From the NCBI GenBank assembly GCA_022842925.1, contig JALHOQ010000013.1, forward strand, positions 1-32,762: a stretch of 32,762 bases of DNA, given 5' to 3'. The notes beneath the pieces are model-generated. The model had not been told where the DNA came from, did not search any database, and saw only the letters and a list, made by a program, of their open reading frames with translations. Shown piece after piece: positions 1 through 32,762 of the stretch. Source of the DNA: Bdellovibrionales bacterium (GTDB lineage Bacteria; Bdellovibrionota; Bdellovibrionia; Bdellovibrionales; UBA1609). A program made the position numbers and the translations under genes. Position 1 is the first letter of the stretch, and each line of letters begins with the position of its first letter.

Positions 1-2
1 TG

Positions 3-152
3 CGCTTTGTCGCGATCTGTTTAGCTTTTCTGTCGCTTGGCGCAAGCCTAGTCGGTTATGTCGTGCTCTACTTTGTGCTCGATCAGAAATCCGAGCCCAA
101 AAAAATTCAGAGTTCCGACAACAAACCCGTCACGCCCCCGGTGACCACATAA
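3..152 (+). CDS. C-terminal end of a membrane protein (partial)
   Basis: The window opens inside an open frame (frame 3) that stops with TAA. The 49 visible residues contain one clear hydrophobic segment (about residues 3-26, through GYVVLYFVL), followed by a short polar tail rich in Lys, Ser and Pro that ends in PPVTT. This looks like the last transmembrane helix and short tail of a protein whose start lies upstream of the window. The frame is not in the ORF track because it has no start here. Its last 46 bases overlap the 3' end of the convergent rhodanese gene, a pattern seen at other convergent pairs in this window. No family can be assigned from this fragment, and a chance open frame cannot be excluded. 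Confidence 0.45.
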   Translation, partial: RFVAICLAFLSLGASLVGYVVLYFVLDQKSEPKKIQSSDNKPVTPPVTT

Positions 153-418
153 ATATTCGTATAGCCCGCGGCTTCGAGTTCGCGGGCGATTTCGGCCGAA
201 GTGCCACCATCCTGGCAAAGCAATAGGATCGGATACTCCAGCGGCGTATTTTGCGCCTTCAGATGCCCGGCCAATTCAGGAGCCTCCATCGCCGTCGCGC
301 GACTCAGGTACTGATCGAGATTTGGCGCAATCGGTCTTTTTTCAGTACGCAAATCAAAAAAGAAAAACTGACTGGGACTGAGAAAGAGATTCTCCAGCTG
401 AAAAAGGCCGATCTCCAT
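107..418 (-). CDS. Rhodanese-like domain protein
   Basis: A 103-residue single-domain rhodanese-fold protein. Visible features are FFFFDLRT near residues 18-25 (the strand holding the conserved Asp) and the active-site-loop region LLLCQDGGTS with a candidate catalytic Cys at about residue 68. After it comes AREL..AGYTNIYVVTGGV, typical of the rhodanese C-terminal strand and the W/GG turn. Small proteins of this family carry a persulfide on the Cys or serve as sulfur/redox carriers; the actual substrate is unknown. The ATG overlaps the stop of the upstream MFS gene by one base (TAATG on the minus strand), so translation is probably coupled. The gene overlaps the convergent partial gene at its 3' end. 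There is no signal peptide, so it is probably cytoplasmic. Confidence 0.8.
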   Translation of the reverse strand: MEIGLFQLENLFLSPSQFFFFDLRTEKRPIAPNLDQYLSRATAMEAPELAGHLKAQNTPLEYPILLLCQDGGTSAEIARELEAAGYTNIYVVTGGVTGLLSEL

Positions 419-1593
419 TAACGTTTTCCTCCCTCAGGGAGGCGGCTATAGTGCCGAAGCGTGATCAAAGCCGCGACCAAAACGAGAGTTCCGGCGTTGG
501 CGAAGGGCGCGCTGGAATTGATTTGATAGAGGTAGCCGCCGATGGCCGGCCCGATGATCCGGGCGACCGCTGAAAGACTTTGTGAAACACCGAGGTTGTT
601 GCCTTGCACAGTATCGCCGCTCAGGAGACTCACGCTGCCATTCAGTGACGGCGTTGCGAAACCGTTGCCGAATCCTAGCAAAGTCACGGCCACGGCCATA
701 AGCGGAATCGTATCCGCCACGCTCATTAAGTAAAACGCGGCGGCCGTGAGTGCCAGACCGACGTAGAGCAGTTTGCGCTCGCCGAACTTAGGCATCCATT
801 TTCGGATCAAATAGCCCTGCGTGAATACCAAGATCAAACCGATATAGGCAAAACCCCAACTGGCCTCGGCCAGGGTCCACTGGAATTTGTCCTGCACATA
901 GAGGAACAGCGAGGCCTCGATCAACGCCATGGCGAGGGTGTTGATAAAAATCAGGAAAATCACCGTGCCGAGTACGGGTGTACCGAGAGCTCCGAAGATT
1001 TTTTTAAATCGCGACTTTTTCTCGGACGCGGACTCCTTGCGCTTAAGCGACTCCGGAAGATAGCGAATCGCGAGAAGGAAGTTCACGAAGCAGACCGCCG
1101 CCGCGACGAACGCCGGACTCGACGGATTGTCCATCACATGGGCCGAAATCCCACCAATAAAAGGACCGAGCAGAAAGCCCAGGCCGAAGGCGGCGCCGAT
1201 CAATCCCATTCCCTTGCTGCGATCCTTAGATTCGGTAATGTCCGCAATGTAAGCCATGGCGGTTGAAATATTCCCGCCGAATAAGCCTGCAAATCCGCGC
1301 GCGATCATTAAGCCGGTCAGTTCGGCCGAAAGACCAAATCCGGCATGGGCGACGGCGGAACCGAAAAGACTCACCAGAATAATCGGACGACGGCCGTAGC
1401 GATCACTGAGCTGTCCCCAAATCGGCGCGAAAATAAACTGCATGAGCGAATACACACTCATCAACAAGCCGACTTGCAGCGGGCTGGCGCCATATACTTT
1501 GGCCAGATAGGGATTGAGCGGGATAATGATACCGAAGCCCACTAAATCCATGAAGACAGTTAAAAAAATAATGGCGAGACGCTTGTCTTTCAC
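418..1593 (-). CDS. MFS transporter, DHA1/TetA-like
   Basis: A 391-residue major facilitator superfamily protein with about 12 hydrophobic segments. The hallmark motif A lies between TM2 and TM3 as GQLSDRYGRRP (about residues 60-70). A Gly/Pro-rich motif C-like stretch (FGLGFLLGPFIGG) marks TM5, as in drug:H+ antiporters of the TetA/DHA1 group. The likely role is proton-driven export of a small molecule; the substrate cannot be read from sequence. The track start is a GTG at 1593 with no good Shine-Dalgarno sequence. Only 29 bases separate it from the divergent outer-membrane protein start, so the promoters must overlap the coding regions. Its stop overlaps the rhodanese ATG. A rhodanese partner could hint at sulfur or thiol-linked cargo, but this is only contextual. 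Confidence 0.85.
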   Translation of the reverse strand: MKDKRLAIIFLTVFMDLVGFGIIIPLNPYLAKVYGASPLQVGLLMSVYSLMQFIFAPIWGQLSDRYGRRPIILVSLFGSAVAHAGFGLSAELTGLMIARGFAGLFGGNISTAMAYIADITESKDRSKGMGLIGAAFGLGFLLGPFIGGISAHVMDNPSSPAFVAAAVCFVNFLLAIRYLPESLKRKESASEKKSRFKKIFGALGTPVLGTVIFLIFINTLAMALIEASLFLYVQDKFQWTLAEASWGFAYIGLILVFTQGYLIRKWMPKFGERKLLYVGLALTAAAFYLMSVADTIPLMAVAVTLLGFGNGFATPSLNGSVSLLSGDTVQGNNLGVSQSLSAVARIIGPAIGGYLYQINSSAPFANAGTLVLVAALITLRHYSRLPEGGKR

Positions 1594-1622
1594 AAGCCAA
1601 CCATTAACACTTAAAGTCTCAA

Positions 1623-2813
1623 ATGCTCACTCTTTTTTTGCTTCTCATCACCATGGGATTCAGCGCCGCGGCCGAAGTTCCACAGGCTCCAGACGGATTG
1701 GATTTCCGCGTCGATGCCAACCTGACCTATTTTTCGTCGCAAACCAATTACCTGCCCGGCGGGGGAAGCAGCCAAGATCTGCGTAACGGCGGTTACTTCA
1801 CTGATATCATTGGCCGCCTGCAGTACACTCAGGATTTGAGTAAGTCGCAACGGGTGTATGGCGGATTCACCTACAGCCAAACCGAAAGCTATGACGGAAC
1901 CAACACGCGCACCAATAACGGTTTCAACGAGATTTTAACTGGTGGGCAAATGTGGTTCCGCATGGGTTCCTATAACTTGGTCGCAGCGGGCGATCTCGTG
2001 TATCCGCTTTACCGCGTGAGCCGCGACGCCGACGATGTTCCGCTGGGCGAAGGCGCTATGAAGATCCGCGCCGGCGCGTGGTTTATTTACCCCATGGGCA
2101 AACTGAGCCCTTTCGTAAATATGGCCTACGAATATCGCGACGAGGGCCGCTCGCACGCCATTCCCTACTCAGTCGGCGCCTACTACAAGTTCGGTCGCTC
2201 GTTTTGGGTTCAGGGTGAGTATCGCGGTTTCGAAAAGTTGTTCGACAACGCCGACACAGAGAACCGCACCAACCGCGATCAGTTTTTACAGCGCGTGAGC
2301 GGTGGAAGTTATAGATATTTCGCGCTCAATCCGGCGATGAGTGAGCTCGCGGCATCGACCGGATACTCATTTGGCACGATCACGGTCTATGGTGAAGCGG
2401 CCTATATGGTGAACGGCGCCAATGTAGCCGATGGCATGACCTTTATGGCGGGCTTAGCTTATGTGCCCGGCGGACGCATCTCTGGATCCGGCACTGCGGA
2501 GGAGGAAGACGAAGAGACGTACAATCCCAATCGACGTTCGCGCCGGATGGAGCCGATTGAAGAACGACTTCCTCCCGATGACGACGGCTTTATGGCCGAA
2601 CCCGATCCGCGGGTTCCTCCTGAGCCCGCCGCGGCCCCGGCCGAGAATTCGGGCCGCAGCAGCGGCGACGTCCAACTGCAAATGCGCCGCGCTTCACCCA
2701 AGGCGAAGCCCGCGCCGAAACCCAAGCCCAAAGCGAAGCCCAAGCCTAAGAGCAAAAAGGACAAGATCGATAAAATGCTGCGGAATACGGAGAAAACGCT
2801 GCAGGATCTGTGA
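1623..2813 (+). CDS. Predicted outer-membrane beta-barrel protein with basic Pro/Lys tail
   Basis: A 396-residue protein of no family I can name. The N-terminus MLTLFLLLITMGFSAAAE is a short signal peptide, probably cleaved after the Ala run near residue 17. The ATG at 1623 is the only possible start, because an in-frame TAA lies five codons upstream. Residues 25-285 alternate polar and aromatic/hydrophobic residues with many Tyr, Phe and Gly (GGFTYSQTESY, FVNMAYEYRDEG, SVGAYYKFG, TVYGEAAYMVNG), which is typical of an outer-membrane barrel. From about residue 288 the composition changes. First comes an acidic patch (EEEDEE), then an Arg/Pro-rich linker, then a Lys-Pro-Ala repeat (KPAPKPKPKAKPKPKSKK) and a short charged end. 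The tail would face the periplasm if the barrel folds normally. Function unknown. Confidence 0.75.
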   Translation: MLTLFLLLITMGFSAAAEVPQAPDGLDFRVDANLTYFSSQTNYLPGGGSSQDLRNGGYFTDIIGRLQYTQDLSKSQRVYGGFTYSQTESYDGTNTRTNNGFNEILTGGQMWFRMGSYNLVAAGDLVYPLYRVSRDADDVPLGEGAMKIRAGAWFIYPMGKLSPFVNMAYEYRDEGRSHAIPYSVGAYYKFGRSFWVQGEYRGFEKLFDNADTENRTNRDQFLQRVSGGSYRYFALNPAMSELAASTGYSFGTITVYGEAAYMVNGANVADGMTFMAGLAYVPGGRISGSGTAEEEDEETYNPNRRSRRMEPIEERLPPDDDGFMAEPDPRVPPEPAAAPAENSGRSSGDVQLQMRRASPKAKPAPKPKPKAKPKPKSKKDKIDKMLRNTEKTLQDL

Positions 2814-2840
2814 GCTGACTCGGCCCGGGCCGAGTCGGCT
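2813..2840. terminator. 28-base near-perfect palindrome between convergent genes
   Basis: The sequence contains a perfect 20-base palindrome, GACTCGGCCCGGGCCGAGTC (2817-2836). It extends to 28 bases with one T-G wobble. It starts on the last base of the barrel-protein stop codon and lies 12 bases from the end of divIVA. No T-run follows on either strand, so it is not a textbook intrinsic terminator. The position suggests a bidirectional 3'-end or processing hairpin. Confidence 0.55.
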
Positions 2841-2851
2841 AGCTCGGCGCT

Positions 2852-3424
2852 TTACAAATCCGCCATTTTCTTTTGGATCGACTCGGCGATTCGCGCCTTG
2901 AGCGCGCTCTCGTCTGTGAGTGCGGCCGACTCGCGAATTTCGGCATGAAGCTTCGCTTCGATTGTTGGGTTGGGCATAATCTTCGCGCCCTGATCGATCA
3001 TCTGCAGGTGGCTTTGGATAATCGCCTTGAGGTTGTTTTCGAACTGCATGCGAACTTTTTTAAGCTCGGTGATCTCGTTGTAAATGCGCTTGAGTGAATC
3101 GCGGGCTTCGCGCACGATGACGTCGGCCTTTTGACTGGCGTCATTTATGATCAGCTTCGCTTCGCGCTCGGCATCCACGTGCATTTTCTCGCTCATTCGG
3201 GTGGCGGTGGTGATGGTGGATTTGAGCAGCTCATCGCGCTCGCGGTACTCGACGACGGCCATTTCTTTCTCGCGCAGATTTTCTTTGAGAGAGTTTCGCT
3301 CCTTAATCAGAGCTTCCATCTCTTCAGCCACGAGGCGCATAAAGTCCATAACCTCTTCCGGGTCGAGACCCATCATTTTGCGGCCGAACGATTTATGAGC
3401 AATGTCGATTGGAGCGATGCGCAT
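2852..3424 (-). CDS. divIVA: DivIVA-domain cell polarity/division protein
   Basis: A 190-residue protein starting MRIAPIDIAHKSFGRKMMGLDPEEVMDFMRLV. This matches the DivIVA N-terminal membrane-curvature domain pattern (IxxKxFxxxxxGxxxxEVxxFL), followed by a long charged coiled coil (about residues 30-150). DivIVA proteins bind negatively curved membrane at poles and septa and recruit division or wall-growth partners. They are common in Gram-positives and unusual in Gram-negatives, but are known in Bdellovibrio, where DivIVA affects cell shape. The start is supported by AGGGGG seven bases upstream of the ATG. It is the last gene of a minus-strand run maf-yggS-proC-divIVA, separated from proC by 117 bases that carry a strong inverted repeat. 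In many bacteria yggS and divIVA are also neighbours. Confidence 0.88.
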   Translation of the reverse strand: MRIAPIDIAHKSFGRKMMGLDPEEVMDFMRLVAEEMEALIKERNSLKENLREKEMAVVEYRERDELLKSTITTATRMSEKMHVDAEREAKLIINDASQKADVIVREARDSLKRIYNEITELKKVRMQFENNLKAIIQSHLQMIDQGAKIMPNPTIEAKLHAEIRESAALTDESALKARIAESIQKKMADL

Positions 3425-3486
3425 AACTACCCCCTGCCTAATAGCTTAAAGGCTCAGCGCGCAATTTTGCAATATGTCATTCTGAA

Positions 3487-3537
3487 GTACGCCGTTCCTT
3501 TTCACGACTCTGCGAGTCGCGAAAGGGAACGGCGTAC
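3487..3537. repeat. 51-base hairpin-forming inverted repeat (REP-like)
   Basis: Outer arms GTACGCCGTTCC and GGAACGGCGTAC are perfect 12-base inverted repeats. Inside them the pairing continues through TTTTC/GAAAG (one T-G wobble) and, after one mismatch, CGACTC/GAGTCG around a TGC loop. The whole element folds into about 24 base pairs. It begins five bases after the proC stop and has no T-run on the minus strand, so it looks more like a REP/MITE-like intergenic element or an mRNA 3'-end stabiliser than a classic terminator. No second copy is visible in this window. Confidence 0.7.
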
Positions 3538-3541
3538 CTAA

Positions 3542-4354
3542 CTACTCCTGAGCAAGCTCACGGTCGCGAAGGGCGGACTTCTCGAACGAGTAACGAAGTA
3601 GGCGCTCGATTTCGAGTTCGCGCATGGAAGCGAGCCCGGCCGCCGTGATCCCTTTTTTGCTGGTGACCCGGCTTTGCAGCTCTTCTAAAGATTGCGTGCC
3701 CGAGCGCAGCGCCAACTCCGATGCACCTAAGAAGGTGTGAATCGTCAGCTGCTGCGCGGTTTCGGGATCGAGTCCGTGCTCCTCGAGCCATTCCTGCCAG
3801 TAAATCATCAGCTCATAAACGAAGCCGACCCCGGCCGAAGATGCCACCGAAAACGCCTCAAAGGCATCGCCCTCATCCAACTTTATGGTAAAGCCCAGCG
3901 GCTTGAACATCCGATCCATAAACGAATCGGCGCGAAGGCTATCGCCCAAGGTGCAGTACGCGAAGCTACCTTTCATAACCTTGGCCGGCGTGTTGGCCAT
4001 CAATCGCACTAGGTTTCGGCATTGGGGCAGAAGTTTTTTAAGTTTACGCAGCTTAACCCCAGCCGCGAGACTGATCACGAGTTGGTCTTCGGTGAATGCG
4101 GACGAAATATTCTCGACCGCCGTTTCCAAATCCTGGGGTTTTACCGCCAGAATGACGACGTCGGATTTTTCAACCACGCCCTCATTGGTTGAGCACACCT
4201 GCACCTTGAACTGCTCTTCAAGCCGTTGCAGTTTGCCGGGCGTCCGATTACTTACGAAAATTTCGTCGGGCTTGGCCAAACCCTTGCCCAGCCAGCCTTC
4301 CACGATGGCGTGGGCCATGTTCCCGGCGCCAATAAATCCCACCGATTCTTTCAT
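3542..4354 (-). CDS. proC: Pyrroline-5-carboxylate reductase
   Basis: A 270-residue enzyme that reduces pyrroline-5-carboxylate to proline with NAD(P)H in the cytoplasm. The N-terminal Rossmann motif is GFIGAGNMAHAIVEG (about residues 6-20). DVVILAVKPQDLE is the classic second motif, and the family signature appears near the C-terminus as VTSKKGITAAGL (usual form VTSPGGTTIAGL). Length is normal for the family. The ATG is preceded by AAAGGTG at good spacing and lies 10 bases after the yggS stop, so the two are surely cotranscribed. yggS-proC adjacency is widespread in bacteria, and YggS is linked to PLP and proline/amino-acid homeostasis. Nothing looks damaged. Confidence 0.93.
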   Translation of the reverse strand: MKESVGFIGAGNMAHAIVEGWLGKGLAKPDEIFVSNRTPGKLQRLEEQFKVQVCSTNEGVVEKSDVVILAVKPQDLETAVENISSAFTEDQLVISLAAGVKLRKLKKLLPQCRNLVRLMANTPAKVMKGSFAYCTLGDSLRADSFMDRMFKPLGFTIKLDEGDAFEAFSVASSAGVGFVYELMIYWQEWLEEHGLDPETAQQLTIHTFLGASELALRSGTQSLEELQSRVTSKKGITAAGLASMRELEIERLLRYSFEKSALRDRELAQE

Positions 4355-4364
4355 AATTCACCTT

Positions 4365-5069
4365 TCACTCGCGCGGCCCGAATACATCCGAGCCGACTCG
4401 AATCCAAGTCGCGCCTTCTTCAACCGCGACCGCAAAATCCTGGCTCGTACCCATCGACAGCTGATCCAGTGGATGCACGGCTTTGAGCGGCGCGGGCAGC
4501 GCGGCTCTCAGCTCCCACAACAACCGACGGGCGCGATGGAAATAGGGACGCACGGCCTCCGGATTCTCCGTCTGCGGCGGCATCACCATTAAACCCTGAA
4601 GTCGTAAGTTTTTAAAGCCTACTGTTTTCTCCACAAGGTCGCGCAGCTCTGCTTCCGAAGCGCCGCCCTTGCTGGTCTCCTCGGCCACATTAAACTGAGC
4701 AAAAACTTTTTGCGGCCGCTCTGTCGATAGGGTATCGAAAGCGGCTGCGATTTCGATCCGATCAATCGAGTGAATGTAGGCGAACTTTCCCACCAGCATT
4801 TTCACTTTGTTCGACTGGATGCGGCCGATAAAGTGCCACGCGACCGGCATGTTCTCCAATTGCTCCAATTTCGTAACTGCTTCTTGCGCATAATTTTCGG
4901 CAAAGTCAGTTTGGCCGGCATCAAAAGCCGCGCGAATTTTCGCGATATCCTGACCTTTGGAAACGGCCAGCAGGCGCGCCGATCCGGGTGCACGGCCAGC
5001 GCGAACTTCACTTTGCAAAATTCTCTGCTTAACTTTTTCGAGGCGGCTGCCTACGGATGTGCCATCCAT
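4365..5069 (-). CDS. yggS: YggS-family PLP homeostasis protein
   Basis: A 234-residue protein of the YggS/PLPBP family, which binds pyridoxal 5'-phosphate on a TIM-barrel fold and buffers the cellular PLP pool without a known catalytic activity. Family marks are LLAVSKGQ with the PLP lysine at residue 38, DFAENYAQE, WHFIGRIQSNK, GLMVMPPQ, LSMGTSQDF (usually LSMGMS.D) and the C-terminal phosphate-binding IRVGSDVFGPR. The track ORF starts at 5180, but its first 37 residues are not family-like and lie inside maf. The ATG at 5069 gives the normal length and has a GAAGAAA stretch just upstream. With this start it overlaps the maf 3' end by 41 bases. Confidence 0.9.
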   Translation of the reverse strand: MDGTSVGSRLEKVKQRILQSEVRAGRAPGSARLLAVSKGQDIAKIRAAFDAGQTDFAENYAQEAVTKLEQLENMPVAWHFIGRIQSNKVKMLVGKFAYIHSIDRIEIAAAFDTLSTERPQKVFAQFNVAEETSKGGASEAELRDLVEKTVGFKNLRLQGLMVMPPQTENPEAVRPYFHRARRLLWELRAALPAPLKAVHPLDQLSMGTSQDFAVAVEEGATWIRVGSDVFGPRE

Positions 5070-5640
5070 TTTCTTCGAGAACTCTTTCCAACCGTTCCAG
5101 CGGTAAGCCGACGACATTACTCCAAGACCCCGTGGTAGAGGACACAAATTTGCCGGCCCGGCCTTGGATGCCGTATCCACCGGCCTTGTCCATGGGCTCG
5201 CCAGTGGCCACGTACTCCTGGATCTCGTCTTCGGTCAGCGAACGAAACTCGACCTCAGTCTGCTCATAGCCCTGCCAGAACTTGCCTGAATGCGACTCCA
5301 CCAGTGCCATTCCGGTAATAACGCGATGCGCACGACCCGACAAAAGTCGCAAAAATGCCAGCGCCTCCTCGACCGAAGTCGGCTTGCCTAAGATTTGATC
5401 ACCCAGGGCCACGATCGTATCGGCCGCGAGGATTAAATAGCCTTGTGATTTCAGATCTTTATTCTGGTCCAGACAGGCCTGCGCCTTCTGTGTCGCAAGA
5501 TGAGACGCGTTCTCCTCCGGATTCAAATTTTCTTCAATATTTTCCGATAGTTTTACTGGAGAGACAGTGAATTCATACCCGGCTTCAAACAACAGTTCAC
5601 GGCGGCGTGGGGATTGGCTGGCAAGGACAAGATTTAACAT
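5029..5640 (-). CDS. maf: Maf/YhdE-family nucleoside triphosphate pyrophosphatase
   Basis: A 203-residue Maf-family protein. Maf enzymes hydrolyse non-canonical or surplus nucleoside triphosphates to monophosphates and have been linked to septum formation. Signature motifs are LVLASQSPRRRELL at the N-terminus (substrate phosphate loop), LILAADTIVALGDQILGKP (metal-site Asp) and EPMDKAGGYGIQG near residue 150. The last form is typical of the dTTP/UTP-directed YhdE subgroup. It is the first gene of the minus-strand run maf-yggS-proC-divIVA. The start lies 36 bases from the divergent tadC-like gene, so the intergenic space must hold both promoters or share them with coding sequence. Confidence 0.93.
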   Translation of the reverse strand: MLNLVLASQSPRRRELLFEAGYEFTVSPVKLSENIEENLNPEENASHLATQKAQACLDQNKDLKSQGYLILAADTIVALGDQILGKPTSVEEALAFLRLLSGRAHRVITGMALVESHSGKFWQGYEQTEVEFRSLTEDEIQEYVATGEPMDKAGGYGIQGRAGKFVSSTTGSWSNVVGLPLERLERVLEENGWHIRRQPPRKS

Positions 5641-5676
5641 CTCTCCATGTAATGCGAACCGAAAGGTTTCTAGTCA

Positions 5677-6582
5677 ATGCTGAGTTTTGAATTTTTCATA
5701 CTTATCTCGGGTTTAGCTCTCGCCGCCCTCAGCGTTTATCTTTTTGCGAGCGCGATCTTCACCAATAACTCCGATGCGGAAGCGTTAGCCTGGGCGTCGG
5801 GTGACGAACCCATCCGGTCGAAGAGCGGCTTGATTAACTTTTCGCGACCGCTGGTTCACAACTTCACGCTGCAGCATGCGCAAAGGATCAAACGCAAAGC
5901 CTATCGCGAAAAAGTTCGCCGCACTCTCCTGACGGCCGGACTCAGCCGAGAGTTGAACGAAGACGAGTTTATTGGCCTTAAAATTCTATGGGGAATTTTT
6001 CTTCCCATCATGCTCGTGATTATGAATTTCGCCTTGCAGCTCGGCATGCCCTTATGGTTCGCGCCGTTCCTCGGACTGATTGGCTGGAATTTTCCCGACT
6101 TCTACGCCACCAATGCGCGCAAGCAACGTTACGTCGCCGTCGTAATGGATCTGCCGTTCTTTATCGACCTGATGGCGCTGAGTACGGAAGCAGGCCTGGA
6201 TTTAATGGGTGCGATTCAACGCATCGTCGACAAGGCCGATGACAGCGTCTTGGCCGAGGAGTTCCGGTTGGTCCTCAAGGACATCAAACTTGGCAGCTCC
6301 CGTCGTGAGGCTTTGGGCCGCCTCGCGGACCGCCTCGACATTCCCGAGATCACGAGCTTCTCCGCCGTTGTGCGTGATGCCGAAGACTCCGGAGCCAGCA
6401 TCGCCGGCGTGCTGAAAGATCAGTCGATCCAGATGCGTCTCGAGCGTTTTGTTCGGGCGGAAAAAGCGGGAGCGCGCGCCTCGCAACTGATGCTCTTCCC
6501 GCTCATGTTTTTGATTCTTCCCGCTGTGTTCACGATGGTGTTCTCGCCGGTGGTTTTACAATTCTTCTACGGGGGCAAATAG
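5677..6582 (+). CDS. tadC: Tad pilus / type II secretion F-domain membrane protein (TadC-like)
   Basis: A 301-residue inner-membrane protein with a T2SF domain (about residues 158-290). The marks are DLPFFIDLMALSTEAGLDLMGAIQRI, then the charged cytoplasmic helix bundle with LADRLDIPEITSFSAVVRDAEDSG.SIAGVLKDQS, and a final hydrophobic hairpin (LMLFPLMFLILPAVFTMVFSPVVL). The N-terminus has one TM segment (5-27) and a second hydrophobic region at 102-143. TadB/TadC are the paired platform proteins of Flp/Tad pili, working with the ATPase TadA; the length and ending favour TadC. No tadA, tadB, flp or secretin gene is present in this window. It heads a plus-strand operon and its stop overlaps the DUF192 start (TAGTG). 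An AAAGG sequence lies ten bases upstream of the ATG. Confidence 0.82.
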   Translation: MLSFEFFILISGLALAALSVYLFASAIFTNNSDAEALAWASGDEPIRSKSGLINFSRPLVHNFTLQHAQRIKRKAYREKVRRTLLTAGLSRELNEDEFIGLKILWGIFLPIMLVIMNFALQLGMPLWFAPFLGLIGWNFPDFYATNARKQRYVAVVMDLPFFIDLMALSTEAGLDLMGAIQRIVDKADDSVLAEEFRLVLKDIKLGSSRREALGRLADRLDIPEITSFSAVVRDAEDSGASIAGVLKDQSIQMRLERFVRAEKAGARASQLMLFPLMFLILPAVFTMVFSPVVLQFFYGGK

Positions 6583-6926
6583 TGAAGCTCCTCGACGCAC
6601 GCACCAACCAGACTCTCGTGCCCCGGCTCGAAGTGGCAAAGTCGGCGTGGGCCTGCATGCGCGGTCTTCTGGGTCGCGAAAATCTCGACGCCGACGAAGG
6701 CCTGTGGATCACACAGCGTGGAAGCATTCACACTTTTTTTATGAAATTCCCGATCGACGTGGTTTTTGTCGATCGCGAACTGACCGTAACCAAAACCGTC
6801 GCGCAAGTCGAACCGGGCCGGTTCGTATGGCGCGGATGGAAATCGTATAGCGTGATCGAACTCCAGGCCGGGTTCTTGGAGCGCCATCCGATTCGCGTGG
6901 GTGACAAGCTGCATGTGGATTCTTAG
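6582..6926 (+). CDS. DUF192-family protein
   Basis: A 114-residue small protein matching the DUF192 pattern: a leading VAKSAWACMRGLLGRENL segment, then GLWITQRGSIHTFFMKFPIDVVFVDRELTV and a closing VIELQAGFLERHPIRVGDKL. DUF192 proteins are widespread small beta-rich proteins of unknown function, often exported or near secretion and envelope genes. This copy has no obvious signal peptide. It begins with GTG overlapping the tadC-like stop by one base, and the following FHA gene starts inside its last 14 bases. It is therefore locked into the operon translationally. A role in Tad assembly or in processing an exported product is only a contextual guess. Confidence 0.85.
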   Translation: MKLLDARTNQTLVPRLEVAKSAWACMRGLLGRENLDADEGLWITQRGSIHTFFMKFPIDVVFVDRELTVTKTVAQVEPGRFVWRGWKSYSVIELQAGFLERHPIRVGDKLHVDS

Positions 6927-8529
6927 ATTCTTGAACGGCCCTTTGGCCGGACAAATCGTGCCGCTCAACAAACACTCCACTCTGCTGGGGCGAGCGCCGA
7001 ATTGCGACATCAAGATTCCAAGCGGTAATATTTCAAAAGAACACACCCGCATCGAAGTCTTTGACGACAAGCTGATCATCTCGGATGCGGGATCACGCAA
7101 CGGCACATTCCTCAACGGCATTCAGATTCGCTCGCAGAAAGCCAAATCCGGCGACAAGATCGCCATTCACGATATTTTCTTTGAGGTGCAAAAGGTCCCC
7201 GACGGATGGGCTCAACGCTACCAGCAGCCGTACCCCGTTTACGGTCAGCCGCATGCTCAGCAACAGCAAGCCTATAATGGCAATGCCGCTTATCAACAGC
7301 AACCGATCCAAGGTGAACCGATCCCGCAAGATGAGATGCAACAGGAAGATTTCGCCGCCAATTTTCCACGTTGGGCTTCGGGCGCCCAAGGGTACATGGA
7401 AGATGTGGTCCTGCCGGGAGTTTATAAACTTCCCGAGATGTTCGAATTCAAATGGGTGCTGGCGGGCTTTATGGCTGGGTTTATCCTCCTCGTCACCGCC
7501 CTGTCGTCCATCCCGCTCGTGCAAATTCTAAAGGTCAGCATCGAAGAAGAAAGCCAGCAACACGCGATGACGATCGCCACGACACTGGCGCGAATCAATC
7601 GACCGTTTCTGACTGCGGGTCAGGAGACCAGTGCGAACGTCGAAATCGCCACATCGCGACCGGGCGTGGCCAAGGCCTACATTATCTCCAATGTCGACGG
7701 CAATGTGATCGCCCCCGCTTCCGAATCGGGAAAATATCCGAACATGGATTACGTGCACGAGGGACGCAAGGGCAACAAGGAAACTGTCAGTCAGGTGGAC
7801 GACAACACGGTCGTGGCCATGGTTCCCGTAACCGCCTACAATCAAGACGTCGGCGCGCAAACGGTCACGCATTGGGCCGTGGTCTATTACGATATGAGTT
7901 CGCTCGCCGTCGACGACGGCCGCGTGTTGTCGTTGTTTATCACAACTCTTTTCATCTCGCTGATTCTCGGCTTCATTCTTTTTTACTTTCTCTACAAGTC
8001 CATCGAATACCCGATCCGAAGTATCAACCGCCAGCTCGATACCGCGTTGAAGGACGGACTCGACACGATCAACGTGACGTACCAGTTCCCTGCCATTCAA
8101 CTATTGGCCTCTAATATTTCAAGCGCGCTCAATCGCATTCTCACCGGAGGCGAAGGCGGCGGCAACCGCGTGATGGAGCACGACCGAAATCGCGAAGTAC
8201 AAAACCTTGTGGAACTGATCGGCTTCGCCGCCATCGGAGTGCGTGCCGCTGATCTCTCTATCGCCGCCGTTAACCAAACCGCCGAGGCGCGTCTCGGAAT
8301 GCCAGCCGCGCAACTGACCACGATCAACGTCAATGAGATTTCGGATCAGGCACTCAAACTCAGCATCAAGGATTTGATCGAACGCGTGGACCAAAATCCG
8401 GACGACCTGGCCTCCAACGAGCTCGAGTTTAGCGGCTTGAATTTTCAGATTGTGGCCCAGTCGGTCTTTGGCACCGGAAAGATCGCCTATTATCTAATTG
8501 TGCTGCTGCCCACGCAGGAGGGTGAATGA
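6913..8529 (+). CDS. FHA-domain transmembrane sensor protein (FHA-TM-sensor-TM-HAMP/PAS-like)
   Basis: A 538-residue multidomain protein. Residues 1-95 form an FHA domain, which reads phosphothreonine: STLLGRAPNCDIKI, SKEHTRIE, and DAGSRNGTFLNG (all key loops intact). A Gln/Pro/Tyr-rich linker (about 100-150) leads to TM1 (about 181-203). A roughly 135-residue extracytoplasmic region resembles a small Cache/PAS sensor (VAKAYIISNVDGNVIAP). TM2 follows (about 339-362), then a HAMP-like helix pair (IEYPIRSINRQLDTALKDG) and a C-terminal PAS-like region. No kinase, cyclase or methyl-acceptor domain is present. ATG 6913 is preferred to the track GTG at 6901, because the FHA domain starts right at MWILRFLNGPLAG and GGGTGA sits about eight bases upstream. 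The stop overlaps the next ATG (ATGA). Confidence 0.85.
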   Translation: MWILRFLNGPLAGQIVPLNKHSTLLGRAPNCDIKIPSGNISKEHTRIEVFDDKLIISDAGSRNGTFLNGIQIRSQKAKSGDKIAIHDIFFEVQKVPDGWAQRYQQPYPVYGQPHAQQQQAYNGNAAYQQQPIQGEPIPQDEMQQEDFAANFPRWASGAQGYMEDVVLPGVYKLPEMFEFKWVLAGFMAGFILLVTALSSIPLVQILKVSIEEESQQHAMTIATTLARINRPFLTAGQETSANVEIATSRPGVAKAYIISNVDGNVIAPASESGKYPNMDYVHEGRKGNKETVSQVDDNTVVAMVPVTAYNQDVGAQTVTHWAVVYYDMSSLAVDDGRVLSLFITTLFISLILGFILFYFLYKSIEYPIRSINRQLDTALKDGLDTINVTYQFPAIQLLASNISSALNRILTGGEGGGNRVMEHDRNREVQNLVELIGFAAIGVRAADLSIAAVNQTAEARLGMPAAQLTTINVNEISDQALKLSIKDLIERVDQNPDDLASNELEFSGLNFQIVAQSVFGTGKIAYYLIVLLPTQEGE

Positions 8530-9509
8530 GTTCGGCCGTTGCCGTATCCTCAGCCCCTGAGACTAAATGGACCGTCGTGCGCGGGCCGATGAAGGGCGTG
8601 GTACGACTGATGAGCCAGTCTCAGTTTACGATCGGGCGCAGTACGGAATGCGATTTCGTGATCGTGAACGACCCGAAATGCTCGCGTAAGCACGTGACCA
8701 TCTTGATCACGCCTCAAGGTTGCGAGGCGATCAGCCAGAATGATAAAAACCTGCTCTTAATCAACGGCCAAGAGGTGGACCGAGCCCGGCTTCGCGACGG
8801 CGACGTCTTGACGGTTGGTGAAACCGAAATTCAATTCAATGCCACGAGCACCGCGCGACGGCCGGAGATGCCGGTCGCGATGGCTCGGCCTTATCCAATG
8901 CCGGGCCCTGGAAGTCATCCTGTTCATATGCAGCCTCATCCCGCGGCTCCACCGCGACGCCCGCGCCGGCCCAAAAATTCGAACAACCGTCTCGTCATAT
9001 ATTTTGTGATCGGTCTTTTCTTCCTGTGGATCTTCACCACCGACGGCGGCAAAAAGAAACCGACCATCGACATTCGCACGGATCAAAAGATCCAGGCCGA
9101 CATTGAAGCCGCGAACAAGCTTAAAGAACAAGCCGAAACACAGGCCGCCAAGCGCCTTGATCAATCGGTCACCGTGCGCCAAGCCCAAGAGAATTACGTG
9201 CGTGGCTTTCGCGATTACAAAAAAGGCCAATATGATCGCTCGCTCACAAACTTCCAGGCCTGTCTCGCACTCCACCCCGACCATGTTCTTTGCAATCGCT
9301 ATATTCGCCTGGCTCAGCGCAAGTTCAATGAATTGATTCAGTATGAAGTCATTCTGGGCCGCAAGTACCGAGATCAGAATCAATTCCGCGCCTGCATGTC
9401 GTCTTTTAAGAACGTCATGTCGATGGTCAAGGATTCGAACAGCCCCATATATAAAGAGGCCAAGTCGAACTTTGAAGCCTGCAACTCCTTTGTGGAGGGG
9501 CGGTTCTAA
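8526..9509 (+). CDS. FHA-TM-TPR-like protein
   Basis: A 327-residue protein with an N-terminal FHA domain (about residues 14-105: FTIGRSTECDFVI, CSRKHVTI). The usual GSxNGTxVNG loop is changed to NDKNLLLINGQEV, so ligand binding may be weaker. A Pro/Arg/His-rich linker leads to a single TM segment (about 154-172, LVIYFVIGLFFLWIF), then a charged helix and TPR-like repeats (YVRGFRDYKKGQYDRSLTNFQACLALHPDH and following). If the FHA domain is cytoplasmic, one TM segment puts the TPR region in the periplasm. It overlaps the previous gene by four bases (ATGA) and the next by one (TAATG), so its product is probably made in step with both neighbours. Confidence 0.82.
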   Translation: MSSAVAVSSAPETKWTVVRGPMKGVVRLMSQSQFTIGRSTECDFVIVNDPKCSRKHVTILITPQGCEAISQNDKNLLLINGQEVDRARLRDGDVLTVGETEIQFNATSTARRPEMPVAMARPYPMPGPGSHPVHMQPHPAAPPRRPRRPKNSNNRLVIYFVIGLFFLWIFTTDGGKKKPTIDIRTDQKIQADIEAANKLKEQAETQAAKRLDQSVTVRQAQENYVRGFRDYKKGQYDRSLTNFQACLALHPDHVLCNRYIRLAQRKFNELIQYEVILGRKYRDQNQFRACMSSFKNVMSMVKDSNSPIYKEAKSNFEACNSFVEGRF

Positions 9510-11554
9510 TGGCGAGGCTGATTGTGAAACATCATGGCCAGGAGATCGCCAATCTGAAATTGGAGTTCGGCACGGAATATGTCGCGGGCCGAGCCGCCGA
9601 CGCACAGATTCGTTTGAAAGAGGAGCGCGGAATCTCGCGCCAGCATTTGAAGTTTTATGAGCGCGACGGCCATTGGGTTTGCGAAAGTCTAAGCAAATTC
9701 CTCCTGATTCAACAGGGCAGCCAAAGCATGGAGGTCCTGGAGCTCACCGCGACCTGCTCGTTCACACTGCCGCCCTATGAGTTCCATTTCGACCCTGAAC
9801 AACAGCCGGAAGCGGCACCCGAGTCCGAACAACCATTGAAAAACCTGCCCGTATTCGTTCAGCCGCGAATCGGCGGACCGGCGGGTGGACCCGCCGCCCC
9901 GATAAACTCGAATTTGCCTTCAGCCCATCCGCAGACCACGCACGTTCCCGAAGACACGGCGGTGCGCGGGAACAGTGAGGCGACGGTCGCCGGAGTGACG
10001 ACGCTCGTGCCCTATATTCGCATCAGCTATCCGAATACGGCCGACGACGAAGTGCTTAAGCTCGAAGGCAATCTCTGGGTCGCGGGCCGAGAGCGGGACT
10101 GCGAAATCATGGTCGACAGTCCGCATATCAGCCGGAAACACTTCGAATTGGCGCGCACCAAAGAGGGTTTCTTCGTCACCGATCTCGGCAGCTCCAACGG
10201 CACCAAAGTAAACGGTCAGCGCATTCCTTCGCACGAACCGACCAAGGTCGAGAGCGGCGACGAAATCGCCGTTATGAATATCCGCATGAACTTTGAGATC
10301 CGCGACAATCAGTTCGCCAATCGTCTGGACTCCCTGCCGGTCCCGGCTTTTGACCCGATGTTGGCGGCACCGCCGATGGAATGGTATCCCCCGCCTCAGC
10401 AAATGGCCATGCCGATGGTCTATCCGCAAGAGATGGGTGAGGATTTACCGGCGCTACGCGACTGGAAGAACATCCGCCCCCGGCACATCAAAAAGGTCAG
10501 TTGGAAAAAACATAAAGTCCGAATTCTTCTCGTGGCGCTTCTCCCGCTGGTCCTTTGGGGCGCGCTTAAAAATGATAAACCAAAAGAGCTCCCAAGAGAT
10601 CCGGCCAGCTCCACGACCAGTATTTCCTACGAGAATCTGAAAGCCGAACAAAAGGGCGTGGTCAAAGACTCCTTCCACCTCGCGCGCAATCTCTACGTGC
10701 AGGGCAAGTATGCGTTGTGCTTAACCGAGCTGGCGAAGGTACATGAAATCATCCCGCAGTTTGAGAACTCAAAAGAACTGCAATCCTTCTGCGAACAGGG
10801 CTTAGAACTCGTGCGCCGGCAAGAGGACCTGGACCGCAAAGAGCGCGAGAAAGTTTTTATCGAACAGCAAATCTCGGGCTATGCGGAAAACTGCAAACAA
10901 AAGCTGACGGTCACCGCCACCATCGACGAAACCCGTCAGTGCCTCGCCGACGCGATCGTGCTTGCGCCTGAACACCCCCTCGTTCTGGAAATGATCCATT
11001 CGGCGCAAATGCGAGAGCAGGAACGAAAATCTCTCCAAGAAATGAAGGCCGTCGAAAACGCCAAAATGGAAAAGGGCATGGCTCATTACAACCGAGCCCT
11101 TAAAATCTATAAAAATGGCAAGCTCGCGGCCTCAATCACCGAATTTGAGAGATTCCTAAGGACTGAATATCCAAAAGTGGCAGAGAAAAAGGAAGACGCC
11201 CGCCGCCAGGTCGCCTCGATTCGCCAAGAGTTAAAGGCGAAAGTCGAAGCGCTGGTCGCCCAGTGCAAACAGTTCGGCGAAAAGAACAAGTACCGCGAGG
11301 CCTACAGCGCCTGTTCCAAGGCCGTTGAGGAAGATCCGGGTAACGAGGGTGCCCGAAATTACCGCGACAAACTGACGGCTGATCTGCGACGTGAGATGAA
11401 GGTGATCTACGAGGACAGCGTGCTTGAAGAAAGCCTGGGCAACGTCGACAGCGCCAAGGAAAAGTGGAAAAAGATCATGTCCCACGACATCGACAGCGGC
11501 GAGTACTTTCAGAAAGCCAAATCGAAGATCCAAAAATACGGCGGCGGTTTCTGA
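9509..11554 (+). CDS. Tandem-FHA-TM-TPR protein
   Basis: A 681-residue protein with two FHA domains. The first (about residues 3-95) has VAGRAADAQIRL and ISRQHLKF but a poorly conserved NG loop. The second (about 168-264) is canonical: AGRERDCEIMV, ISRKHFEL, LGSSNGTKVNG. A Pro/Met-rich linker precedes a basic stretch (KKVSWKKHK) and one TM segment (about 338-353). The remaining 320 residues are helical TPR-like repeats (SFHLARNLYVQGKYALCLTELAKV, GMAHYNRALKIYKNGKLAASITEFERFL, CKQFGEKNKYREAYSACSKAVEEDPGN). By the positive-inside rule the TPR half would be periplasmic. It resembles the preceding gene in architecture, so the two may share ancestry. Its stop overlaps the next start (TGATG). Confidence 0.83.
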   Translation: MARLIVKHHGQEIANLKLEFGTEYVAGRAADAQIRLKEERGISRQHLKFYERDGHWVCESLSKFLLIQQGSQSMEVLELTATCSFTLPPYEFHFDPEQQPEAAPESEQPLKNLPVFVQPRIGGPAGGPAAPINSNLPSAHPQTTHVPEDTAVRGNSEATVAGVTTLVPYIRISYPNTADDEVLKLEGNLWVAGRERDCEIMVDSPHISRKHFELARTKEGFFVTDLGSSNGTKVNGQRIPSHEPTKVESGDEIAVMNIRMNFEIRDNQFANRLDSLPVPAFDPMLAAPPMEWYPPPQQMAMPMVYPQEMGEDLPALRDWKNIRPRHIKKVSWKKHKVRILLVALLPLVLWGALKNDKPKELPRDPASSTTSISYENLKAEQKGVVKDSFHLARNLYVQGKYALCLTELAKVHEIIPQFENSKELQSFCEQGLELVRRQEDLDRKEREKVFIEQQISGYAENCKQKLTVTATIDETRQCLADAIVLAPEHPLVLEMIHSAQMREQERKSLQEMKAVENAKMEKGMAHYNRALKIYKNGKLAASITEFERFLRTEYPKVAEKKEDARRQVASIRQELKAKVEALVAQCKQFGEKNKYREAYSACSKAVEEDPGNEGARNYRDKLTADLRREMKVIYEDSVLEESLGNVDSAKEKWKKIMSHDIDSGEYFQKAKSKIQKYGGGF

Positions 11555-12237
11555 TGCAACTCGACGAACGCAGTTACGCAGGCCAGATCTTTCGCCCGAA
11601 ACCCGAAACGTACTTCGAAGAGGACGGCTCATTCGGGGTCGTAGCGACGCCGTGGGGGCCCCGGGCCGCCGCAAAACGGACCATCGAAATCCTCAAAGAC
11701 TACATCCTCTCCGCCCGACAGGATATGGAGGCGACGTCGCCCTTCCAAAAGCTGACGTGTCTGTCGCCACTCGCGAACACCTTAAGAGTCGGAGTCATGC
11801 TGGCCAACGATTCCCTGTATCGCGAAGAGAACAAAAACGAGCACATTTCGGGAGTCGAACTGCTGGTTTTCTCCCATCAGTTCGGCGAACTCGCGTTCGC
11901 GCAGGTGGGTCATCCGAACTTTTTCTTGGCCCGGCTGGGAATGCCGTGGATTCCCCTAAGCGTACAATTCGATCTTTCGACCGAATTGAGCCGCCCGCCC
12001 GAAATACTGCCGCCGCTGCCGCAGAATATGATCGGCCTCCACACGACCACCAATCTCAACGTGTCCAGCTTCAAAACCCAAGCTCAAGACCGTTTGATTT
12101 TCCTGAGCCACTCCCACGTCTCGCACCCGATGAATACGGTGACTTTCGAACGAACCTCCCTCGACAAAATCTCTGAAACCTTGGCGCAGCGGCATCCCAA
12201 TCTGCCCTTCTGGCTGGGCGTGCTTGCCCTAGCCTAA
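11554..12237 (+). CDS. Degenerate PP2C-like (pseudo)phosphatase
   Basis: A 227-residue protein. The track ORF starts at 11464, but the ATG at 11554 overlaps the upstream stop (TGATG) and is the natural start. The middle reads like a PP2C/SpoIIE-type phosphatase core: GVELLVFSHQFGELAFAQVGHPNFFLARLG aligns by eye with the usual ..ANVGDSRAYL..G strand pair. QAQDRLIFLSHSHV sits where PP2C has ..GD.LLLCSDGL. In both places the metal-binding Asp is replaced (GDS to GHP, SDG to SHS), and no DGMGG motif is visible at the N-terminus. It is therefore probably catalytically inactive or very divergent. As the last gene of an operon with four FHA domains, a scaffold or phospho-switch role is plausible but is inference. 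Confidence 0.6.
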   Translation: MQLDERSYAGQIFRPKPETYFEEDGSFGVVATPWGPRAAAKRTIEILKDYILSARQDMEATSPFQKLTCLSPLANTLRVGVMLANDSLYREENKNEHISGVELLVFSHQFGELAFAQVGHPNFFLARLGMPWIPLSVQFDLSTELSRPPEILPPLPQNMIGLHTTTNLNVSSFKTQAQDRLIFLSHSHVSHPMNTVTFERTSLDKISETLAQRHPNLPFWLGVLALA

Positions 12238-12268
12238 AAGCCAGACTCGACTTACCTTGGGGTCGGCA

Positions 12269-12297
12269 TTGAATTTGCCGCTGCCCCGTTTGATAAT
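12269..12297 (+). promoter_or_regulatory. Candidate sigma70-type promoter for the radical SAM gene
   Basis: TTGAAT (12269-12274) and GATAAT (12292-12297) are separated by exactly 17 bases. The expected transcription start, about seven bases further on, falls at or beside the ATG at 12305. No Shine-Dalgarno sequence is visible in the AT-rich TTTAAATA before the start, so a leaderless transcript is likely. Confidence 0.6.
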
Positions 12298-12304
12298 TTA
12301 AATA

Positions 12305-13063
12305 ATGGAATTGGTTTACGGTCCGGTTACCTCGCATCGCTATGGCACCACTCTGGGTGTGAATCTGCTTGGTCGCGAGAAAGTCTGTTCTTACAACTGC
12401 GTTTATTGCGGCCTCGGACCGACTAGCCTCACCATGAACAAGGTGAGGAAGGACTACATCTTTCCCTCGCTCGACGACCTTCGCGATGCTTTCCGTCAGT
12501 ATATTAAGAAGTCCGTACCGGTCGACGCCGTGGTCGTATCAGGCAACGGCGAACCCACGCTCTACCCCGAGTTCGACGAAGCCATGCGGATGATTCATCA
12601 CCTGCGTGAGGAGCATCTGCCGGGCAAAAAAATAGTGGTGCTAACCAATGGCGCCCACCTCGATAGCAAAAAGGCCGTGGCCGGACTCGGCCTCGCCGAC
12701 GAACGTGTGATCAAAATCGACGCGGGCAACGATTCCCTGCTGCAAAAGGTGAACGATCCACTTATTCGGATCAATATGGCCAAATTTTTGAACGGTGTGC
12801 ACAAGCTGAAAGACTGCACTGTGCAGTCCCTATTTTTCACCGGCGACATCGACAATACGCTCAACGAAGCGATCGAAGATTGGATCGAGGTCCTCGGCAT
12901 GGTTAAACCCAAAACCATTCAGATTTGTACCCTCACGCGCCCGTCCAAAACTCTCCCTTCGCTAAAGGCGGTTGACGAGGACACCCTATATTCGATCGCT
13001 TTTAAACTCAAAAAGCGCACCGGCTTAGAGGCGAACGTCTTCCCCTTGCCTCAGGCTGGGTAG
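12305..13063 (+). CDS. Radical SAM protein, COG0731-like
   Basis: A 252-residue radical SAM enzyme. The CxxxCxxC cluster motif is CSYNCVYC (Cys 28, 32, 35). It is preceded by YGPVTSHRYGTTLGVNLL, the N-terminal pattern of the COG0731 group (annotated as wyosine-synthetase-like Fe-S oxidoreductases), and followed by VVVSGNGEPTLYPEF, the usual SAM-binding GGEP-type strand. Such proteins use a 4Fe-4S cluster and S-adenosylmethionine to start radical chemistry. True wyosine synthesis is archaeal, so the bacterial substrate is unknown. The gene has its own promoter 67 bases after the FHA operon. Its last 39 bases overlap the convergent sulfatase-like gene. Length and motifs are intact. Confidence 0.82.
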   Translation: MELVYGPVTSHRYGTTLGVNLLGREKVCSYNCVYCGLGPTSLTMNKVRKDYIFPSLDDLRDAFRQYIKKSVPVDAVVVSGNGEPTLYPEFDEAMRMIHHLREEHLPGKKIVVLTNGAHLDSKKAVAGLGLADERVIKIDAGNDSLLQKVNDPLIRINMAKFLNGVHKLKDCTVQSLFFTGDIDNTLNEAIEDWIEVLGMVKPKTIQICTLTRPSKTLPSLKAVDEDTLYSIAFKLKKRTGLEANVFPLPQAG

Positions 13064-14824
13064 TTTCCGCACGAAGGGTTCGAATTCTTTTAAGGTTAGA
13101 AGGTAATCCACAGCGGCCGGTCCCGCCGGCCATTCCCGGTCCACGTCCCAGCGTAGCCCACCGAGAAAGTTCAAGCGGCCGATTTCCTGATCCAGAAGAT
13201 TTTGACTATAGAGGCGTGTGAAGCGCTCCTGTGCCGCGGATCGCTCCTCATCCCCTTCGGCTGTTTGCCAGGAATATAAGGCGAGAATGCGTTCATCCTG
13301 GCACTCCGACTGATACGTTTTCTTGTCACCCTTCGCGTGCAAAATTAAACGCAAGCAGGAATTGCGCGGAAGCGGATAGAACTCCCCCAAGTGTTTGGAG
13401 GCGACGTAAGTTCCGGCCGGATCGCCGATCTCGCTCGCGAGACGCTTTACATCCTTCCAATTCCTCTGCGCCAGAGCCCGGCGGAGATACCAGCGTGTCC
13501 ATGGAGGATTGCCCTTCACCGGCCGGACCCGCCCCTCGCGCCAGAGTTCGCGCGCCACCTGAAGCTGGTCGGTCCAGAACGGACTGACGCCGCGGAACTG
13601 TGGCGCCTTTGTGCTCACCAGTAAATTATTGACGTCCCGACTGAGAGAACTCCACAGTGGGTCCGCCGCTTTCAACGGCATGTTTTCGAGCTTGTCGGTG
13701 AGGGTATTGTAAATCAAGGGTCTGCGGTCATGAATGTAAAGGAACTGCTTTTGTCGGATCGCCCAGCGCACTCCGGCGCCTTCCAGCCACTCGGCCCAAG
13801 CCGACTCCGAAAGAATCAAGCGCTCCTCGTTCCAATTGGGCTCAGGTTGAATCAGCGCCGAGACGAGCGTTTTTGGCTGTAACTCGGTTAAAGAACTCGC
13901 CGGCGGTGTTTCGTTAAGCCAGCCGAAAATGGTGTGACTGACGTCAACCAACGAGACGTTGCGGTCAATGGCCCATTGTAATCCCGTATCACGGACTTTG
14001 CTCACCGGTTTGATAAAGAGCGCCACTTGGGTGCTACTGGACTTCAGACTGAGCAGAGTGGGCTCACCCGTTAGAGACGTCATCGGACGCTCCAGCGAAT
14101 TCAGACCCATAAGCACAACATGTGTGCGATGCCATAGTTTTTCCGCCTTCAGATAGCGGACTAGCACATTGAGGGATTCCATAACCTCCGCCACCTGTCC
14201 CATATGGCTCTTTTCGCGTGGATCACCATCGTCCGAAACCGTGGCCCATTGCGGAAACTGAAGGTCGGCAAAGAAAAGGGTCGCGAAAAACGGCCGGCCA
14301 TCGCGCTGTTGCTCGAGCCAAGACACAGCCAGTTTACTGACTTCAAGTGCCGGTCGAAAGGGCTGTGCAACGCTGGGTTCAAGGTTATCGTCGAAGACCT
14401 CAAATCCCTGAGCCAGGCCGGATTTTCGCCAGATCGGCGCCCCGCCCGAAACGAAGAAGGTATGGTAGCGCCGAAGCGAGGCCACTTCACTTAAGGTTCG
14501 AAACCGGCCTGAAAGGAAGTCGCTGCCGTTGGTGCGCACGCCATGGTCGAAGGGATAAAGGCCCGTTAATACAGAGGCCAGTGCCGCCTGACTTAGGGTG
14601 GACGGAGTGTAGGCATGAGAAAAACGCACTGATTCATCGCAGAACGTGCGCAGACCTTCGAGACTCGACTCGCCCAATTCTTCCGCGTCGCAATTGAGAG
14701 AGTTAAAGCCCAAGCCCTCGACCGCGATGATCAGAATCGACGGCTTGGCATCGCGCGGGAACTCACAGGCCTGTATTCCAAATACGACAGTCAGAGCGGC
14801 GCCGAGCTGATAGACTCGCCCCAT
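13025..14824 (-). CDS. Degenerate sulfatase/alkaline-phosphatase-superfamily lipoprotein
   Basis: A 599-residue exported protein. I take the ATG at 14824 over the track start at 14926, because it has a G-rich SD-like stretch and leaves MGRVYQLGAALTVVFGIQAC as a lipoprotein-type signal peptide (candidate lipidated Cys at residue 20). The fold is recognisable: SILIIAVEGLGFNSLNCD, LRTFCDESVRFSHAYTPSTLSQAALASVLTGLYPFDHGVRTNG, then FFATLFFADLQFP. These align with the sulfatase pattern ..IDTLRAD.., ..LTLPSHASLLTGL.P..HGVR.NG, ..FLFVH..DPH.P. Key residues are changed: the first metal-site Asp is Glu, the DPH motif lacks His, and the FTSDHG strand reads VVLMGLNSL. The enzyme is probably inactive or has altered chemistry. 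About 200 C-terminal residues are unassigned. Confidence 0.65.
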   Translation of the reverse strand: MGRVYQLGAALTVVFGIQACEFPRDAKPSILIIAVEGLGFNSLNCDAEELGESSLEGLRTFCDESVRFSHAYTPSTLSQAALASVLTGLYPFDHGVRTNGSDFLSGRFRTLSEVASLRRYHTFFVSGGAPIWRKSGLAQGFEVFDDNLEPSVAQPFRPALEVSKLAVSWLEQQRDGRPFFATLFFADLQFPQWATVSDDGDPREKSHMGQVAEVMESLNVLVRYLKAEKLWHRTHVVLMGLNSLERPMTSLTGEPTLLSLKSSSTQVALFIKPVSKVRDTGLQWAIDRNVSLVDVSHTIFGWLNETPPASSLTELQPKTLVSALIQPEPNWNEERLILSESAWAEWLEGAGVRWAIRQKQFLYIHDRRPLIYNTLTDKLENMPLKAADPLWSSLSRDVNNLLVSTKAPQFRGVSPFWTDQLQVARELWREGRVRPVKGNPPWTRWYLRRALAQRNWKDVKRLASEIGDPAGTYVASKHLGEFYPLPRNSCLRLILHAKGDKKTYQSECQDERILALYSWQTAEGDEERSAAQERFTRLYSQNLLDQEIGRLNFLGGLRWDVDREWPAGPAAVDYLLTLKEFEPFVRKLPSLRQGEDVRL

Positions 14825-14839
14825 CAACCCCCGCGCCTC

Positions 14840-14869
14840 TTGACCATTTCCACTGCCGGCAGAGATAAT
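14840..14869 (+). promoter_or_regulatory. Candidate sigma70-type promoter for exbB-exbD
   Basis: TTGACC (14840-14845) and GATAAT (14864-14869) are spaced 18 bases apart, each matching five of six consensus positions. The expected start leaves a leader of only about 12 bases containing the strong GGAGG before the ATG at 14888. Confidence 0.6.
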
Positions 14870-14887
14870 TCCTCCCTGGAGGTCCAC

Positions 14888-15517
14888 ATGACCCAAAACT
14901 TTTTTTCTATCGCGGTTATCGGCCACAATGTCACTCTCTGGCTGCTTGTGATACTCAGTGTATTGTCGGTGGCCTTTATTCTTGAGCGTTTTTTTACCTT
15001 GGGCCGCGTAAAAAAGGAAAGTGCGAAAATTTCCGAGCAGCTACGTGAAATTTTGCAAGGCAACAACCTCCCCGAGCTCGAAGAACTGAGCAAAAACAAG
15101 GATGCGCTTGAAACGCGAGCCCTCGCCTATGGCCTGCGCCATGTACGCGACCGAGGCATCAACGGGCTGGAAGAGATTTTCACCTCCTACGCCAGTATCG
15201 AACGCCCCGCGCTCGAGCGCTATTTGGGATTTTTGGCGACAGTCGGTTCGAACGCGCCGTTTATCGGACTGCTCGGCACCGTGTTCGGAATTATGAATGC
15301 GTTCCATGGGCTGGCCACATCCGATGGTGACGCAAAGGCCGTTATGACCGGAATTTCGGAAGCCCTGGTGGCCACGGCCATCGGACTGATGGTGGCGATT
15401 CCCGCGGTGATCGCCTACAACCATTTTCAGAAACAGGTGAAGGGCATCCTTCTGAATCTCAACAGTGTGAAGGATCTTTGCCTCGCTTACGCCAAGTCCG
15501 GCGTTAAGAAAGGTTAA
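14888..15517 (+). CDS. exbB: MotA/TolQ/ExbB proton channel family protein
   Basis: A 209-residue inner-membrane protein. TM1 is near residues 12-30 (LWLLVILSVLSVAFILERFF). A cytoplasmic helical region follows, with the family segment LGFLATVGSNAPFIGLLGTVFGIMNAF (TM2). TM3 is ISEALVATAIGLMVAIPAVIAYNHF. ExbB/TolQ proteins form a pentamer around an ExbD/TolR dimer and use the proton gradient to power work at the outer membrane or cell wall. The track start at 14840 is replaced by ATG 14888, which has a perfect GGAGG six bases upstream and a promoter at the right distance. exbD follows two bases after the stop. No tonB or tolA is nearby, so the partner is unknown and TolQ-like function is equally possible. 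Confidence 0.88.
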   Translation: MTQNFFSIAVIGHNVTLWLLVILSVLSVAFILERFFTLGRVKKESAKISEQLREILQGNNLPELEELSKNKDALETRALAYGLRHVRDRGINGLEEIFTSYASIERPALERYLGFLATVGSNAPFIGLLGTVFGIMNAFHGLATSDGDAKAVMTGISEALVATAIGLMVAIPAVIAYNHFQKQVKGILLNLNSVKDLCLAYAKSGVKKG

Positions 15518-15519
15518 CT

Positions 15520-15927
15520 GTGGCGGCTAAAATCTCGGGCGAGGACGACGAACCCATCAGCGACATCAATATCGTGCCGTTCGTGGATATTATCCTCGTC
15601 GTGCTGATTATATTTATGGTCACCACCCCTTTGATTATGAAGCCGTCCATTTCTGTCAATCTGCCTAAGGCCGGCAGCGGGGACAGCACCGCACCGAGTG
15701 AGCTCACCATCTCCATCTCGGCCTCCGGCACCCTCGCATTAAACGGTAAGGCGACCGATGAAGCCGGCATCACCAGCTACTCGCAAGAGCTTTCAACCAA
15801 GCGGCCGGATGTGCAGGCGATCGTTTCGGCCGATAAGGACGTGCCTCACGGCCGCGTGGTGAGCATTATCGACGCGGTTAAGGCGGGCGGAGTAAAACGC
15901 TTCGCCATCACCATCGACAAACGCTAA
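15520..15927 (+). CDS. exbD: ExbD/TolR family biopolymer transport protein
   Basis: A 135-residue protein with a short cytoplasmic N-terminus (EDDEPISDINIVPFVD), one TM segment (IILVVLIIFMVTTPLI) and a periplasmic domain ending FAITIDKR. The Asp at the start of the TM segment (VPFVDIILV) is the conserved proton-carrying residue of the family. NLPKAG and the ..VSADKDVPHGRVVSIIDAVKAGGV.. strand-helix pattern also match ExbD. It starts with GTG two bases after the exbB stop, so the two subunits are made together. The ORF overlaps the convergent 3D-domain gene by four bases. It works with the neighbouring ExbB as a proton-driven motor. Confidence 0.9.
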   Translation: MAAKISGEDDEPISDINIVPFVDIILVVLIIFMVTTPLIMKPSISVNLPKAGSGDSTAPSELTISISASGTLALNGKATDEAGITSYSQELSTKRPDVQAIVSADKDVPHGRVVSIIDAVKAGGVKRFAITIDKR

Positions 15928-16661
15928 TTTCCCGGAAATCCTTTATCGAGATCGAAGTCGTCGGCGGCGCCGATATCTTCCCGGCGAATCGCTTCCTCTT
16001 TCACCTTGTTGGTGAACACTAATTTGATATCTTCATTTTTTAGCGGGTCGGCCGGATTCCAGACCATGCAATAGGGAGTCTTCGTGACGGCCTCAGAAAT
16101 CAGTTGCGCCCCCTCAAAGCACACGCCGTTGCGCTTATTCTGACAGCGACCCCAGAAGAAATCGAAGCGGCCGGTGGCATTGAAATGCTTCGGTGAGCCC
16201 GTATCCCCCACCACCACATAACCATCGTGAATCATATCCGTGCCATCGCGAACATTGCCGCACTTTTTGCCCACGAGCTCCTTAATAAAAAACACTTCAC
16301 CCGAGCGATGATGTTTGGTCGAAGCGGCAATGGTACGGCAGGGATTTAAACAGTTTTGCACGTTGCCGTAGCCGTTCTTGCAGCGCGCGATTTCGAGCGG
16401 CTGATCTTCATATCCGTAGTTGTGCAACCAGGGCACGCCGTTCTTTTTGTAAATGCACGTTCCTTCCATTTTGTTGCAGGTAAAATCATCGTAATGCTCG
16501 AGCAGTGGCACATAGTAGTGAGAAACCAGCTTCAACGTGGCCGATTTACCGGGCAGGCATTTTCTGTGAATGGCGTTCGCTTCCACTTGATTGTCCTGGA
16601 TTTCGCTCTGGGCATGGCAACCCATCGAAAAAAGGAAAAGCAGGATGTACAGTACGCGCAT
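15924..16661 (-). CDS. Predicted lipoprotein with a 3D (double-psi barrel) domain
   Basis: A 245-residue exported protein. MRVLYILLFLFSMGC is a lipoprotein-like signal peptide with Cys at residue 15, and AGGGGG lies seven bases upstream of the ATG. The C-terminal half contains GEVFFIKELVGKKCG...MIHDGYVVVGDTGSPKHFNATGRFDFFWG. This matches the 3D domain of MltA-type lytic transglycosylases and related proteins, with Asp in GDTG and in GRFD; the third Asp is less clear. There are about ten Cys residues (TCNKMEGTC, CLNPC), suggesting disulfides. The likely place is the periplasmic face of a membrane, acting on or binding peptidoglycan, but activity is unproven. It is convergent with exbD. Confidence 0.7.
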   Translation of the reverse strand: MRVLYILLFLFSMGCHAQSEIQDNQVEANAIHRKCLPGKSATLKLVSHYYVPLLEHYDDFTCNKMEGTCIYKKNGVPWLHNYGYEDQPLEIARCKNGYGNVQNCLNPCRTIAASTKHHRSGEVFFIKELVGKKCGNVRDGTDMIHDGYVVVGDTGSPKHFNATGRFDFFWGRCQNKRNGVCFEGAQLISEAVTKTPYCMVWNPADPLKNEDIKLVFTNKVKEEAIRREDIGAADDFDLDKGFPGN

Positions 16662-16767
16662 GAATTCCCCCTGTTTCGCTTGACCTCTTTATTGTCTACG
16701 GTCGAAATGGGGTGAGCGAGTCCAGATCCGCGGTTTAAGTAACGTTAAATAGTCCAGGAGGACAGAG

Positions 16768-17259
16768 ATGCAGACGCAGCAACAACAGGGGCGCCCACAG
16801 CTGAATCCGATTTTTGTCCCTCAAATAGTTTGGATCGCGATTTTATTTTCCGTTGGTATGTTGTGGTTTCTGTCCACTCAGATGACTCTGCCAGAAGGCG
16901 TTTCCGCAGGCTACGAGACGACTTTGCCTCTATTTGCCATAGTCGCCGCCGGCTCGGCTATCGCGAGCTTTGTGCTACCCTCTTTCATGCTGAAAGGCCT
17001 GATTCGAAGCAGACCCGCGACCAGCGATCCCGCCGCCTTTGCTCGTCAGGCTTTTTTTGTGCCCTTTATGATCAAGCTCGCGTTGCGAGAGTCGATCGCC
17101 GTTTTGGGCTTTGTGCTAGTCGCCTCCGGGGCACCTCAACAGATTTTTCTCTATTTCGGTTCAGCCGCCGCGATCTTGCTCATGATGGCGAAGCCTAGCA
17201 TTGAACAAATCAAAGAAATTGAGCATCAGCTGCGGATTTCGAACTCGACTCCAAATTAA
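16768..17259 (+). CDS. Small four-helix integral membrane protein, unknown function
   Basis: A 163-residue protein I do not recognise. A Gln-rich start (MQTQQQQGRPQ) is followed by four hydrophobic segments at about residues 18-36, 53-73, 104-120 and 124-141. They are joined by short loops, and the protein ends in a charged helix (PSIEQIKEIEHQLRI). The start has an excellent AGGAGG eight bases upstream of the ATG. Its last 50 bases overlap the convergent lipB gene, so the C-terminal helix and the LipB C-terminus are encoded on opposite strands of the same DNA. Both ends of the family (TM pattern and C-terminal helix) look intact. No function can be assigned. Confidence 0.75.
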   Translation: MQTQQQQGRPQLNPIFVPQIVWIAILFSVGMLWFLSTQMTLPEGVSAGYETTLPLFAIVAAGSAIASFVLPSFMLKGLIRSRPATSDPAAFARQAFFVPFMIKLALRESIAVLGFVLVASGAPQQIFLYFGSAAAILLMMAKPSIEQIKEIEHQLRISNSTPN

Positions 17260-17887
17260 GAGTCTTTAAGAAGCGCTCGGCAAAAATCTCGCGCACGGCC
17301 TCGCCGTCGACGGACCGGCGAAGTTCAGCCTCCAAAGAGGTCATCACACTCGCCGAAAATCCGCAGGGATTGATTCCCTTAAAGGCCTTGGGATCGTTAA
17401 AAATATTGATAGCGACTCCATGATAGGTCACCCACTTACGAACCGCGATTCCGATCGAGGCGATTTTCTTCGCGCCAATCCAAACACCGGTCAACGAAAC
17501 TCCGCCGACCTCCGCCGTGCGGGCTTCGCAACCCCTTAGGCCGCACTCGCGCAAAGAGGCCACGGTCGCCCGCTCCAGCGCTCTCAGGTAAGCGTGAATA
17601 TCCCGAGCCGGAATTTCGGGCCGCGCCTGGCGCAGGTCTAAAATCGGGTAGATCACGATTTGATTGGGTCCATGATAGGTCGCGCGCCCGCCGCGAGAAG
17701 TTTCAACGGTGTCGCCGGTCCAGCCAGACAAATCGTCTTTCGCAGTGGCCCGACCGAGCGTGACCACCGGCGGATGGGTGCAGATGATGAGTCGTTCCGT
17801 TTCGCCTGCGGCTACGGCATCGACCGCCAGCAGTTGCCGGCGGTTCGCTTCTTCGTAAGAAACCAATCCCCAACTATCTATGATCAC
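17210..17887 (-). CDS. lipB: Octanoyl-[ACP]:protein N-octanoyltransferase
   Basis: A 225-residue LipB-family enzyme, which moves octanoate from acyl carrier protein to the target lysine of lipoyl domains in the cytoplasm. Motifs are RGGRATYHGPNQIVIYPILDL (residues 65-85; Asn replaces the usual Gly of HGPGQ), the catalytic Lys in GAKKIASIGIAV (about residue 141) and the catalytic Cys in GINPCGFSASVMTSL (Cys 175). It begins with GTG overlapping the lpdA stop by four bases (GTGA on the minus strand). It is the last gene of lipA-E2-E3-lipB, so octanoylation, sulfur insertion and the lipoylated substrate are coexpressed. Its 3' end overlaps a convergent membrane-protein gene. Confidence 0.93.
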   Translation of the reverse strand: MIIDSWGLVSYEEANRRQLLAVDAVAAGETERLIICTHPPVVTLGRATAKDDLSGWTGDTVETSRGGRATYHGPNQIVIYPILDLRQARPEIPARDIHAYLRALERATVASLRECGLRGCEARTAEVGGVSLTGVWIGAKKIASIGIAVRKWVTYHGVAINIFNDPKAFKGINPCGFSASVMTSLEAELRRSVDGEAVREIFAERFLKTLNLESSSKSAADAQFL

Positions 17888-19341
17888 GCGTTGGCACGGG
17901 GGCCAGGTCGCGCGGATCCTTGGAGCGGTTTCTGAATGATGTGAATCGCGTGTCCTAGAGTGGCCTCCGCCGCCTCCATCATGGTTTCGCCGAGAGTCGG
18001 GTGCGGGTGAATTGTCAGGGCTAAATCCTCAACACAAGCGCCCATCTCGATGGCCAAAGCCGCTTCTGAAATCAAGTTGCTCGCTTCGGGGCCCACAATG
18101 TGCACACCCAGCACGACGTGAGTCTTGGCATCGGCAATGATTTTTACAAAGCCCTCCGTCTCCATCATCGAGACGGCGCGGCCGTTCGCAGCGAAAGGGA
18201 ACTTGCCGATTTTGAGATCGGTATGCCCCTTGGCGCGAGCTTCGGACTCCATCAAACCGGCCGAAGCGATTTCGGGATCGACAAAAATCACAGCCGGAAC
18301 GGTTTTCGCGTCATAGGCTCGGTTATGACCAGCGATGACCTCGGCCACCAGCACGCCCTCGTGCGACGCTTTATGCGCCAACATAGGCTGGCAGGCCACA
18401 TCGCCGATGGCGTAAATGCCGGGAAGATTGGTTTTGCGCTGGCCATTTACGGTGACAAAACCCTTCGAGTCAATGGTGAGGCCGATGGCCTTCAAACCGG
18501 CTTGATCCGAATTCGGACGGCGGCCAACAGTCAGAAGAATCTTATCAGCTTTAATGGTCTGCTCTTTACCTTCGACATCGACGGTGACTTCCACTCCGTC
18601 TTTGGTTTTCTTCCAGCCCTTGGCCTTCGCGCTCAACATCACTTCGACGCCGTTCTTTTTTAGGCGGCGAGCCACGACTTGCACGCAATCCGGATCGGCC
18701 AAGCCGTTCAGTAGTGCGGGCGCGGCTTCGAGCACAGTTACGTTGGAACCGAGTTTGGCCATGTAGGAGCCAATCTCAAGGCCGATGTAACCGCCGCCGA
18801 TCACGACCAAGCGTTCGATTTTCTTGTCCTGGGCCAGGGCGCCGGTCGAAGACAGGACGTCTTTTTCGTCAATGGCGAAACCGGGAATCTCGATGGGACG
18901 CGAACCGGTGGCGATAACGTAGTTCGCGGCTTCAATGGTTGTGGTGCCTTCTTTGCCCTTAACGGTGAGAGACTTCGGTGAGGTGAATGTGGCTTCACCC
19001 ATCATCACAGTCACGCTATTGCCCTTAAGCAACTGCGCAACGCCACCCGACATTTTGTTGCAAACGGATTGCTTCCACTCCTGCAGCTTTTTGTAGTCGA
19101 GCTTTACGACTTCCGGCACCTGAAAGCCCATGGTCGGTCCATCGTGCATCATGCGGTGATGAAAGTGCGCGGCCGTAATCATGGCCTTGCTGGGAATGCA
19201 GCCCACGTTCAAGCAGACGCCACCAAGGAACTCCCGCTCGATCACGCAGGTCTTCTTACCCAGCTGAGCGGCTCGAATCGCGGCCACGTATCCGCCAGGC
19301 CCCGCGCCGATCACACATACATCAAACTTCTCTGTCGCCAT
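17884..19341 (-). CDS. lpdA: Dihydrolipoyl dehydrogenase (E3)
   Basis: A 485-residue FAD-dependent disulfide oxidoreductase, the E3 subunit that reoxidises dihydrolipoyl groups of 2-oxoacid dehydrogenases using NAD+. FAD-binding GAGPGGYVAAIRAAQLG is at residues 13-28. The redox disulfide is in GGVCLNVGCIPSK (Cys 43 and 48). NAD-binding GGGYIGLEIGSYMAKLG and the second FAD motif GIYAIGDV follow. The catalytic His-Glu pair is HPTLGE near residues 447-452. A C-terminal extension (SARPGPRANA) is slightly longer than usual. The start has a strong GGAGGAG just before the ATG. It sits between E2 and lipB. Confidence 0.95.
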   Translation of the reverse strand: MATEKFDVCVIGAGPGGYVAAIRAAQLGKKTCVIEREFLGGVCLNVGCIPSKAMITAAHFHHRMMHDGPTMGFQVPEVVKLDYKKLQEWKQSVCNKMSGGVAQLLKGNSVTVMMGEATFTSPKSLTVKGKEGTTTIEAANYVIATGSRPIEIPGFAIDEKDVLSSTGALAQDKKIERLVVIGGGYIGLEIGSYMAKLGSNVTVLEAAPALLNGLADPDCVQVVARRLKKNGVEVMLSAKAKGWKKTKDGVEVTVDVEGKEQTIKADKILLTVGRRPNSDQAGLKAIGLTIDSKGFVTVNGQRKTNLPGIYAIGDVACQPMLAHKASHEGVLVAEVIAGHNRAYDAKTVPAVIFVDPEIASAGLMESEARAKGHTDLKIGKFPFAANGRAVSMMETEGFVKIIADAKTHVVLGVHIVGPEASNLISEAALAIEMGACVEDLALTIHPHPTLGETMMEAAEATLGHAIHIIQKPLQGSARPGPRANA

Positions 19342-19386
19342 TTCTCCTCCAAAGTACCAGGTTCTTTTTTCAGAAGCGCTGCGCTA

Positions 19387-20748
19387 CTAAATCATGTCCA
19401 ACATCAACTGGCTCGGATTCTCGATCCGGCCCGCGAAAGCCTTCATAAAGTTCGCCGCCACCGCGCCGTCAATCAAACGGTGATCGCAGGTGATGGTGAA
19501 GTTCATAAACTGGCCGCGCGTAAACTCTTTTCCGTTCCACACCGGTTTGTCTTGGATCTTGTACATTCCCAGAATCGCGACTTCCGGATGATTGATGATC
19601 GGCGTGGCATAAAGTCCGCCGACACTGCCAATGTTGGTGATGGTGATGGTCGCGCCTTTCATGTCTTCGAGGGCGAGCTTACCTTCGCGCGCCTTACCCG
19701 CCAGCTGCTGAATCTCCTGCGAGATCTGCAACACGGTTTTGAAGTCGGCGTTTTTAACCACGGGAACCATCAAGCCGTTTGGCGTATCGGCGGCGAAGCC
19801 GACGTTGAAATACTTTTTGTATACGATCTCGCTGGCCTGATCGTCGAGGCTGGCGTTGAACATGGTGAACTCGCGGCAGGTCGCAATCAGCGCCTTCATA
19901 ACAAAAGGCAAATAGGTCACCTTCACGCCATACTTCTCAGCCGCCTCCTTGGCTTGCCCGCGCATCGCCACAAGCTGATCGACGCGCACTTCTTCCATCA
20001 AAGTGAAGTGCGGGATTACCTGCTTCGCCATCTGCAGATTCTCGGCGATTTTTTTGCGAACGCCCCGAAGTGGAACCCGCTCTTCTAAAGCGCCCTGTTG
20101 CGAAACAAACGCGTGCTTCGGAATTTGCACCGCAGTTTTGTTCACCGGCACCGGCATATTGCCAGATCCGTTGCTCCCCTTGGCCTTCAAAACGTCATCA
20201 CGGGTCACGCGTCCGGCCATGCCCGAACCGGCAATCGTATTGACGTCCACACCATGCTCACGCGCCAGCCGACGAGTGGCCGGCGTGGCGAGAACATTTG
20301 AAGCGGCGGCTGGAGGATAGAAGTCCATACCCGAGGCTTGGCTCGATACTCGAGTGCCGGCTGTGGGCGCGGTCGACGTCGACGTCGACGGGGCCGCAGG
20401 CTTCATACTCAGCGCCGCGGGACCGGCGGGCTTGGCGCTGCCGCCGTGACCGCCATTCGTGGCCGCCTTCGGAGCTTCCCCCTTCGGCGCGGCTTTCGCG
20501 GCGCCTCCGCCCTCACCGTCGAGAATTAGAATCACGGTTTCGATCGGAACGACGTCACCCTCTTTGAATTTCAACTCTTTAACCACGCCCGCATAAGGAC
20601 TCGGCACTTCCACGGTCGCTTTGTCGGTCATAAATTCAGCCACCGGCTGATCGGGCTTCACGGTGTCGCCCGGCTTAACCAGCCATTTCACCAATTCGCC
20701 TTCGGTTACGCCTTCACCGACATCGGGAAGTTTTACGTTTTGAGCCAT
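19387..20748 (-). CDS. Lipoyl-bearing dihydrolipoamide acyltransferase (E2)
   Basis: A 453-residue E2 core protein of a 2-oxoacid dehydrogenase complex. One N-terminal lipoyl domain (residues 3-78) has its lipoyl-lysine in TDKATVEV (Lys 43). After an Ala/Pro/Gly/Ser-Thr linker comes a peripheral-subunit-binding domain (about 152-187, VLATPATRRLAREHGVDVNTIAGSG..GRVTRDDV). The catalytic acyltransferase domain ends with CDHRLIDGA (His 423, Asp 427). The sequence style (LPDVGEGVTEGE) fits the branched-chain or Bacillus-type pyruvate E2 group, so the exact substrate cannot be fixed. No E1 gene is in the cluster. The linker is partly encoded by three tandem GTCGAC units. The start has GGAGG nine bases upstream. 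Confidence 0.92.
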   Translation of the reverse strand: MAQNVKLPDVGEGVTEGELVKWLVKPGDTVKPDQPVAEFMTDKATVEVPSPYAGVVKELKFKEGDVVPIETVILILDGEGGGAAKAAPKGEAPKAATNGGHGGSAKPAGPAALSMKPAAPSTSTSTAPTAGTRVSSQASGMDFYPPAAASNVLATPATRRLAREHGVDVNTIAGSGMAGRVTRDDVLKAKGSNGSGNMPVPVNKTAVQIPKHAFVSQQGALEERVPLRGVRKKIAENLQMAKQVIPHFTLMEEVRVDQLVAMRGQAKEAAEKYGVKVTYLPFVMKALIATCREFTMFNASLDDQASEIVYKKYFNVGFAADTPNGLMVPVVKNADFKTVLQISQEIQQLAGKAREGKLALEDMKGATITITNIGSVGGLYATPIINHPEVAILGMYKIQDKPVWNGKEFTRGQFMNFTITCDHRLIDGAVAANFMKAFAGRIENPSQLMLDMI

Positions 20749-20760
20749 CCGAGTTGCCTC

Positions 20761-21705
20761 CTAGATTTCCGCGACGGCTTCTTGCGCCGCCTGTTTACGT
20801 TTTTCAATGACACCTTTCATAAAGAACTCGCCGGCGCGATATGAGCTGCGCACGAGCGGTCCGCTGGCCACATACAAAAAGCCCATGCCTTCGGCTTCCG
20901 ACTGCCACTCTTTAAACTTTTCGGGGGTCACGAACGCTTCCACCGGCAAGTGCCGCTTCTGCGGTTGCAGATACTGGCCGAAGGTGACGACGTCGCAACC
21001 GACCGCGCGCAGATCGCGCAAAGTGTGACGGATTTCCTCGTCGGTTTCGCCTAAGCCCAGCATCAACGAAGTCTTAGTGAAGCGCGTGTGATCGCGTTCC
21101 TTCACGTACTCGAGCACGCGCAATGACTGCGCGTACCCCGCGCGCGGATCGCGCACGCGTTTCTGCAGACGCTCCACCGTTTCCACGTTGTGGGCGAACA
21201 CGTCCGGTTCGGCGTCGACGATATTGCCGATAAACTCTTCGTTGCCTTTAAAGTCGGGAGTCAAAACTTCAATAATCAAATCGGGCGCCGAAACTTTCAG
21301 GTTGCGCACGGTTTTGGCGAAGTGCATGGAGCCCTCGTCCGGAAGATCGTCGCGGTCGACTGAGGTCAGCACCACATAATCGAGCTTCATTTGGGCCACG
21401 GCAAAGGCGACCTTCTCGGGCTCTTGCAAATCGAGCTTGCCCTTCGGGTTCCCAGTTTTCACATTGCAAAAGCGGCAGCCGCGCGTGCACACTTCGCCCA
21501 TCAGCATGATCGTGGCCGTGCCGCCGCCCCAGCACTCCCCAATATTCGGGCATTGGGCTTCTTGGCAAACGGTGGCGAGATTGAGGCCTTTGAGCATCTC
21601 TTTGAGTTGCAAGTACCGCTCGCCCGCGGGCGCGCGCATTTTGATCCAGCTCGGTTTGGGCTGGCGCTTACGAGGGGCTTTGGCCGCTTTTTCTGCTTCT
21701 GACAT
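20761..21705 (-). CDS. lipA: Lipoyl synthase
   Basis: A 314-residue radical SAM enzyme that inserts two sulfurs into octanoyl-lysine to make the lipoyl cofactor. The auxiliary cluster ligands are in CQEAQCPNIGEC (Cys 47, 52, 58) and the radical SAM cluster in CTRGCRFC (Cys 73, 77, 80). The C-terminal serine ligand motif RSSYRAGE is present near residue 286. GMGFLYVASGPLVRSSY and the HNVET strand are typical. It is the first gene of lipA-E2-E3-lipB on the minus strand. Its ATG has a TGGGGG stretch upstream. Divergent from sfsA with 81 bases between starts. Confidence 0.95.
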   Translation of the reverse strand: MSEAEKAAKAPRKRQPKPSWIKMRAPAGERYLQLKEMLKGLNLATVCQEAQCPNIGECWGGGTATIMLMGEVCTRGCRFCNVKTGNPKGKLDLQEPEKVAFAVAQMKLDYVVLTSVDRDDLPDEGSMHFAKTVRNLKVSAPDLIIEVLTPDFKGNEEFIGNIVDAEPDVFAHNVETVERLQKRVRDPRAGYAQSLRVLEYVKERDHTRFTKTSLMLGLGETDEEIRHTLRDLRAVGCDVVTFGQYLQPQKRHLPVEAFVTPEKFKEWQSEAEGMGFLYVASGPLVRSSYRAGEFFMKGVIEKRKQAAQEAVAEI

Positions 21706-21786
21706 GCACCCCCAGTTCTAGCCATCGGCCCTAAAAAAGTCTATGAAGCTGAGGTTTGCGCTCTGCAACAAGAGGATAAGAAACCG

Positions 21787-22506
21787 ATGCAATTCGAAGA
21801 ACCGATCCGCCGAGGAGAATTTCTCAAGCGCTACAAGCGATTTTTTGCCGATGTCCGTCTCGGTGATGAAGTGATTGTGGCTCATGTTCCCAATACGGGA
21901 AGCCTCAAAACCTGTCTGTTTGAGAACTGCCCTGCGGTGTGGACCGAGAGTTCCAATCCAGCGCGAAAGCTGAAGGCGACCTTGCAGTTTTTGCAGACGC
22001 CGACTGGTTGGGTGGGCGTGAACACCGCGCTGACCAACGATTTGGTGTTTGAGGCCTGGCGGGAGGGAATCGTGGCCGACTGGGCGCCGCTCAAGGGTTC
22101 GCGCCGTGAATTTAAGATTTCAAAAGAATCGCGGATCGATTTGGTTCTCGCCCCGACCGATGCCCACCTCGAGCAGAGAAGAGACCTGGTTTTTATAGAA
22201 GTCAAAAATGTATCGTTAAATGACGGCGGCATCGCCAAATTTCCCGACGCGGTCACTGAGCGCGGACAAAAGCATCTGCGAGAACTCATGCAGCTTAAAA
22301 AAGAAGGTCACGGCGCCGAAATCGTCTTTGTGATCCAACGCCAAGATTGCCAGAGTTTTGCCCCGGCTGATGACATCGACCCCGAATACGGGCGCCTTCT
22401 CCGCGAAGCCATTGCGACCGGCGTGCGCGCCCGCGCCTTCGCTTGCGATATCGACCCGGCGAGCGGCGTGCGGCTGAATCCGCGCGAACTGCCGATTCGG
22501 GTTTGA
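21787..22506 (+). CDS. sfsA: SfsA-family protein (sugar fermentation stimulation protein homologue)
   Basis: A 239-residue SfsA-family protein of normal length. Family motifs are RRGEFLKRYKRFFADV at the start, HVPNTGSLKTCL, GVNTALTNDLVFEA, and the nuclease-like core RIDLVL...FIEVKNVSLNDGGIAKFPDAVTERGQKHLRELM. SfsA was named for an effect on maltose metabolism in E. coli. The core (Asp..Glu-x-Lys) resembles PD-(D/E)xK nucleases, but its biochemical role is not settled. AGAGGA lies upstream at a slightly long spacing. It is followed by three hairpins before the convergent DsbA-like gene. Confidence 0.92.
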   Translation: MQFEEPIRRGEFLKRYKRFFADVRLGDEVIVAHVPNTGSLKTCLFENCPAVWTESSNPARKLKATLQFLQTPTGWVGVNTALTNDLVFEAWREGIVADWAPLKGSRREFKISKESRIDLVLAPTDAHLEQRRDLVFIEVKNVSLNDGGIAKFPDAVTERGQKHLRELMQLKKEGHGAEIVFVIQRQDCQSFAPADDIDPEYGRLLREAIATGVRARAFACDIDPASGVRLNPRELPIRV

Positions 22507-22517
22507 GTCATAGACAT

Positions 22518-22544
22518 AAAAAAGCCAGGCTCATAACCTGGCTT
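22518..22544 (-). terminator. Intrinsic terminator downstream of the DsbA-like gene
   Basis: Perfect eight-base arms AAGCCAGG/CCTGGCTT around a seven-base loop. On the minus strand the stem is followed by TTTTTT, the classic intrinsic form. For sfsA on the plus strand the following bases (CTTCAGCTTC) are a weaker tract, so it may terminate in both directions. Confidence 0.75.
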
Positions 22545-22568
22545 CTTCAGCTTCTTCTCTCCTCCAAC

Positions 22569-22626
22569 AGAGATCAGGCCGTAGCCTGATCTCTCACGGA
22601 GTGGTCGGCGGGCCTGGGTACAGGCC
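22569..22626. other. Two further strong hairpins between sfsA and the DsbA-like gene
   Basis: At 22569-22594 there is a perfect 11-base stem, AGAGATCAGGC/GCCTGATCTCT, with a CGTA loop. At 22611-22626 there is GGCCTG/CAGGCC with a GGTA loop. Neither has a T-run on either strand. They may be 3'-end processing or stabilising structures, or part of a small RNA. They sit just after the DsbA-like stop on the minus strand. Confidence 0.5.
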
Positions 22627-22633
22627 GCGCGAA

Positions 22634-23410
22634 TTACTTCTTCTCTAAATGACGATCGATGATCTTCTTAAATTCCGGGAACGGATAAGCGCCTTTCAGC
22701 GACACGCCGTTGATCAGGAAGCCGGGAGTTCCCGAGAAGTCGAACTTCTTCGCCTCTTCCATATCGGCCGCAACGCGAGCGGTGACCGCTTCCGAGGTGA
22801 TGTCCTTCTCAACTTTCGCCAGATTGGCGCCGACTTTCTTGGCGGTGTCTTTTAAGAACTTTTCGCCGTCCTGGTTCAGCTTCGGCTGATTTTGGAAAAT
22901 CAGGTCGTGGAACTTCTCAGCCTTAGAGTGATCCTGAAGAGCGATCGCTTCGAAATACTTAGCGGCGGGCAATGCCATCGGGTGGAAGTCGAGCGGCAAG
23001 TGTTTAAAGACCACGCGGACTTTGTCTGGATACTGCTTCAGCACTTCTTTGACGGTGGCATATCCACGGCTGCAGTAGGGGCACTGGAAGTCGGAGTACT
23101 CAATGATGGTGATCGGCGCATCTTTTTTGCCGAAAATCACACGGCCGTCTTCAACTTTGGCCGCCTTTGGATTTTTAAACTCTTCATCCATGCGCGACGC
23201 TTCTTCCTTGGCCTCGTCTTCGCGCGCGGTCTCTTGTGCTGTGCGCACGGCCTCGTTCACCACTTCCACGAATTTCTTGGGATTGGCTTTGATGGCGTTG
23301 AATACGATGTCGGGGTTATCGACGAGGGTCTTTTCGATTTGCTGTTTGGAGGTGCAACCGGCGGTCACAAACAAAGCCAATACACCCACCACTAATGATG
23401 TCTTTTTCAA
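22634..23410 (-). CDS. DsbA-family thiol-disulfide lipoprotein
   Basis: A 258-residue periplasmic lipoprotein. MKKTSLVVGVLALFVTAGC ends in a good lipobox (Cys 19). A charged helical segment (about 25-85) precedes a DsbA-like thioredoxin fold with the active site FQCPYCSRG (Cys 110 and 113) and the cis-Pro loop FSGTPGFLING (Pro 229). Such proteins make or rearrange disulfide bonds in exported proteins. The start is TTG at 23410, with AAGGAG seven bases upstream, so the unusual start codon is well supported. The CPYC dipeptide and acidic helical spacer resemble DsbA-like thioredoxins of Bdellovibrio and other deltaproteobacteria-like groups. Several neighbours are Cys-rich exported proteins that could be clients. 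Confidence 0.9.
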   Translation of the reverse strand: MKKTSLVVGVLALFVTAGCTSKQQIEKTLVDNPDIVFNAIKANPKKFVEVVNEAVRTAQETAREDEAKEEASRMDEEFKNPKAAKVEDGRVIFGKKDAPITIIEYSDFQCPYCSRGYATVKEVLKQYPDKVRVVFKHLPLDFHPMALPAAKYFEAIALQDHSKAEKFHDLIFQNQPKLNQDGEKFLKDTAKKVGANLAKVEKDITSEAVTARVAADMEEAKKFDFSGTPGFLINGVSLKGAYPFPEFKKIIDRHLEKK

Positions 23411-23562
23411 GGGGGTTCTCCTTTATGATTGATACGTACGGTCACCATTGTGGCATAGAGCCCCAGCCGAGAGAAGCCATGTTGCGGAAATTTATGGCCT
23501 TAACCCGAATTTAAACATTGTGCGGCATAGACAAACGTCCCTTCCCACGCCACAATTTCCCA

Positions 23563-24219
23563 ATGAAACACATAATTTTGTCCCTCAGCTCGGTTATTTT
23601 TCTTTCATCTTGCGCCTCTAAAGGCTCAAGCGAAGGCTCCTTCTCCGGCGGTGGGTCGGTCGGACCCAACTTCAAGTACAACGAGTTGATGATCAAAGAT
23701 TACGACGAAATGTATGAAATGGTGCAGAGCTACCTGAATAAAGCAAAGGACTTAGCCGGCGAAGATGGTACCGCCAATGAAGACGAAGCGATCTCACAGC
23801 TTCGCCAGGGTCTCAAATTGATTTTCTCGCGGCCGAATAGTGACAATATGGTCGCGAAACTCGTGCCGGAAATTCGCCGCGTGCTGGTGGGCTTCAACGG
23901 TTTTGAGAGCAGCGTTAGCGCCATTGCCAACGAGGCCATCGGTTATGTGAAAAACGACGAAGCTCCAGTCAGTGTGCAGTCCACATCGCTCTTCATTCTC
24001 GATAACATCCTGGCCGAAATCCGCCCCGAGGTGGAAAACAACGCGCAAATGCGCGGCATCGTCGAACGCGTCCGCGATGCCCGAATCAGCTTGAGCAAAG
24101 ATGTCGCTACAGAGCGCAAAGTGCGGGGTATGTTCAGCACGAAGAGTCCGTCCGATGTCGCTCGCGACCTGCTGAAACGAGTCGACGAAAAGACCAAAGC
24201 AAATAAAAAGAAAAAGTAA
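23563..24219 (+). CDS. Small predicted lipoprotein, unknown function
   Basis: A 218-residue protein I do not recognise. The track start is 23518, but ATG 23563 gives a clean lipoprotein signal peptide, MKHIILSLSSVIFLSSCAS (Cys 17). A Gly/Ser-rich stretch follows (SSEGSFSGGGSVG), then a long predicted helical region (YDEMYEMVQSYLNKAKDL, LFILDNILAEIRPEVENNAQMRGIVERVRDARISL) and a very basic end (KTKANKKKK). No Shine-Dalgarno sequence is seen before this ATG. The stop is three bases from the stop of the convergent metallophosphoesterase gene. A structural envelope role is possible but not shown. Confidence 0.75.
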   Translation: MKHIILSLSSVIFLSSCASKGSSEGSFSGGGSVGPNFKYNELMIKDYDEMYEMVQSYLNKAKDLAGEDGTANEDEAISQLRQGLKLIFSRPNSDNMVAKLVPEIRRVLVGFNGFESSVSAIANEAIGYVKNDEAPVSVQSTSLFILDNILAEIRPEVENNAQMRGIVERVRDARISLSKDVATERKVRGMFSTKSPSDVARDLLKRVDEKTKANKKKK

Positions 24220-24222
24220 CTC

Positions 24223-26817
24223 CTAATCCTTAAGCGTTTCTCGGATCCCCTTCGTGAATAGCGAGTGCTGGTCCTCAATCTCGTCTATCGGCAGGATATC
24301 GTTGTCGCGCTCTTGAATTTTAAGTTCGTGACGGCCGAAAAATCGATCGGGCGGGCTGATGGGAGCGCCTTCGCGGGCTTCGAATTGCCCGGACAGCGAA
24401 TCATAGGTGAGAAGTTCAATGGTGCCATCGTCGTACACGAACGCGAAGGAATTGGTCCAAGAGCTATATCCGCCGTCATTATAGCCGATTTTCTTTGGCG
24501 TCGAGGTGCCGACACTCACCCAGCGGCCGAGCATGGCCGCCACATGACTGTCACCGGTGATGGCCGAAAAGCTTCCGGCGGCGTGGGAGTTGGGCGACGA
24601 TTTGGCGCCATTCGAACCCTGGTGACCGTGAAAATTCAGATGGACAGGCCTGTAATCGGGGCCGATCACGAACGGTTGACCGAACGAAAGCACCTTAACT
24701 TTCTCCGGCTGCGACACAAAAATACTCGAAGCTTCGATGGCATCGCGCTTATCGGGGGGAAGCCCTCCCATCATCTTTCGCCGGTAGACAAGAAAGTATT
24801 CGAGAGGGTCCATGTGCAGCACCCGCTTCGCGAACGTCAGTTCGGCAAGAAGCTCGCCGTTCATGATTTGCTGGGCGATGGGCTGATTGTCGATCAGTTT
24901 ATTAAGCCAGTATCCGTGATTGTCGTCGGGCAGAACAAAAAGAAGATTGGGGTTTATATCGTGGCCCGCGTTCACGAACTGCACTTGACCCATCAGTTCC
25001 CTGTGCAAATCAAGACCGCCCGAGCGGTATTTGTCGATCAGGACCTGGGTCATCGCCTTGTCAAACTCGTGTCGGTTGTGGGTAAACCCGTCTAGTTTGT
25101 CGTGCGGAATCACGAATTTCAGACCCGGAAAGCGCTCAAGCACCGAGCGGTATAAGCGCATCATGCGCTGGTCCGCCACCCACTCATGCAGGTCGCCTTG
25201 CACGATCGCGACCGGATCGATACGGCTCACGCTCACGGCACCATCCTTGTTCACGGTGTAGCGGCGGCCCATGGTTGTCACTCCCGCTTGTCCCCCCTTG
25301 TCGCGGTCGTCGACGTATTTTATCGGCTTCACGTGCCATACATTCTGCACGCCTTGGCCCGTGTCCCCCGAGCGGGCATCGGCTTTTTGCGCGATTAAGA
25401 AGCCATTGGTATGAAAGTTTTTGGCTAAGTTCGAAGTTCGATCCTGAATGGGCAGTTTGAAAGGATAAAGATCTCGGCTGAGCGAGCCGGTCGCCCAAAT
25501 CATCGCCTGGCGGAGATGGTTGGAACCGGTGGGAATCACTCTAAGCGCCTGCTGGGAGTGGCCCACAAAGACGGTCTGGCCCGGCAAAAACTGCTTGAAC
25601 TTGTCGAGCGACGCCAGAGGATTTTGGTTTTTGGGCGGTATGCGGATGCTCCACAGTTTAAAGAAATCGTTTTCGATCGTGTGGGTCAGCACGAAAACCC
25701 GCGGATTGCTGAGCAACTCCTCCGGTAGATGCGTGAGGCGTCCTGCGGTGAGCAGAACCACGATCGGGTAATCGAATTCCTCGGCCATTTTTTCCATGAC
25801 CGCCATCTGTTCTTTTACGATCGGCACACCGGGAGTCGCACTGGTCAACAAGGCGCCGCCCTTTCGCTCCAACCAGGTCTTCAACTCGGCCATGCGACCG
25901 GCGTTCTCGATCAGCTCGGGAAGGTAGGCGTTGAATTGGGCCGGAAACTGCGTCTTGGCCCGAGCCTCCACGTCCGCCAAACCTTCGAAAAGCTTCGGCG
26001 TGTACCCTTGCCAAGTCGGAGGAGGTCCGGTCTTTACTCCCAACACGAGCTCCATATCCTCGAGCGAGAAACGTTCCTGCGCATAGTCGATCAAAAGCAC
26101 TTTGTTACTTTGATTGCGGGTGAGTGCCATCAGGACTTCCTGCGGCTTGGGCCGGGTCGGCTCCACCACAAGATGCTGGGGTCGGTCGCGTTGGTGCATG
26201 GCCCTTAGAAATCCGCGTAGAATTTTCGTTTCTACATCGAGCTGGACCGTCGGGTGCTGGTCCCGCGCAAACTGGTAGAATTCGTCGGGGGAGCCTAAAA
26301 TCCCAGACAAGAATCGCTCCGCCCGCTCCGGGGCATCCAGCAGTTTCAATTCCGCCACAAGCCACTGTACGCTCGGCGCCCGCAGATGCTGTTTCAAGTA
26401 ATTCATAAACAGCTGCGCCGCCTTTTCGCGAAGTGGCTGATAGCGAAAGCCGAGTTCACGCGCGCTGACGGCCAGAGCGTCCTCAATCGAGGGAATGACC
26501 CCCGGCCGGCCGAACAATTCGGATAGTTGATCCATCGCCTCGATTTCTCCCGCGGCCCAGAGAGCCTTCATGATGTCGTTCTTTTTGAGTTTTGCGAAAA
26601 TCTCATCTTCAAAGGGGACTCGTTTTTTGCGCAGAAAAAATTCGGTCGTTTCCAACACGAGGGCCGAGTTCACGCGCGCCGTGGCCGAGGCCGTCGCCGT
26701 GTCTTCACCTTCCCATACTTTGTGCAGCTCAAAACCGGGGATTAGCTTGTCTTCGCAAGTCGAATCTTTTGCCCAGCCCGAAAAAATCAGCAGTCCGATC
26801 GATAAAAGCCAACTCAT
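24223..26817 (-). CDS. Exported calcineurin-like metallophosphoesterase with a phage-type domain
   Basis: An 864-residue protein. ATG 26817 is chosen over 26850: it has AAGGAG seven bases upstream, overlaps the HAD stop (ATGA) and yields the signal peptide MSWLLSIGLLIFSGWA. Residues to about 235 are helical with no family seen. The rest has metallophosphoesterase motifs in order: GDLHEW (about 541), DDNHGYW (about 631), FHGHQGSNGAKSS (about 730) and ITGDSHV (about 754), followed by VGTSTPKKIGYNDGGYSSWTN. This last block and VFVGHSQQALRVIPTGSNHLRQAMIWATGSL (about 415) resemble phage-encoded metallophosphoesterases as I recall them. A phosphodiesterase or nuclease-like role in the periplasm is possible. 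The substrate is unknown. Confidence 0.6.
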   Translation of the reverse strand: MSWLLSIGLLIFSGWAKDSTCEDKLIPGFELHKVWEGEDTATASATARVNSALVLETTEFFLRKKRVPFEDEIFAKLKKNDIMKALWAAGEIEAMDQLSELFGRPGVIPSIEDALAVSARELGFRYQPLREKAAQLFMNYLKQHLRAPSVQWLVAELKLLDAPERAERFLSGILGSPDEFYQFARDQHPTVQLDVETKILRGFLRAMHQRDRPQHLVVEPTRPKPQEVLMALTRNQSNKVLLIDYAQERFSLEDMELVLGVKTGPPPTWQGYTPKLFEGLADVEARAKTQFPAQFNAYLPELIENAGRMAELKTWLERKGGALLTSATPGVPIVKEQMAVMEKMAEEFDYPIVVLLTAGRLTHLPEELLSNPRVFVLTHTIENDFFKLWSIRIPPKNQNPLASLDKFKQFLPGQTVFVGHSQQALRVIPTGSNHLRQAMIWATGSLSRDLYPFKLPIQDRTSNLAKNFHTNGFLIAQKADARSGDTGQGVQNVWHVKPIKYVDDRDKGGQAGVTTMGRRYTVNKDGAVSVSRIDPVAIVQGDLHEWVADQRMMRLYRSVLERFPGLKFVIPHDKLDGFTHNRHEFDKAMTQVLIDKYRSGGLDLHRELMGQVQFVNAGHDINPNLLFVLPDDNHGYWLNKLIDNQPIAQQIMNGELLAELTFAKRVLHMDPLEYFLVYRRKMMGGLPPDKRDAIEASSIFVSQPEKVKVLSFGQPFVIGPDYRPVHLNFHGHQGSNGAKSSPNSHAAGSFSAITGDSHVAAMLGRWVSVGTSTPKKIGYNDGGYSSWTNSFAFVYDDGTIELLTYDSLSGQFEAREGAPISPPDRFFGRHELKIQERDNDILPIDEIEDQHSLFTKGIRETLKD

Positions 26818-27914
26818 TGTAAAGCTCCTTCGCAGTCCGACGCCGTCCAACCTCGGATTTCAGACTCCGTGGCGGGTCGCCCGAAGCCATGATGAAATAC
26901 GGTCCATCGGTAGGGCCAACGGGACGATTGAATCACCTCTTCTCGGCCGGTATTAAGAAGCACGAACTTCATTCGCGACTGGAACCCAAGTTCGCTCGAC
27001 AAAGATTCAACGGCTTTGCGGATCGCCTCAATATTGGCTGGCGTATCCTCAGCCACAATTACGGTATGGACCGGCCGATGTTCACCGCGAGCCGCCGCGC
27101 TCGGATCGGCGGAAAGCTCCAGATGTTCCGACCCGTCATTGGTCTCGAGAAAATGGCGAACGAGTTCGATCACGGCCTGCGCCTTGCGGACGGCCACATT
27201 TCCACGCCCATAGGCGAGCGCTTCGGGCGCATGCATCGACACTAAGCGCGGTTCATCGCGCGCGCCCGCGCGCTTAGGACCCACAATATGGGCGACTTCC
27301 CCGTCGGCCTGTAGCGCCGCCAAAAACTCGCGAAGCTCGCGCCGCAAGTGGTGGCGAGCAGTGAGTATCACGAGGTCGCCCACAGTTTCAGGTGCGCTGA
27401 GGGCTTTTTTTAGAAGCGGAAAAGCCGGCCCCCAGTAGCCGTCTGAATCGGGCAAAAGTTCATGGCGCTTTTTGGCGTCTTGATAATCTTTGAGGAGATA
27501 GTTTTTTCCTTTGCGACCAGGACGGTAAAATTTAAAAGAGTGATGGGGATCGATGTAGAAATAACCAGGAACGATCGTTTTGGGATGGTTTTTCCAAACC
27601 GGGTCTTCATCGAGAGGTTGCGGGCGCAAATCGCCAAGGACCGCCTCACCTTTCGCCAAATAGGGTCTCAGGCGCACGTACTCGCCGTACGAAATGTCGA
27701 TGGTTTCGGGAATTTCGAGTTCCTCGGGCGTACGCTGTAATAGCGAGCGCAAATCACGCACTCGAAAGAGGATCCACTTCGTCCGCCACGCGGGGCGATC
27801 CGAATGGTCGTTGTTCACTGAGCCGTCAAAATCCAATATATATAAAGTTTTGGCATCAGCCGAAATCCCACCCCAAAGTGCACACACGAGCACCAGCGCG
27901 AACAAACCCCTCAT
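26814..27914 (-). CDS. Exported HAD-superfamily hydrolase-like protein
   Basis: A 366-residue protein. The track starts at a TTG (27932), but ATG 27914 begins the signal peptide MRGLFALVLVCALWGGISADA and has a G-run just upstream. HAD motifs are visible: motif I LYILDFDGSVNND (Asp 28 and 30), motif II LVILTAR (Thr 185), a Lys near 244 and motif IV VIVAEDTPANIEAI (Glu-Asp 289-290). A cap-like insert of about 150 residues lies between motifs I and II (FYIDPHHSFKFYRPG...DSDGYWGPAFPL). The enzyme is probably a periplasmic phosphatase. Its stop overlaps the metallophosphoesterase start, so the two exported phosphatase-like proteins are translationally coupled. Family assignment below the superfamily is not possible. 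Confidence 0.78.
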   Translation of the reverse strand: MRGLFALVLVCALWGGISADAKTLYILDFDGSVNNDHSDRPAWRTKWILFRVRDLRSLLQRTPEELEIPETIDISYGEYVRLRPYLAKGEAVLGDLRPQPLDEDPVWKNHPKTIVPGYFYIDPHHSFKFYRPGRKGKNYLLKDYQDAKKRHELLPDSDGYWGPAFPLLKKALSAPETVGDLVILTARHHLRRELREFLAALQADGEVAHIVGPKRAGARDEPRLVSMHAPEALAYGRGNVAVRKAQAVIELVRHFLETNDGSEHLELSADPSAAARGEHRPVHTVIVAEDTPANIEAIRKAVESLSSELGFQSRMKFVLLNTGREEVIQSSRWPYRWTVFHHGFGRPATESEIRGWTASDCEGALQ

Positions 27915-28090
27915 TAACCCCCCAAGGTTCAACCTCTGTACGTGTATGCAGAGCTACTCGAACTGAAGGAGTTGTGAAAAGTTAGGAATTGATTGGGAAT
28001 CGGTCTGCACCTGAATCGCAATAAATCCGGACTCGCGATCGGGTTTTGATAATATCTTCCATTTTCGCCGAGAATCAGCGCAAATCTTTC

Positions 28091-28639
28091 TTAAGGTGTC
28101 ACGGTCGGTCGAACAAATGTAAATCGGTTTTCGAAGGCCACGCCCGCTCCCTGCCCGAGGCGCAATAGAATTTCGTTGCGTCCCTCCTGCAGCGGAATGA
28201 AATCGGTGGTGAAAGTGTCGGTACCGAAAACGGTGCCGACGTAACCGTTGGTCAGATTGCGGATCTCGATGTCATGCACACCCGGATCGCTCTGGCAGGG
28301 TTTGCCTGTCAGGCGAATCCAGCGCGCCTCGATCGTTTGCGGCTCGACGTCGCCGAGATCCCAGCAACCAAGTTTGACGATATCCATTTTGATTGGCGCC
28401 ATGGCCCGCGTTTGCGGGCCGAACGCCACCGGCAGCTGCGCCGGAATACTGGCCGGGAGCCGGGCTAGCACTTGCAGTGCGTCTTCGGGCCCGGGCGAAA
28501 CACTGTTCTCCATATTTAATGCAACAGCCGTGACCTCAGGTCGCGTCTCAAGAATAAAGCTCGTAAAAATCCAGCTACTCACCGCCAACGAGACGAATGA
28601 AATTTTAAGAAGCGCCCAGCGCACCTGCGACTGATCCAT
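28091..28639 (-). CDS. Membrane-anchored protein with a predicted beta-sandwich domain, unknown
   Basis: A 182-residue protein with one N-terminal TM anchor (about residues 8-30, LLKISFVSLAVSSWIFTSFIL). The rest is extracytoplasmic. A Pro/Ala-rich spacer precedes a domain with two Cys (GCWDLGD, KPCQSD) and a closing pattern, TDFIPLQEGRNEILLRLG...FENRFTFVRP, that is typical of Ig-like or fibronectin-like beta-sandwiches. ATG 28639 is used; the track TTG two codons upstream is less likely. The gene follows the 272-residue exported gene on the same strand with a 59-base gap. It is then separated by 176 non-coding bases from the HAD gene. Function unknown. Confidence 0.65.
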   Translation of the reverse strand: MDQSQVRWALLKISFVSLAVSSWIFTSFILETRPEVTAVALNMENSVSPGPEDALQVLARLPASIPAQLPVAFGPQTRAMAPIKMDIVKLGCWDLGDVEPQTIEARWIRLTGKPCQSDPGVHDIEIRNLTNGYVGTVFGTDTFTTDFIPLQEGRNEILLRLGQGAGVAFENRFTFVRPTVTP

Positions 28640-28698
28640 TGACAAACTTTTCGGATTTTTCGCGCCGATTTTTCAGGGCTTGTATCAAAGCGGGACGC

Positions 28699-29517
28699 TT
28701 AATCCCACCAGGAGAAACCAACCAGATAAAGTTCCTGCTTAGACGAGAGCCCGGCGTCGGACCGGTCGACCAACGCCGTAATGGAGGCCGAAATATGGCT
28801 GGTCATACGCCGCGACAGGACCACCTGCGAAATTCCATCCACCTGTTTCTCGATCCACGTGCCGTGGACGCGCGGGCTGAACTGGTAGCCAAATTGGTAC
28901 ATGTACTCTTTGGGATCCGAAACCAGTCCCGTCATTTCAAGACGGACTTTGAAGTCTATATCGTACGGATTTTTAAGTTTCGCTTCCATATTCGGGCCGG
29001 CCAGATTGTATTTCCATTCGAATTTATAACCCTTGTTTAGTTGCACGTTCACGCTGCTGACGCGATCCTTGATTTCGTAAACCGGGCGCATATCCGGATC
29101 GTTCTTCACCCAGTCGTCGATATGGTACTCGGTCAAGCGCCGGGTCATGTACTCAGCAAAATCCTGTTGGTCCTTTTGATATTGCTTAAGCGTAACGGTT
29201 CGACCGGTGAAGTACGTATAGTCATCTTGCCGCCCGACCGTGTTCAAAGTCTGCTCGGCTTGCGACTCACCAAAACGGTATTTGTATTGTTGCTGAAATT
29301 CTTTCGACAGCTTCTCGTTGAAAATGACCTCTTGCAGCGGCTGAGGTTCTTTTGGCCGCTCCAACATCACCATTTCAATGTCGCGCTTGTTGCGCTCTTC
29401 GCGCACATCAAAGACATAGCCATAATGCGCCCCATAGGATTCGGGCCGCTGCTCATCATTGGCGGCCAGAGCCGGAAGACTCAAAAACAGGGCCCATGCG
29501 AGGGACAGAAGACGCAT
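28699..29517 (-). CDS. Exported protein, possibly outer-membrane associated, unknown
   Basis: A 272-residue protein I do not recognise. ATG 29517 gives the signal peptide MRLLSLAWALFLSLPALAA; the track start five codons earlier is possible too, and neither has a clear Shine-Dalgarno sequence. The first half is charged and helical (KLSKEFQQQYKYRFGESQAEQ, LKQYQKDQQDFAEYMTRRLTEY). The second half alternates polar and hydrophobic residues (VNVQLNKGYKFEWKYNLAGP, FKVRLEMTGLVSD, YMYQFGYQFSP, SQVVLSRRMTSHISASITALVD) and ends in YLVGFSWWD. The final aromatic residues and alternation suggest a partial barrel or outer-membrane-associated beta domain. It is the first gene of the minus-strand exported set. 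Confidence 0.65.
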   Translation of the reverse strand: MRLLSLAWALFLSLPALAANDEQRPESYGAHYGYVFDVREERNKRDIEMVMLERPKEPQPLQEVIFNEKLSKEFQQQYKYRFGESQAEQTLNTVGRQDDYTYFTGRTVTLKQYQKDQQDFAEYMTRRLTEYHIDDWVKNDPDMRPVYEIKDRVSSVNVQLNKGYKFEWKYNLAGPNMEAKLKNPYDIDFKVRLEMTGLVSDPKEYMYQFGYQFSPRVHGTWIEKQVDGISQVVLSRRMTSHISASITALVDRSDAGLSSKQELYLVGFSWWD

Positions 29518-29581
29518 AGCCAATGATAGCATAAATATATGATATCATTTGACTTGATCCCGCAATGAGACAATGTAAAGC

Positions 29582-30217
29582 ATGCCTTTTAAGCAAAGAG
29601 ATGACATCCACCTGGCGCGGCGCCTGTGGCACTTTTTCGGTGTCCTCTTTATTTTCACTTTGTACTGGATTGTGACGCCCAATCAGGCCATTGGGCTGGC
29701 CTTGGGATTTAGCGCTTTCATGATCACTTTCGATTGGGCTCGTTTGCGCAATCCGCGGATGGGCCGACTTTTCATGTGGATCTTCGGTCCCGTTTTGCGC
29801 GAGGACGAGCGCCAGCGCTACGCCGCCAGCACCGGCATGATGGCGGGAGTGACTGTTATTATTCTGTTCTTTCCTAAAACGGTCGTTCTTCTTTCGCTGC
29901 TCTTTCTAGCGATTGCCGATCCGGCCGCCGCTTTTATCGGTGTCCGTTACGGTAAAGACAAATTGATCGGAAACAAGAGTTTACAGGGAACATTGGCCGC
30001 GTTCGCCGCCTGCTTTCTGATCTCGCTCGGGTTCTTTTCCTACATGGACCTTATGACGGAACGTCTCTTTATCGCCTGTCTTTTGGCTGGTTTAATTGGA
30101 GCGTTTTCCGAGCTTGTGCCGATAGGAAAATTGGATGATAACTTCGTCTTCCCCGTACTGAGCGCACTGCTGTTGACGGGACTCTACTACGTGTTCGGCG
30201 CGCTGGGAGGCGCATGA
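29582..30217 (+). CDS. COG0170-family (dolichol kinase/CTP-dependent lipid kinase-like) membrane protein
   Basis: A 211-residue protein with six to seven hydrophobic segments. The conserved block ADPAAAFIGVRYGKDKLIGNKSLQGTLAAF matches the SEC59/DGK1/VTE5 group (COG0170), which uses CTP to phosphorylate lipid alcohols and is distantly related to CdsA. The opening RDDIHLARRLWHFFGVL is also typical. The bacterial members are little studied; a role in recycling diacylglycerol or a polyprenol is possible. It overlaps pssA by four bases (ATGATG), so lipid-kinase and phosphatidylserine synthesis are coupled. Divergent from the exported-protein set, with a palindrome ATGATATCAT (29539-29548) in the 64-base gap. 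Confidence 0.75.
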   Translation: MPFKQRDDIHLARRLWHFFGVLFIFTLYWIVTPNQAIGLALGFSAFMITFDWARLRNPRMGRLFMWIFGPVLREDERQRYAASTGMMAGVTVIILFFPKTVVLLSLLFLAIADPAAAFIGVRYGKDKLIGNKSLQGTLAAFAACFLISLGFFSYMDLMTERLFIACLLAGLIGAFSELVPIGKLDDNFVFPVLSALLLTGLYYVFGALGGA

Positions 30218-31035
30218 TGGCACCAAGCAATCCACAAAGCGACGTTCCTCGCAAGGTCGGCGTCCACATTTACATTTTGCCGAACCTGCTCACCATCATG
30301 AACATGTTCTTCGGCTTCTTCGCGATCATTTACTCGATCAACGGAAATTTTATTTGGGCCGCTTACGCGATCGTGATTGCCGCGGTCTTTGACCAACTCG
30401 ACGGCCGCGTGGCCCGAATGGCCAACGCCACCAGCAAGTTTGGCGCCGAGCTGGATTCGCTCTGCGATCTCGTGAGCTTCGGGATGGCGCCCGCACTTAT
30501 GCTTTTTTTATGGTCGCTCGAACCGTTCGGGCGCTTGGGTTGGTTGGCCAGCTTCTTTTTTGTCGCCTGCGGAGCCCTGAGGCTCGCGCGCTTTAACGTG
30601 CAAAGCGGATCGGTGGAGAAGGCCTATTTTCAAGGTCTCCCGATCCCCATGGCCGCCGGTATCGTCGCGTCGAGCGTTTTGGCTTTTGAGGACTTGGAGT
30701 TGGATGCCGCTCGTCACTGGGGCTTGCTGGCGATGACGTTCTTGCTTGGCTTTGTGATGGTGTCGACGTTTCGTTACAGAAGTTTTAAAGACATCGATTT
30801 TCGCCACCGCTTGCCGTTTCGCTATCTCGTAGTCGGAGTGTTTATCTTCGCGATGGTGGCGATTCGTCCGGAGACGACCTTATTTGTTTTATTCCTGAGT
30901 TATGCTACCCTCGGCGCCATCTTCGGGATTTGGCGTTTGGGCGGCCGTCATCCGCGCAACACCAAACCTTTCGCGCCAGATGCGAATGAGGACCTGCTCG
31001 AAGAAGAAGTGGATGAGCATGAGTCGAACAATTGA
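30214..31035 (+). CDS. pssA: CDP-diacylglycerol--serine O-phosphatidyltransferase
   Basis: A 273-residue inner-membrane enzyme that joins CDP-diacylglycerol and serine to give phosphatidylserine, the precursor of phosphatidylethanolamine. The full CDP-alcohol phosphotransferase motif is present: DGRVAR (Asp 63 to Arg 68), then Gly 77, Asp 81 and Asp 85 (GAELDSLCD). VSFGMAPALM follows, a pattern seen in the bacterial membrane-type (type II) PssA. About seven hydrophobic segments are predicted. It overlaps the upstream COG0170 gene, and its 3' end overlaps the asd start by 17 to 23 bases. The C-terminus is long and acidic (EDLLEEEVDEHES). Confidence 0.9.
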   Translation: MMAPSNPQSDVPRKVGVHIYILPNLLTIMNMFFGFFAIIYSINGNFIWAAYAIVIAAVFDQLDGRVARMANATSKFGAELDSLCDLVSFGMAPALMLFLWSLEPFGRLGWLASFFFVACGALRLARFNVQSGSVEKAYFQGLPIPMAAGIVASSVLAFEDLELDAARHWGLLAMTFLLGFVMVSTFRYRSFKDIDFRHRLPFRYLVVGVFIFAMVAIRPETTLFVLFLSYATLGAIFGIWRLGGRHPRNTKPFAPDANEDLLEEEVDEHESNN

Positions 31036-32080
31036 GGCGGAGGAGGCTGGCTCGCGCCGACCTCTTAATGTCGGCGTCGTCGGCGCGACCGGTCTGGTCG
31101 GCGAACTCTTTCTCCGCCTGCTCGAGGAGCGGAGCTTTCCCCTAGGGCGCCTTAAACTTTTCGCATCCGATCGTTCCAAGGGTCAAACTCGCACCTGCCA
31201 GGGCAAAACGGTGCCGGTCGAAGTGCAAACGCCCGATGGATTCGACGGTCTGGATGTGGTTTTCTTTTCATCTGGCGATGATATTTCAAAAGAGTGGGCG
31301 CCGGTCGCCGCTCGTGCGGGCGCGGTCGTGATCGACAATTCGGCCGCATTCCGAATGGACTCCGATAAACTGCTCTGTGTCCCCGAGGTCAACGGTCACC
31401 TCCTGCCGAAAGGCCGAGGGGGCGTGATCATCGCCAATCCCAATTGCTCGACCATTCAGCTGGTGTGCGCGCTGCAACCGTTGCAAAAGGACTTTGGTCT
31501 GGAGTCGGTTCATGTGGCGACCTACCAAGCCGTGAGCGGCGGCGGTAAGGAGGCACAGAACGAACTGGCGGTTCAGCTCAAAGCGTGGGCCGCCGGCGAA
31601 AGCCTTCCGAGTCCACAGATTTTTCCTCATCCGATCGCGATGAACTGCATTCCGCAGATCGGGTCCTTTCAGGACAATGGCTTTTGCTCGGAAGAAATTA
31701 AAATTATGCGCGAGACTAAGAAAATCATGGGCGACTCGAGTTTTCGCGTCAGCGCCTTTACCGTGCGCATTCCCGCATGGAACGCCCATTCTGAAGTGGC
31801 TTGGGTTCGCCTGAAAAAGCAGGTCGAGCCCGAGGCGGTTCTCGCGGCGATAAAAAAGCAGAGCGGTTTAATCTTGGAAGACGAACCTAAAAAAGGAATT
31901 TATCCCACGGCTCACAAATACAGCGACAAGGATGGTGTGGCCGTAGGTCGGATCCACCGCGATTTAGACGATCCAAACACCTGGATTCTATGGATTGTTT
32001 CAGACAACTTGCGCAAGGGCGCCGCCTTAAACGGCATTCAAATCGCCGAGAGGATTTTTGACTTAAAGAGCGGCTCGTGA
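31019..32080 (+). CDS. asd: Aspartate-semialdehyde dehydrogenase
   Basis: A 353-residue cytoplasmic enzyme that reduces aspartyl phosphate to aspartate semialdehyde with NADPH, at the branch to lysine/diaminopimelate, methionine and threonine. The NADP motif VGVVGATGLVG is near residues 18-28. The catalytic Cys is in IIANPNCSTIQLV (Cys 143), and the catalytic His lies in PAWNAHSEV. The track start at 30902 is wrong: it reads through pssA. ATG 31019 or 31013 is the only sensible start, since no later start codon precedes the NADP motif. It overlaps the end of pssA, so the operon is very tight. Diaminopimelate links it to wall synthesis. Confidence 0.93.
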   Translation: MSRTIEAEEAGSRRPLNVGVVGATGLVGELFLRLLEERSFPLGRLKLFASDRSKGQTRTCQGKTVPVEVQTPDGFDGLDVVFFSSGDDISKEWAPVAARAGAVVIDNSAAFRMDSDKLLCVPEVNGHLLPKGRGGVIIANPNCSTIQLVCALQPLQKDFGLESVHVATYQAVSGGGKEAQNELAVQLKAWAAGESLPSPQIFPHPIAMNCIPQIGSFQDNGFCSEEIKIMRETKKIMGDSSFRVSAFTVRIPAWNAHSEVAWVRLKKQVEPEAVLAAIKKQSGLILEDEPKKGIYPTAHKYSDKDGVAVGRIHRDLDDPNTWILWIVSDNLRKGAALNGIQIAERIFDLKSGS

Positions 32081-32092
32081 TGACATAAAGGG

Positions 32093-32762
32093 ATGTTGAA
32101 GTCCCCGCTGTTTTTAATTCTTCTGACCTATTCTTTTCCTGCCTTAGCCGTTGGCCCCACCGTTACGGGGGTGGCTGGCGCTTCCAACTACACTTTGCCG
32201 TCGACGTCGGGTACGACCACCACCGGCTCCACGGTGATTTACGGCGGACTGGCCGGCAATAACTGCAGTGCGGACGGCGGCACCACGACCTGCAATAGCT
32301 GCACAGTGGCCCATATGACGGCCAACGCCTGCGTAACCGCGGCGCAAGCGCTTTGCGCCTGCAACACAGTCCGAATTCATACCAACTCCAGCATGTCGAT
32401 CACAATTCGCCGTGGCGACACCACGACGGGAAATATCCGCGTGGCGGTGGCAAATGGAACCGCTTACAACACGGTCGGGAGTGGGACAGGTGACGCCGTG
32501 ACCGTGACTTGGGATGCGGTTTGCGGTGCCTCCGATCTGGGCGGGAACTGTGAAACCGTGGTCAGCAATAAAACAATCAATGCTAAAATCTTTGTCGATA
32601 AAGACAACGGCAACGACTACGACGCCACGGAAGAGTCCAGCGTCGCGACCGATTTTTCGTTCCGCCTCTTAAAACCAAGCGATGTCGACTACAGCATTTT
32701 TGCGAATCCCACTTCGGAAGGGATTGGCGGCGGACAAGGCTTTAAGCCCTATCCGGGCGACG
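32093..32762 (+). CDS. Secreted Cys/Thr-rich protein (partial, runs off the window)
   Basis: This open frame is missing from the ORF track because its stop lies outside the window. ATG 32093 follows asd by 12 bases with GGG just upstream. The first residues, MLKSPLFLILLTYSFPALAV, are a signal peptide. The next 200 are Thr/Gly/Ser-rich and beta-prone. A Cys cluster (NNCSADGGTTTCNSCTVAHMTANACVTAAQALCACN) suggests several disulfides. Later come VTVTWDAVCG, AKIFVDKDNGNDYD and SIFANPTSEGIGGGQGF. The Asp/Asn-rich KDNGNDYD resembles a calcium-binding loop. It looks like the N-terminus of a large exported surface protein. No family is recognised. Confidence 0.75.
   Translation, partial: MLKSPLFLILLTYSFPALAVGPTVTGVAGASNYTLPSTSGTTTTGSTVIYGGLAGNNCSADGGTTTCNSCTVAHMTANACVTAAQALCACNTVRIHTNSSMSITIRRGDTTTGNIRVAVANGTAYNTVGSGTGDAVTVTWDAVCGASDLGGNCETVVSNKTINAKIFVDKDNGNDYDATEESSVATDFSFRLLKPSDVDYSIFANPTSEGIGGGQGFKPYPGD

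Follow-up and report, generated by a model that had tools for sequence, protein, structure and literature searches.

An FHA-rich operon headed by a Tad platform gene in Bdellovibrionota: Kil-like, widely conserved and orthologous to Bd0470-Bd0475 of Bdellovibrio bacteriovorus

FHA domains bind phosphothreonine, and FHA proteins are found near some secretion and pilus systems. In type VI secretion, FHA and PP2C folds are joined in the PpkA-Fha1-PppA threonine phosphorylation pathway and control a contact-responsive machine; in the rings built of YscD/SctD, FHA folds are structural. A system in which FHA proteins accompany a Tad-like machine has been described in Myxococcus xanthus, where Kil assembles at contacts with prey; its authors counted Bdellovibrionales among the organisms with Kil-like systems and suspected signalling through the FHA domains (PMC8460266). 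Closer still are the genes Bd0470-Bd0475 of Bdellovibrio bacteriovorus HD100. A transposon insertion in tadC (Bd0470::tn) leaves cells that neither attach nor kill, and an insertion in an FHA gene (Bd0474::tn) leaves cells that attach to prey which is then neither killed nor rounded, both mutants having been complemented (PMC6561027). The Bd0474 protein interacts with Bd0075 in a two-hybrid assay, with contact predicted through their extracytoplasmic C-terminal domains, and AlphaFold-Multimer pairs Bd0473 with Bd0475 at an ipTM of 0.604 (PMC12034629). Expression of tadC is down in host-independent strains, along with other pilus genes (PMC3818213). In Bdellovibrio biology it is still an open question how the predator senses the touch of its prey and then moves on from attachment to entry. 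Predation requires the operon, yet its genes have mostly been regarded as hypothetical.

The window considered here, that is, the whole stretch of 32,762 nucleotides, is an entire contig (C13) of a genome of 3.66 Mb in 320 contigs. Between positions 5677 and 12237 it carries six genes, all on the forward strand and arranged head to tail, whose successive junctions are TAGTG, a 14-base overlap, ATGA, TAATG and TGATG; the 14-base overlap follows from the start preferred for the third gene, an ATG at 6913 in frame with a GTG at 6901. The genes and their domains are as follows.

5677-6582, forward strand: tadC, Tad inner-membrane platform protein, orthologue of Bd0470, KilH-like (Pfam T2SSF, E 5e-16; three hydrophobic stretches; 63% identity to HD100).
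6582-6926, forward strand: DUF192 protein lacking a hydrophobic segment, orthologue of Bd0471 (PF02643, E 1.2e-19).
6913-8529, forward strand: FHA1, orthologue of Bd0472, read as FHA, TM, periplasmic Cache/PDC-like domain, TM, HAMP and PAS (FHA, E 3e-14; two TM; AlphaFold model; Foldseek).
6982-7167, forward strand: FHA domain of FHA1 (conservation of phosphothreonine-binding residues).
7543-7914, forward strand: predicted periplasmic sensor domain of FHA1, Cache/PDC-like, between the two TM stretches (model, with topology inferred).
8185-8511, forward strand: PAS-like domain of FHA1 (model residues 425-533; weak WalK/VicK matches).
8526-9509, forward strand: FHA2, orthologue of Bd0473, read as FHA, TM and TPR (FHA, E 6.5e-12; TPR_2; one TM).
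8628-8819, forward strand: FHA domain of FHA2 (residue conservation).
9509-11554, forward strand: FHA3, orthologue of Bd0474, read as FHA, FHA, TM and periplasmic TPR (FHA, E 3e-25, in two stretches; TPR).
9509-9808, forward strand, limits approximate: first FHA domain of FHA3 (Pfam; residue conservation).
10076-10270, forward strand: second FHA domain of FHA3 (residue conservation).
11554-12237, forward strand: putative PP2C-fold pseudo-phosphatase, orthologue of Bd0475 (profile, AlphaFold model, Foldseek, motif comparison).

Open reading frame positions, junctions and Pfam searches (DUF192 at about E 1e-19; FHA in proteins 3, 4 and 5; TPR in 4 and 5) thus bear out the six genes, coordinates and overlaps that a preliminary description had read from the letters, including four FHA domains spread over three proteins. 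Upstream of tadC, in the window (3542-5676) and in most loci of the class, lie divergently oriented ProC-YggS-Maf genes; the gap between maf and tadC is only 36 bases, so both promoters must share it or sit inside genes.

The operon is the orthologue of Bd0470-Bd0475. In genome G004, identified as HD100, FHA3 agrees with the published numbering of Bd0474 at 17 of 18 residues, from which the correspondence follows, and the window has the same six genes in the same sequence as HD100, a member of another family of the same taxonomic order. Identity to HD100 is 63% for TadC, 46% for DUF192, 37% for FHA1, 30% each for FHA2 and FHA3, and 41% for PP2C; beyond family, no difference was found between the two operons. 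An earlier suggestion that this was an undescribed system must therefore be withdrawn, given the mutant phenotypes and FHA3 partner published for HD100 (PMC6561027, PMC12034629) and the prior description of FHA-rich Tad systems as Kil (PMC8460266). What has been published is the operon and its need in predation; what is new here is the phylum-wide gene order, the ancestral linkage to tad, the identity and decay of the PP2C gene, the sensor architecture, and a set of residues that can be tested. In the available text of the HD100 work Bd0475 is a hypothetical protein, and the PP2C fold, the order across the phylum and the tad linkage are not reported (PMC6561027, PMC12034629).

Conservation of the operon was surveyed within the class using the last, PP2C-like gene as a marker, and our genome-wide statements rest on family and profile searches together with individual genomic stretches. 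The marker is present in 131 of 137 genomes of the class. Among 40 sampled loci from ten families, TadC-FHA1-FHA2-FHA3-PP2C is contiguous in 39, nearly always with DUF192 between TadC and FHA1, and since this order persists while PP2C identity to the window copy falls to 21-76%, it is not due to chance. In the remaining genome (G119, 1.5 Mb; L092 and L112) the first five genes form one group and the PP2C gene is some 20 kb away, behind genes for lipoyl synthase and dihydrolipoamide acyltransferase. Outside the class, TadC-(DUF192)-FHA1-FHA2-FHA3 recurs in 24 of 25 loci from approximately 15 families, contig ends aside, with PP2C next after FHA3 wherever the contig allows and the profile reaches; the 25th locus (L115) has the other genes in order and no recognised TadC open reading frame. 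Across the phylum, 289 of 290 genomes have a match to an FHA1 profile, a few of the lowest-scoring hits perhaps being to FHA domains only, and DUF192 follows tadC phylum-wide and in Geobacter also. The possibility that the order was confined to this strain is hence ruled out. Two departures deserve mention. In genome G086, rated 100% complete, TadE/F, CpaB, secretin, TadZ-TadA and TadB are kept (L270) and searches for TadC, FHA1 and PP2C found no match; either the entire operon has truly been lost or the assembly is incomplete there. In family f18 (L260-L264) an open reading frame of 388-440 aa directly follows the PP2C gene; in L260 and L263 it is read as a response-regulator receiver protein (PF00072, E 1.6e-13 in L260) and may point to two-component input in this family.

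The FHA domains differ in how well their binding residues are preserved. In FHA1 the Gly-Arg, Ser and Asn-Gly positions are invariant in 32 of 32 proteins, with Thr after the Asn-Gly in 27 of them, and the second FHA domain of FHA3 retains its phosphothreonine-binding residues in 29-31 of 31. The FHA2 domain keeps Arg and Ser and has the loop Asn in only 22 of 31, and the first domain of FHA3 keeps Arg and Ser, its loop Asn having been lost in the class. At least two of the domains, that of FHA1 and the second of FHA3, therefore look competent to bind phosphothreonine, judging by these residues. FHA1 has two TM stretches and FHA2 one. The AlphaFold model of FHA1 (pLDDT 84.8) comprises an FHA domain, a TM helix, a Cache/PDC-like domain, a second TM helix, a HAMP-like helix pair and a PAS fold; with this model Foldseek returns the sensor kinase WalK at the top and FHA domains after it, and FHA1 has no kinase domain. 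The names Cache, HAMP and PAS are our reading of the modelled secondary structure and the WalK match, on which FHA1 is predicted to be a Cache-HAMP-PAS transmembrane sensor without a kinase.

The last gene, taken as a single sequence, has no match in Pfam, and only one weak PP2C_2 match emerged when the 38 members of the family were scanned individually. The family profile nevertheless reaches tPphA at E 8e-6, and an AlphaFold model of the protein (pLDDT 93.6) retrieves tPphA through Foldseek at E 1e-11 with a TM-score of about 0.7, as well as PstP and PppA; by profile and model alike, the protein has a genuine PP2C fold. In the class the metal motifs have been replaced, ED by KP (RPKP), DGxGG by TPWG and GD by GH (GHP), and the DN motif was likewise not visible when motifs were compared. 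In other classes the gene at the same position mostly retains ED and DGFGG or DGMGG, and in some cases DN, the GD motif having given way to GA, GS or GN; one of these proteins scores above the Pfam PP2C cut-offs and shows homology to the family found in the class. In this class the protein would accordingly be a non-catalytic pseudo-phosphatase by its sequence, and the earlier label of pseudo-PP2C was apt for it. The pattern across classes is the one that decay of a phosphatase to a pseudo-phosphatase should leave, and the step-wise motif loss is a clear natural example of an enzyme turning into a pseudo-enzyme where it stands.

The same observations bear on the alternative that survives best, although we consider it unlikely: that the FHA proteins and the pseudo-PP2C form a purely structural inner-membrane scaffold for Tad and read no phosphorylation at all. 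The FHA folds of the operon match the YscD Pfam family, FHA2 and FHA3 have a ring-like single-TM topology, two of the FHA domains have degenerated and the PP2C of the class is no longer catalytic, all of which a scaffold would accommodate. Against this, the phosphothreonine residues of FHA1 and of the second FHA domain of FHA3 are almost invariant across proteins that are otherwise highly divergent, and in other classes the PP2C gene in this position still has metal motifs.

The operon contains no kinase gene, and any phosphothreonine would probably be made by a kinase from another locus. A Hanks kinase occurs in 106 of 107 class genomes of at least 90% completeness; HD100 has exactly one, and the orthologue of that kinase is found in 106 of the 107, adjoining coaE and an acyl-CoA ligase gene in two genomes inspected. 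This conserved kinase is our first candidate for the source of phosphothreonine. The preliminary description had proposed that co-occurrence of operon and kinase be examined, and the kinase was duly found in all but one genome; its presence cannot be admitted as evidence of a link, however, because kinase and operon are both near-universal. In genome G066, which is 93% complete and has the operon, no kinase was detected.

The link to a Tad machine is more direct. Elsewhere in the same genome, contig C83 carries genes for a Flp-like pilin, TadE/F-like proteins, CpaB, a secretin of 513 aa with a BON-like domain, a TadZ-TadA fusion of 760 aa with a ParA/MinD-type N-terminus and no FHA domain, and TadB; TadC is missing from this locus. 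A search of the genome for platform domains gave one TadB, on C83, and one TadC, in the window, the other platform proteins belonging to type IVa pilus and type II-like systems, and the tadC of the window is consequently the sole candidate partner of the C83 locus. The TadA, TadB, secretin and Flp-type components that the preliminary description missed in the window, and supposed to be encoded elsewhere, are therefore accounted for. In other classes, tad core genes lie directly downstream of the operon in 11 of 25 sampled loci, an adjacency not seen in the class of the window; in L121, L125 and L255 the six genes run into TadE/F, CpaB, CpaC, TadZ-TadA and TadB, the order in L121 being TadC to PP2C, then Flp-like pilin, TadE, CpaB, secretin, TadZ-TadA and TadB. 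The simplest reading is that the operon was once part of a single tad locus and split off in the Bdellovibrio class and in family f18. The downstream tad core in other classes, and a tadB locus without tadC in this genome, support the original proposal that the module belongs to a Tad machine.

Several further genes in the genome are related to these. TadA-like ATPases are encoded on C83, C184 and C124, those on C184 (L028:3569-4684, 371 aa) and C124 (L029:3927-5030, 367 aa) being orphans without tad neighbours. In family f27 (L113) a relative of the C184 protein is encoded two genes beyond PP2C of the operon, and an ATPase of this type may serve the same machine. A separate FHA system is found on C20 (L025:5813-11422), where a 501-aa FHA-TM protein stands beside large TPR proteins in a locus resembling a Glt-type gliding locus.

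Alternatively, the module could govern prey killing through another machine, FHA3 working with Bd0075, gliding parts or another envelope complex and the link to tadC being merely historical. Bd0474 mutants attach where tadC mutants do not (PMC6561027), and Bd0075, the partner of Bd0474, is encoded elsewhere (PMC12034629). We regard this as improbable, because adjacency to tadC holds throughout the phylum, the whole tad core is adjacent in several classes, and an FHA3 homologue lies near tadC in a Kil-type cluster of Myxococcus. The difference between tadC and FHA3 mutants in attachment and post-attachment phenotype does suggest that FHA3 may act not only through the pilus.

Our preferred interpretation, to which we would give a probability of roughly 0.7, is that the operon encodes the TadC half of a Kil-like Tad platform together with a dedicated membrane complex for signalling and scaffolding, and that the two form a switch responding to contact with prey or to events in the envelope. 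FHA2 and FHA3 would each be held by a single membrane helix, with FHA domains in the cytoplasm and TPR domains in the periplasm; FHA1 would be the Cache-HAMP-PAS sensor, its cytoplasmic FHA domain being the likely output; and the PP2C fold of the class would serve as a binding partner with no catalytic role. Contact with prey, or an event or stress in the envelope, would be perceived through the Cache and TPR domains, the signal in FHA1 passing through Cache, HAMP and PAS. As a result the FHA domains would dock differently, both on the pseudo-phosphatase and on phosphothreonine ligands for which a kinase outside the operon is probably responsible. The change in docking would license TadC, TadB and TadA to build or power the pilus where the cell is attached, a step that we would place after adhesion and before prey killing. 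We infer that the operon works through phosphothreonine signalling, and we likewise infer its kinase and ligand, which way the signal runs and what step it switches. The lack of a detected kinase in G066, the two degenerate FHA loops of the four, the structural role of FHA folds in YscD rings and the differing phenotypes of tadC and FHA3 mutants count against this interpretation. A bolder form of it, which is tentative and which we think rather doubtful, is a contact switch common to the phylum, in which the FHA1 receptor, the two FHA-TPR proteins and the pseudo-phosphatase read the threonine phosphates of one conserved kinase and turn contact with prey into pilus drive, with full loss of catalysis in the Bdellovibrio class only, where an off-switch would have become a phospho-reader or adaptor. 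As one ancient, phylum-wide unit tied to the Tad core that combines a predicted sensor, conserved FHA domains likely to read phosphothreonine and a decayed phosphatase, the operon reduces the question of prey sensing to a few tests of point mutants.

Among known systems, the one that can be set aside is type VI secretion. In principle the FHA domains, a PP2C fold with PppA among its closest structural matches and a Hanks kinase, together with weak TagH matches, would suit a PpkA-Fha-PppA pathway transplanted beside tadC, but this is hardly credible when the sheath gene VipB/TssC is found in none of 107 class genomes (with E. coli as positive control), the phosphatase is degenerate and, by its sequence, inactive, and the operon lacks a kinase gene. 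The absence of the sheath refutes type VI secretion itself, and a pairing of the FHA proteins with that system, which the preliminary description had allowed for, did not hold; in mechanism there may still be a likeness to PpkA-Fha-PppA. With the canonical Tad/Flp pilus (Caulobacter Cpa, Aggregatibacter Tad) the system shares TadA, TadB, TadC, TadZ, CpaB, secretin and TadE/F-type genes, and departs from it in a tadC that stands apart from the other tad genes and is bound up with FHA and PP2C genes.

Kil provides a further close comparison. Loci of this kind in Myxococcota were reached through an MglA marker. Myxococcus sp. CA023 has two FHA-TM proteins after CpaB-TadB-TadC, and the latter of them (582 aa, FHA-TPR, two genes after tadC) is a full-length homologue of FHA3, including the TPR (hhalign E 6e-22); this stretch has no DUF192, FHA1 sensor or PP2C gene. 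In Geobacter there is TadC-DUF192 without FHA, and the FHA1 sensor and PP2C gene occur only in Bdellovibrionota among the loci sampled. A similar Kil-type cluster, CpaB-TadB-TadC-FHA-FHA (L237), accompanies a Myxococcus-type MglA (98%) in a record titled Comamonas sp. KCTC 72670 (L143), which appears to be a mislabelled myxobacterium. The features common to Kil and the present system are a Tad-like machine, genes split over clusters (here C13 and C83), many FHA proteins (PMC8460266, PMC12075869) and an FHA3 homologue near TadC. Contact-dependent prey killing, a trait of Kil, is known here from the HD100 orthologues only (PMC6561027). The Kil secretin is short and lacks N0; that of C83 is the protein of 513 aa with a BON-like domain. 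The KilF ATPase carries an N-terminal FHA domain, whereas the main ATPase here is the TadZ-TadA fusion, which has none; and Kil has a single TadA-type ATPase, whereas this genome encodes more than one. Because of these two differences the system is Kil-like, and not Kil.
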